Shown here piece after piece: positions 1 to 64,000 of a stretch of 64,000 nt of DNA (the stretch's first letter is position 1; the number at the start of each line of letters is the position of its first letter). Source of the DNA: Craspedostauros australis (taxonomy: Eukaryota > Bacillariophyta > Bacillariophyceae > Mastogloiales > Achnanthaceae); NCBI GenBank assembly GCA_026770025.1, contig JAMXDE010000005.1:434001-498000 (forward strand), written 5' to 3'. Position numbers and translations under genes: made by a program. Below the pieces are notes generated by a model. The model was not told where the DNA came from. It saw nothing but the letters and a program-made list of their open reading frames with translations, and did no database searches.

Positions 1-1
1 T

Positions 2-382
2 GCAACAGGCAAGAAAGGCAAACCAGCTGGCTTCAAATACGCCAAGCCCGACATCAAAGGTATGTACGATGATGCGCTCAAAGTGATGGCTGTCAGTGGT
101 CTGCAATGCCTGAAAACGAACCTGCGAACAACCAGCAGCCTCATTCCGTTGCTGGAGAAGCAAATCGTCACGACCACCAGAGCCAATGAGGAGGCTGAGC
201 AACAGAAGAAAGGCAAGAAGAAGACGTCCAACAAGAGCAAAGCCGAGATCAGTGAGCCTCACAACAACAACAGCAAGACCGAAGCAGCACCCACCATGAA
301 CACATTCGACGTGGCCATGTTCGCTGGCAAGGACGAGCATCACAGAAAAGCAGAGGAGGATACCAACACAGCAGAGGTGTAG
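2..382 (+). CDS. 3' end of a gene, Lys-rich C-terminus, product unknown
   Basis: An open frame enters from the left edge and ends at a TAG at 380-382, giving 126 residues of a C-terminus whose beginning lies outside the window. The first Met inside the window (62) is probably internal, because the frame stays open and similar in composition upstream of it. The visible part starts with a basic stretch, continues as a probable helical region (residues about 20-60, including MYDDALKVMAVSGLQCLK), and then becomes low complexity with KKGKKK, repeated Asn and acidic residues. I do not recognise the family. The Lys-rich tail could be a nuclear or nucleic-acid-binding tail, which is inference only. 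This is the only coding sequence I can support in the first 11 kb. Confidence 0.5.
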   Translation, partial: ATGKKGKPAGFKYAKPDIKGMYDDALKVMAVSGLQCLKTNLRTTSSLIPLLEKQIVTTTRANEEAEQQKKGKKKTSNKSKAEISEPHNNNSKTEAAPTMNTFDVAMFAGKDEHHRKAEEDTNTAEV

Positions 383-556
383 CTGCAAATCGAAGTAGTA
401 GTGATTATATGTTATAGGCACACCTGTGATTGGAGTGCCTATGTGCGCATCGTCTGCTTGATGGCATGGAGGATTGTGATGTGATGCGTGATGTTTGTTT
501 TGTGTTTTGTGATGAGGACCGTAATTTTTGTGTCGCGGTTGGTGCGCGTCGCCACA

Positions 557-683
557 CGATCGGTGTGTTGTGTCGCGGAGCCGTCACGTTGTGTTGTGGC
601 ACGGTCCGCGTGTGTTGCAGCGCGATTGGTGTGTGCTGCGCAGCCATCACGTTGTGTTGCGAAGCAAGGGCCACGTGCTGCAA
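557..683. repeat. two imperfect copies of a 63-bp unit
   Basis: The words GCCGTCACGTTGTGTTG (from 580) and GCCATCACGTTGTGTTG (from 643) lie 63 bp apart, and the flanking words also repeat with that spacing (CGATCGGTGTGTTG and CGATTGGTGTGTG). The unit is itself built from about 21-bp GTGTTG-rich pieces. This minisatellite-like structure keeps several frames open on both strands, so it creates coding illusions. Confidence 0.6.
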
Positions 684-3600
684 GACGCACTCACATCTTG
701 TGTTGTGAGTGGTTTCGCATGACGTCGAATCCGTCCTGTGACGTAGAAGACGGATCATGGAGAAACAACACGAAATAGCTCTAAATGTACAATCGCCGTT
801 GCTCCCAAAAGCAAGCAAACCAGTGGCAACAAGGGGCCAAAACTCTACAACTAGTGCTATCGTGACCCCATTTTACATTCTCTGCAGCTAGTATGTACCT
901 GGCATACAATACAAGAGTAAGTGGGTAGGTCGTGCCCCCACGGCAACGAGAATTGCAGCGGGTGGAAGAAAATGTATTGTATTGTAGGTCGTACGTAGAA
1001 GTAGTGTTGGTGGGGGCGCGGATCGTAGCACATGGACACTGCTCACCACGTCCATCGCGGAGGGGATGACTGGGCATAGACAGAGCGAACAGACTTGGAA
1101 CGTTCGCACGCCAATGTTCTCTGGAGCACAAGGTGGAAACGAATCGAAACATCCGCAAAGCATTTGGTGGCACGATGAGACAACAGAGCTGCTCTTGCCG
1201 CTTTGGAATGTGTCCGATCGTGATGGCGCTTGTCTTCTGTGGCACTGGATCATCAAGGTAAGCACGAAAGTTGCGACGCCAAAACCGTCACGGTTTCGCC
1301 GTTTTCGCCGCAACAGCGGGGTTTCTCCTGGCGCTGGGCGAGAGACTCGTGGGCGGATGGGGAGGCCTTGTCTGTCGTTGATGCCTGGAGGAGCACGCAG
1401 AGTGTCTCGTACTCCGCTCCACCCAACGATACCATCCACAGCTCGTTCCTCGTACGAGTATGTATGTGTAATGTGCCGCACGCTCTGAAGCAATAAAAAA
1501 GAGACCGGTGACGGCCTCGGCCGCTTCGACCGTTTTTGTCCGACGCCATTGTCGAAGAGAAGCCGAACGCTCCCCCGGTGTCGTGCAATGACATCAGAGA
1601 GCAGTGGATACGGCATGGGTACTGTAGTTCTCACATCCAGGTCGAGTATGTCTGATGTTCTGCTTCTTGTTCCTTCAGTGTTCTGTGTGGTGTGTTCTGT
1701 GCCGTGTGCGCTGTGCCGCTTCGCAGTTTTGCCGCAGCTCGCGGATCCAGCCACAGCGCAACATCGGAAGTGGAGGGAGAGCGCAGTATGTTGTATTAGC
1801 ACGCGCGCGTGAGAGTATTTTGTGAGCGACTTGCGGCGAAGTGCATGCGGAAGTGATGGTGCCAAGAGTGTCGGCACGCACGCGTAATTGCGCCACGCAG
1901 GATGATGCTCTCCGACTCCAACCTGCAACGCACAAGTGACCAACGTGGAAGAGGCTTGGCACTCCAACGCGAGATGGCCGTTCGCGTCACTTTGTTTCCA
2001 GGCATCTGTCAGCGCAAAAGGATAGAGTACTGTGCTGCTCATCGTTCAATACAATTCCTGCCAACTCCTTTGAAGAGTACCAAGCACAAGTGCTCGCATT
2101 GTAGGTTAGGTATGCAAATGACAAAAGCAATAGCGATGCCAACGGCGAAACGAAGCGAAAAAGCACGAGGAGGTTGTAGGTACGAACATGGCTTGCGATT
2201 AGTTGTTACACAGAGCCACAATTGCCACACTTTGGAGCACTCTCGAGAGAACTGTGCTCTGCCTTCGAGTCCTTCATTGATCTGGCTTCATCCACTGCAA
2301 CTTCGGTGAAGCCGCGCGGTGTTGATCTTGGGACAGAATAAGGACACCACTGCTTGTACCATGCCGTCGTCGCCATCGGCAATACCGTACCACCAACGAT
2401 GACTCTGGCAGCATCAATCGCAAAGATGAGCACATATAGTCCTCTGAGTAGTACGAGCATCGCTTCTATTACGCTACACTACCGTGCTCTCCAAGCAATG
2501 AGAAAACAGGCGTTCGACCACAAGGAGGCTTCGAGCGGGGTTCGCAGGCTACAGAGTATCCGGACGGCGTCACAACAGACTTCAAGGGACAAAGAGCCTT
2601 TTCTGCTGACCTGACCGAAAAAATGGTCTCAACATTCCACCGCACCGCGAAGCCATGAGCGTTGGTACGTCATGTTGGCGGACCCTACTCGGCTGAAACC
2701 TGTGCTCGTTCTCTCTCTCTCTCCCTGAAATTGCTTCGTTCGTCATCTGGGGAAGCGCGGTAAAGTCTCTTTTTGCGTCGATTTTTGCTTTGTTCACGCT
2801 TGGGGCGTGTTGTGCGGCTTTTGGGTCTGTCGAGTCATGCGCTCCTGGGACTACTAGAGCACGCCTTTCCCGTGTTGACATGACGTCGCGCTGATTTGCG
2901 TTCGTGGTTGCGATGTCGCGCACTGTTCGCACATGCCAATGATGTCCCCTTTTCTCGTTCCACCCTGTTGTGTCTGTCCCAACACATCCCCTCCCAGACC
3001 CACAACTCGACGCAGCATTGATGCAGTCACACAATTGCTTTCCCTCTTTGGAAAGAAGTGGCTGATTTGCAATCATCATTCGTGTTCTCCCCTCCCCTTG
3101 CTCAGGTAACTTTCGTACTTGTCTGAGCAGTTCCTTTTCGCACCGTCGCTGGATGCCGCAGAGCGCTCCTCCAACCACAAGCTGTCCGTTGTCTTACTAG
3201 CCTACTGAGCTTTGCGTCATCAACCGTCGCGCTCTGCACCGGGAGCAGCGCCATTCCTCCACGTTCCTGTATTAATGCGCACTACGTTGTTGTGTGATCA
3301 CTATCGTGCTCGTGTCACTGCCGTTGTCGAAGGTGGTGAACCCACCCCCGTCCAACGTTTGTTTGGCTGTGCGGCTCAGGTGCTCGTTGGTGATTCTCTG
3401 GGTTATTCGTATGACAAAGTGGGACTCTCTTCAGCAAGCGTTGGTGTCTGGCGGTCTTCCTTCTTCGGGGTGTTGCCACAAGGGCACGAAATTCGCGTTG
3501 CATTCCTCACGATGCTTGTCCAGTGCGTCCGACATGCAAACTCAGAACATAGTACTTACAACGTCAAACAACGGAACATGGCGCTTTCCCGATTACCCCA

Positions 3601-4888
3601 TCGGTGCAATTGTTTGCTTGCTCTTTTCAAACCAAGACACCAACCACGCGTTAACTCAACAGACACAGGAAGCTATCGACGGTCATCACGTTTCGTGGTT
3701 TTGACAGTGTAGCTATTTGTTACTAGTACAAGGGATGGGCTAGTTATCATGTGTTCTGTGCATCTGTTTGGGCAGCCTACCCGTCGCATGTCTCTTGCAT
3801 CACAGGAACAACATCAAACGAGGGCAAGCCATCACAGAGTTCAATTCGAGTCAGTGTTGCGACTGTGTTGAATGCGCTTCAGGTGTGTGCATGACGAGTG
3901 CTTGATTCGACTGTTGTCAGTTGGAGGCAGCGGCGGAGGATTCCATCCGCACAGTAAGCTGGCGCAAAGACACAGGGCGCCCCACAGTGCCCAGCATCAG
4001 CGCATCCAAATTCGTGACGCACTCACTTCGGTTTGAGTCACTGGCGAAAGACGGAGAAATCGCCCCAAAGACCACACCACAACGAGCTGGCTGCCACGAT
4101 TATCCCCCGTGGTTGGAACTGCAACACGAACATCGCAACGCACACGAGATGAGCAGAATTGTCTTGGCTCAGTGATGAGCACGCCCGCTGTGTTCACCGT
4201 GACAAAATTGCAAATGATTGGTTGCGCGGCGTAGTGCGAGAGAACAGATGAGACTGTGTGTCTCGCAATTGGGTGCCGGACAGCACATGCGACACGACCT
4301 TCACTCTCCAATGTTCATGTGATTCACTGTGATGTTTATTGCTGATGTCATTACGCGCGTCCGTCTGCGAGGAGTCGCGGTGGAGCACATCGAGATGATA
4401 ACGGTAACAGTTTGCTCCATGCGACAGTGTAGTACCGCGCGTGGCGAGAGCACGTTTCCCTGGATGCGCACCTCCGCGAAGCAAGCACGCGAAAGGCGGT
4501 TACACAACAAGTGAACGATGTTCGCCTGAGTCCCACACACAAAACGATGGAAGCGAAGCACGATCAATATGTATGCCCCTGCAGCTCTTTGTGTCACGAT
4601 GTGCATTGCTCGGGGTATTTCCCGCGGATAGCACAGGCGCCTATTTATGGGGTCGAAACAGACGGACCAACGGAACGGACACTAGTTTCTCCGCACGCAT
4701 GCGTTGAGCGTCACTGTCATTCGCAACGCCCCTCGTGCAGCCATGTGTGCGAAGTCGTACCTATGTCGTGTTCAAGTCGTGACAGGGTCGCATCCAAGTC
4801 GTGTATCCATTGCACCCTTGTCACATCCAAGGCACGTCTACGTCGCGTTCACGTCGTGCTCACGTCGTGCTCATGTCGCGTCCCTTGC

Positions 4889-4956
4889 ACGTCCCCTTGC
4901 TCGTCACTTGCTCGTCCCCTTGCTTGTCACTTGCACGTCCCCTTGCTCGTCGATTC
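4889..4956. repeat. 23-bp tandem repeat, three units
   Basis: GTCCCCTTGC recurs at 4891, 4914 and 4937, a 23-bp period with units built as CGTCCCCTTGCTCGTCACTTG. The array ends in CTCGTCGATTCC. It is preceded by about 130 bp of degenerate CACGTCGTG/CATGTCGTG words (about 4750-4880). Confidence 0.75.
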
Positions 4957-5261
4957 CTGAAAAATCGACATGTCCCTTACCGCACTTTACTTATAGAGAG
5001 ATGTCACAGTATCGTAGGTGATCAGTCTGGAGATGCTGCGATGCAAATCTCTGTTGTCAACTGTGTTTCAGAATGATGTTACAATCAAGATCAAATACGT
5101 GTGCTACCATGGTATAGACAGTACGCTTACATTCATGCAGTCTATTTTTGAAAAGTGCACTCTGCCACCCTTTAACATACAACTAGATTAGACATCGTAG
5201 TATGGTCTACTTTCGCGACATGTCACACCGACAAAACCACGGTAATTGCGAGAAATTTGGT

Positions 5262-5316
5262 TGTCACTTGCGCGTCCCCTTGCTCGTCACTTGCGCGTCC
5301 CCTTGCTCGTCGATCC
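5262..5316. repeat. 23-bp tandem repeat, two units, same family
   Basis: GTCCCCTTGC recurs at 5274 and 5297, the same 23-bp unit as the array about 380 bp upstream, ending in the near-identical CTCGTCGATCC. It is followed by the same kind of CATGTCGTG-rich degenerate sequence, so the two arrays look like a local duplication. Confidence 0.7.
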
Positions 5317-7839
5317 GGTCCTCTGTCGTGTCTGTCGCATGTCCATGTCGTGCTTGTCGCACGTCCATGTCGTGTCCAAGGCATGTTCATAGGGATCCCA
5401 CGTCTATCCTGTGTCGTGACCATGTCACTACCAACGCATGCCGCTTAACATACTCAGTGACGGTTACGCGAGTGCCAATGCGCGTTCGCGAGTGCGAAAC
5501 TTCGGAAGAACACCGATCCGACGGGGCTTGGACATCGGAGCGTGTTCTCCCCCATGTATTGCCCCTGCCTCTTCGACGTGCGGGTGCGTTCGCCACGTCG
5601 GTCACTGTAGTTTCACCGCTCCCCATATGTGTTGGGGCATAGTATCATGATACTCACATGTGCCGAAAGCGCTCTTGTTCGCAGGACATCCGAGATGAAG
5701 AACGCGCTATCATTCCCAGGTACTGAGCGTGGCTCTCAATGACTCAACGGACAAACACAGCCTGGGGGATGCGGATAACCTAGAATAGATTGTCGTATCA
5801 GTCCACACCGCGGTCGATCGTCACGATCATGCAGTGGTCAACCTCGCCAGCGGAAGAACAACCACGAAGATGTCTGCTACCGGGTACCCCTCAATTCGAG
5901 CACCATCAAACGTGCATCATCAGTCAGGCCAATCCACGTTCAGGATAGGCTACCGTTGTTTGAATAGTCAGACATGAACATGCATGTACAGTTTTCAGAA
6001 GTATTACCTCAACTCTTCACGTCTAGCAACGATGTCAATGAGCGCAAATGAAGATGTTGCCAATCTATCTCGCAATCTGTGTGGTTGCATACACGTGCTA
6101 TCGCATGTCTAGCTTGGTGTCTCAAAGCCATGTGCCTCGAAGATAGGAAAACCGGCAGGAGCGAAAGCAGTGACTGGGTGTCTCTCGCGAAGCAGTACTT
6201 CGAACACAACCATCGCACGCTGCGCATCTCTTCGAACACCCAACACAAAACAAGTGATCCTGGAGGAGGGGCTATGTTGAGGTGAACTGTTCCGCGTGAG
6301 GGAAGAGAGCCCCTCGTTTCTGACATGTCGCTCGCATCGTGCACCACAAACAAGAAGTTGACGCATTCATGGCTGATAAATAATGATCACAAGTTCGACT
6401 TGTCTCGCATGGCGTATAGCCGTGGCCCAACTCTTCTGTGGACGACGAATGCCGGCAGCTTCCTGTGCTTGTTCGGTCCAGATGATGTGCTGACGTTTCC
6501 CCAACCAGGCTGTGCGAAAAGAGAACTTCTCCCCATTCGTGTGAGTCAGACTCGAGGTGACAACTGATCGGGCGACGTGCGGGAATGACCTGCTCCCACA
6601 TCAGTGACTACAAAAGCGACGTGAAGGCCGATGCGATCTGCATCATCGTTCGCGCTGGTGGACGCTCACTGTGTCATTTCGAGTCATGTAACGCCACTAA
6701 CCTTGCAAGTTATCTGCGCAATCAAACAATTAATCGCATGGATCGTGGTGTGGACTCACATGACGACTCCTCATGCATTGTGACGTCATAGAAGGCATAG
6801 TTGTTCCGCCATCTCCTGTTGCTGTAGGACAAAGCACTCGTTCTCATCAAGATGAAGAAATTGCTTTCGGACATTTGGACAGCCAAGCAGCCCCGTGCAT
6901 CAATCATCGTACTGGCGAATACCGCTTCGAAGTTCACGCAACTCCATCCACCTTCTCTTTCTATCGCCCTTGCCTCAGTTTGCAAACGGAACGTGTCGTG
7001 TCACATTCGGCGAGCGGGATGTGTCTGCTCGCACTCGGAGGCTATTCTGGTCAGGACAGACGTGCTTCCTGTACCACAGAGTACGCGCGAGGCTTTGCCC
7101 TCTACCTGCGTTCGTGGTTGCGCTCACTGTTTCCGCTGTTGAAGCAAGACTGCACAACGAAGATCAAGCCCAGAAAGCGCGTACCTGGGCGATTGGCCTC
7201 GACACCGATGGTGGCAACATGTCCAAAGACATCCAGCCAAAAATTGATGGCGCAGACGCTGGCTAAGCCCCGTCGAGCTGTCCTGCACTGGGCAATCAAT
7301 GGCAACTGAAGTAGCTCCTAGTGTTCATAGCCTCGCCCACGAGACGTCGATCACACGTCTACAGTAGTACCTTTGCGTTTTGTGATGCCAAGAGCACGGA
7401 CTAAATGGACTACTAAGGCAGTCCCATTGGAAAACGACGCCGAAAACGTATTTACCGCGGTTCCCTGGGTGTTGATGTTCATCCTGATTTGATCATGATA
7501 CGGAAGCGCCCTCTCTCTCTTGCCTCTCTATGAATGGGTTGAACTTCGTCTTTTGCCTTCCGCGAGGGGCCGCAATCTCGCCCCCTTGGTTTCCACAAGG
7601 CGCCACAGTCGTGTGCAACATGTTCCTCATTCATTGAGCTGAAGCGCTCTGCCAATCGACACAAATACACACGTACGATACAAATGATGCGAGCAGATGG
7701 CGCCACGATCTTTCGTTATTTTTCGCCGGTGTGATGTTTGTCGCAACTGAGGCGAACGTCATCTCATGTTGCGAACAAGCACGGTTCTGGATGGCGTCGT
7801 TTGCGTTCACCATGGATCATGTGAGCATAGTACTCGGAG

Positions 7840-7984
7840 AGTAGCGTTGTGTGTAGTAGAATATAACGCTACTGATTAGTATGTGGAGTCCCACGCATCA
7901 TTCCTTGGCCAATGATGGCGATGGGGGCGAAGAGCACCATTTGAGGTGTTGCAGAAAGGGCGAACGCAGTGAGGAATGATGCGT
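7840..7984. repeat. two neighbouring inverted repeats (hairpins)
   Basis: AGTAGCGTT (7840-7848) pairs perfectly with AACGCTACT (7865-7873) across a 16-base loop. Immediately downstream, ACGCATCATTCCT (7893-7905) pairs perfectly with AGGAATGATGCGT (7972-7984) across 66 bases. No open frame spans them. They could be a structured RNA, a non-autonomous transposon remnant or chance; the 13-bp perfect arm is the stronger of the two. Confidence 0.5.
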
Positions 7985-8275
7985 ATCCAGGAGTAAACTG
8001 CCTACCAATCCACGGCGCGGGTACGAGACGCCGCGAGATGTCGCATGATGATGTGACGAGAGATCCGTCGCAAAGATGATGATGTCTTTTTAGTCAGGTG
8101 GCAAATAGTGGACTCCGGCATCATGGCGAACAAAGGAACGGAGCCAAGGGCGAAGGAAGGTGGTCGCGATGTCCGTGAGCGTTGGTGGCGGCAATAAACG
8201 GGTCAGCGAAACACGACCAGTGGACAGCTCCTCCAATCCTCCCCTCAAATAACAAAGCCAACGAGAGCAAGCGAA

Positions 8276-8299
8276 TGAGTGAGTGAGTGAGTGAGTGAG
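8276..8299. repeat. TGAG microsatellite, six units
   Basis: Six uninterrupted TGAG units. Confidence 0.9.
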
Positions 8300-11200
8300 A
8301 GTGGATTGAGCTGTCCTTCAACACCATCGCACTCGTACATGGCGACAACTTCTAAACAACGCCAAACGAGTGAAGGGAAGGACTCTTCGAATACAGGCGT
8401 ATCGGCTAACCGTGCCATGTTGGCGTTTTCGTGCCCATCGCGCATCTTCTCGCAACGAAGCGAGTTTTGCTTTCGCTGCAGAGGACAGTAGAGTAGAGTG
8501 GAGCAGAGTGGAGCAGACTACTCTTCATGTATGGTAGTATGCGTGCCTACCACTTCTGGCTGTGGTACGATCTGCCTTGATAGAAAAGTCCGAACGACGT
8601 GAACACTTGGAGAGCGGGTTGCCTAGAACGCACGAGGAGAAACACGAGTACAACTGCAAGGTCGGCTGCGGGTGGAACTGATCATCATCATCAACAGGCT
8701 CTGACCAATCAGGGGGGCGAGAGACTTCCGTGATCAACACTCAAACAGAGCTGTAGGTAGGAGAACATGCATTCCTTTCCCCCTCTCTCACGTTTGTGGC
8801 CGCGCCGTGAGAAGAACTCTGGAGAGTACCAATGCAGACGAGATCAACGAGAAAGACAAGAAATCGACGGTGCGCGGAGAGAACTCGACCTGCCGATCGC
8901 CACAATGAGGTGTTCAACGTGGTGCCGTGATCATCCTTGCTCCTAACACCAAGTTCGCAGGCAGCAAGGAGCAAGGCTCAATTCAATTTGTGACCAACCC
9001 CCCAGGCCTCTCCAGTGCTGAAATGTCCGCCCGAAGAACGAAACGAGGAACAAAGTGGCAGGCAATTGTCACTTGCCGATGTCGTGACCACAGAGATGGT
9101 TCGTTGTTTGGCTGTATAGTATTGCGAATCTCTTTGCTCCTCCATCGGGTTATTGTTTCGCCACGACGAATTCCGGTGCCACATGTGTCGTCAGTTGTTC
9201 GTGCCTTCTACTCCTCCTTACTTATGAATGTGACATTGGGCTTTGGTGTGTCTGGGATGGAGTTCAACCGAGACAGAGTCTGATGCGACAGACCAAGTTC
9301 GTCATTGAGCCTCCGGTGTTCCTCTCTGCGTCATCGTGTGATATCATGGATAGAGAAGACGAGTCGTGTGATTGGAGAAATCGGCCAATCAGATTGGTTC
9401 GGTACCAGTCGCTTCGATTGTGTTCGGTAGCTGGCGATACCTTTCGCATGGCAGAAGCAAAATGATGTTCTCGCTGTTGTTTCGCCCTCTTCTCACTTTT
9501 CTTCGCTTCGCCTCCATTGATCGCGACGCGCGAAAGCCAAAGCGACAGAGCGATAACACGAACAACGCACAACGAACACTGAACGCGTGCTCGCGTGGCA
9601 CGGTTGCACGTTGCACCTGACGCGTTCATGGTCGATCGCGCGCAAGAAAACGGCACGGCAAGGTGGCTCACCAGCTAGTTGATGTGCACCGGCGAGAGAG
9701 GCCAAGCTTGGAGCATGGGCATCATGGAGTGGAATGGAGTTGAGTGGAGCATTCTGCTCACTCGTACCCTGCATGCCATGTGATGTTCCTCGGCTACAAT
9801 CGAGTGTTACCATGCTCTTGGGAGGATCGGCAGCTCGCTTGGAGGTCATAAACAACCAAACATGCACAACGACCATTGAATAGAGCAGCTGAGTAGCCGC
9901 ACGTAATGATTCTGCGACACGTGATCTCTATGTACGGTACAAGTCTACGCCGTAACAACGCTCCGATTGTACGAGTAGGTTGTGCTCTGTAGTGGTACCT
10001 GCGTGTTATTGTGTCTGTCTGTCTGTTACCACGATTCGTATCCTTGGAACCGATCGCAGGAAGTGGCGCTGAAACGGTGATTCACGCCGAAATCTATCTA
10101 CGCCCCTTCTCCTGTTGACAACGCGGAAATGATAGGACTCGTGCGAATGGCCCCACCGTGGTACATCACGTACGACTACGAATAACCACGACCATGCGCG
10201 TACTCGAAAATAGTACGGCACCTGTACCAGTACCAGTGTCAGCACCAGTACTATGAACTCAACAGAGTATCCCACTCTGTGCCTTCTTGCGATACACTTC
10301 ACGTACCAATTATCCTCACTACGCGCAATTGCGCGATTGAAATGCCCCATCGCGTGACATCCAAGAGGCGGCCCAACTCGAGGGAGAGGCCCCAGACTGC
10401 ACAACGAGACAACAGCACATCACATAAACCGGGAAAAGACCGTCAACACATAACGCCTCCCAAACGCCTTCCGGTCATTGATACTTTCCCAATTCCCCTT
10501 TGGACCTGGTTGCGCATCATCACGACGTACAACACAACAACAACACCGTTCCGATCGAAATACTTTTATCCTTCCCTTTTTGCACGGCCGTTTGCACCGT
10601 TTGTACCCTCCGCGCACAATAAACCCACGGCAAAAGCACACCAAAGGCCCCAACGGCACACTCGCGTTCTTCTCACGTCCGAAAACTCCAAACCAGAGAA
10701 TCGCTTCCCCGCAGCATTCTACCCATACTGTAGGTTGCACTGTACGTAGCGTCTGCACGACGGTACCTCCGAGCTACTCGTGCGAGTGGCACCCCCGTAC
10801 AGCACACAGGCTCGACGACACACCGAGATACAGGACGCATACACGATCTGTCTCCGCGACAAAAACCGAAATGGCCGGTCACGAAACCACACAGCGAGAG
10901 GGACATCACTTTTGGACGCATTTTGGGCGCTGCCGACATCTCCGGCAAAATCCGCGCAAAAAACTGGTGAACCAACCGCAACCACAGCCCCTTGCCGGTG
11001 ATACGAACTGCGCAACACGAATTGATCGTCCACACGAACGCGCACAGTGAGTTCAAGGAGGCGATCACCTCCACAAAGGCACAGAACAGGAGGGGCAAAA
11101 CTATTCAGTGAGCATCCGACCACTCCACTCCACACGCAACAGCACAGCGCCCTCTCAGCACAAACACGAAACAGCACATCACATCACATCACAAAAAAAC

Positions 11201-11425
11201 AAACATCACAAATCCAAGTGAACACAATCGAGCAGAGCCCACACACCTCTCTTCCCATTCCATTTCATTTCATTTCATTTTGGTTCATCTCACGCCACCA
11301 CCAATCATCTCATAATCCAAATCATCCACCCAAATCATTCATCCCAACTCAACCCACAATTCATACGCATCCCACACTCTCACATATAATAGCTCGCAGA
11401 GTATTCAATTGACAAACACCAAACA

Positions 11426-12367
11426 ATGAAGCGCCCAATTCCACCACCGACCACAACAACAGCCACCGTCACCCTCAACACATCAATGACCATGCAACAG
11501 CAGAAGCACAGCAACGGGTACAGCTGCGACTGCGGCCTCACACCCACCGACTCCATCATCCGCGGCCGTGCCTGCGACATTCTGATCGGCAGCAGCAGCA
11601 ACTGCACCACGAATGATGCCAACTCCCGCAGCAACATGATGCCCAACAAGAGACGCCGGCTGACCACATCATCGTCTTCCCCGATGAAGGCCACAACCAA
11701 GCCACACCTCAGCATCGTCTCTTCGTCGTCGTCGTCGTCATCTGCCACATCGCCATTCCGATCGTCTGCTCTGTCTCAACTGGCAGCAACGACAGCAGCA
11801 GCGGCAACACCTGCGACAACCTCACTGCCAACATCGGCATCCAGCCAGCTGCGATCGTCGCTGCGACAAAAGCGCAGACGCCAACAGCTATCCCAGTCAA
11901 CAGAACAGAGAAACACGAGAACCGTCAGCTTCTTGCAGCCACTGGTGCAGGTGCGGATCGTCCAACCGATTGCCTCCACGCAGGCCGACAAGGATCGTCT
12001 GTACTATTCCAACCTCGACGTTGCACGCTTCACCTGCAGAGAGCGCAAGCGCCAGCAGGTCGGCCATCTCACCGTCGCGCTGTACAAGGAGCAGCTGCAG
12101 CGCATGATCACCGGATCGTCGTCGCCCATCTCCACGCACAAGATCACGCTGCTGTACCACAAGGTCTGCTCCAGCACGATCTCGGCCACACCAGTGCCAC
12201 AGCGAAAGATGGCAAGGAGCAACGACAGCACTGCCACCAACAACAGCAACAGCAGCAGCAACACCAGCAGTAGCACTAGCAATAACACTGACCGCATGCC
12301 AAGGAGCACGTGGATGTCTGGTCCAGCATTCGGCTGCCGACGATCGGTTGGTGCTCACGCAGCTTAG
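11426..12367 (+). CDS. LWYS-like-motif family protein, low complexity, function unknown
   Basis: A 313-residue single-exon protein. Residues 1-160 are Thr/Ser/Asn/Ala-rich with a basic NKRRRL (74-79) and a second basic cluster QKRRRRQQ (148-155), both possible nuclear signals. Residues 165-207 hold the one ordered-looking segment, RTVSFLQPLVQVRIVQPI followed by DKDRLYYSNLDVARF. From memory this resembles a short module common in diatom proteins: a strand ending in V-R-x-I-P, then a few acidic residues, then LWYS and a helix. The C-terminus (about 260-300) is Asn/Ser repeats. A TATAATA at 11385-11391 lies 35 bp before the ATG and could be a core promoter. The gene at 24536-25759 carries the same module. 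No function is inferable beyond a possible nuclear location. Confidence 0.65.
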   Translation: MKRPIPPPTTTTATVTLNTSMTMQQQKHSNGYSCDCGLTPTDSIIRGRACDILIGSSSNCTTNDANSRSNMMPNKRRRLTTSSSSPMKATTKPHLSIVSSSSSSSSATSPFRSSALSQLAATTAAAATPATTSLPTSASSQLRSSLRQKRRRQQLSQSTEQRNTRTVSFLQPLVQVRIVQPIASTQADKDRLYYSNLDVARFTCRERKRQQVGHLTVALYKEQLQRMITGSSSPISTHKITLLYHKVCSSTISATPVPQRKMARSNDSTATNNSNSSSNTSSSTSNNTDRMPRSTWMSGPAFGCRRSVGAHAA

Positions 12368-15300
12368 GCGACAACCAGAGAACCGAAAAGCAACGATCCG
12401 CTTGGCCATTTTTCGACCACAGTCAGCCAATCGTTGAAGTCGCCATTCGCTCCAACGACAAACCAAAGTCAACGTAATAGAAAGTCACATTTTTCAACTT
12501 CACATACCGATGTCATACAAATACCAGTACTTTCAGTGGCTTCACTCCACTCGTACGCGGACGCGCACGGGGCAGCAGCACAGGCCCACTCAATGCTTGC
12601 GCAGATGTCTCTCCTGTGGATAACGTACGAGCATCGGTGGAGCCTGCCCGTCGAAGCAAGGCATGCGAGTGGTGTCCAACCGCCAGCACCACACATGATG
12701 GCGGCGGGGGAAGCATGCACCACACTTCGCACAAGAATCCAATCAGCCCACATGAGGGGTGGCGACGAACCAGCGGGTGCGGAGCATCTGCCACTCGTTG
12801 GCTCCGAGAACCTGGACCATCGCTTCACAAGCATCCGCGCATCGACGAACAAGCAATGCGCAAAAACGAACAAGGACATCTTTTTGGTACCAAGCGACCT
12901 TCCCCACCTTCTCTTCCATCTTTCTCGGTTGGCGCAAAGCGTATCTGGCTGCGATTCTCGTCCCCAGATGAAACGGTTCTGCTTGGTTGCTCGGCACAGA
13001 ACCAAGGGGACGAGAGCGAGTACATCCATCTTCTCCCTCACTCTCTCTCTCTCTCTCTCTCTCTGCCTGTCGATCTGCCTGCTTCACTCGCTCCACTCAA
13101 CGAAGCCCACACATGCCGCACACGAGCGGGAGAACGAAAGAAGGGAAGCTGCTTCTTGAACCACACCAGTCTGTTCCCAATTCCCCGGCTCAAATCCACG
13201 AGTGATCACGTGATTTTGATCGTCTGTGAATGAACAACCTGGCTTTTGACCTCCACATCACGTTTCTTCAAGGGTATACGGTAAAATATTCAAACACTAA
13301 GTAACTGATGTATTGTCAATGTATTATGCGCACATGTGATAATATCAATGTTGGTTTGTAAATACCGAATTTCCCAAGATTAATCATCGCCCAGACACAC
13401 TTCGAACATAGTGACGATGGCGAACAACCAAGACACGGCGTAGCATGATAGGGTACGGACAACAAAACACGACACGACACGATACGATACCTACGATACC
13501 ATACCACCTCACACAAGGGCGAAAAGCCGCGTCGTGCAACAACACGATCACAAATGCAGTCACAACAAGGGAAAACACAACACACAAACATGTCATGTGT
13601 GGTACATAGGAGAAAGCACCCACACAAGGTTGGCGCCAAGAACAGGGTTGCTGAAAACTGCATTTCTCATCATCGTCTTCCCTCCTCCTTGGTGCAACAT
13701 ACGTATCAGTTGTCTTGTGTGTTTGCATCGTTGCGTTGTTGAGATTTCGCGGTGTGGCCATTGCAAACTGTAGTGTACTCGCGGAGTATTGAAAGGGTTT
13801 CTGTGAATACGAATTCGAACGCTTCACGAGCACCACGCGAACAGTGGAGAGCGCATGTATTTCCTATCTCTCTCCCTCTGGATGAAGTGAAGCGTTTATG
13901 CCAAGTAGTACGAACATGGAAGGAAGGTCCGAGAACGGCGACTCCACGACCTCCGATCACTGCCCGTCACTGGTATTCACACGCAGGAACAAGACCAACA
14001 GGTGCCACCTACGACTATTGCAAGCTACGGACCGAACACTTCATCCAACGCGCACGTACACAGCCACACAGCCACACAGCCACCCCCACGCCAAGTAATC
14101 TTGACACGACTCTCTTCTCTGAAAAGAACGGGTGTGCACATGCGCGCCCACGAGGAGGAGCGATGCACATCTGTGATCGCGTTGACGTCGGGCAGTCCTC
14201 CTGCTCGCGGAAATAGAAATACACCGAGGGAGCGAGAACTTTCTCGTTTTACAGCACTCTCCAACTTTGTATGCCCAGGAAGCAAGAATGGAGGACCGAG
14301 CATCCCGACACCGAAGGGAACGAACAAGGATACGATCCACATCTCACATCGGCACCCCAACTCGCCGGACCCCACCTGCTTGCATCTTGTTTGGATGAGG
14401 ACCATCCGTTGTTTGAAGGTGACACACAGTTCAGGATTGCCCACGAAGACAGAGAGAGAGACGGCGAGCACCCTTTACTCCGTGGCGCTTCACGGCGGAC
14501 CATGTTCCCGTTCTGGGCGCCAACAGTTTTTGGAGTTCCCATCATTCAGTCCTGGTGACGCCTGCTTCGCAACAATCCAATCGCTTCCCGTCACTCACAA
14601 ACATTGCACTCGTTGTGGTGCCGCATCCGATCACAAGCATAGTGTGCAGCCAAGGAAGGAAGCGTTGTCCGCTCCAACGAGTGCGATCTATGGCACATGG
14701 CGATACTCCGACTTGCACTTGTCCCATGCGATGCCCAGATTATTCGTTGAGTATGTATAATAGTTTAGAGCAGAGCAGAGCAGATGAGAGCGAAAGCGCC
14801 GCAGTCTCTCTCTCTCTCTGTCTCTAGAAGGATAGAGTGGGAGAGTGGCATTGTATTGTTTATGGTGTGATGCAAGAGGACGGGCACGATCACGATCACG
14901 AGTACCTACATACACGTGCGAGTATAAGTGAAAACGACGAACCAGATGGCATCCAATAATGTGAAACGGAGAGATGGTGGGACGCTTTGCTCCGCGACAG
15001 CATCAGACGATGGCGCCAAACATCCGCAAACGAACGACACCCAAGATAGTGATGGTCCGAAGATGGCGCAAATGACGTCAGGACGGAGGTCCGATGGCAG
15101 TGCACGAGTACGTACAAGCACAGATACAGGGACAGAGACAGCACACAAAAGTGAAATCCTCCTCCTTCTCCCTGGACGCGGTTCGTCGGTGCCGACATGT
15201 CACTCTTTCGGGTGAAGCGGATACCTGTCCTCCCACGAAGCCCTTGGCCCAGACATGCTGCCATGAATGCGAGCGCGACACGGCAATCACCAACCATGAG

Positions 15301-17071
15301 CGTTATCCACATCGCCTTCGTGATGCGGTGGCGCGTCCTTGAGCGATTGAAGGTGGACTTAGCGGTGGCGTGCTGGTCGGAAATGGAACGCTGTTGCACA
15401 TTGCTTGTCACAATCCGTGTCATGATGTGCGAACTACGACAGTACCTTCAATCCAAACAAGCCTTTTCACTCTTCTTTTAGGGGACTACGTGCATTGCGA
15501 CGACAACGAGACGTGCAGAAAGCGATGATTCGCTGAGTTGTGGCGCAGTCTTGATTCTTCCGCCATCCTTCGCATTGGCCAACTCGCGTTGTCAGATGCG
15601 CGACGAAATCGACGAGGCGAATCTCTAGAGAGAAACATAGCCTTTAGTCTTGGCGACGCAATCAAGACACGGACAACGACGACTCTGTGGAGACATTTCA
15701 TGATCACAAGCGACGATTCCAATCTATGATTGCACTATACGACCACTGCCATACCGAAGCATCTCCTCGTGTCATGTCAATGAAGGAAGTGCATCAAGGC
15801 GGAGGTGCTCTGTGTGCATTCCATACCACACAACTCCGTCCATAGCAGCGCAGCAGCATGTTCTCTCTGTTATCTTGGTTCGTTGCCACATGGACTCCTC
15901 TCCTCTAACAACCTGACGTCTTGTTCTCGGGGAGGGCGCTACTGTGTTGTCGACTTTCTCAGGGGTACCGCCACAACTTCCTTTCGCAACCTTCGCTTTC
16001 CCACGTGGTGATCTGAGAAGTATGGACATACTGGAATGGTTGCTGAGGCGCCGTTTTGATCATCGCGCCATGCTTGTGCCCGAGATTGTTATTTTCGAGT
16101 ACGACTACGGACACGTGCTGTTGCTCGTTTTTGTCCGAAGGCAAGATCAACTGACGCACCGGGTGTTGCCTGTCGCTCGTTGCATCATCATCACCTCGGA
16201 GATCCCGTTCACTTCTTCGCTTCCTCCACGTGCTGTGGCAACATTGTCGCAGAAACAGTGTTGACGTACTCGTGTGGTGCAGCACCACAGCACGTGCTCG
16301 TACAAATACTCAGTCACCCTCCTCGATCGGCCCAATAGACCGAGAGTCGCCTGGAAGAGCGGGGCGGATGGGAAAGGTCAAGCTGCGTACATGAATCATG
16401 TCACCGTGGACGACTTCGCCTGATAGACGTACAATCAGATGGTGAAGTGAGAGCTGGAGTGCTCGCGTTGGCGCGGATGGACAATTCTGGGAAGCTGGGT
16501 TGGCGAGAAGTTCGTCGTGATCGCGTTCCTTGTGCATTGTTCAGTGTGTGACACTCGCACTCACGGACTTGGCAGCCGTGGCTCCAACACATGCACAGAT
16601 GGTGTCACCGTCCAAAGCCGAGCTTCTGTGCAGCATGTGCGAGGCCTTTTGGGACTAGAACTATCTATTGTCCCACTAGCTCATCCATGTACCTGTACGA
16701 GAAGAGCTCCGCGCCGCGCCACACAATTGACATCCAATGTGCTTCTGCCGTCCTTGTCGTCCATCTCGCGAGCCGAACACATTCGTCCATGCGCTGCTCG
16801 GGATGATGATCTTGGTGTCCCTCTCTGGCGCGTTTATCGATGTCATCTACCCGGACATCAGGACGCAGGGAGTTGAGGGAAATATGCATATATGTCATTT
16901 CTATGGAAAATACGTTGTATCACTGTTCTACCAACAAACCCCGTTCGGGTTTGGTTTGTGCTCGTCAGTCCAATGTCGAACGCATACTGTAGTCTACGAA
17001 AAGGCAGCGCAGCTGTTAACGATACGATGAAGTGATTGTGGCATTCAATAGGATGTGGATCACTCTTGACT
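12368..17071. other. intergenic stretch, no supported gene
   Basis: Several overlapping open frames of 100-250 codons occur on both strands (for example near 12434-13233 and 14002-14760), but none shows a recognisable domain, and their composition follows simple repeats. Present are (CT)12 at 13041-13064, a CGACA/CGATA-rich run at about 13463-13505, (TC)7 at 14805-14819 and GAGCA repeats at 14767-14785. Confidence 0.45.
13041..13064. repeat. CT microsatellite
   Basis: Twelve CT dinucleotides without interruption. Confidence 0.9.
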
Positions 17072-18156
17072 CTAGTAATTAACTTGGTATGGACTGAAGC
17101 CTCCAGATTGAATAGACAGTTGTGTGAGAAAGGCAATTGTTTTGAACACCTCCTTATGGCGTTCTCTATCTGACCTGTAGAGAGTCCCCAAGATCGCCCA
17201 TCTCTTGAATTGCCGATTGATTGTTTCGTGTCGCGCACGAGCATTGGACTTAGCTCGTTTGTTCGACTTCGACACATAGCTGGTTGGCTTCAGCACATGG
17301 GGCCCACCATACCCCCCATCGGCCTCAACACATTCTCCCTTCATCAGTCGCTTCGCGAGGAAGGCATTGAAAATCTTTTGATCCGACCACCTGCCACAGG
17401 GAAAAGGACCGATTGCCCAAACAATGCTGCCTGTTTGAATTGAGATTGCTACTTCGTATCTTAATCCAGACGTCTTGAACTTGTGGCTGTACCACTTTGT
17501 GCTGAAAGGCGTTGGCTCGCGGATCCGAAAGTCAGTGCCATCCACAGTAACATGGCAAGTTCGAGGTTTTGAAGAATTTAAGCGGTTGCGCCATTTGATC
17601 TGGAAGGAAGTGTGAGAAGATGTTGAATTCAATACAGGCATTGGGCACATTGCAGAAGGCAGAACGAGCACAGCACAAAGTCACTTACCACTTCTTTGTA
17701 ACATTGCTGAATGCAGGCAATCATTTGCCAGATCCACTTTCGAAGTGTGTGAGGATCTGCTCCGAAAGTCGCCTTCAATACATCGTAGGTGGGGTAGTTC
17801 TTGAGAAAGTGGAGAGCCCAGAATAGATGTTTCGGCTTTGCCTTGGCAGGCAGAACGCAACGATCCCAGACCTCCTTGCAGAGCTTGGGCGTGACGCCGA
17901 ACCATGCAATGAATGCTCTTTTTGATGTTTCTGATCCCCCATTCTTGGGGGGCAGGCTCCCCATGAGAAAGAAACCGATGGATTCGAAGTCAACCGAAGA
18001 ATGCTTGGACCGAAGCAACTGTTGTTGTTGCCTGGTCATCCTCATGGTCTCATTCTTGTTCTTCAGCCTTGATCTTCGATTGCTTGACTTGCCAGCCTTG
18101 CTGGCGGAGATGCTGTTGCAGGTCATGGTGATGGCGATGGACGACGAACCAGCCAA
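17072..18156 (-). CDS. PIF/Harbinger-type transposase (DDE superfamily), two exons
   Basis: The gene reads on the minus strand in two exons: 18156-17689 and 17599-17072, with an 89-bp intron (donor GTAAGT, acceptor TTCCTTCCAG) that joins KEV to IKWRNRL in phase 0. The product has 331 residues. The N-terminal half (about 75-156) is a helical domain resembling the helix-turn-helix region of Harbinger transposases (AFIAWFGVTPKLCKEVW, then TFGADPHTLRKWIW). The C-terminal half is the DDE endonuclease: VDGTDFRI (first Asp, 176), VEADGGYGG (second Asp, 250) and RHETINRQFKRWAIL (Glu, 281). All three catalytic acids are present and the frame is unbroken, so the enzyme may be functional. Upstream Mets in the Ser-rich N-terminus leave the exact start open. 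The second, Myb-like gene of autonomous Harbingers was not found nearby. A domesticated HARBI1-like gene is the alternative. Confidence 0.85.
17072..18156 (-). mobile_element. Harbinger-type DNA transposon, ends not resolved
   Basis: The span given is only that of the transposase gene. I searched both flanks by eye for matching terminal inverted repeats and a 3-bp target duplication and found none convincing, so the element may be larger, or the gene may have lost its ends and be domesticated. Confidence 0.5.
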
Positions 18157-18228
18157 TGGGCATTGTTCTCAAGACTGTGTGCTTTGGATGGAGCAGCACG
18201 TCTCTGATGGATTGCGGATGCTGATGGT

Positions 18229-18269
18229 TGTGTGTGTGTTGTGTGTGTGTTGTGTGTGTGTGTGTGTAT
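18229..18269. repeat. GT microsatellite
   Basis: About 40 bp of GT repeats broken by two TT steps, just upstream of the transposase start on the minus strand. Confidence 0.85.
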
Positions 18270-18461
18270 ATGCGTGTGAACTGGTGGTGATGCCTCGGTT
18301 GATTGCCTTGGTGTTGCGAAGGTGCGACGCTTGGTGATCATGCCATTTCGGTTTGATGGCGATGGAGGAAATTGAAATTGTGAGCAGAGTGTTGTCGTCG
18401 ATGGTGTTGCATGAGTGTGACACACTGCCAACTGATGTCATGATTCGCGATACAGTTTTTT

Positions 18462-18528
18462 CACGTTGTACTGCGAAGCGCAGCGAGTGAAACGACTCGC
18501 ATCAGTTCTCACGCGCCAATACAACGTG
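18462..18528. other. compact three-stem foldable element
   Basis: CACGTTGTA (18462-18470) pairs perfectly with TACAACGTG (18520-18528). Directly inside are two adjoining hairpins: CTGCG/CGCAG closed by AAG (18471-18483) and CGAGT/ACTCG closed by GAAACG (18484-18499), followed by about 20 unpaired bases. The stems abut without spacer, as in a folded RNA or a cruciform-prone DNA. It lies about 300 bp upstream of the transposase start. It is not a tRNA: no A/B-box pair or acceptor end is seen. Confidence 0.45.
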
Positions 18529-19649
18529 TGGAGAGTCCTTGTGCTGTCGCTTCTTTGGCTTGTTGTCAACCATCGGTCAGCAACCTCGCCAAATCACAGT
18601 CTTCCCTCTTGCTCTCGAGCGTTCAAGCCCGGAGCTTGCCCTGCTGACTCGGCTTGGCGGATACATTTTCACGCCAGCACATATTCGCAACTACAGCGAC
18701 AAAGCTATTGTATCTATGTTTCTGTAGTATGGCAGGCGCATGCATCATTCAAATGCAGTATTGTACATGGAAACAAATGACGTTGATGTGTGTGGTTAAA
18801 TTGTTTCGAACGCTGCAATCAACGGTTGTCTCATGTGCTCTGCTATATTAAATTAGTACGACTGCTTCGTATGAACCAGATTAGTTACTCATGTCCGGTG
18901 CGCGGTATTGTCTTTGGTGGAGCGCCTGTGCTCTCACAACGGAATTAGTGAATGTTTGGTATATCTATTTTCGTGTCCAGGCGTTAGTCAATATGACAGA
19001 GACCGTTACTTGTCAAGACCGGTTCGATGACACAATCGTGAGGGAAAAAACGCTTTTGTGGGGGAAAAAACGGGGTCCGTAGGGGAAATAAACAACACCA
19101 TCAGGGAAATAACTGCATCGTGGGGGAAATTTGTGCATCGTAAGGGAGTTTTGGGGAATAAAATTCCCTTGCAATTTCCCTCACGAATATGTCGTTGGCC
19201 TCGTACATTTACGTGTGATTGTTGACATCATCATATTATTGCAGTTACAGAATTTCCCCTACAACTCCAAAATTTCCCTTGCGATGCTGTAATTTCCCTT
19301 GCATTCTCATAATTTCCCCTACGACCCCCAATTTTTCCCCTGCAATCTAGACAATTTCCCCTACGACACTGGGAATTCCCTTGCAACAATGCTTCCTGCC
19401 AACCATGTACTGTTCCCTGGATAGTGCTACACTTCTGATGTTAGTTAATCAATGCCTGCTCAGTTCTCACCTGGGTTTGCTCAACTTGGTGGGGATGGTT
19501 GCTTCTGAAGTGCCATGACAACGGCAAATTTGCGATGATGTTGCAGCAAATTCTGCAAGTTGCTTGACTTGTTGCGATTCTTCCCGTTCATACGCTGCTT
19601 TCTCATGCTTGGTTTGTGGTGTGAGGGATGGTCTCACAACACAACAACA
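18529..19649. other. intergenic region
   Basis: Apart from the phased motif array at 19038-19385, I see no gene here. Open frames are under 75 codons. Confidence 0.5.
19038..19385. repeat. 20-bp-phased short motifs in large inverted arrangement
   Basis: The left half has six G-form motifs (CGTRGGGGAAAT-like) at about 19041, 19061, 19081, 19102, 19122 and 19142. The right half has the complementary C-form (AATTTCCCCTACGA or AATTTCCCTTGCGA) at 19251, 19271, 19291, 19311, about 19331, 19353 and 19373, plus two C-forms at about 19163 and 19173. Motifs repeat every 20-22 bp, close to two helical turns, while the spacers between them differ. The halves face each other across an AT-richer centre (about 19185-19250). 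No open frame explains it. Confidence 0.8.
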
Positions 19650-21337
19650 ATGACACCTCGCAACAACAACAACAAGCCAACTCGGCATAAAACACATCCC
19701 ATCTTCAACAAATCCGGTTTCCGCAAATGGTACCGAGATTCTGACGACGCCGTATACATCATCAAAGGTCTCATCAACAACTCCATCCCACAGACCTTCA
19801 GCGAGTTCATCAAGACACACACCGACTGGGTTGATCCAAAGGGCAAGAACTACCTCCGCCGCAACCTCGCAAACAACTTCAAAAGCTGTGTCAATCGCTT
19901 CAACAAGCATCAGTCTCGGCGAGAACGTAAGTGCCAACAGTGATGAGATGAATGATGGCATCATTTGTGTGGTGATGTGATTTTCCTGTCTTGCGGTGTG
20001 AATTTTGTGGCGGCCACTCACATCCCTCCTGCTTCTCTTTCTCAGCCTTTGAGAAGACATTCCGACAACGTCTTGGATTGCCGGGAACACCCGAACGCAA
20101 TCGAGACGTTCCGGGACTCGATCAGCTCTCCCTCCAGCCAGGAAGCGACAGCAGTCCTCCACGTGGAAACGAACAGAACAACAACAACAACACGGAAAAT
20201 CAAAGCAACAACAACGCACCATCCGCCAACGCCGACGAAAGCAGTGAAGACGAAGACTTCGAACTTGGCGACGACGACGACGATCAATCATTGATCACAA
20301 CAGAGTCGTACGACACCATCGAAAGCGAGGACGGCCGCCCCCGCCAAGACAACATCCCTGCCATCACTCAAGACGCCAGTCCAGTCGCCCGCCTGCCACG
20401 CGCTTCCAACGAGCCCATCGACAGCAGTGGCGAAGACGACGACGAGTACACGCTCGAGACCATCGAATCGAGCGACGGAGTCGAGGTCATTGCTACATCG
20501 GCACCACCTCCTCGCGTCCTCTTCACAGAGCTCCCTCTCCAGTCCAAGCCCACAACGAGCACACAAGACGCCAAGATGCCTGCACAAAAGGCCGCCCCAA
20601 AGAAGCCCGCCGAGAACAGCGACACGAATCTGGCTGTGTCTCAGAAGGTTCAGAGCTGCGGTGGGAAGATCTCAACTGAGATCCCTGGATTGCATTTCAT
20701 CCCAATCCAGGTTCCAGATCCCAACTCTTCTGCAACCCACGCAAGCATGCGAACTGGATACATCGTGTACTTCGAGGTTCCTTTTGGAGTGACAATGGAT
20801 TCTGTCGAATTCAAGATCGTTGATGAGAGCACCATCAGCGTCAGCTACGCCAAAAACGTGCGCAACTACAACACCAAATACAGGGTGACGGAGGAGCACC
20901 TCCAGGTTGGGAATCTGGACCCCCAGATCCAAAGCTACTTTGACATCTTCTGGGGCCACTTCAAGGCTGAGCATGACACTGAGAAACATGCAGTCAGTCT
21001 CACGGACTCATTTCCGAGCAAGGTGGAGCTGGATTTTGTGGATCCTGAAAACGGGTACGCCAAGGTTGGCGAGGATGAGGATCCCATCACTCTTCTTCAT
21101 TTTCAAGCAGACCCTGATCGTGTTGTGAAGGTCTTCGAGGATGATTCTGATGATGATGACATGCCCATTTTCTATGTCATGTATGCATTTGCTCTTTGTG
21201 TCCGCGATACCAAGAAGGTGAAGGCGACGCCAATTGCGAAGAAAAAGGTGCGACGTGCTCGACGTGCTGCAGCGCACAAGCAGAAGGACATCACCAAGGA
21301 TGACATGTCCATCCATCCCAATGAAGCCACATCCTAG
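19650..21337 (+). CDS. acidic two-exon protein of unknown function
   Basis: Exon 1 is 19650-19926 and exon 2 is 20046-21337. The 119-bp intron (GTAAGT to TTTCTCAG) joins RRE to PFEKTFRQRLGLPG in phase 1, giving 522 residues. I chose the Met of MTPRNNNNKPTRHK because upstream codons look like leader sequence. Residues about 20-105 form a compact, probably helical module (SGFRKWYRDSDDAVYIIKG, then YLRRNLANNFKSCVNRF) that the intron splits near its end. Residues about 110-290 are low-complexity Asn and acidic stretches (EDEDFELGDDDDD). Residues about 310-460 are ordered; a GYIVYFEVPFGVTMDSVEF segment faintly resembles an Hsp20/CS-type beta sandwich. The end is basic (KKKVRRARRAAAHK), a possible nuclear signal. 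I do not recognise the family; nuclear protein or orphan diatom family are both possible. Confidence 0.75.
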
Positions 21338-24300
21338 TGCAAACAGTGCACAATCGCATCTTGCACCAACATCAACACCAAACATAAAAGTAGTAGTAGT
21401 AGTTCTCAACAACAACCAGTTTTGTGAGATCGAGACAGCTGATTTGTGTTGTGTTACGAAACATTCGAGATTGTTCGATCCGATTCTGAGATGTCGAATC
21501 ACGGGTGGAGATATGTCACGGATGCCAATTTCCCTCAACTCCCAGAAGACAGGAGAGTCACCAAACGAGAAACCACGAACCCAAGACAAGACGGCGGCAT
21601 CAACAATAAGAACAGCGAGGAGGCAGGAGGCAAGATCGACATCACTCCGCTTGTACCCCAGCGCTCGTATCGTCAGCATCACCACTATAATCGCAAAGAA
21701 GACAAGGGAACACAACTGGGTAAAGCAGATCTATAATTGTGGATTCCGTTTGTGCTCGAGAACAGTTGTGGATCATTGCTGCGTTGCGATCCCTGCTCCA
21801 GTCTCTCGGCGACCATAGCAGACAGGAATAGTGTGGTACAAGTACGAATCTGCAGGCAGACATAGAGGGAGGTACGGATAGAGCAGAGCAGAGTGGAGCC
21901 ACCAGCATTGCGATCGTTGCGGTTGCGTGTCATTCAAGTAGCACTACTCATGCGCTCTGCCAGCTGGACGAGTTCTTCTGAGGAGTGCATGGTCCAAGCC
22001 ATCGGCATGCGCTCACCTGCTCCACCACCTACCTACCTACTGACAAGTACCTACGCATACGCATGTCTTTGCATCCTCCAATACTCCCATCCATTCGACA
22101 AGGGTAGCGAGTTGAGCTTAGAGAAGAGAGCTCAAAAAGGAAGCGCGACGGACAGACGAATGTATGTTCATCCATATCCAACATATCCAATGCAAATGGG
22201 GGACACACTACAGGGACGAAACCAATACCAACACAAAGGTACCACGAAGTGAACAACATCAAACATCTGAACCACGACAGGTACCCCAACGCGCCCTGAC
22301 AGACGAGCTTCCACATTACACTCGCGGTGTCCATCGCGCTGTAGACATAACTGCAAGTAGCCTGCTCTATCTCTGCCGCAACCACCAAGACGGAAGACAC
22401 TTTGAGGTCGCCTGAGAAGTGTTCAGATCCTTCTCCTATCTTCGCTCCTTCGATGGCCTCCTTCGCGATTGTCCATAGGTACGCAATCAGCAATCTTGGG
22501 CTCCCTCTTTCTCTCTCTCTCTCCACGAGCAGAGACTACATCACATACTAGTGTGCCTTGCGAGCGCACAGATACTCGTGCTGTGGCTGGACATCATCTG
22601 AGCGGAACTGTGACTTCGCATCAAGACCATCTACGAGATCTACTGCAACAGAATGAGCACGGTACGCGCAATTCGGCATTCGTGCGCAGAGCACTGCAAT
22701 GCATGCGAGTACGAGTGGACTCTGTGCACTGCCATGAAAAGTGCGTTCAACACGCGCCGCAGATGTGTAGCAAAGTGGAGTAGAGTACGAGCAAAGAGAA
22801 ATAACCGTGATGATCATCCGCAGATGAGCATCGTGACGGACAGGAATGGTACTTGCTCGCAGTGCCTGCGTATTCGCGCAACAGCGTGCAATGTTGGTTG
22901 GGGGCACATCATTGGTTGAACAGCGCGTCGCCAGAGACTCTTCCCATCGGCGCCTCGGCGCTGTCACCGGGTGTCGTTGGCTGTGTTCGTGGTTCCAGCG
23001 GACATCGGCATGGTCAACGAGTCAACCCCGCTTTGTCAGGACAAGTTCGGCTTGGAAAGCTACTCGCACATCACAGACCTTCCCACCATGCAGTGTGGGA
23101 ATCTCTGGCAGGCTATGAGCGACCCTTGCTCGCTGGAACGCATCTCGCTGGGTCTCCTCTTCTCTCCTCTCCGTCGCCGTACGCTGGGGCGCGCTGTGCG
23201 TTGCTCATTGTCCATCTTGTGTGGAGTACTCTATTCTATTCTAGCTTCGTTCGGGATAGTTTATCGCAGTATTCCATGCGATGCTATTCAGCTCTCTCTG
23301 TCTCTTTCTCTCTGTCTCTGGAGAGGAATTGCTTGCGGCAAGTGTCTGTTGCAATCAACATGGTGTTTTATAGTATATTTCGATCGTTTCTATTGCTCCC
23401 CATCGCCACCATTTCTGTGGGTGTGACGCTCTGGAGAGCCTTCCAAACACCACCGTTGCATCTGCATGGCGCTATTGACGATAGTGTGGCATGATACTAT
23501 ACCATGCATGTGGAGAGGGTGTTGGTGGGAGAGAAGCAACGATTTCTTGATTGAAGTTTCGCAGAATGCATGGGGGCCGTGACTCTCTGTGGTGCGATGA
23601 TGCGAAGAGGCGGCTGCATCCCGTTGTCACTGGAACAGTGAGCGAGAGAGAGAGCGAGAAAGCGACAGCACCAAGGGACAAGAACAGGAACAAGAGGAAC
23701 ATCAGCGCCAACAGCGACAACGGCATCAACATCAACATCATGACAAAGAAGATGCTCCGTGTCCCAACTCAAGTGTAACATCGGTTCGTCAATCCTGCAG
23801 CGACCCAATGGACTGCAGAAATGCCTTGACCTCGCCAAGGTTGCCTTAATTGGATTGTGACGTCCACCACGAACGACGAACAACTGAGACTGTCGCAGTT
23901 CATATCGCAACATGTATCAACGTGATTGTTCATTGCACAGCCTTAAGTCCTTTGTGCACATGTCGAAACATCGCCGTGCAGGATTGGGCCAAGGCGGCTC
24001 AGCGAGAAATAGCGTGTAACAGCCAACAGCGCTTTGGTGCAAATGGCCAGGACGCAGTTGCGTGGTGATGGTGGCGTCGAACTCGATCGAATTGTGCACA
24101 ACCGCGATTGTCCCTGTTTCTCAGCCCCAACGAGGCATAGTCAGCAGCTCAAATCCAAGAACCTCAAAATGGCAATCAATCTTGCAGAGTAATTGTGCTC
24201 TTGATGATGGTCTGCGTCCATTGTTGCGGTGCGCGCCGTTCGCGCCCCCTCCTTCTTGCTCCACCCATCCCGATCTCTCACAAAACGAAACGAAGCACAG

Positions 24301-24535
24301 CACGAAGCAACACAACAAAGAGCAGAAGCCCAACAACGAACACCCGCGTCAACGTCAGCAACCGCAGCCGCACCGCCTGCACATAAATACCTTGTCGCGC
24401 ACTTGTACCTGTCAAAGTATTGGTAGAGTAGTACACAAACACCCCACCACAGACACAGACCCTCCAGCACAGCGCAGATACAGCACAAGCAGCACAGCAC
24501 CTCAGCCACACAAAACAGAACAAAACAGAACCACA
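21338..24535. other. intergenic stretch, no supported gene
   Basis: Short overlapping open frames only, the longest (about 22853-23494, plus) lacking any recognisable domain. It includes a short CT microsatellite (22508-22523) and GAGCAGAGCAGAG words near 21880. A CATAAATAC at 24382-24390 lies about 150 bp before the next gene and may be a TATA-type element. Confidence 0.45.
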
Positions 24536-25759
24536 ATGATTCAGCTCGGCAGACGCAACAGCTCTTCTTGTTACGATCGCACAACCATGGACGAAGCAGC
24601 CACCTTCCTTTCCGCAATGGACGAAGCAGCCTTGACGGTCGTACACCAACAGCATCAACAGCAGCAGCAGCAACAGCAGCAACAGCAGCAAATGGAAAGC
24701 ACAGCAGAGCCAGACGCAAGCTTCGCGCCATCCACGGACAAGCACGTTCCTGCCAACAAGCGCATCACGGACCTGACAGCATGCAGCAGCGCAGCGGCCT
24801 CCCTCGACTTCGGTGATAGCGACGACAGTGACGACAGCGAGGATGACAGAAGCCTGGCAGCACCCATCTCCCGCAAGTTCGTCGCCTGGGACGAAGGCGC
24901 CAACACCACCCACACGATCCCCAACCTCGACGACATGCTCAGCTGCACCGTGTCCCGCGAATCCCTCTGGTACTCCGCCAAGGCCCTGGACGAGACTCTG
25001 GCGGAGTGCATGAGAGCCGTCGACGCCACCTGCATGGACGAAGCATCGTCCGAGACCGACAGACGCGGCCTCGAGTTCATGACCACGGAGGGACTCAACA
25101 TCTCGCGCCATTCCAGATCCACCGTGCTGCGCCTCCTCGAGCAACAGGCGGCCCTTCGCAGCCAGCAGCAGGGACCTGCCATGCCCGGTGCCAGACCGCT
25201 CACCGACAGCGATGTCGCCATGTGCCTTGCCGATGGATACACCATGTCCTCCGCGCACAGACAGCGCATGGCGCATCTCGTGGGACTCAGAGACGCAAGC
25301 GAAGCACAGCAGGTGCAGACGGCAGGTCGACAGCGCACCGCGGGATCGAGGCGCCAATCCTGCCAGGCCCGATTCGTCTCCACACGTCAGCAGCAGCAGC
25401 CAACCAGCCCATGGCTTACGAGCAGACCATCCGCGAGCGCCAATCCATGGGCCAGCAGCACCGCCTCCAACAACGTTGCGACACCCGGCAACAACGTGCA
25501 ATCCCTCCTGCGGGCGGGTGCCCAGGAACGCCAGCGCCGAAGATCCCTGCGATCCTCGGCACGATCGCGTCACTCCTGCTCGGATCAGATGCAAAGCAAC
25601 GCCCAGCAGGCATTCCGCGAGCTCGCCAACACGCCGTTCCTCGAGTCATCCGACGAGGAGGACAACTGCGTCATGCCACAGTTACAAACGCGACGACGAT
25701 CCTCGCGCATCATGCGACGACGCGTCTCGGCGGAGTGCGGCGTCCTGCAGCAATCTTAA
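24536..25759 (+). CDS. LWYS-motif family protein with Gln tract, function unknown
   Basis: A 407-residue single-exon protein. The frame is open further upstream, but those codons look like leader sequence, so I chose the ATG giving MIQLGRRNSS. A Gln tract lies at residues 38-52, then an acidic SDDSDDSEDD (95-104). Residues 110-160 carry the core motif RKFVAWDEGANTTHTIPNL followed by SRESLWYSAKALDETLAECM. Residues 176-260 carry a second block: RGLEFMTTEG, then VLRLLEQQAAL, then MCLADGYTMSSAHRQRMAH. Both blocks in this order match, from memory, a large uncharacterised diatom family. The C-terminus is Arg/Ser-rich (RRRSSRIMRRR), suggesting a nuclear location. The gene at 11426-12367 shares the first block only. 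No enzymatic residues are evident. Confidence 0.75.
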   Translation: MIQLGRRNSSSCYDRTTMDEAATFLSAMDEAALTVVHQQHQQQQQQQQQQQQMESTAEPDASFAPSTDKHVPANKRITDLTACSSAAASLDFGDSDDSDDSEDDRSLAAPISRKFVAWDEGANTTHTIPNLDDMLSCTVSRESLWYSAKALDETLAECMRAVDATCMDEASSETDRRGLEFMTTEGLNISRHSRSTVLRLLEQQAALRSQQQGPAMPGARPLTDSDVAMCLADGYTMSSAHRQRMAHLVGLRDASEAQQVQTAGRQRTAGSRRQSCQARFVSTRQQQQPTSPWLTSRPSASANPWASSTASNNVATPGNNVQSLLRAGAQERQRRRSLRSSARSRHSCSDQMQSNAQQAFRELANTPFLESSDEEDNCVMPQLQTRRRSSRIMRRRVSAECGVLQQS

Positions 25760-26378
25760 ATAAGGGCTACATTCATTCATTCAAACACACACAAAGCAAT
25801 CACGGTTGATATGTATTATATAATATGATATGTTACACTAGCACACCCCACGGAGAGAACACACTCTGCAATACAATAATAGAACACAATACTCTAATCA
25901 TGAAGCAATTTTGAAACAGCAACAACAACAACAACAGCTCTCTATTCTACTCTGCTCGTACGACTATCTATCTGTGTGTGTGGACTAAAGGTACGCAGAA
26001 GGGTTGGTTGATTGATGTGACATACCACATCATACCATGCTCAACTCGTGCTGCGGGATGGAACCATTTGCGGATTGAATGCAAAGGCAAAACGAGCCAA
26101 AGAGAGGCAGCACCTGCGACCAGCGCAATCGAAGCCGCGCTGCGTTGTGGTGATACGGTACTGGTGTCTATGGTAGAGAGAGAGCAGTACGCTCGTGCAC
26201 AATGCCAGTAGTGCATGCCGTGACGACGCCTCGACGTTGTAAGCGACGGGGGGAATTGACATTCCGGGCAAATGGTACTGGTGACACCCGGATGTCCTGA
26301 GTTGCAATCCGCTGATCGTTGTTTGCGCATGTCAGTTCGTTCGTCGTCATTCCGCTTTGCTCCTCTGTCGCGACTTCC
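25760..26378. other. intergenic region between convergent genes
   Basis: This separates two genes that point toward each other. It starts with an AT-rich run (about 25808-25840) and a CAA repeat (about 25918-25936), likely 3' untranslated sequence. No gene seen. Confidence 0.5.
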
Positions 26379-27782
26379 TCACCCCACCTCAATCTTCTCC
26401 TGCGCCGTCATCGTCGCCCACCATTGGAAGACTTTGCCGCCGGGCAAGGAAAAGATCTGATGGGCGGGCGCTGTGTCTTCCTGCTCCATCATCCGCAGGC
26501 TCTCTTCGGCCTTGTCGATCTCCGCTGGGCTGCACAGCTCCATCTCCAGGAACTTCGATCTCAGCGAATCGAATGACATCCGCAGCAGCCGAACGCCGCG
26601 TTCAAATGTGCGAGCGTCGTCGCCATCACTGATGGGTCCCTGCAAATGAACTCCATGTCCGAACATCGGCACGAACGTGCTGCAGAACAGATTGTCCGCC
26701 GTGATGCCGGCAGCCAGCAAGTACTGCCCGATGTGAGGACCACGGCGGATGTCACCACCGAGCTTCCGACTGGCTTCCGTGTGGCCTCGGTGGAACAGTT
26801 CGTGAACGTACCAAGGAGGACTTGCGACAGCCCCAGTGGCGTCACAATCCTCAATTAAGATGATTCCAGCTTCATCGCCGTCGATATCATCGTCGTGCTG
26901 TTCGGTATTCGTCGGTTCATCGATGTTGGTTCCCTTGAGACATGCCACGGCAGCCCGCACCAAACATTCCGGATCGCTGACGTGCACCACAACGAATCGC
27001 ATCCAAACGACATCGAATTGGCTGGCGCACACCTTCGACACCTCCTCGCCAGCGATGCACTTGAATTCCACTTCGATCAACTCGCTCAAGTAGCCGCTTG
27101 CCCTGCGCTTGTATTCGATCCAACCCTGCTCGGCACTCTCGACCAGCGCGGGATTGACGTCGACGGCAACGATCTTGATGGGCGGCTCCCTCTCGCTTCT
27201 TGCGTTTGCATTGGCGTCGGCACTGCGCATTTCGGTTGACGATCTCAAGGCCCGCAGAGCTGCGTTTATCGTTTCGTCTGCTTCGATGTGTTGGGTGATC
27301 CAATCCACCAAGCCCAGCGTGGTCACGCCTGCACCACATCCGATTTCCAGAATCCTGCAGCTCTTTTGCTGCGAGTCTGGTCCCAGAGTATTTGCGATTC
27401 GGTCGAGTATTCCAGATCTGACCATGGCCGACCTCGAAGTCTTGCCGAAGCAACCCTGGAGCAATGCCTGCCGAGAAATGTTGTCGTCCTCGTGGATGTA
27501 CCCACCGCCGTCGTCACCCGGAACGTTGTCATTTTCGTGGTCGTTGTCACCGTCGGCACTTTCCGTTGCAGCGATGCTTGTGGCTGCCGCTTCCATTGTT
27601 GTCATTGCGGAAGGCGCACTCGTGGATGAAGCAGGCCTACACGGCATCCGACTCATCAAAGAACGATCGCATCGGGCATTTTCATACGGGTCCGGTGTCG
27701 CAAATGCGTGCGCCTGCATCACGAACAACACGAAACAGAACATGAGGGACGGTGCCTTGGACAATGTCGCATGTAGCATCAT
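26379..27782 (-). CDS. SAM-dependent methyltransferase (class I) with N-terminal signal or anchor
   Basis: A 467-residue single-exon protein. Residues 1-28 include a hydrophobic segment (LMFCFVLFVMQAHAFA) that looks like a signal peptide or anchor, so the enzyme probably enters the secretory pathway. Residues 45-105 are low-complexity Asp/Asn. The Rossmann methyltransferase fold follows: motif I RILEIGCGAGVTTLGLVDW (about 143-161), an acidic strand end IVAVDVNPALV, and FDVVWMRFVVVHVSDPECL as motifs IV/V. A loop rich in Asp/Glu/Asn (about 310-330) interrupts the fold before GIILIEDCDATG. The C-terminal part (WYVHELFHRGHTEASRKLGG) resembles the cap region of small-molecule methyltransferases. 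The substrate cannot be read from sequence. It lies convergent with the LWYS gene and downstream of the carboxylesterase on the same strand. Confidence 0.85.
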   Translation of the reverse strand: MMLHATLSKAPSLMFCFVLFVMQAHAFATPDPYENARCDRSLMSRMPCRPASSTSAPSAMTTMEAAATSIAATESADGDNDHENDNVPGDDGGGYIHEDDNISRQALLQGCFGKTSRSAMVRSGILDRIANTLGPDSQQKSCRILEIGCGAGVTTLGLVDWITQHIEADETINAALRALRSSTEMRSADANANARSEREPPIKIVAVDVNPALVESAEQGWIEYKRRASGYLSELIEVEFKCIAGEEVSKVCASQFDVVWMRFVVVHVSDPECLVRAAVACLKGTNIDEPTNTEQHDDDIDGDEAGIILIEDCDATGAVASPPWYVHELFHRGHTEASRKLGGDIRRGPHIGQYLLAAGITADNLFCSTFVPMFGHGVHLQGPISDGDDARTFERGVRLLRMSFDSLRSKFLEMELCSPAEIDKAEESLRMMEQEDTAPAHQIFSLPGGKVFQWWATMTAQEKIEVG

Positions 27783-28617
27783 CGTTTATTGATAGGATAT
27801 CCCCTTTCAAGGAATTTACGAAGCGAGGTTCTCCTGTTGCTGTTGCGTATTGGTGGCTGCTGTTGGTGCTGCTGCTGACACTCGCTCTCGTGCTCGCACT
27901 CCTCCCATGCCAATCAGTGGCGTTGCGTTTCGGTTGCCTGCTGTGGCTGAATGTGTACTTACGCGTGTGGTAAACTCGGCGACCGCTGGTCTTATGGAAT
28001 GATGGATCGCACGACAGCTGGCCCGATGCCCCAGTCTACTCCTCTCGGTTGCCTGTGGCGCTAACGCCGACCACACCAGCACCCCGGGAGGATGGATGGC
28101 AGCATCAGGTCGAGGAAGGTGGTTGGGAAGTGTGGACACAGGATGTGGCAAAGATCATGGAAATCTTTGGTGTGTCCACGATTGGAATGGATTCCACGTT
28201 TGGGACTGACTTGATCTTTTTCTTCTTCGTTCCGGAATGCCGATGTGCCAGCGTCGATTGGGTGGATGTGCCGACGGAGGAATGGCGATGGTCTCTTGCT
28301 CAGTATCGATCTTTGACATCATCAGGGCATGGTATTCAAATGGAGTAACATAGCGCACAGGAACAAGCCAAAGCGACGCATCATGCAGCGTGGAGAGTGT
28401 AGCAAAGCAGAGAGCGACAGCGTGGTATAGAGAAGGATAGAGGAATATGCGTCAGTGGTTTTGCTTGCTACCCATCGATGGACAAAGCTCTCCTTGATTC
28501 TTGAGCATCAGAATACCGTGACGAACCATCACTCACTGCAGCAGTACTAGCTCGTCGAACATGGCGCACATACTCGCACAGCCGAAGCACACCAGAGCGT
28601 GTCGCCTTCATGATTCA
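27783..28617. other. intergenic region
   Basis: Lies between two minus-strand genes, so it should hold the esterase 3' end and the methyltransferase promoter. Only short open frames without recognisable features are seen. Confidence 0.5.
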
Positions 28618-31600
28618 TCACTTACATCGAATTTTCTGCCAAAAATCGCAGGTGCAGTCGCGTTCCACCAGCCTCTCCTCAGGAGGCGATTTCAGTTCGA
28701 GCAGCTGCGGGAAGAAGTCGTCATCCCAATAGCTCTGCAGGCTGTTGCCTCGGCGGTCGTCGGTGCGCAGGCCTGTCCCAAGGACGCCCATGTCTTGAGC
28801 GATCCTTTGCACTTGCCGGATGATGCTGCGAGGGATCTTGTGCTTGCCCTTGTTGTCTTTGGATTGGACGCCGAAGTTGTACAGGAACTTCAGAGCGAGC
28901 AGGGAATCCATCGCATCATGGTCGGATCCTTTCGATCTTTTCAGCTCGGTCCTCAGCAGGTCTTCCTCGGCGACCTGCATCCTGAGAGCGTACAGGGCTC
29001 TGCGCCTGTAGGCGCGATCGTCGACGTAACCGCCATCCTCGTCGTCAATGTCGCCGTCGTCTCCCCAAAAGAAACCGTCTCCGTCTCCGCCATCGCCATC
29101 GTCAGCCTCATCGAAGTCGTCCCACAGACCGCCCTCGCCCTCGCTATCCGAGTGTTGAGATAGGAATTCATTGATCTGCTTCTCATTTAGTTTTCCATCT
29201 TTGGGAATGTACCGCCATGGCACCCATCTGACCTTCGACCCGTCGTAGTTCGGATTGCCGTTCCTGGCAAATGCCACCCATCGCTCCGCCATGTCGGACG
29301 CCACCTCTTGGTCCGCGCTTGCCGAGAAGTAGTCCCCGAACAACGACTTCAGCATCCGCTGGAACGATCTCCTCGTCCGGGATGTCGCATTCCTTCCTGG
29401 ATTCAAGGTCGGTGTTTGCTGCTGATGGATGTGCTGCGAAGATTTTCCGTCAGCTCCGCCATAAACGGTGCCATCGTCGGCGTCGTTGATTGCGTGCACT
29501 GCACCGAGCTCGCCGTCGCCATCATTGTCGTCATGGTCGTCTTCCTCAACCAGCAGGCCGCGGTACGCGTTCAAGATATCTGTGTACGGGTACTCGGGAG
29601 CTTCTGGTGCTTCTTCCTGCGCCATCGCGCTGAGAGTGGAGTAGTTGGTTCGGATGAGATCCATCGCCTCGAAGGTGTACGGCAGCTCTGCCGTGTGACA
29701 AGACTGCGGAAGAATCAAACCGAATCAAGTGGATCGACGGAGAGCGTGTGTGTGTGTATGTGTGTATGTGTGTATGTGTGTATGTGAGAGTCAGTTTTGG
29801 GTGATGGCGGAAAAGCGAAGACGTTGCCACAGAACTGATCACGTGGAGAACGATCCAATTCCCTTACCTTCCCCCAGCATTCCTTGAATCCTGGAATATG
29901 CGTCGGCTGGCTGAAGCGGTAGACGTAAACGTTGTTGTCTTTGCCCTTCTTCACTCGTTTGCGGCTCAGCAGATGAGCAAAATGCCATGTGGGGCAACGA
30001 AAGAGGTAATCGCCGATGATTCGGCTCATCACAGGTCTGTAGTCCACCACCACCTTCGCGGCCTCCTTGAGAGCCCTGGCTCGCTGCCGTTCTTTCCGCT
30101 TCCTTTCTCTCTCCAGCTGTCGCTCGGTTTGTTGCTCGTAGAGATAGTCCTCGTCAATGCTATCCGCGTTGTTCCCAAACGGCCATAGTTTTCGATGCCA
30201 TCCCACGGTCATGTTACCAGCAGCAGCATCTCCGCGCTTTTCCGCACCGTCGTTGCGAAGGTAACCACCATGCGCATCGAGATCCTCCTGGGCACCGCCC
30301 AAGCTGAATGTCTGAACGAGTCGTTCAACTGTTTCGTCGGACACAAGTTGGGGTTCGTAGGCGGATGTGTCGTTGTGGATGGCCCGCAACAGCTCGTACT
30401 CGTTTTCGAGCTCTTCCTGATTCTCCATGTAGTACTGACGATTCTCCTCCTCTTCAATCTGCTTCTCAGCGATTGCCCTCGCCTCCATCTCGATTTGTTC
30501 CACGTACGGTCTGTAATGCTTGAGGACTTTTCCGGCCGAATCCTTGAACAGAGCCCCCACGAACATCCAGTACACCACCTTCGACATCGTCAGTGGAAAT
30601 GCGCCATGCACGAACATCTCTCCCTCGTGGGCGTTGGTTCCGATGATGATCGGTATTTCGTCGGGGATGAGGTCCAGGTTGGTCAACGGCTGCGTGACGT
30701 TGACCGAGAACTTGTGCGAAGCGCGGTTCTTTTGCTGGTGGTAAGATTCGACGCGGAAGATGGATTTGTGCTCCATATTCGGCAGACCGTCGCTGAGTCG
30801 CCTCCCGTTGAATGTGCTGGACCCGCCGATCGTGACCTGCAGCTCTTCCGTCAGGGTGGGTCCCCACGTGAAGAAATCGCCAACGGAACGCGGTATGCCC
30901 ATCAGCGTGGATTGCGCCTTCATGATATCCTCCACCGGTTCCGATCGCAAGCAGTCCAGATCTCTGCAATCGATGGATCGCTTCAACGCTGCGCCGATGA
31001 AGTCGGCAACCACGACCGAGCGGAATTGATAGCCCATTGGGTTCGACTGGATGATGGCGCGGTGAAACAGCTTGTTCTTGGCGGCGGCATCGGGTTGATT
31101 CCGTTGCGAACCGCTGCCAGCACTGCCGCCACCAACGTCGGTATTGGCCGAGTTGTCCATCAGCAGGTGCAGGCCGATCATGACGCCTCCCGCCGACTCT
31201 CCGAACAAGGTGATCGAGCTCGGATCGCCGCCGAACGACTTGATGTTGTCCTTGAGAAAATGCAACGCCGCCCTCTGGTCCTGCAATCCGAAGTTTCCGA
31301 ACAGGCCATCCTCGCTGGACACCATGAATCCCAACGCTCCAAGCCGGTAGTTCAACGTGACGACCACCATCCCACGCCCCGCCAGGTGCCTGCCGTCATA
31401 TTCCGGTCGCCGAGCGCCACCCTGTTGAAACGCCCCGCCGTGTAGCCATACCATGACAGGCAGCAGCTTGTTGTTGCGCGACGAATGCCCCGGCGGCGTG
31501 TAGATATTCAAGTACAGGCAATCCTCGGACATGTGCGCCTCGTCGGAGCCGGGGTTCATGACCGGATCCACCATCTGCCAGCAATCAGGACCAAACCGCG

Positions 31601-32203
31601 TCGCATCCAAAATATGAGGCTTCCAAGGCGATGGTTCCTCAGGTGCCGCCCAACGCAAGGAACCCACGGGCGGCGCAGCTACGCGTCGCAATATGCGGCA
31701 TCGCATAATATAACACATGGGGCAGAGTAGAGTAGAAGAGCAGATGAATTGGAATTTGTAAGTTTGGCAAGTCCATGTGCATGTGCATATGTATGGATGT
31801 GTGAATAAGTGAATCAGCTGGTTCCGAGCATGACACTTCTGAGTACGTAGTAATGTGGCACCATTCCAATGCGCAAAAGCTTGGCAAAGTGTCCACTACT
31901 GAGTGCTGAATGCCGAATGCTCAGTGTTCAATGGATCTCTGCAACTCTTCCCCCTCGCACGCGGGACTCACCGTAAGGAATGCCGCCAAAGAAGTCCATG
32001 CCCATCTCTCGTACGCCTTCCACCTTGCCCAGCTTCGTCTTGACGACCACGCTGGTGACCGTGGTGGTGGATCCATCGCCTTCAGGATCCTGGGCCACGC
32101 AGCAACTCTGACAGAGCACCGCGATCACCGATCCTACGAGTAGTGCTGTCGACGCACGCATCAGCCTCGGCCATGATCGTCGCTCACTCATCTCCCCACT
32201 CAT
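28618..32203 (-). CDS. secreted type-B carboxylesterase, three exons
   Basis: Exons run 32203-31972, 31678-29868 and 29703-28618, giving 1042 residues. Intron 1 (293 bp, GTGAGT to TAG) splits the family signature, which reads GIPYAAPPVGSLRW once joined. Intron 2 (164 bp, GTAAGG to CCGCAG) joins ECWGK to SCHTAELPYTF. A signal peptide is present (TALLVGSVIAVLCQSCCVA). The alpha/beta-hydrolase core has the oxyanion loop WLHGGAF, the nucleophile elbow FGESAGG (Ser about 239), an acid in GTNAHEGE and the catalytic His in CHTAELPY (684), so the triad appears complete. The protein is nearly twice the usual 550 residues because of Glu/Arg-rich insertions (KQIEEEEN, ERERKRKERQRAR), an acidic Asp-rich insertion after the His, and a tail rich in acidic residues. 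It likely hydrolyses esters outside the cell; the substrate is unknown. Confidence 0.9.
29744..29786. repeat. GT/TATG microsatellite inside intron 2 of the esterase
   Basis: A run of TGTG and TATG units lying wholly inside the 164-bp intron. Confidence 0.85.
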
Positions 32204-32840
32204 CTTCCTGGTCTATCCATTGCGCACGATGCCAGCGCCACTCGAATCCTTCCTTCCTGTTGCTTCTTTGCTTTCGCTTTCACGTTCACTTGCAATCGTA
32301 TGAACAGAGCAGCAAGATGGATGATCAGATCTTGTCTGCGTTCTGTTGATTTTGTGGCCTTTTCTTGTTGTTGTGTTCTCATTTTTTGGTGTGTGGAGGT
32401 TGATCCGTTTCCGCGTGGCAAATTGTTGACATCAAAAGACACGATTCCGTTCAACGATGCGTGGACGAGCACGAAGTCGGACGAGTCTATTTTCGATCTT
32501 CGTCGGAACGGCTATTTGGGATCTTCGTGTAAAATATGTATTATCTGTAGTTTACGATGTAAGCAGCGGAAGAAGGAGCTTTGCCGAAAATCAGCCTATT
32601 TCTCCACGATGTCTGGGTTGACACGCACGCACGCACACCCCTCCGTCTCTTCCTGCATTAGACTCTATCTGGTTGTGCAGGAAAGGCGATACAGCCCGGC
32701 AGAGCACTCCATTCGTTATCCCATATAGTGTAATATTCTACCGTGCTCTAACATCCCTGTTGCGGCATACTCGTATGCGTATGCGTGTGTTTGTGCGCAT
32801 AGTCGTACATCAAGCGAAAAGAGAGGCGTTGCGATAGAGT
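32204..32840. other. intergenic region between two minus-strand genes
   Basis: Contains the presumed esterase promoter and the RuvB-like 1 3' end. No gene seen; a 142-codon plus-strand frame (32300-32728) lacks recognisable features. Confidence 0.5.
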
Positions 32841-34579
<1,739 letters not shown>

Positions 34580-36249
34580 ATGCTGCTGGTAGAACAAGAA
34601 TATGATGTTTATGATTTACACAGAGTCTTGTATTTTCGTCCCACGTCGCCATCTTCTTGTTCGTGTTCTCCCATGTCTATTCAGAATGCAAGACGATGAC
34701 AGAAGAAGCATTCCTGATTGTGTTCTGATCCGCAGATCGTGGTAACACAAGAGGCCTGGATAGAGCACAGAAAGGTGAAGCATTTGAGTAGCAGAGGGTA
34801 GAGAGTGTCAGCGGAGGCAAGAGACGGGCGCAAACATGCGCAACACGCGTCCTGCTACAGTTTAGATCTCGTCACGGCTCCACAACACATTCAAAGTGCC
34901 GCCATCAATTCATAAGGTGTGATCTTCTCTTTCGCGAATCCAGACTATCGGCGTCGCGCTGCCATCGATCCGATGTGTGTCGCCGCTCTTGTGTGGTTCC
35001 TCCAATTGATGTTTTCATTGGTCATCGCCCACGTGCGTGAATGTGACCTCACCTCCCGAGATCAACGCCAAGAGAGGAAATGGTCGGTCTCAGTTTTGGC
35101 ACTCCGGAGACGACCATTTATTGCCGAGCGCAAAAGTCCTCTCCCTTCGCAAGCGGCTGGCTCCATTGCCAAACGCTCTGCGTGGGGCTTGTCGTTGCAT
35201 CGGTGGAGGCAAACAAGTCCAGGATCCGTGCAGAAAGTGACCTCCTTGCTGCTGGTTTCTCTCTTCTTGGTTTGAAAAGCCGCGACACGGCGAAAGCACA
35301 ACAATGCCAAGGAGCCAACGAGCCTCACTTCTTGGATGTGAGGAGATGTTCCATGTTATTGTTCCCAAACCTCTGCAACAACCAACGCAAGTTGATGGAA
35401 ATCGCCGCGACAATCCAATGGAGTGCTCTCTGTGCGTGTGCCGACACACAAAGGGACGCTGGATCCACTCGACGGCGTCTCCGCTGCCTCAGACATCCTT
35501 CATGTGTTGTAATCGAAGTGCGAAGGTGCTGACCGCCATCGAAGAAAGTGTGAGACGAGAGGAGTTCGAGCTTATCGATTGGGCTTTAATCGGGATTGTC
35601 AGTCCTTATCAATTATGGTCCTCGGCTAATCGTGTGATGCAATTGCTGGGGGGCAACAGTGACTCGAGGAGCTTTCGAAGCAATTATGTCTTGGGACAAT
35701 CGATTATTTATGAGAAATATTGTCAGTATGACCTAGCGTTCCGAAGAACTTAATCGCAAACTACGATCTGAATGACCTGTTGCACGAGCGGTATTTCGCT
35801 ACCTGCCGATGTCGCAAATTGCGATGCGATGGAATACGACATACAACATACAACGCGCAACGCACTCCCAAACTCAACACAACAGCCTCCTTCTCCGCAA
35901 CAGCGCAAAACCCAAGACCGAAACAAGCACGCAGTGCGAACTTCGCGCGCAGATTCATCATAGTTTCACGCGTTTGTGCGGTATTGCTGCCAACACGACC
36001 ATCGCGGCGGCATTTCTTGCCCGCTTCTGTGCTGCGCGGTCGTGTGGAATAGCCAGGAGGCGCAACCCTCGCACACACAAATAGAGTTTCGGAGTCGAAT
36101 ACAAGGGAACGAGGGCAATCGAACTCGGCCCAACTCAAGTCTCCATTCACAATAGCAATAGAAACAGCAATAGAAACAGCAATAGCAATAGCAACAGCAG
36201 TGACTACAGAACACGACGAGTACTATTAGACTATTGGTGCCACACAAGC
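34580..36249. other. intergenic region
   Basis: No gene seen. The last 100 bases before the peptidase gene form an A/C/G-rich leader of AATAGCAATAGAAACAGC repeats (about 36150-36200), probably 5' untranslated sequence. Confidence 0.5.
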
Positions 36250-39200
36250 ATGATCACGAGGAAAACGAGGCCAACCGGCAGCAGCAGCAGCCTTCTTGGC
36301 ATGTTGTTGTTGCTTTGCATGTCGGCCGCGTTCTTGGCGAGCGTCGATGCCGAACGTCCCGTGATCACGCGGCGCCTGGAGGAGGACTACGGCCAGAAGG
36401 TGCTGGACTACATCCATGCCAATCCGCAGGCCCTTGGCGTGGAGGCCGAGGACGTCGACGAGCTGGAGCTGACCGGCGTGGCTCCTGGCGCCTACCAGCA
36501 CACGCGCCAACCGGCAGACGACGACGATGGCGCGAGACGCCGACTGCGCGGAGACAACATGGTGCACAGGCACAGCGCGGACAGGAAGAGCACGAGCCAC
36601 GTCTACATCGTGCAGTCGCACAGCGGCATCCAGGTCTCCAACGCGCGCGCCACCGTCATCATGGTGGGCGACGAGGTGCAGCAGATCAACTCGCGCTTCC
36701 AGAACAAGCTGAGGGAGTGCAGCACTCTGCCGGAGGACCGCGCTGTCTCGGCGGCCGACGCCATTGAGATCGCGGCGGTGGCCTTCGAGAACGTCACCGA
36801 CCTCGACACCGTCGTCTTCCCCGTCGTGGAGAAGAAGGCCCCGCAGCCCGGCGACGCCACGATGGCCACCGTCTTCGAGGGCCAGCCGGGCCTGTCCAAC
36901 GAGGACATCCCAGCGCACCTCACCTACTACAACATGGAGGAGCAGGACTGCGACGTCCGCCTGGCATGGAACATCATGCTGCACGTCGACGCCAACAACA
37001 GGCTGGAGATCTGGGTGGACGCCAGCGTCAACAGAGGCGGCGTCCTGCAGCACAACAACTGGGTCAGCGGCGCCACCTACTCCGCGCTCGCCCTGCCCAA
37101 GGAGAGCCCCTGCGTGGAGTGCAACTACGCCGATTGGATCACCACCTTCGAGAACATCCCGCTCGATGTCGTCGTCGATCCAGAGATTTCCAACGCCTCG
37201 CCCGAGGGATGGTTGACGTACGGCTCCCACACCTACGACGTCGCGCAGGGCAACAACGTCAACGCCGTCATCGAGAAGGATGGTTACGACTATGGCCGAT
37301 ACTCGGTGCCTGAGACGTCGCCCGGAGTCTTCGACTACTCCGGCTTTGGCTTCTACGAGGCCGAGTGGGAATCCACCCGCAACCCTGCGGTCGTCAACGT
37401 CTTCTACGTCGTCAACCTCATCCATGACATTCTCTACCAGTACGGCTTCGACGAGGCCAGCGGCAACTTCCAGGAGGACAACTACGGCAACGGCGGCATC
37501 GGCGGAGACTCCATACGCGCCGAGGTCGACTACAAGCAGTACAACAACGCCAACATGTACACGCCGCCCGATGGCCAGAAGCCGCTCATGCAGCTATACC
37601 CGTTCGACATGGCGCTGTACGGCTCCGTCGGTGAGCCGCAACCATCCGTCTTGGTGGGATCGTCATCGTACGCCCAGAAAGGAGTCAATGTAGAATTCGC
37701 AAGCGGTTGGGGTAAGTGGTGGAGAGTCTCGTTGTGATGCGTTCCGACTGTGTACGAAGAGTGCGGGAGATGTTCGATTCATGCGACATGCGCACTCACA
37801 CTTTCGCTACCGTGCTTCCATTTCATTCCACAATATGCGCACTTGCATGAACACTTCCATGGACACTGGCACACGTCGTCGACAGGTGACTTCTTCGCCT
37901 GGGGCATCCGCGGCGCCGACATCGTCGTGTCCGACACCGTTGGCAGCCTCGAGTGCGAGGCCAAGCAGGACCAAGCCTACGAAGGCAAGGTCGTCATCAT
38001 CCAGGAGGGAACCTCAGCCCAAAACGTCAACGGCTGCGACTTCCCCACCAAGGCATTGTACGCCCAGAACCGCGGCGCCAAAGCCGTCCTTTTCGCAGGA
38101 CAGGACGAGACTCTGGCTCCGATTGTCCCCACCACCAGCCAAGGCACAGCCGCCGCGCCGCTCGTCACTACGCCAGTGGCGATCATCAAGAGGAGCGACG
38201 CGCTCAATGCCATCACGACGGCCAACAATGGAGGCACGTCGTACTTTCTGGCCCCTCCGCCTTTCGTACACAGCGCCTTCGACAACGGTACGTTGCATTG
38301 CGGCGCAGCGAAAGCATATCTTTGTTTGTTTGTTTGTTTGTTTGGATCGTGACTTCGCCGTGGATGTTGCTGCCTGTGACATCATCACATGGGCCAGGCA
38401 GCTCTGCTACTTCTACTTGCAGGAGCACTTGACTCGTGATCCATTCCCAGCGCCCCCTCCACTCACTCGTCTTTACCCACTATCCCATCACACGATCTGA
38501 CTGGATCGCGCCTTGTCATGCTTTGCAATGTCCTGGCACGGCAAAATCACAGGTATCATTGCCCACGAATGGTGCCACGGCCTGACCAACCGCCTGCTGG
38601 GAGGAAGCAAGACGTCGAGCTGCACCGCCAGCGGAGGTATCAGCAAGGGCATGGAAGAGGGTTGGAGCGACTTCTGCGGTCTCTTCTTCACCGCAGAATC
38701 TCCATTCGATACGCGCCGCAGCATGGGATCGTACGTCGTGCTCAGCTCATTCGATGTCCGTCCGGGTGTCTACTCCCCTGACATGAACGTGGACAGGGCA
38801 ACATACAACGACGCCGTCCGCACGGGCCCTCTCTACTACAACGGGTGGACTTGGAACTCGATCCTCTGGGACATGTTCTGCGCCTTGGTGGAGCAGGAAG
38901 GATTCAACAAGGACATGGCCCAACCCGGAGTTGGCGGCAACAACATGGCCATGGAGCTCGTCGTCGAAGGGTTGAAGGCCACCACCTGTCTCCCCAGCTA
39001 CCTCGATGCTCGAGAAGGAATCCTCAACGCGTACCAGAACCTCTACCCGAACGGTCCGTACTACTGCATGCTGTGGGGCGTCTTCGCAAGACGTGGAGTT
39101 GGATACTCTGCCACGGGAACACAGCCCCTCACCCCCGGGTATGACCTGCCACCCGTGTGCAGCAGCTACTCGCTGCCCCGAGTATTCTGGCCAACGGAGA

Positions 39201-41977
39201 AATCCTGCTCCTTTGATTCGGACTGCACGGATTCCAGCCACATGGGATGCGCGCGCTCGTGCGTGAGCGGCATGTGCGATTATTCCCCGTGCACCGGCTT
39301 TGTACCCGTAACCGTCACCTCGTCACCGACGTCACAACCGACCACTGTGCCAACAAGCGCACCGACCAGTGAACCCACCAGGACCCCAACCTCCTCGCCC
39401 ACCGCGGAACCATCCAGCAGCCCGACCGTCAGCGAAGCACCTACCAGCTGCGTTGATCCGAATGCAGCTCAATTCATGGCATCGACCAACGCGACCTACA
39501 CATCTGAAACGTCCCCGATCGTCCTCACCTTCGAGAACGATGCCGGAACAAGTATCGAGTTCAACTTCGTCCAGACCATCATCAACAGCCAGATCCCGTA
39601 CGTGTTCATCAAGTACGTGAGCCAGGAGACCGGAGCAGAGAAGTGCGCCGAGTTTGAAGATGTCGACTTCGGCAGCGCGCATCAGCTCTCCGCCGAATGT
39701 TCCGAAGGAACCACATCGGTGGTGATCTACACTTACAAGGGTGCCGATTGGTCAAGCCAAGGTTGTCAGTCGTGCAGCATCCCGAAGGATGAGAATGATC
39801 TGGCCGATCCAGAAAACTTCGAGGCGTACTACTTCGAGATTCCGTGCCAGACCGAGTGCATCAATCCGACCGCGGCGCCGACGGACTCACCGACGAGTGC
39901 ACCGACCAGCGAGCCGACAACACAGCCAACGGACGAACCAACCAGCCGTCCGACGTCTAACCCAACGGTACAGCCAACGGATGAACCGACTTCTGCACCG
40001 ACCTCCAACCCAACGGTGCATCCAACGGACAAACCAACCAGCCGTCCGACGTCTAACCCAACAGTGCAGCCAACGGACGAACCGACTTCCGCACCAACCT
40101 CTAATCCGACAGCACAGCCAACCGACAAACCAACAAGTGGTCCGACGTCTAACCCAACAGTGCAGCCAACGGACGAACCGACTTCTGCACCGACCTCTAT
40201 TCCGACAGCACAGCCAACGGATGAACCAACAAGTGGTCCGACGTCTAACCCGACGGTGCAGCCAACGGATGAGCCGACTTCCGCACCAACAGCTGGGCCA
40301 ACTGCTGAACCGACGTCCAACCCGACAACACAGCCCACGACCACACCAACTGCAGGACCAACCAGCGGGCCAACTTCATCACCGACTTCCGCGCCAACTA
40401 CGGCGCCGACCACTAGTCCAACGACACAGCCCACCACCGAACCAACTGCAGAACCAACCACCGGGCCGACCTCATCACCGACTGCTGGACCAACGTCTGG
40501 TCCAACAGGTGGGCCAACCTTCGCGCCAACAGCTGCACCGACTTCTAGCCCAACAACACAACCCACGGCCACACCGACTGCAGGACCAACCAGCGGGCCA
40601 ACCTCATCACCGACTGCTGGGCCGACTGCTGGACCAACCGCAGGACCAACAGGTGGGCCAACTTCTGGGCCAACAACAGCACCAACTGCAGGCCCGACTT
40701 CTAGCCCAACAACACAACCCACGGCCACACCGACTGCAGGACCAACCAGCGGGCCAACCTCATCACCGACTGCTGGGCCAACGTCTGGACCAACCGCAGG
40801 ACCAACTGCAGGCCCGACTTCTAGCCCAACAACACAACCCACGGCCACACCGACTACAGGACCAACCAGCGGGCCAACCTCATCACCGACCGCTGGGCCG
40901 ACTGCTGGGCCAACGTCCGTACCAACCGTGGCACCAACCAATGAACCAACAGGCAAGCCCGTATTTGGACCCACCAGCGCTCCAACCAGCGCACCGACAT
41001 CTGTCCCAACTCTTGGACCAACCAGCAATCCTACCACTGGGCCAACGAGCGGACCAACCTCCGGCCCGACTTCTGGACCGACCAGCGCACCAACTGTTGG
41101 GCCAACTAGCGCACCAACGACTGGACCAACCTCCGTGCCAACAGCAGCACCAACTGCAGGCCCGACTTCAGAGCCAACCAGCGAACCAACAGGCAAGCCC
41201 GTCTTTGGACCCACCAGCGCTCCAACCAGCGCACCGACATCTGTCCCAACTCTTGGACCAACCAGCAATCCTACCACTGGCCCAACAAGTGGGCCAACGA
41301 GCGGACCAACCTCCGGCCCGACTTCTGGACCGACCAGTGCACCAACTGCCGGGCCAACGAGCGCACCAACAACTGGGCCAACCTCCGGGCCAACAGCAGC
41401 ACCAACTGCAGGCCCGACTTCAGATCCAACCAGCGAACCAACAGGCAAGCCCGTCTTTGGACCCACCAGCGCTCCAACCAGCAATCCTACCACCAACCCA
41501 ACCTCCGGGCCAACAGCAGCACTCCCAACGCAGTCTGACGAGACCGAAGACGACAATCCAACGAGCAGCAGCTGCCCTCAAGATATCAAGCTTATCAGGA
41601 CCGTCGGTGTGACTTCCGTCCCATCGATTCCAATCGAGATCGTGAGCCAGGACACACAGACGGTTACGTACAGATTCAACCAACCGTGGCCGGAGACAGT
41701 CGACGCAGTGTGGCTCAGCCACCACAACACAGCCACCGGCGACATCGATTGCTTCGAGGAGATGAATGTCGCTCCGAAGCAAACTCTCGAATTCAGTGCC
41801 ATGTGCCGATCCCACAGCTCGGTAGCCGTCATCGATGTATTCGTCTCTGACGACGGCATCCTCACCCCGGGAGGCGATGTTTCGGAGATTCCGCAGTGCT
41901 GCCATGCCACCATCCCGGCAGAAAAGCCGGTGGTGCACTACATCTTCGAGCTGCATTGCAAGTCGAAGTGCGACTGA
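36250..41977 (+). CDS. secreted M36 (fungalysin-type) metallopeptidase with PA insert and long PT linker
   Basis: Three exons, 36250-37711, 37886-38287 and 38553-41977, both introns phase 1, giving 1762 residues. A signal peptide (about 1-34) ends near ASVDA. A fungalysin propeptide follows (SHVYIVQSHSGIQVSNARAT). The catalytic domain includes VFDYSGFGFYEAEWES and LIHDILYQYGFDEASGNFQ. Exon 2 inserts a PA-type domain (YEGKVVIIQEG, CDFPTKALYAQNRGAKAV) just before the zinc motif HEWCH (626-630), with the third ligand in EGWSD (Glu 657). After a Cys-rich segment come a short PT stretch, a novel 145-residue domain (about 920-1065), about 550 residues of PT tetrapeptides and a 135-residue C-terminal Cys domain. 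It probably degrades proteins outside the cell or at the wall, with the PT tract as a glycosylated spacer. It is tandem with a shorter paralogue. Confidence 0.93.
39880..41530 (+). repeat. PT-tetrapeptide coding tandem repeat
   Basis: About 1.65 kb of 12-bp-periodic sequence coding for PTxx units (PTSG, PTDE, PTAG, PTTQ). Larger units are visible: QPTDEPTSAPTSNPT-like units in the first third, TQPTATPTAGPTSGPTS-like units in the middle, and a roughly 240-bp unit in the last third holding GKPVFGPTSAP, which occurs three times. The nested periods show repeated unequal duplication. Confidence 0.9.
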
Positions 41978-43854
41978 AGAGGAAACCTGAGACCAAATCA
42001 GTGAAGGGCGGCGCACTAATCAGATCGCCTATCTTCAAGAACACGCTTGCATGCGAGCACGTGCAAGCAGGCTATGGGCCAACCAGGAACGACGAACAGG
42101 CTGCGGCACTCGCGGCTACAGTCCTCGCTACCCCAATAGACTATCGACTATGGAAGAAAACCGTGTACAATAATAAACAATCCAACTTTTCCATGAACCA
42201 CAAACACTTGCTCTCCTGTGGCGCCCGACTGCAGCCGTGCATCCTCCGCGGCGAGGTTGGGACAGGTCCATATGCCATGTAATACCTGTACCCTCGATCA
42301 GACGCAGAACCTATGGAAGTCTGTCGCGGCACTGGCGGATGCTCTGAAGCCAAGGGCCTCGTCGGAGTGAACGCTGTGTCGTCACGTTGCTGTGCAGAAT
42401 GTAGGACGCCGGCGTATTTCAGCCACATGGGTAGCGACAAGCCTGGTGGTCAACTCATGGACGACGTGAACGAGGAGCAAGTCATGTTTCTACCCGGAGG
42501 TCTCACCACGGCCGACACCATCGCCAACAGCTGCGGCAGAAATATTGAAAGCAAGGACACGTGAGCAACTTGCACAGAGACATCATCATTTCCTGTTGTT
42601 GGTTTGTGGTCACGTGTTTGTTCCGTTCCTCCAAGTGACAAAGTAATATAATATTAATATATTGCCACATACCCCACAAATGGCGCCAAGCGTTAATGTT
42701 GACATTCATCGGTTACTACCGACTCATTCGATTAGACGTTTTCGAATGAATCATGTATGAATATACTCAAATTACTAAATACCGCAACTTACGTGTGTAG
42801 TCGTGATATCACAAGTAGAGAATAGTGTAAATATACAATGTAACTGCCGCAACTTACAAAAAGGAGAAAAAGTTCTTCGGGGGCATCTGTGCATTTTCTT
42901 GTGACATGCTCACAAGGTATTTTCGGCTCGAGGCAGCGTCGGCAATGAAGGCACATGTCTTGCAGCAGGTTGTGTCAATGGGTGTCCGCGCGCACGCGCC
43001 CTTGCAGCTGCGCGATGATTGAACGTGATAGTCGTGCGTCAACGCGCACAACACCAGAACCATGGGGGCGCTGTTTGCCGTATTCCGGGCATGGTCGGAC
43101 ACGCGTTGGTTATCGATGCGTGATCGGCGCTTAGCATGCATCCTTCATGCAGTTGGCGACCAACGGGTGCGATTCGCCTGTCTTGGATGGCCATTTCGGT
43201 GCTTGGATTGACGATTACAGTGACATCCATGCAAATAGTTATTTATGTGCATAGTCCCACCAGAAATGACCGTGCCATAGATGCCATAAATCACGCTTTC
43301 CTTGCGGACCTTGCACACAAGCCACTACCTCCCACGTGTTGCGACAAGGCGATGAAAGAGAATTATGAGGTAGAAAGAGAGAATGGGAGAATAGTGATAA
43401 CGGATGCCAACACTCCCTATGTGGCACACGAGCTATTTGTGCATGCGCTGCGGGGTTGGGCAGGCAAGGACGCAGAAGCATGTGCTGATTCATTGCGTAA
43501 CGGCTACAACACGAGAAGAAGCGACTACGTGCCAAGGCCTCGCAGTACCGCGTGTTGTTCCAACCAAGAACAGTTGATCACACAAGAGAACTGCGGAATC
43601 CTTCGTGGGTCGCACAACGCTACTCTAAACCAACCAAGACAGCCAAGAAAGGAGAGGTGACCACTCCACCCATAAAACAGATCCAGAGTGGCAAGCAATC
43701 AACAGCCACTCCACTTGTTGGACAACACTCTGCCTGCAATACCAACAGAGTACTCTGGAGAGATAGCATAAAGCCATAAACTAGAGAGTACAACAACAAC
43801 AACAACAACAACAATAACAGCAAGAACAACTCCACGCAAAAGCAAACGCAAAGC
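41978..43854. other. intergenic region between the two M36 genes
   Basis: The start resembles the 3' flank of the second peptidase (CTGCGGCACTCGCGGC here, CTGCGGCGCTCGCAGC there), so the tandem duplication carried flanking sequence. AT-rich stretches lie near 42645 and 42750-42840. A 174-codon plus-strand frame at 43136-43660 has one hydrophobic segment (WMAISVLGLTITVTSMQIVI) and could be a small membrane protein, but nothing else supports it. A CAA-repeat leader (43792-43815) precedes the next gene. Confidence 0.45.
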
Positions 43855-46800
43855 ATGATCACTCGGAAATCGAGGCCGAGCGCCATGCTGGGGCTCTTGG
43901 TGTTGCTGTGGGCGCCGGCCGCATGCTTGGCCTCGGTGAACGCAGAACGACCCGTCATCACGCGGCGCCTGGAGGAGGACTTCCAGCAGGAGATCATGGA
44001 GTACCTCCAGACGAACCCGGAGGCCCTTGGTCTGGGTTCCGATGACATCGAGGAACTGGAGTTCACCGGCATCGCCCCAGGAACGTACCAGCACACCACC
44101 GAGTCAACAGGCTCCGATGATAGCGATGACGGCGATGACGGCGATCAGCGCAGACTGCGCGGAGGCACCGTGATTCAGAAGAAGGTGCACAGGCACGGCA
44201 AGGGCAGGAAGAGCACGAGCCACGTCTACATCGTGCAAGCCTTCCGCGGCATCAAGGTCTCCAATGCGCGCGCCACAGTCGTCATGGTGGGCAGCAAGGT
44301 GAAGCGCGTCAACTCCCGCTTCCGCAAGCATCTCAAGGAGTGCGTCACCTTGCCCAAGGACCGCGTGCTCTCGGCGCACGACGCAGTCATCACCGCAGCG
44401 GAGGCATTCGGCGACCTCGTCGACTTCGCCAGCGTCAGCCTCCCCCTCTCCGAGCCGGAGGGCCCCAAACCCGATGACAAGACAAAGGCCACGGTCTTCA
44501 CGGCCCAGCCGGGCTTGTCCATCCGCGACATCGACGCCCATCTCACCTACTTCAACATGGACGGCGAGGATTGCGACATCCGGTTGGCATGGAACGTCAA
44601 GATCCACTTCAACGCCAACAACAGGATGGAGATCTGGGTGGACGCCGGTCCGAAGCAAGCTGGCGTGATCAAGTCCAACAACTTGGTCAGCGAAGCGACC
44701 TACTCCGCGCTCGACCTGCCAAAGGAGGCGCCGTGCGTGGAGTGCAACTACGGCACCTGGATATCAACCTACGACAACGACATCCCAGTCGACGTCATCG
44801 TGGACCCAGAGATGTCCAGCGCATCGCCCGAAGGTTGGTTGACGTTCAACTCACAAACATACGGCGTCACAAGAGGCAACAACGTCAACGCGCTCTTCGA
44901 GGAAGACGGAGCCAACCTCAACGTCTACGAAGTGCCCGAGACATCCCCTGGGGTCTTCGATTACTCCGGTTACGGCTTCTACGAGGCGCAGTGGGAGTCC
45001 GTGAAGAACCCCGCTGTCGTTCACCTCTTCTACATCCTCAACCGTCTGCACGACATCATGTACCAGTACGGCTTCGACGAGGCCAGCGGCAACTTCCAGG
45101 AAGACAACTACGGCAACGGCGGCCTTGGCGGAGACTCTCTCGAAGCAGAAGTAGATTACAAGGAGACCAACAACGCCAACATGTACACGCCACCCGATGG
45201 AGAAAGGCCCCTCATGCAGATGTACCCGTTCGACTCCGCGATGTACGGCAATATCGGTGAAGTCCGCCGTTCCTTCTCGGTGGGACCGTACACATTCAGC
45301 TCCAAGGGTACTGACATTGAATTCACCAACGACTGGGGTAAGCGTGTTGTGATGTGATGTGTTGTGTTGTGCCACGCTGTGCTGTGGAGAGAGACATGGT
45401 CGATTCCAACATTCATACATACATATATACATACAAACTGCGCACTCACACATTCACGCATTCATTGCAATGCCTCTCCCCAAACATCCGCATGCCATAC
45501 CCAATACTTTCTTGTCGTCGATCTTATGAAACCACAGCCGACCTCTTCGCTTGGGGCATCCACGGTGCTGAGATCGTCTTGTCCGATACCGAAGGCAACC
45601 TCGAATGTGAGCTCAAGGAGGACAATGCCTACGAAGGCAAGATCGTCATCATCGAGCAAGGAAACTCAGTTCTCAACGTCAATGAATGCGACTTTGCCAC
45701 GAAGGCACTGTACGCACAGAACCGTGGTGCCCACGGTGTCGTCATTGCGGGAAAGAACGAACGACTCATCGAGCTGTCGCCGTTCACCAGCCGCGGAGAC
45801 GCCGCCGCGCCGCTCGTCACCATCCCGGTGGTGCGACTCAAGAACAGCGACGCGGATAACGTCATTGCGGAAGCCAACAGCGGATCCACGGCCTCTTTGG
45901 TGTCGACCCCACCTTTCGTCCACAGCGCCTTCGACAACGGTAAGTTGCATTTCTTGTGACCTTTGATCGCTCTTCCTGCACGCTGAGGTTAGATTGTGCC
46001 GGAACTCAAATCAAAACAACATCTTCCCACCGAGCCATCCTATTGCGTTGATGGATATCCGCATGATAACCATGAACATTCATCTCGTATGCCACCGCCC
46101 CGAGGTTGGATCTTCTCTTTTCTCACCGCCTGCCTTCGCTTTTGTTTTATCGTTGTTATTAACATTGTCGCTCCACACATGCGGCTTCTTCCATGACGAC
46201 CGGCGTTCAAAACGCAGGTATCGTCGCTCACGAGTGGTGCCACGGCTTGACCAACCGGCTGTTGGGTGGAAGCGACACATCCAGCTGCACGATGAGCACA
46301 GCCGATGGAAACGTTGCGAACGGAATGGAAGAAGGCTGGAGCGACTTCTGTGGTCTCTTCTTCACTTCATCATCTCCCTTCAAGACACGCCGCACCCTTG
46401 GTTCGTTCGTGCTGCTCAACAGCCAAGGTGCCCGTCCGGATTACTACTCGCCCGACATGACCATCGACAACGCTGTCTATGACGGCAGAGTCGCCTCATC
46501 GGACATCTACTACAACGGGTGGGTGTGGAACTCCATCCTTTGGGACATGCACTCCGCGTTGGTGGAGCAGGAAGGCTTCAACACCAACATGGCCGAGCCC
46601 GGTATGGGTGGAAACAACATGGCCATGGAGCTTGTGGTGGAAGGCCTGAAAGCCATCGCTTGCTTGCCTTCCTTCATCGATGCCCGCGACGGAATTCTGG
46701 ATGCGTACGAGAATCTGTACCCAGATGGTCCGTACCACTGCATGCTGTGGGCCATCTTTGCACGACGTGGACTTGGGCATTCCGCCACGACATCGCCCAT

Positions 46801-47749
46801 CGCTTCCGGATATGATCTGCCGCCCGAGTGCAGCAGCTACTCGCTCCCCTCAGTATTCTGGCCGACGGAGAAGAGCTGCTCCGTCGATTCCGACTGCACG
46901 GACTCCAGCCATTTGGGATGCCCACGCTCGTGCGTCGAAGGCATGTGCGATTACGCTCCGTGCTCCGATTTTGTTGTCACGGCGACAACCTCGTCCCCCA
47001 CATCTACACCAACTTCAGGGCCGACCAGCGGGCCAACTGAGAATCCTACTTCTGGGCCGACCAGTGGGCCTACTTCCGATCCGACCACTGGGCCGACGTC
47101 TGGACCAACGAGTGGACCGACCAGTGAGCCGACCGCTGGGCCAACTTCTGGACCTACTGCCAGACCAACGTCCGGTCCGACTAGTGCAGAAACCTCGGGA
47201 CCTACAAGTGGGCCAACTTCTGGGCCAACATCTGCGCCTACCAGCGGGCCAACACCTGGAACCACTGGTAACCCAACCAGCGGTCCAACTAGTGGTCCGA
47301 CATCAGCGCCTACCGCCCAGCCTGGGGACGACGGGCCCAGCGGTTGTCCTCAGGATATCGAACTTGTGAAGGTGGATGGCGTAACCCCTGCCCCATCGCT
47401 CCCAATTGAGATCGTGAGCCAGGGCGCAGATTCGGTGACATACAGATTCACCCAACCGTGGTCGACAACGATCGACGCTTTGTGGCTCAGCCATAACAAT
47501 GCAATGACGGGCGACATCGAGTGCTTCGAAGAAATCGACGTTGCTCCCAACCAGACTCTCGAATTCAGTGCTCAGTGCCATGGCGAGTCTTCGATCGCCA
47601 TCATCGATGTCTTCGTTGCCGATGATAGCATCCTCACCCCTGGCGGCGATGCTGCGCAGATTCCGCAGTGCTGCCATCCCACTACCCCAGAAAGCATGCC
47701 GGTGGTGCATTACATCATCGTGGTCCAATGTCAGTCCACTTGCGAATAA
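43855..47749 (+). CDS. secreted M36 (fungalysin-type) metallopeptidase, shorter tandem paralogue
   Basis: Three exons, 43855-45337, 45538-45939 and 46218-47749, giving 1138 residues. Both introns sit at the same codons and in the same phase as in the upstream copy, and exon 2 is again exactly 402 bases. A signal peptide ends near ASVNA. The propeptide (SHVYIVQAFRGIKVSNARAT), the catalytic segments (VFDYSGYGFYEAQWES), the PA-type exon (YEGKIVIIEQG), HEWCH (633-637) and the third ligand Glu in EGWSD (667) are all present. The 145-residue extra domain of the first copy is missing, and the PT tract is only about 115 residues (about 887-1000). The C-terminal Cys domain (CPQDIELV to CQSTCE, about 1003-1138) is shared. 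Both copies look active; the difference lies in spacer length and the extra domain. Confidence 0.93.
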
Positions 47750-48386
47750 GCAGGAGGACGACCATTGTAGACAACAGAAGGATGACACTCTGGCACTCGC
47801 GAAAAGATCTGCGAGCTCACTGACTCGCCACTTTGGATGGAGACGTATTGCTCGCCTCCATCAACCACAAGGGAATAGCGAAGGAACTGCGGCGCTCGCA
47901 GCCTTCGCTACTCCCTTGGCCTTCGTTCCTCCGTAGACTGCTAGTATAAAGTTACACCATAGACAATGATCAGCAACAACTGTAGTGGGTACTCTACACC
48001 GCATCTTGATACCATACGACCTCCACCATCAATCCGTTCATCACAACAACAACCACACACAAGAAACTTGTTCGTCCAAGAGGGGAACAGAAAGATACCA
48101 TTCCTCCCACCACCACAACAACACAAGAACACAAGACACAAGTTGAATCCATCGAGTCGGCATTTTGCGCGCCAAAGTGCCCACATTTTGGTTTCGTTTG
48201 ACCGTTCTCCCCGTTCTTGCTGCAACGAGATCCATGGAAGAATGTGTTTTACACCTGCATTGCGCCTCTTTGCGATCATTTCACACAAACACACACAAAC
48301 ACACACACACACACACAAGCAAAGATCCTCCACATGAAGACATAAAACAGGATTCTCGCTCTTGTGATTACATCGCCTTCTTCATC
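47750..48386. other. intergenic region
   Basis: Holds the 3' flank of the peptidase and probably the promoter and leader of the next gene, with a CA microsatellite at about 48286-48317. No gene seen. Confidence 0.5.
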
Positions 48387-50241
48387 ATGATTCATTGCTG
48401 CCTCTTTTCTACGGTTCCCATCATCCTCATGGCGGTCCTTCGTCCAACTCACGGCTCCACCCAGCCGGTTGGCCGCAGCCAACGTCAACTGTTCGAGCTG
48501 CCATCTCCCTTCGCATTCAACGACGGCGCCTGCAAACGCGAGTGCTCCGATCTTCATGATCACGAGCCATTCTACAACGCCTGCCCCGTCTGCCTGGACG
48601 AGTTCTCCCCATGCAACTACTGTTGCTTCGGTAAGCAAGAATGATGGCTGACGGGTTGTTTGCTAACTATTGGTATGGTAGCTTACTATCGCAGCTTGCT
48701 TGCTTGATCCATGAAGTCCTGCATCGCGCAAGGTTGAGATTCTGATGCGAAACCTTCGCCTCTGGGATATTGACAGTCAAAACACGATTTCTCACTGCAG
48801 GCCCACGGTCTTTATTGTTCCACGATGTCGCATCTTGCAAACAAACTCGCACCTGCACTCACGTCCATGCTGATGCCCAGGTGGCGCTTCGTCCATGAAG
48901 CTCGCCTGGCACGGTTGCCCTGGCGAGATGACGATCTCCGATCTCGCGATGATCGGACATGATTGCGCCACGACTCAGCAAGATGATGGGCATGCTTCGA
49001 CAGCCCGATTCGTCGACTGTTCCTGCCTGGACATGCTGACAGATGTTGTGCATGCCACCAACGACACGCCCGACCCATCCGGATGCGCTCTCTTCGACAC
49101 CATGACCTTCGCCACGGCTACGCCAAACGCGCGCGCTTTCGAGATTTGCATCGTCTCGACCAATGACAATCAGATCAGCTTCGACGTTCCTTTGCCAAGC
49201 ATCGTCGGGATCACATTCACAAGCGCCCAGACCTCTGATGCTGCCGTCACCGTGGACACGCACGGAGGACCTCACGTCGATGCTGATGGCGTGGTCATGG
49301 ATGCACTCACACTGACGACGTACTTCGACACAACATGCGCATCGCCTGTGTTCCCAGGGTATGGAAAGTTTCCGAACACATGCCCTTCCGAGGGTTGGAT
49401 CGATCTTGGCCACGCCGACCACCAAGGATTGCCAGACTCGATCGATCATTTCGAGGGTCTCCCACCCAGCCGCGCCTTCTGGTTCGAATTCATCGATGGG
49501 ACGAGCGTTGGCTTTTGGCCCGACGCTGACACCGACGCAGCAGCCCCAAGCTTTGATCCAGTATTTTCGAAATGCGAATGCCTTCCGTGTGACATGGCGC
49601 ATACTTTGCCGCCGACGCAGCTACCAACTCCCGGAGACGACATGGAGAGTGCCGCGCCAGACGGAGCTGCTGGTACCAGCGCCCCCGTTGTATTGCCGAC
49701 GAACAGCCCAGATCAGCAGGAGACAGAACGTCCAATATCGCCGCCAGATGGTGTTGACACGCTGGAGCCTACCATAGTACAAGACGACGGCCACGACACT
49801 TCTATTCCAACTGCCCAGCCGACTGTTCAAACGACTACGCATCCAACCGTTCATCCAACCGACGTGCCCACGCCTTTTCCCACAGCATCGATCAATGCTG
49901 GTCCCGGGTCTCCACCCGTCGCATGCGCGGTGCGCGGGGTGGCCGAGTGCAACGCCCAGGCGGTGGCAAATTGCGTCACAAGCGGAGTCGAAGGCGTTCC
50001 CGACGGCAGCCTTTGCTTCTTTGCAGTCAGCGACAACGATGGCGGCAGCAGCAACGGCGATGGGTCCGCCCGCCGCAACCTGGAGGCCGCCCATATGTAC
50101 AGTGAGTACCTCCGCCGCGCAGGGCCTGGCGGACAGAAGGAGCTGGCTGAGCAGAAGATTTGGATGCGGCGTCAGCTCAGCTACCACCAGAACCAGGTCG
50201 TGGCGATCGAGGACTTCATCGAAAACGTGCTCCAGGTCTGA
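48387..50241 (+). CDS. secreted Cys-rich protein with short PT-type linker, function unknown
   Basis: Two exons, 48387-48630 and 48881-50241. The 250-bp intron (GTAAGC to GCCCAG) joins CNYCCFG to GASSMKLAWH in phase 1, giving 534 residues. A signal peptide is present (CCLFSTVPIILMAVLRPTHG). Exon 1 carries a Cys cluster (CKREC, CPVCLDEFSPCNYCC). Exon 2 starts with about 240 residues of an ordered, Asp-rich domain containing FEICIVSTNDNQISFDVPL and RAFWFEFIDGTSVGFWPD. A Pro/Thr linker (TVQTTTHPTVHPTDVPTP) follows, then a second Cys segment (CAVRGVAECNAQAVANC) and a basic, probably helical end. I do not recognise the family. Its position after two secreted peptidases with PT linkers suggests a related extracellular role (matrix, adhesion or inhibitor), which is inference only. 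Confidence 0.8.
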
Positions 50242-50665
50242 TGGCAGCATCGATGAGCCTGGTGATGATCAAGACAGCGACGGCAAGCCTGAGATCAACG
50301 CCACCAAGATGAAGATTTTCTAGTCTACGGTGGTTGGTGTTGGTGTTGACATTGTTGTTGTTTTGCTTGTGAGATGTCTATCATCCTTACTCTTGCAGTT
50401 GGCAGACTTCATTTGGAGTGGCATCGTGAAAGGAGCTTCGACGACATGATGTGATGTCGTTGTCTCTCACCCCAAACTACCAATAAAATAGACCGCACTC
50501 GTAGCTTCGAACGCGCGGTATTCGTGGAGCGTGTGCGAGTACATTCCCGCAAGTGGTGCTGCACGGTACCTCGGATGTGCGGTTACTCGCGCAATTGTAC
50601 ATGCTCGACCCCTCTGTTGCGAGTACAAACCGACCTCGTCGCACACGTGTATGGCAGATCGTTGA
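50242..50665. other. intergenic region between convergent genes
   Basis: Short stretch between genes that face each other. A GTTGTTGTTTTG-rich run near 50340-50370 is probably 3' untranslated sequence. No gene seen. Confidence 0.5.
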
Positions 50666-52579
50666 TTACTGAACACCCCGAACCCATCTCAGCGACACCG
50701 CTGAACCCAGAAAGTACACCGCTGACAAAGTAAGGATTGTGATGTATCCACCCAATGAGTAGGACGCGGCATCTGGGTCGGTGCCATTGGCTGCGTTACC
50801 ACGACCGTCTCCGATGAAATAGAGCAAAGGACCACCGATCATGGGACCAAGGGCTGATCCCAGAAAGGCCGCCACTCCCCAAACTGAAAAATGCAACGCA
50901 CAAGCAACAATAAGCAAAAAAAAAACGATCGAAGAGGTGGGTGAGCGTGGAAGCGAGACGGGATAAAGTAGAGTACGTAGAGTGGACCAGAATGTGTACT
51001 CTGCAAATGCGCACACGCAATTGCGCCAAGAAACATCACGAATTCACTTACTTCCAAGAAGCTGCGCATTCCCGCTGGATGATTCATCGTTCATCTGCGC
51101 TTTCTGCAGGGTATCGACGGCCAGCGACGTCTCCATGGTGAGGTAGATGCCGTTGGCGGCTCCCAGCGCAAGACCGAGGATCGTCATTTGATGCATGGTC
51201 CGCGCGAAGATCATGACGACCATGACGGAGCTCAGCAGGAAGCAGGCCAGATACACGAATGGTTTGCGCCTGCCACCCAGCTTGTCCGAAATGAGGCCGA
51301 TGGGGTACGTCGTCAAGGTGCCGGCAACTTGACCCAGGATGGCGAGGTAGGCCACGGCAGATTCTGGATCGTCGGTGACGCGAATGATGTCGTGGACGAA
51401 GTAGAGGAAGAAGGTCTGGACGGACAATCCGCAGTAGTAGAAGAGGCGCGAAACCGTGACGACGAAGAAGTCGTGATGTTCGTTGGGGTCGATGGTGTAG
51501 GAATCGAGCAGGGTCTTGCAATCGAGACGCACCAACGGATCGTAGAGCATGGATTTGAGGATGGCGAGCGGTGAGACGATGGTGCTTCGCAGCGTTCGCG
51601 GTGGGCTGGTCATGAGGCCGGATCGCAAGTTTCGCCGCTGTCGCTTGGCCGCCGTGAGCTGCACATCTCGTTCCTGAGCATAGAGCCTGGTGAGGATGGC
51701 GGAAACCACGACCGTGGCCATGTAGAGAGCGTACATGCTCCCCACGGAAGTGAAGAAGGAATGGAAGAGCCCGAATCCGAACAAGGATCCCGTGACGAGG
51801 AGGAAGGCCAGGACGCCATTCGCGACGCCCGTCTGGTGCTGCGGCACCTGATCCGGTATCAGGGCGATCATCATGGCGTAGGTGATGTTGAGGCCGATCA
51901 TGTGGAGGAAGAATGAGAATCCGTAGCGGAACCAGAGGCGCTCGAAGGAGGTGTAGTACTGACCGGCCAATCCCACCAGGCTGAACGCGACGCCGAGGAA
52001 GAGGAAGGGCAGGCGCTGGCCCATGTTCTGCTGCGTGAGCGGTGGCATGTAGGTGTCGCTGAGCATGCCAATGAGGGGCGAGATGAGCTGCGTGAACCCC
52101 GCGATGGCGACGAAGAATCCCAGCGCGACGCTCTTGGGAACGTTGGGATACTCCGTCTCGATGCGTTCGCACTCGACTGGCAGCGTGACGAGGAAGAGGG
52201 TCGTCATGATGCATCCGTAAGCGAAGGTGGTGGAGAGGATGCAGATGAGGTGCCACAGGGAGAGGCTTGCCGTTTGCTTGTTGCTTGCCCCATTGCTATT
52301 GTCATTGCCATTGCCATTTCTATTGCCATTGTTGTTGGCACTTCCAGCACCGGCCTCTACGTCCGCGGCCCCATTGTAAACATCCACCTGATGCAAGGAA
52401 GACAGCTCGTCGGCGGACAGCGCGAGGTTGCCGACATCAGACACCGAGTCGTACCAGACCTGGTCGCCGTCGTCGCTTCCACGATCATCGATGTGGATGG
52501 CAATACCGTTGATGCTGCGTTGGTTGCTGTCTGATGCGAAGTGGACCCTGAGCTGATCGCTCTCTCCGCTCTGCTTCAT
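50666..52579 (-). CDS. major facilitator superfamily transporter, two exons
   Basis: Exons 52579-51052 and 50883-50666; the 168-bp intron (GTAAGT to TTTTTCAG) joins QLLG to IWGVAAFLGSALGP in phase 1, giving 581 residues. Residues 1-105 are a hydrophilic, Asn/Gly-rich cytoplasmic tail. About twelve hydrophobic segments follow, starting LWHLICILSTTFAYGCIMTT. The family's loop motif appears as GLISDKLGGRRKPFVY between the transmembrane segments of the second half, and a looser version GMLSDTYMPPL in the first half. A basic cytoplasmic loop lies in the middle (KRQRRNLRSG). The overall shape recalls sugar or disaccharide transporters of the SLC45/GPH type, but the substrate cannot be assigned. It is convergent with the secreted Cys-rich gene. 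Confidence 0.88.
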
Positions 52580-53158
52580 CGTGTCCGAATGCAGGGACCA
52601 CGTTCGGTAGTTACTTTGTTATGGCCGTGCACGAACAACGCCCCTGTCTACCTTTGTGATGATGGTCGTGCCAGTATGATGCTGTGGCAATACTCTGATG
52701 GTTCTCTTCTGATCCTGTGTTGTGAGCTTTTGGTGCGTGTTGTGCGTTGTGCGTTGTGCGTTGTTGTGCCCTTGTTTCTTTCCTTGGTCTCTCTTTGGTT
52801 CGTCATCGTGTTCTTTTCCTTCATTTTTTCTTGTTTGCGCCACGCATGTTTTTCTCGTTCAGAATCATTCACGAGTTTGCACGATTGCAACACATATGGT
52901 GCATGACTAATGCGACTATTGTATGTCATTCCCGATTGGTGAGTCTCGGTAGCAGTCGATGAGTCTCCACCAACAGAAAGCACACGCAACAACACAAAAC
53001 GAGGCGAAGCAAGAGAACATCAAGACCTCGATGCAGCCTCCTGATGTGAACACAAAATCTACCTATCATCATTCTGATCCAAACCATACCTCTGCTTCGA
53101 CGTCCGCCACTGTCGCGAGCTTCGCAACAACTCAAGCCAAAGAAGCAGCGGCGGAATC
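52580..53158. other. divergent intergenic region
   Basis: Lies between the starts of the MFS gene (minus) and the RING gene (plus), so it probably carries both promoters. TGTGCGTTG repeats occur at about 52735-52765. No gene seen. Confidence 0.5.
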
Positions 53159-54277
53159 ATGCTGGTTCTGTACATCCCCGCGCTGGTGCGGATCATCCGC
53201 ACATCGCGCATCACGATGGCGAGGTTCCTCGCGGTCTGCGTGCTCATGCTCAGCGTCACGCCGCTGGCGAGCATCTTCGTTTTCTTCTCCATGCTCTTCG
53301 AGCCATCACCGCCGCCCGCCACATCCGAAGCAGCATCAATGGATCCTGCGCTTCATCGTGACTATGCGACGAACGGAACCGTCGCTGTCTTCGAAGAATT
53401 CGTGATGAACCTCATCAAGGACAGGCTGAGCAGCAACCCCCGCTACATGACGGCAAGCTACGTGCTCCCGATGGGCGCCAAGATGGCCGGGTCGATGCCG
53501 GATATCGTCAACGCCATGCATTCCAACCACCCGCTCGGCGGTCTGCTGTATTCGCCGCACCACACCGCGACCTCCATGTTCACCATGCTCTTGCCGTGGG
53601 CGCTGTCCTTCTTCCTGGGCCTCGTCTTCCCCCTCATCACCTGCATCTACACGGCCTGCACCACGAAAGGCGGCTGGTTGCACACGTCCAACAAACGACG
53701 TCGCAAGAACCAACTCACGCGTCATTTCCAATCGTTCGGCAAGAAGCTGCGTCCTTCGGATTGTGCGGATTGCGCGGTTGTTGCAACAAGCGACATCAAT
53801 TCCGCGGTCAGCGGTCCAACAACGCATTCATCCAGCAATGACGCCAACTCTGAACGGCGGTTATCATCACCTGGGACAGCGCAAACGCCAAATTGCGAAC
53901 GATCCTGCGAGCATGGGCCATCCTCGTCTTCGCAAATGGAGAGCGCGAATGAAAGACAGGGTGACAAATATGACAACGATGATGAATGTGATAGCAGATG
54001 GTTCGTTCCGTCACCAGGAACATCATTACAACGACAGCAACAGCAACAACAGGGACGCAAACAGGAGGAGCAATCACAACGCATCATCGGTGGGAAATGC
54101 GCAGTCTGTTTGCTGAGCTACCGGGAAGGCGACGTCATCACATGGTCCTCCAATCCACAGTGCGTGCACTGCTTTCACGAACGCTGCATCTTGTCATGGC
54201 TGTGTCGATCCAGGAATCGCAAAACGTCGCCGTGTCCGTGCTGTCGGCAGTGTTACGTTCTGCCATCCAGCGAATGA
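53159..54277 (+). CDS. membrane RING-H2 finger protein, putative E3 ubiquitin ligase
   Basis: A 372-residue single-exon protein. Two hydrophobic segments (about 21-47 and 142-167) flank a roughly 95-residue loop, followed by a basic KRRRKN. Residues 205-310 are disordered, with a Gln run (QRQQQQQQ). The C-terminus is a RING-H2 domain, residues 314-362: C-A-V-C, then C-V-H-C-F-H-E-R-C, then C-P-C-C, giving the C3H2C3 order of metal ligands. The Trp after the sixth ligand (ILSWLCR) is at the position that contacts E2 enzymes. The protein probably ubiquitinates membrane-proximal targets; location (ER, Golgi or endosome) cannot be read. The start is the first Met of the frame that precedes the first membrane segment. 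Confidence 0.88.
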   Translation: MLVLYIPALVRIIRTSRITMARFLAVCVLMLSVTPLASIFVFFSMLFEPSPPPATSEAASMDPALHRDYATNGTVAVFEEFVMNLIKDRLSSNPRYMTASYVLPMGAKMAGSMPDIVNAMHSNHPLGGLLYSPHHTATSMFTMLLPWALSFFLGLVFPLITCIYTACTTKGGWLHTSNKRRRKNQLTRHFQSFGKKLRPSDCADCAVVATSDINSAVSGPTTHSSSNDANSERRLSSPGTAQTPNCERSCEHGPSSSSQMESANERQGDKYDNDDECDSRWFVPSPGTSLQRQQQQQQGRKQEEQSQRIIGGKCAVCLLSYREGDVITWSSNPQCVHCFHERCILSWLCRSRNRKTSPCPCCRQCYVLPSSE

Positions 54278-54868
54278 GCCCGTGCGAGTGCGTTCGCTTC
54301 AGTACACACAGAAGATGCCTCGGGTGGATGGGGAGCGAGTCCACCGACACTGCATGTCGCCAAACAGGATTCGCGATGGTCAGAGTGTTGTGGCGGGAGG
54401 TAACAAGGGGCACCCATTGATTCTATTCGAAGCCGGGGGTTCATACATCCGTTCGTCCATCCACACCGGTCAACTCAGGACATGCCTTCAACATTGTTCA
54501 AAATCAGCAGAGTAACACGTATTATCTGTTCATTATTGTATATGGTAGTATTATACTCGTACGTCATCGTTTGCTGATGGTAGCAGCTCTTGCATCATGG
54601 ACGAAGGAAAAGGAGGTTGTGCGGCTCGTTTTTTGTTGGCATGGCATTGGATGGTGTCGACCACAGTTTCCACCCTCAACAAACAGGAAGGGGACAGCAG
54701 AGTAGACTTGAGTCCTGGTACAGTAGCGGTATTTTGTATTCGATAGTAGAGTACGCACACATCTTGCCGCAAACCCCCCGCCGCCATCTCCCATGTGATT
54801 GCCATCACATGGATTCTCCACGCAGCAGAGCATCCCTTGTCTCATCGCTTCCTGTTGATCTCGCTTCG
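54278..54868. other. intergenic region between convergent genes
   Basis: An AT-rich section at about 54510-54555 probably marks 3' ends. No gene seen. Confidence 0.5.
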
Positions 54869-57160
54869 TCAACACACTTTCATGGCCCCGTTGCTGCCTG
54901 CTGCAGCACCTGCGCTCGCATCACCCCCCTCGTTCTCATTGCCAGAATCTTCCGTCGGCTGGCGATGCTGGTCTTCCATCGGGCTCGACGCACCGCCGCC
55001 TCCCATCATGTTCCCGATCGCTGTCTGGGTTTCCATGGTTAGCTTGGACAAGTTGGAGGCCGTCTTGGCATCTCCCATCCCTTCCACGGGACATGACGGA
55101 TAGGCGAACAGGCTCGGTTCCTCATCGGGATTGCCGGCGGATCGGATGCGATTCCCGTTCACCTTCTGCCGCGTCATGCGCCGCGTGAGGAACTTCATGC
55201 CGCGCAAGAACTTCTCGTGGTAATACGAACCTTGATCCCGACCGGCGCTGAACCGATTGAACCCGTACAGGTTCAGCTGCCGCAAGAACGATGATTTCTT
55301 GGTCATGACGAAGTACCGGGGCAATATGATCTCCGAGAATTCCCTTTGCTTGAAGATCTTGAAGCTGCGTCCGTGCGGCATCCACCCGATGATGTGGGCG
55401 TAGCCATGATCTTCGATCTGGCTCAACGTCTCGTGGAGCTTCAGCGGGAATGCAGCGTTCGGGGTCCTTGATGCGGAGGTCGCGGCAAGGACCAGATCGT
55501 GCTCCTCAGGCCATGGCTTCTCGCTGGACAGGTCGCGGTAGATGTGCCGGACGAACAGACGGCGGTTGTTCTTCGTCGTCACACCAGGTGGGAGCTTCTT
55601 GTAGTTGTAGTTCTGGGCGAGGTTGCCATTGCGGAGCTGACCATCCTCCATGCTGCCGTCGTTCGGGGATGAGTAACCTCCTGCGGCGGCCTGAGGTTGC
55701 TGCTGGGTCAGCGAGGAGGCGCTGCTCTGCTTCGCGAGGATGGGGACAAGGTTTGGCACTGCAGCCCTCGCTGCATCGCCCTGGGCATCCGTCGATGCGA
55801 GCCGCATCTCCTCCGAGCTCACCATGGCGAGCATCTCGATGGAGTTGCTGCGATGGGTCGGCCCCGCGGCTGGCGTTGGCATCTTGGGCGTGCCATCCGC
55901 GGCTAATTGTGCTTGTGCTTGTGGGGGTTGCTGGGCTGGGGTTCGTTGCATTGCCAAACCAGCCGCTGCCCCTGATACGGATGGTTGCTCGAGGACCGTT
56001 CGCGATGGCGTCGTCGTGACATCGTCCTTGGGTAGCTGGGCGATGGGGACGGTTGCGGTTTGGTTTAGGCCGACGCCGGTAGAAGCAGCACCAACAACAG
56101 GGGTGGCAACAGTGGTAGCTACAGGAGTAGCCAAAGGGGTAGTGGCAATAGCAGGCACCTTCAGCACAGAGTTCGAGCGGGTGGAGGAGATTGGGTGCTG
56201 CACAAGCTTCGTCGCTAGTGCCGGTTGCGATTGAGCCTGGGGCTGAACCCGCGCTTGTGCTTGTGCCTGACTCTGCTGGAGTTGTTGCTGTTGCTGGAGT
56301 TGCTGCTGCTGGACAGTCATGTGATCGGCATGGCGGTTGGGTGTACGTATTGTGGGTGGTGCTTTGCCTTCGAGACTCGCCCATGGGCTGGATTCCGCCC
56401 TTTGAGATGTGGCCTTGGCCGTCTGCCTTTGCACGTGGCCTTGCTCAACGTTGAGAGGGGCTTGTGATTGGAGCGTGATGCACGCCACGGCCGTGCAGAT
56501 CGCCGGTGAGTGGACACCGACCGGCGGTATGTACAGTCCGCCCACAGCCACTTGGATGGGCAGCACGGGAATGGCTCTGGGGAGGATGGAGGTGAGACGC
56601 GACACATCGACGACCATGGTGTCTGTCAGGCTGGAGGTGCCCAGCTTGGGAGGCACGCCCAGCTGCACCTTGATCTGCAACGAATGCGCGTTGGTTTGGG
56701 TCGGCAAGCGCAGTGTGCTCCTTTGCATCGCATCCTGCAGCGCTCTCATTGCCGCCTCCGTTGCATCACCCCACTTTGCCGATGCTGACGAATCAATCCC
56801 GAAGCCGATGCTGGACATCGATAGCAGCGTTTGCTCCACCATGGCAGCAGCCTGTGCCTGCGCTTGCGCCTGTGTCTGCATTGGGACGTCGCTTTGAAGG
56901 GAGTGCTTTGGCAACCTTGCACCAGACGCAGCCTGTGCAGCACCGCTCGCGTTGGTGTGCGCCGATGGGACAGACCGTGTGGTCGCCACTCTCTCCGTTG
57001 CCGCAGCCGTCCCTTGTGTCAAGGGCACCGTTGTGACGCTCGAAGTCGTGGAGGCTGACATGGACGTTGCTCGGGCTGATGTAGCTGTGGCATCGTGCCT
57101 CTCCACCGCAACGCCGAGCAACGTAGCGGCAGTTTCTTGCGTGCTCGCATCGACGTTCAT
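54869..57160 (-). CDS. heat-shock-factor-type DNA-binding protein with fused Lin0512-like domain
   Basis: A 763-residue intronless protein. Residues 1-110 are Ala/Thr/Gln-rich. Residues 114-232 match the Lin0512 family pattern: SIGFGIDSS, then GDATEAAMRALQDAMQRSTL, LQIKVQLGVP, VDVSRLTSILP and IQVAVGGLY. Residues 283-330 are Gln-rich and 340-500 low complexity. The HSF DNA-binding domain is 570-668: FPLKLHETLSQIEDHGYAHI, IGWMPHGRSFKIF, then the recognition-helix region FVMTKKSSFLRQLNLYGFNR and YYHEKFLRG. The usual heptad-repeat trimerisation region is not obvious after it. It presumably acts in the nucleus as a transcription factor of the expanded diatom HSF family. In the Lin0512-like part the His of the usual D-x-H-G is missing, so it may act as a binding or oligomerisation domain rather than as an enzyme. 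Target genes are unknown. Confidence 0.92.
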   Translation of the reverse strand: MNVDASTQETAATLLGVAVERHDATATSARATSMSASTTSSVTTVPLTQGTAAATERVATTRSVPSAHTNASGAAQAASGARLPKHSLQSDVPMQTQAQAQAQAAAMVEQTLLSMSSIGFGIDSSASAKWGDATEAAMRALQDAMQRSTLRLPTQTNAHSLQIKVQLGVPPKLGTSSLTDTMVVDVSRLTSILPRAIPVLPIQVAVGGLYIPPVGVHSPAICTAVACITLQSQAPLNVEQGHVQRQTAKATSQRAESSPWASLEGKAPPTIRTPNRHADHMTVQQQQLQQQQQLQQSQAQAQARVQPQAQSQPALATKLVQHPISSTRSNSVLKVPAIATTPLATPVATTVATPVVGAASTGVGLNQTATVPIAQLPKDDVTTTPSRTVLEQPSVSGAAAGLAMQRTPAQQPPQAQAQLAADGTPKMPTPAAGPTHRSNSIEMLAMVSSEEMRLASTDAQGDAARAAVPNLVPILAKQSSASSLTQQQPQAAAGGYSSPNDGSMEDGQLRNGNLAQNYNYKKLPPGVTTKNNRRLFVRHIYRDLSSEKPWPEEHDLVLAATSASRTPNAAFPLKLHETLSQIEDHGYAHIIGWMPHGRSFKIFKQREFSEIILPRYFVMTKKSSFLRQLNLYGFNRFSAGRDQGSYYHEKFLRGMKFLTRRMTRQKVNGNRIRSAGNPDEEPSLFAYPSCPVEGMGDAKTASNLSKLTMETQTAIGNMMGGGGASSPMEDQHRQPTEDSGNENEGGDASAGAAAGSNGAMKVC

Positions 57161-59063
57161 GTTGCCGTTCCGCCGTCCACTCGCTCCTCACTTGGCTCCC
57201 TATTCGGCCTGTGCAATAGAATGGCTATCGAGCGACTAAGCGATCAAAGAATCAGCCAGAAGTCCCGATGCTGGGTGACGTTGTAACCTGTGATCTCGGT
57301 CGGTATGGGTGATGCTGACCCCTGCTATCGATGTTGAGGTCGATGTTGATGACGATCGAGACGCTTGTCGATGTTGCTCTGCGAAGGCGAGCCCAGGAAG
57401 TCTGATCTGATCTGATTTGACACGAGAGAGCGTGTGACAGTACGGCTGCTGGCGCCAATACGATCGGATCCGATCCGTTGCTGTTGAGCCGCGGACAGCA
57501 ATAGCAATGCCTTGTGCAGAGTCCGAAGAGGGAGCGACGCAACCAGAAGTGTGTAATGCGATTCGTTTCGATCTTCGTCAGAGAGTGCGCAGTGAGATCC
57601 AGCAACCGGTCGCAGGGGTTGTGCAGTGTAATTGGGGAGCAGAAGCTGGGAGAGACCCTCTTTCGGAATGCGCTTCTGGTGCTGTCTCGATGATGCTGTC
57701 GCGAATGGGCGCTTTTTGCTGGCTGTCCAATCAATTGCGAGCGCAACGGTAAGAATGCGAAGGTTACTGATGTTCGAGTTCCACTTCCGCTTCGTGTTCG
57801 GGCTTCAACAACAGTTGCGGCAATTATTTATAATTCATAACTACTCCAAAATGATGTGTGTTCACGGATATATTTGTATGCAATGCGTTTAATGAAAAAC
57901 AATGTACGACTCCACTAGAGCTAATTAGCATTAAATGGAAAATCACACGCAACCATACATTCGGCGTCAAAAAGTTCGTGACTTTGGAGTTGGCACGATA
58001 CACGGCCCGAAATTCCCGAACCGGAAACCGGAACCGTCAGAGCGCGTCGTTTGTGGTTGGCGCAGACGTCACCACCAACACCAACACAGTTGGATTGCGT
58101 GTTGAGGTTTTGGTCTTGTTTGGTGAGGTGGCTTCGTACGACTTGCAGACGGTTCTGAAGAAAGAGTTCTGGTGGCAACAAAGAGCACAAGAGCCTTTAT
58201 GAGATAAATAAATCCACCCAAAGTGACGTCACCAACACGATGATGACGCACGACTTGATGTTTCCAAGTGAAGGACACTTTTGGTCCCGAAATCTGTAAC
58301 GCGCCAAACAGCCAAAGACATCAACAAGCCACACTGGCCGAACCTCCTCGCCGCAACCAACAACTCGTGTTGCAGATAACGTGCACAAACCAGAAAGCCG
58401 CGACAGCGATGACGACATGAAAGCAACCACGAAATTCGGGGAGGACCTGGAAAGGGTTCTGCGATGTATTACTCGCAAAAGCACGGCGCCTCCAGACTCC
58501 CCACTTCAACGGATTGGAACAATCAAACGATCTTGGTTCTTCCACAAGCGCGCCAAGAGTGGCAGAATTGAGGTGTGTACATGCTGTACGAATACGTCCT
58601 CCTTCGCCTAGTTGCACAACATCATCACATCAACTCGCGTTTTCGCTCATTTCTTCGTGGGCCTGGTCGCAGAGATGCCACAAAAGAACGTCTCATGTTA
58701 TTGACGTAAGTGCAATTTGAGAAGAGAAGAGAAACGATGGGCGCTTAGTATGGTGTGGTGGAGAGACGATCGGATCGGTGCGAGTAGTTCGCACAACAGA
58801 CACGAGGCTTTCTCGTCAGCTCCACACATCTCACACCTCCAGCTGACAAGGAGGCCTTCGGCGTTATTTGTGATCCCGTGTCCACGATACAAGGCGCGAG
58901 CGTGTGGAAGCTGACAGCACGTTCTTCTCCTTCTTCTCCGTCTCTTCTCCGTGCCTGTTGGCAACAGCAACATCAACAGCGGCAAGCAGAAGCAGAAGCA
59001 GAAGCAGCACAACACACACACACACACTCTCTCTCTCTCTAGAGTTCCCATTCGAAGATCATC
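57161..59063. other. intergenic region between divergent genes
   Basis: Presumably holds the promoters of the HSF gene (minus) and the first SRPBCC gene (plus). AT-rich at about 57820-57960. A CA run and a CT run (59013-59041) end 23 bp before the next ATG and look like leader sequence. Open frames near 57507-58202 lack recognisable domains. Confidence 0.5.
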
Positions 59064-59660
59064 ATGTTGGGTGAGGAGACCGAACAGCAGACAAAGAAGA
59101 GCCTTGGCATCGCCAAGTCCATTCACATTGATGCTCCAGCAAGAGTGGTCTGGGATCAAATGCTGAACGTGTCAACCTACGCACAGATGTACAAGACCTG
59201 CACTGGTGTCACGCTCCTTTCACAAGGTGCCGGCCACACGAAAGAAGTGCTGCAACGCGTCAAGCCTGGCGTGCGGTACCTGGAAGATCGCCTCATCAAT
59301 GGCCGCACGTTCGCCTTTGTGACTGATGTCACCCACGTGAAAGAAGACCACGACGCAGGCAGCTACGAATTCAGCCTGGTGACCGGCCTTTGGAAATCGC
59401 TTGGTTCATCCACCAACGTGCTCCAAGCCATCGACGAACACTCCTGCACCCTGACCATCGTGTATGCATTAGTCCCCGACAGTATGTACGGGCGTATCTA
59501 TTTGCGCCTATTCCGAAAGCGAATCACACGAGATGGCTTTATTTCCATCACCTCGGATCTTGAGGACATCAGGGATGCGGTTACACGTTCCCTCCCGCGC
59601 GGAGGGCAGCACCAAGTTGACATCGCACATCGCGAACGTAACGAAGTTCCCTGTGGATAG
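59064..59660 (+). CDS. SRPBCC-fold (START/polyketide-cyclase-like) protein, copy 1
   Basis: A 198-residue single-exon protein. The SRPBCC pattern is clear: a first strand and helix (SIHIDAPARVVWDQMLNV), then strands with VRYLEDRLINGRTFAF, YEFSLVTGLWKSL and CTLTIVYALVPDSMYG, and a long C-terminal helix (about 160-190) that would line the hydrophobic cavity. It probably binds a small lipid or polyketide-like ligand; enzymatic activity cannot be told from sequence. No signal peptide, so it is likely cytosolic. The next gene is a paralogue in the same orientation with matching motif order (DAPxxVVW near the start, IPRTMWGHI near the end), which implies local duplication. Confidence 0.82.
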   Translation: MLGEETEQQTKKSLGIAKSIHIDAPARVVWDQMLNVSTYAQMYKTCTGVTLLSQGAGHTKEVLQRVKPGVRYLEDRLINGRTFAFVTDVTHVKEDHDAGSYEFSLVTGLWKSLGSSTNVLQAIDEHSCTLTIVYALVPDSMYGRIYLRLFRKRITRDGFISITSDLEDIRDAVTRSLPRGGQHQVDIAHRERNEVPCG

Positions 59661-60466
59661 CAACCAGAGGCAAATACTGGTCCCAGGCTCACATACTGAT
59701 ACTTGCATCACAGCTATGGTTGCAACAAACACGTCTCACACACACATTGTGAGTGCTTTCATATGGACACGGTGCCGGTGTGAACAGTACCTGCCATGCA
59801 TCCTTGCATTCACAATGATTACTGGAGGATGAGAAGCATCGCAATGCTTCATTCCATTGCAGTAATGCGCATGACACCGATGAATTGTAGATAGAGAGAA
59901 AGGAGAAGCGCCTATACCATACATTTATTTTGGACAATACCATTACGACTATGTACTTGTATCACGTCCTGTTATGAGTGTCTTGGCTACGAAGCATGAT
60001 GCCGCCAGTGGACTTATTCATCGCTCTGCAGACCCCTGCGATGCGATGGCAGAGAAACGGTGAGGCCTTGGCGATGAACCGACCAGGGACTCAACTCGGG
60101 AACAAAACCTCCTCGCGGAGACACTTGGAGTGGAGTTGAACACAGAAGAACAACAAGGAGAGAGAAATCCAAACACACACCACCGCTCTCTTTGAATGAT
60201 TTGCGCGCTGTTTTGCGCGCCACCTTTCGCATCGTCCGCCTCCACAGCGAGACAACAGTAACCCAACCCAACCAAACCAAACACGCATCCACATCACATT
60301 TGCCTCCCTGAATCGTCTGTTCCTCTTGTTCTTCAGATACCCTTCTTCATTCAGTTGGCACGTCATATTCCGTCGTACACGCCAACACCTACGATCACAA
60401 GCAAGAACGCACAGTAGCCCACATACTCGTCATTCCGCACTCCTCACACCTCAACCCACGAACGCC
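59661..60466. other. intergenic region between tandem paralogues
   Basis: No gene seen. The last part is a C/A-rich probable leader of the second SRPBCC gene; the frame is open 47 codons upstream of the chosen start. Confidence 0.5.
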
Positions 60467-61048
60467 ATGCCAAGCAAAGATGCGAGCCGAGAACTTTCTG
60501 TCACCATGGCGAAAAGCGTCATCGTCGACGCGCCGATCGATGTTGTGTGGGAGATCTTGCGTGACATTCCGTCATACCCAACCATCTTCACCACCTGCTT
60601 GAACATTCAGCCGGCGACCTCGAAGATCGACGGAGATCTTGCTTCGACTAAAGGCATCTACGGGAAGGGATCGCGGTATATCTACACGCGCATGGTGTCG
60701 GGACGCAAGGCCGATTTCGAGTACACCATCACGAAGGCAGACATAGATCCGGTGACTGGCGAACGGCAGCTAGCGACGGCCAAGCAGACGGGGTTTGCGA
60801 CCGGAACGAAGACCTTCACTCTGCAAGAGATAGATGACAGCTCCTGTCTACTAATGATCTCCTTCGCAATCATCCCACGGACCATGTGGGGGCATATCCG
60901 CCTCCGCCTCACCATACGACAATTGAGGCTCATCACCGGAGATACTCTGACCGCGGATCTGCAGGATGTCGTTACGGAGGCTGCGAAGCGGACGTCAAAG
61001 ATGCCCACCGAACGGCCCGACACTCATCGCATCATGGCCAGCGTATGA
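60467..61048 (+). CDS. SRPBCC-fold (START/polyketide-cyclase-like) protein, copy 2
   Basis: A 193-residue single-exon protein starting MPSKDASREL. An upstream Met (60326) would add 47 His/Arg/Ser-rich residues with no parallel in the neighbour, so I prefer the internal start. The fold signals are KSVIVDAPIDVVWEILRDI, then IYTRMVSGRKADFEYTITKA, TKTFTLQEIDDSSCLLMISF, IIPRTMWGHIRLRL and a C-terminal helix. It aligns with copy 1 along its length but is clearly diverged, so the duplication is old. Ligand unknown; cytosolic location is likely. An alternative reading with the long N-terminus as an organelle presequence cannot be excluded. Confidence 0.8.
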   Translation: MPSKDASRELSVTMAKSVIVDAPIDVVWEILRDIPSYPTIFTTCLNIQPATSKIDGDLASTKGIYGKGSRYIYTRMVSGRKADFEYTITKADIDPVTGERQLATAKQTGFATGTKTFTLQEIDDSSCLLMISFAIIPRTMWGHIRLRLTIRQLRLITGDTLTADLQDVVTEAAKRTSKMPTERPDTHRIMASV

Positions 61049-62018
61049 GTCAGATGGGCAACCGCGGAGATGAACGACCGGCCGAGGCTGGTGCCGAGCA
61101 GAATTCTATCCTTCACGCGCACACGCACGTCCACGTCGTTGTAACATCTACAAAACGCCACAAGTTTTGATGGCCTCAACTTGTTGTTCGTGTCTCTCGA
61201 ACCGCGCATGGTGCAACGATGTGATACGCGTGCGTACTCCGATGAACCTCCACATTCCCGGCTTACACCGTCCTGGGTGACCTGATCGTAATTGCTTGTG
61301 GCAGATTGCCATACCTACGTGATGTTCTCATGTCAGCGCAAGCAAGGCGAGTGGCGTATGCTCACTGTCACTGTCACTGCTGCTTTGCTACATGCCATTG
61401 CCTCCGCGTGTGCGTCTGGCCTCCAAGGTGGCCCTCTTCTGCAGGAAGCAGAGACGGGGCAGCTTCGCCAAGCTCATTCACATAGAGCACTCTCTACTCA
61501 ATTCAAGCCAGACAAAGAGTATCGCTGTCTGCCACCACAGAACACACTCGAACAGAGGAGAAGAGAATCGCAGATCCAAGAAGGTGAGACCGCAAGAAGA
61601 GCGCCCCAACCAGAGCAGGCATACGAGTACTCGTAGAAGAGGATTGAAAGCAACAACCCTCCCGTACGCAAGAGCCACCCACCTCAGCATCCGCAGAGCC
61701 AGTTTCATCCGCAACACTTGGCAGACCCCGATTCCTGGAAGTTCTTCCACGAGAGTGAGGGGAAGCTACGGGGAAATTACCAACAGAGAAGAGTGCTTCG
61801 GATGTGCGTGATTGATTTTCGTGACACCAAACCAACAAAAGATCCGAAGCAACAGTCTGCAGGAAACGACGACACAACATCTGCGATGATCCCATCATCG
61901 GTGGACACCACAACAAAGCACCGCGAATACAGACAACAGGACCCTCTCCAATTCTATTCTGTTCCATACCATACCATACCATTCTATTATTATACTACGC
62001 TCAAATAGATCTATACTA
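61049..62018. other. intergenic region
   Basis: No gene seen. Just before the next ATG is a run of CCATA repeats and T/A-rich sequence (about 61965-62005). Confidence 0.5.
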
Positions 62019-62792
62019 ATGACATCGCGTTCCAGGCATGCGGTGCAACGAGCACTCACGATGGTGATGGGAAGACGAGCTCTCTCAATTCCAAATGCAA
62101 GCATGAACATGGGTATGGTGAGTGGATCGTGGGAATCCAGGGTATCGATCCATTCGAGCGAAGGCAATGGACCCGGCAGGACAAGCCATCATATCCATGC
62201 GAAAAGATGGACGTCGGACTCGACGCAAGCATCATCGCAATCGCTCTCGTGGCAAGATGCCACTGCGGATCAGGACCGCCCTGCGTGGTCGAAGGAATGG
62301 AAGGAACAGGGCCTGGGCGCGACGCTGATGGATGCACCGAAGTTCCCCCAAAAGCTCTTCTTCGTCCAGCTGGGTTTCGGCGTGGATCAGCACGGCGACA
62401 GGTCCGATGCCACGAAGGCGGCCACGCGCGCCGTGCGCAACGCGATTGAATTCAACAGCATCCCTGGCGTCATCGAGCACATCCCCGGCGGGCGCAAGGA
62501 GATGCTGATCCATGTCAAGCTGGGGTTGCCGCAGGGTTCCAACGTGGATGCGTTGCAGGTCGCGAAGGTGTTTCCCTACGGGCGGTTGCTGCCGATCGAA
62601 ACCACAGTTGGAGGATTGGATTTCGCAACAGGCAGGGTCGTGGAGGAGCTTGGCGATGCAGACGATGTTGGGATCTGCGTCGTTGCTTGCATATCCATTG
62701 GTTACAATGATGCCGAGCACGAGACATCGCAGCCGCCCTCACAATCGAGCCCCGATCAGCACAAGACATACAGCACGAAGGATGGATACTAG
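62019..62792 (+). CDS. Lin0512-family protein with probable mitochondrial presequence
   Basis: A 257-residue single-exon protein. Residues 1-35 (MTSRSRHAVQRALTMVMGRR and on) are rich in Arg and lack acids, as in mitochondrial presequences; there is no ER signal for plastid import. Residues about 36-110 are low complexity. The conserved domain is residues 113-231: LFFVQLGFGVDQHGDRSD, then ATKAATRAVRNAIEFNSIPG, MLIHVKLGLP, KVFPYGRLLPIE and TVGGLDF. It keeps the D-x-H-G and T-K-A-A signatures of the family (Pfam Lin0512_fam, found in bacteria and some eukaryotes). The biochemical function of the family is not known to me. A diverged version of the same domain lies in the HSF-type protein encoded about 5 kb away on the other strand. 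Confidence 0.88.
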   Translation: MTSRSRHAVQRALTMVMGRRALSIPNASMNMGMVSGSWESRVSIHSSEGNGPGRTSHHIHAKRWTSDSTQASSQSLSWQDATADQDRPAWSKEWKEQGLGATLMDAPKFPQKLFFVQLGFGVDQHGDRSDATKAATRAVRNAIEFNSIPGVIEHIPGGRKEMLIHVKLGLPQGSNVDALQVAKVFPYGRLLPIETTVGGLDFATGRVVEELGDADDVGICVVACISIGYNDAEHETSQPPSQSSPDQHKTYSTKDGY

Positions 62793-62925
62793 AGCATGCG
62801 CATGAGCAAGGCGAGGCAAGCAAGAACAGTATTGAGAGAATGATAGTGCAAGTCGTTGGATTTCGTGATTGTGCGCCCCACAATTGTTGTTTTTTTCGAT
62901 TTCGCATCACCTGCAGATGTCCTCA

Positions 62926-63339
62926 TCACGACTTCGTTGTCGCCGTGGCATGCTTGACATCATCCATCTCGGTGGCGAGCCTGCTGATTTGCGCATCCTT
63001 GCGTTGGATCTCAGCCTTCGCCGTTCGGAACAGAGTGCCGATGTTGCGTCTGAGATGCTTGTTTTCTGCCTCCAGATGCTCCACCTGCGCCTCGAGCTCT
63101 TCCACGCGTTCCACGAACGACTTCGGATAGTTGGTGCTGGTGTTCGAATGCTGCCGCGGTCTCTTGGCAGGTCTCTGCGTTGATTGGTCTTGGGGTGTCG
63201 CGGCAGCAGTGCGAGCATCCGAATCGGAGGATCCATCTTGCTTCGTCGTGCGACCAGCGACGTTGGAGAGATCGAGATCACCGTACAGATCTTCGTCGCC
63301 CGTTGCCTTTGCGTTTGCCTTTGCGTTTGGATTGCTCAT
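62926..63339 (-). CDS. small coiled-coil protein resembling the FLASH/CASP8AP2 N-terminus
   Basis: A 137-residue single-exon protein. Residues 17-23 read DLYGDLD, a short acidic-aromatic motif. Residues 57-61 (KRPR within RPAKRPR) could be a nuclear signal. Residues 73-128 form a coiled coil whose second half, ENKHLRRNIGTLFRTAKAEI then QRKDAQISRL, closely resembles the segment in animal FLASH ([29 protein letters not shown], quoted from memory). In animals that N-terminal region binds Lsm11 in U7-dependent histone pre-mRNA 3' processing. Here the protein consists of little more than that region, so a role in histone mRNA or another nuclear RNA-processing complex is only inference. A tail-to-tail neighbour is the Lin0512 gene, 133 bp away. 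Confidence 0.75.
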   Translation of the reverse strand: MSNPNAKANAKATGDEDLYGDLDLSNVAGRTTKQDGSSDSDARTAAATPQDQSTQRPAKRPRQHSNTSTNYPKSFVERVEELEAQVEHLEAENKHLRRNIGTLFRTAKAEIQRKDAQISRLATEMDDVKHATATTKS

Positions 63340-63931
63340 GACGAAGACTGTGCGAGAGGCAGAAAAGGAACCGATCTATTGTGCTCTACCATTGGAGGTA
63401 CCATACGATGCGGATCCTACGGATGGTGTGATGGGTTGCTGTGGGTTGCCGTGGAGTGCTGTGGCATGCGCATGGAAGTGATGGTGCCGTACCAACACGG
63501 AGAGCCCCTGCATCCGTGTTGTATCATAGCCAGTTGGCTGATCGATTTGGAGGGCAACGAGAAAGGCAGAGCAGGCTCTTCGTTCGTGGCGGTGATTGTG
63601 ATTGGGGGTGTGATCATGTTCGTGTTGGTTGGTGTGGATGATTGGCTGGGTCCACAAAAAGATGCAGAAATGTTAATCGAACTAGTCGCACAGTACTGTT
63701 CGCAACGCGGTTGGCCATGAAAATCACCTCCTTTTCGACGTTTTGAATTTCATCACAACGAACAGCAACCGCGACTCCGCAAAATCAGCTGCAGTTCGCG
63801 TGGGTGCGTTGATGGGTCGTCCAGTCTTGTCCGCAGCGGCCTCCAACTTGTGCTGTCGATCGTCTGTTGTCGTGACACACTCCAAAGCGACCGACAGAGA
63901 CCACGACGCCAAACGCATCCACAATTCAAGA
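63340..63931. other. intergenic region
   Basis: Contains the presumed promoter of the coiled-coil gene. Overlapping frames of 60-180 codons are seen on both strands without recognisable features. Confidence 0.45.
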
Positions 63932-64000
63932 ATGGGAAACGTAGCTATGAACCAGGAAGACTCAGGAGCAGATGGCGATGACGACGGTCGAACTACTTGG
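63932..64000 (+). CDS. possible 5' end of a gene cut by the window edge
   Basis: An ATG opens a frame of 23 codons that runs off the right edge: MGNVAMNQEDSGADGDDDGR and on. A Met-Gly start is compatible with N-myristoylation, but the fragment is too short to be sure it is a gene. Confidence 0.2.
   Translation, partial: MGNVAMNQEDSGADGDDDGRTTW

Follow-up and report, generated by a model that had tools for sequence, protein, structure and literature searches.

Within the window (the whole 64,000-nucleotide stretch of DNA that was analysed), a single frame on the minus strand (54869..57160) is open over 763 codons and encodes a fusion protein of 763 aa (residue 1 at 57160), in which a bacterial-type domain, Lin0512, precedes an HSF-type DNA-binding domain (DBD). 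Judged by base composition alone, 763 open codons would arise by chance with a probability of ~1e-10, and the remaining five frames across this region contain 7 to 23 stops each. The protein matches two Pfam families: (i) Lin0512_fam (PF09585) at residues 118-229 (E 5.9e-8; 33.2 bits versus the curated cut-off of 23.4, i.e., the gathering score is reached), and (ii) HSF_DNA-bind (PF00447) at residues 571-665 (E 2.5e-19; 70.1 bits versus a cut-off of 22). A third Pfam family, including PAS, was not found at E values up to 1. The former match supports the original prediction, which had claimed Lin0512 homology for residues 114-232. Since the Pfam score is reached while the stricter NCBIfam model TIGR02058 is missed (13.1 bits, cut-off 56.85), the fused domain truly belongs with Lin0512 but has diverged, lying outside the TIGR02058 subfamily.

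Alignment A1 (the window protein and 18 relatives, 19 members in all; identities are medians to the window protein) reveals the following conserved islands on the minus strand: (i) an N-terminal motif (residues 1-20, 57101..57160; V-D-A-x-T-x-E-T-A-A-x-L-L-G-V-A; 0.47), the conservation of which supports the start codon at 57160, (ii) the Lin0512-type domain (residues 111-236, 56453..56830; 0.52), (iii) a short helix with a SIEMLAM-type motif (residues 440-457, 55790..55843; 0.50 for region 437-458), embedded in a linker predicted to be disordered, (iv) a pre-DBD segment (residues 521-569, 55454..55600; 0.57), (v) the DBD (residues 571-665, 55166..55450; 0.80), and (vi) a VNGNRIRSAGNPDEEP-like post-DBD segment (residues 669-690, 55091..55156; 0.68), downstream of which no clear heptad repeat is apparent. 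Linkers and tail, in contrast, reach only 0.05-0.16. The full-length structural model has a mean pLDDT of 51.0; beyond the Lin0512 domain and portions of the HSF domain it is of low confidence, and it predicts the linker to be disordered apart from one helix. The Lin0512 domain itself is predicted as a well-ordered structure and, in line with the proposed family assignment, matches the fold of the solved family member 3c8l ("FtsZ-like protein of unknown function"); the C-terminal domain of FtsZ and the Rid family are structural neighbours. The HSF domain is complete and matches solved human-type HSF1 and HSF4 chains. By this structure-chain match, its recognition helix, some residues of which we take to touch DNA, resembles that of HSF1 and HSF4, and the domain should bind DNA as other HSFs do.

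Relatives carrying the fusion

A search with residues 108-236, restricted to proteins of HSF-like length, matched 46 proteins. According to precomputed annotation, both Pfam families occur in 33 of them, Lin0512 alone in 11 and HSF alone in two, the latter two starting inside the Lin0512 domain. At least a piece of the window's DBD was detected by direct search in 44 of the 46 (exceptions P0012 and P0016), and a Pfam re-scan of nine relatives recovered both domains, with Lin0512 above the gathering score, in all nine. Named owners are Cylindrotheca fusiformis, C. closterium, Nitzschia inconspicua, Nitzschia sp. Nitz4 and Bacillariaceae MAGs; these closest relatives suggest that the window stems from a nearby diatom. 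Phaeodactylum, Seminavis, Fragilariopsis and centric diatoms are missing from the organism-named fused matches, which does not by itself prove absence. A search with the whole-protein profile A1 added little on taxonomic breadth, since its 7999 candidates, which we guess probably arose via Q-rich words, contained only 35 matches.

Two relatives, P0003 (among the 46) and P0169 (from the whole-protein profile search), are MMETSP transcripts, and each encodes both domains in one frame. The open frame of the window requires no intron between the domains and bears out the predicted unbroken frame; for relatives, the two entries also bear out a single transcript covering both domains. It is practically certain that the fusion of both domains in one protein is real.

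The window protein possesses one HSF domain only. Of 51 relatives searched, 49 gave a DNA-binding match, and 25 of these contain a second HSF domain, which is cut short in one; P0022 was left out of this count, since its two pieces seem to derive from a single split domain. The second domain is located at the C terminus, e.g., in P0001, P0008, P0013, P0034 and P0042, and several of these copies read SSFQRQLHMYNF instead of SSFLRQLNLYGF.

The fusion is best explained as an HSF-type transcription factor specific to a diatom lineage, with named owners in the Bacillariaceae; it is conserved and probably of single origin.

Origin of the fusion and other Lin0512 genes

The genome harbours four Lin0512 matches, read as three genes, versus 118 HSF matches. 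A free-standing paralogue (62019..62792, plus strand; 257 aa, 98.6 bits) is located 5 kb away from, and outside, the fusion; its N-terminal extension may, as a guess, serve organelle targeting. The third gene, apparently spliced, resides on contig C9. Located between the fusion and the free gene are two genes of the polyketide-cyclase/lipid-transport type (59064-59660 and 60326-61048, plus strand; PF03364 matched, PF10604 below its cut-off). Elsewhere in the window, two adjacent genes on the plus strand for M36 fungalysin-type metallopeptidases with PT repeats comprise two open frames each (36250-37737 and 38513-41977; 43855-45357 and 46193-47749); Pfam M36 matched the second pair, while the first was assigned by resemblance.

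A quick tree of 86 rows groups all 45 fused domains in a single clade (SH-aLRT 100) with a very long stem, making a single fusion event likely. The free rows of this comparison include 20 of 120 free proteins listed and 19 of 80 bacterial loci; the N-terminally cut P0038 and P0046 were omitted from the tree and from the column counts below. Constrained trees in which the clade joins the free gene of the window (with or without P0051), the second free gene or the bacterial rows were all accepted (p-AU 0.68-0.76), and all four scored better than the quick tree. The trees back the single-clade status of the fused domains only and favour no one attachment point.

A recent origin from the free gene 5 kb away is not supported, since the fused domain shares only 31 % identity with its product; with fused domains of other species it shares up to 77 %. 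Proximity of fused and free genes is also not general, since in C. closterium and N. inconspicua the longest contigs given for fused and free proteins differ in length. The closest DBD paralogues in the genome (45-48 % identity, e.g., C3:1876918 and C50:358243) share the pre-DBD segment with the window protein, as some HSF paralogues do in part, and no Lin0512 domain was found in their frames. Thus, the recipient of Lin0512 was probably such an HSF. A profile of the fused domain, run against the ORFs of 40 HSF loci of the same genome, detected above the inclusion threshold the window gene only (represented by two of these loci, as some were fetched twice), and residues 1-487 of the window protein as query retrieved only self-matches and one weak match.

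Among the 80 bacterial Lin0512 loci, of which gene-order analysis placed 57, an HTH gene (MarR-like by eye) immediately precedes Lin0512 on the same strand in 16, all of them Listeria (which accounts for 18 of the 80); it ends ~10-30 bases before the Lin0512 match (L040, L045, L047 and 13 further loci). A universal-stress-like gene on the opposite strand is found nearby in 16 loci, again of Listeria. An ABC ATPase recurs in 15 loci at scattered positions, and two Azospirillum neighbourhoods differ from each other. The HTH neighbour in Listeria is at most a hint at Lin0512 working with transcription regulators elsewhere, and overall the bacterial gene neighbours tell little about Lin0512 function.

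Residue changes and proposed role of the fused domain

Column counts comparing 45 fused with 41 free rows reveal a clade-wide exchange of family residues. Free rows (numbered by the free protein of the window) retain H125, G126, N146, S147 and P149 in 41/41, N141 in 39/41, G188 in 37/41, and K133 as well as Y187 in 35/41. The fused clade has a remodelled H-G loop, with S, N, G or C in place of the histidine in 44 of 45 rows; the loss of this residue from the D-x-H-G motif, already perceived in the original prediction, thus extends across the clade. Furthermore, K133 is replaced by E (39/45), N141 by D (45/45), N146 by S (41/45) and P149 by R (40/45); of PYG, only the P is retained, YG being replaced. 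All in all, most or all fused rows have lost or switched H125, G126, K133, N141, N146, S147, P149, Y187, G188 and D213, so that of the free-protein signature (D-x-H-G, TKAA/RN/NSxPG/PYG) only D, T, the alanines and P persist. The lost residues may form an active site. Compared to free Lin0512 proteins, the fused copy accordingly differs by its junction to an HSF domain, these exchanges including the D213 loop, and a score below the TIGR02058 cut-off. Conversely, D143, R147, M182 and V184 (also G168 and V169) are fixed in 45/45 fused rows, but not among free ones. Since the replacements are conserved rather than scattered, they suggest a new function rather than decay.

Because the signature H-G, K, N, NSxPG and YG has changed clade-wide, we infer that the fused domain no longer does the job of the free family. 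We know of no function or reaction for the latter; hence, loss of activity is deduced from changed residues only, and some activity or ligand could remain, since the domain still has D123, T134, P194 and its two-glycine strand. We propose, with a probability of roughly 0.6, that the domain is a regulatory module devoid of the parental activity. Kept together with the HSF domain via a poorly conserved linker, predicted to be disordered but for one conserved helix, this module would self-associate or bind either a small molecule or a partner protein and would thereby modulate the HSF domain; DNA binding by the latter would follow the usual mode. That ligand sensing is its main role appears doubtful, albeit conceivable. 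More specifically, and still more tentatively, Lin0512, probably once in diatoms, may have been turned from its free-standing role into a receptor for a small molecule or a partner, controlling how the HSF oligomerises and binds DNA. A metabolite-sensing transcription factor, as originally envisaged, is likewise a hypothesis.

It is possible, if unlikely, that the Lin0512 domain is mainly a self-association module (e.g., a trimer) replacing the HR-A/B coiled coil. Ordinary HSFs trimerise via this heptad helix, and RidA and Bacillus chorismate mutase, both structurally related to Lin0512, are trimers. While the DBD resembles that of other HSFs (PF00447), the fusion differs by its additional N-terminal domain and by the lack of a clear heptad helix after the DBD, as judged by a home-made heptad score and the low-confidence full-length model. 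By the same score, applied to both strands of the best 30 of the 118 HSF matches (window included), only 3 of the 29 other loci (L005, L006 and L015) have a clear heptad helix; hence, its absence does not single out the window protein. The earlier proposal that Lin0512 stands in place of the trimerisation helix is weak, since the lack of a clear helix is common among the sampled HSFs.

Rather improbable is a trigger enzyme, i.e., a domain still catalytic with changed specificity on a DNA-binding domain. Such a role would agree with the 13 positions kept in at least 80 % of both the fused and the free rows (G119, G121, D123, T134, A136, A140, A144, L167, P170, P194, G207, G208 and A226) and with conservation far exceeding that of the linkers, but it conflicts with the ten signature positions lost or switched and with a free family lacking a known reaction. 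The loss of signature residues could also mark a functionless, decaying remnant; this is highly improbable in view of a median identity of 0.52 across 18 relatives (versus 0.07-0.16 in linkers), of residues invariant in 45/45 rows and of the well-ordered domain model. Finally, two adjacent genes read as one by gene model or assembly, which the second Lin0512 gene only 5 kb off might suggest, are ruled out by the transcripts and many relatives keeping the same domain order, the one open frame across both domains, and the opposite strand and low identity of the neighbour.

In the literature searched (subscription papers mostly outside), no description of a Lin0512-HSF fusion was found among the papers listed on HSFs, diatoms and domains, and neither the Lin0512 family name nor its accessions, 3c8l or Npun_R1471 is mentioned; likewise, a ligand-gated signalling route of this kind was found described for no HSF. 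The claim that no such fusion had been described therefore holds for print as far as these searches reach, but public protein sets already carry both Pfam labels together, placing the architecture on record in databases. To our knowledge, it is not known what most diatom HSFs respond to. According to one study, HSF families are greatly expanded in diatoms, with 67 HSFs making up 34 % of the transcription factors of Phaeodactylum, and HSF-PAS proteins exist in haptophytes (PMC4827209). The latter differ in containing PAS rather than Lin0512 and in belonging to haptophytes rather than diatoms, but likewise join a possible sensor domain to an HSF in an alga and represent a precedent for such a junction. 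The accessible part of a second study reports abundant HSFs in autotrophic stramenopiles and there mentions no Lin0512 (PMC4222949). The fusion adds a new variant to the HSF-type regulators; its conserved fused domain with fixed residues of its own provides a concrete handle on one diatom HSF, as well as a lead to the function of the Lin0512 family itself.
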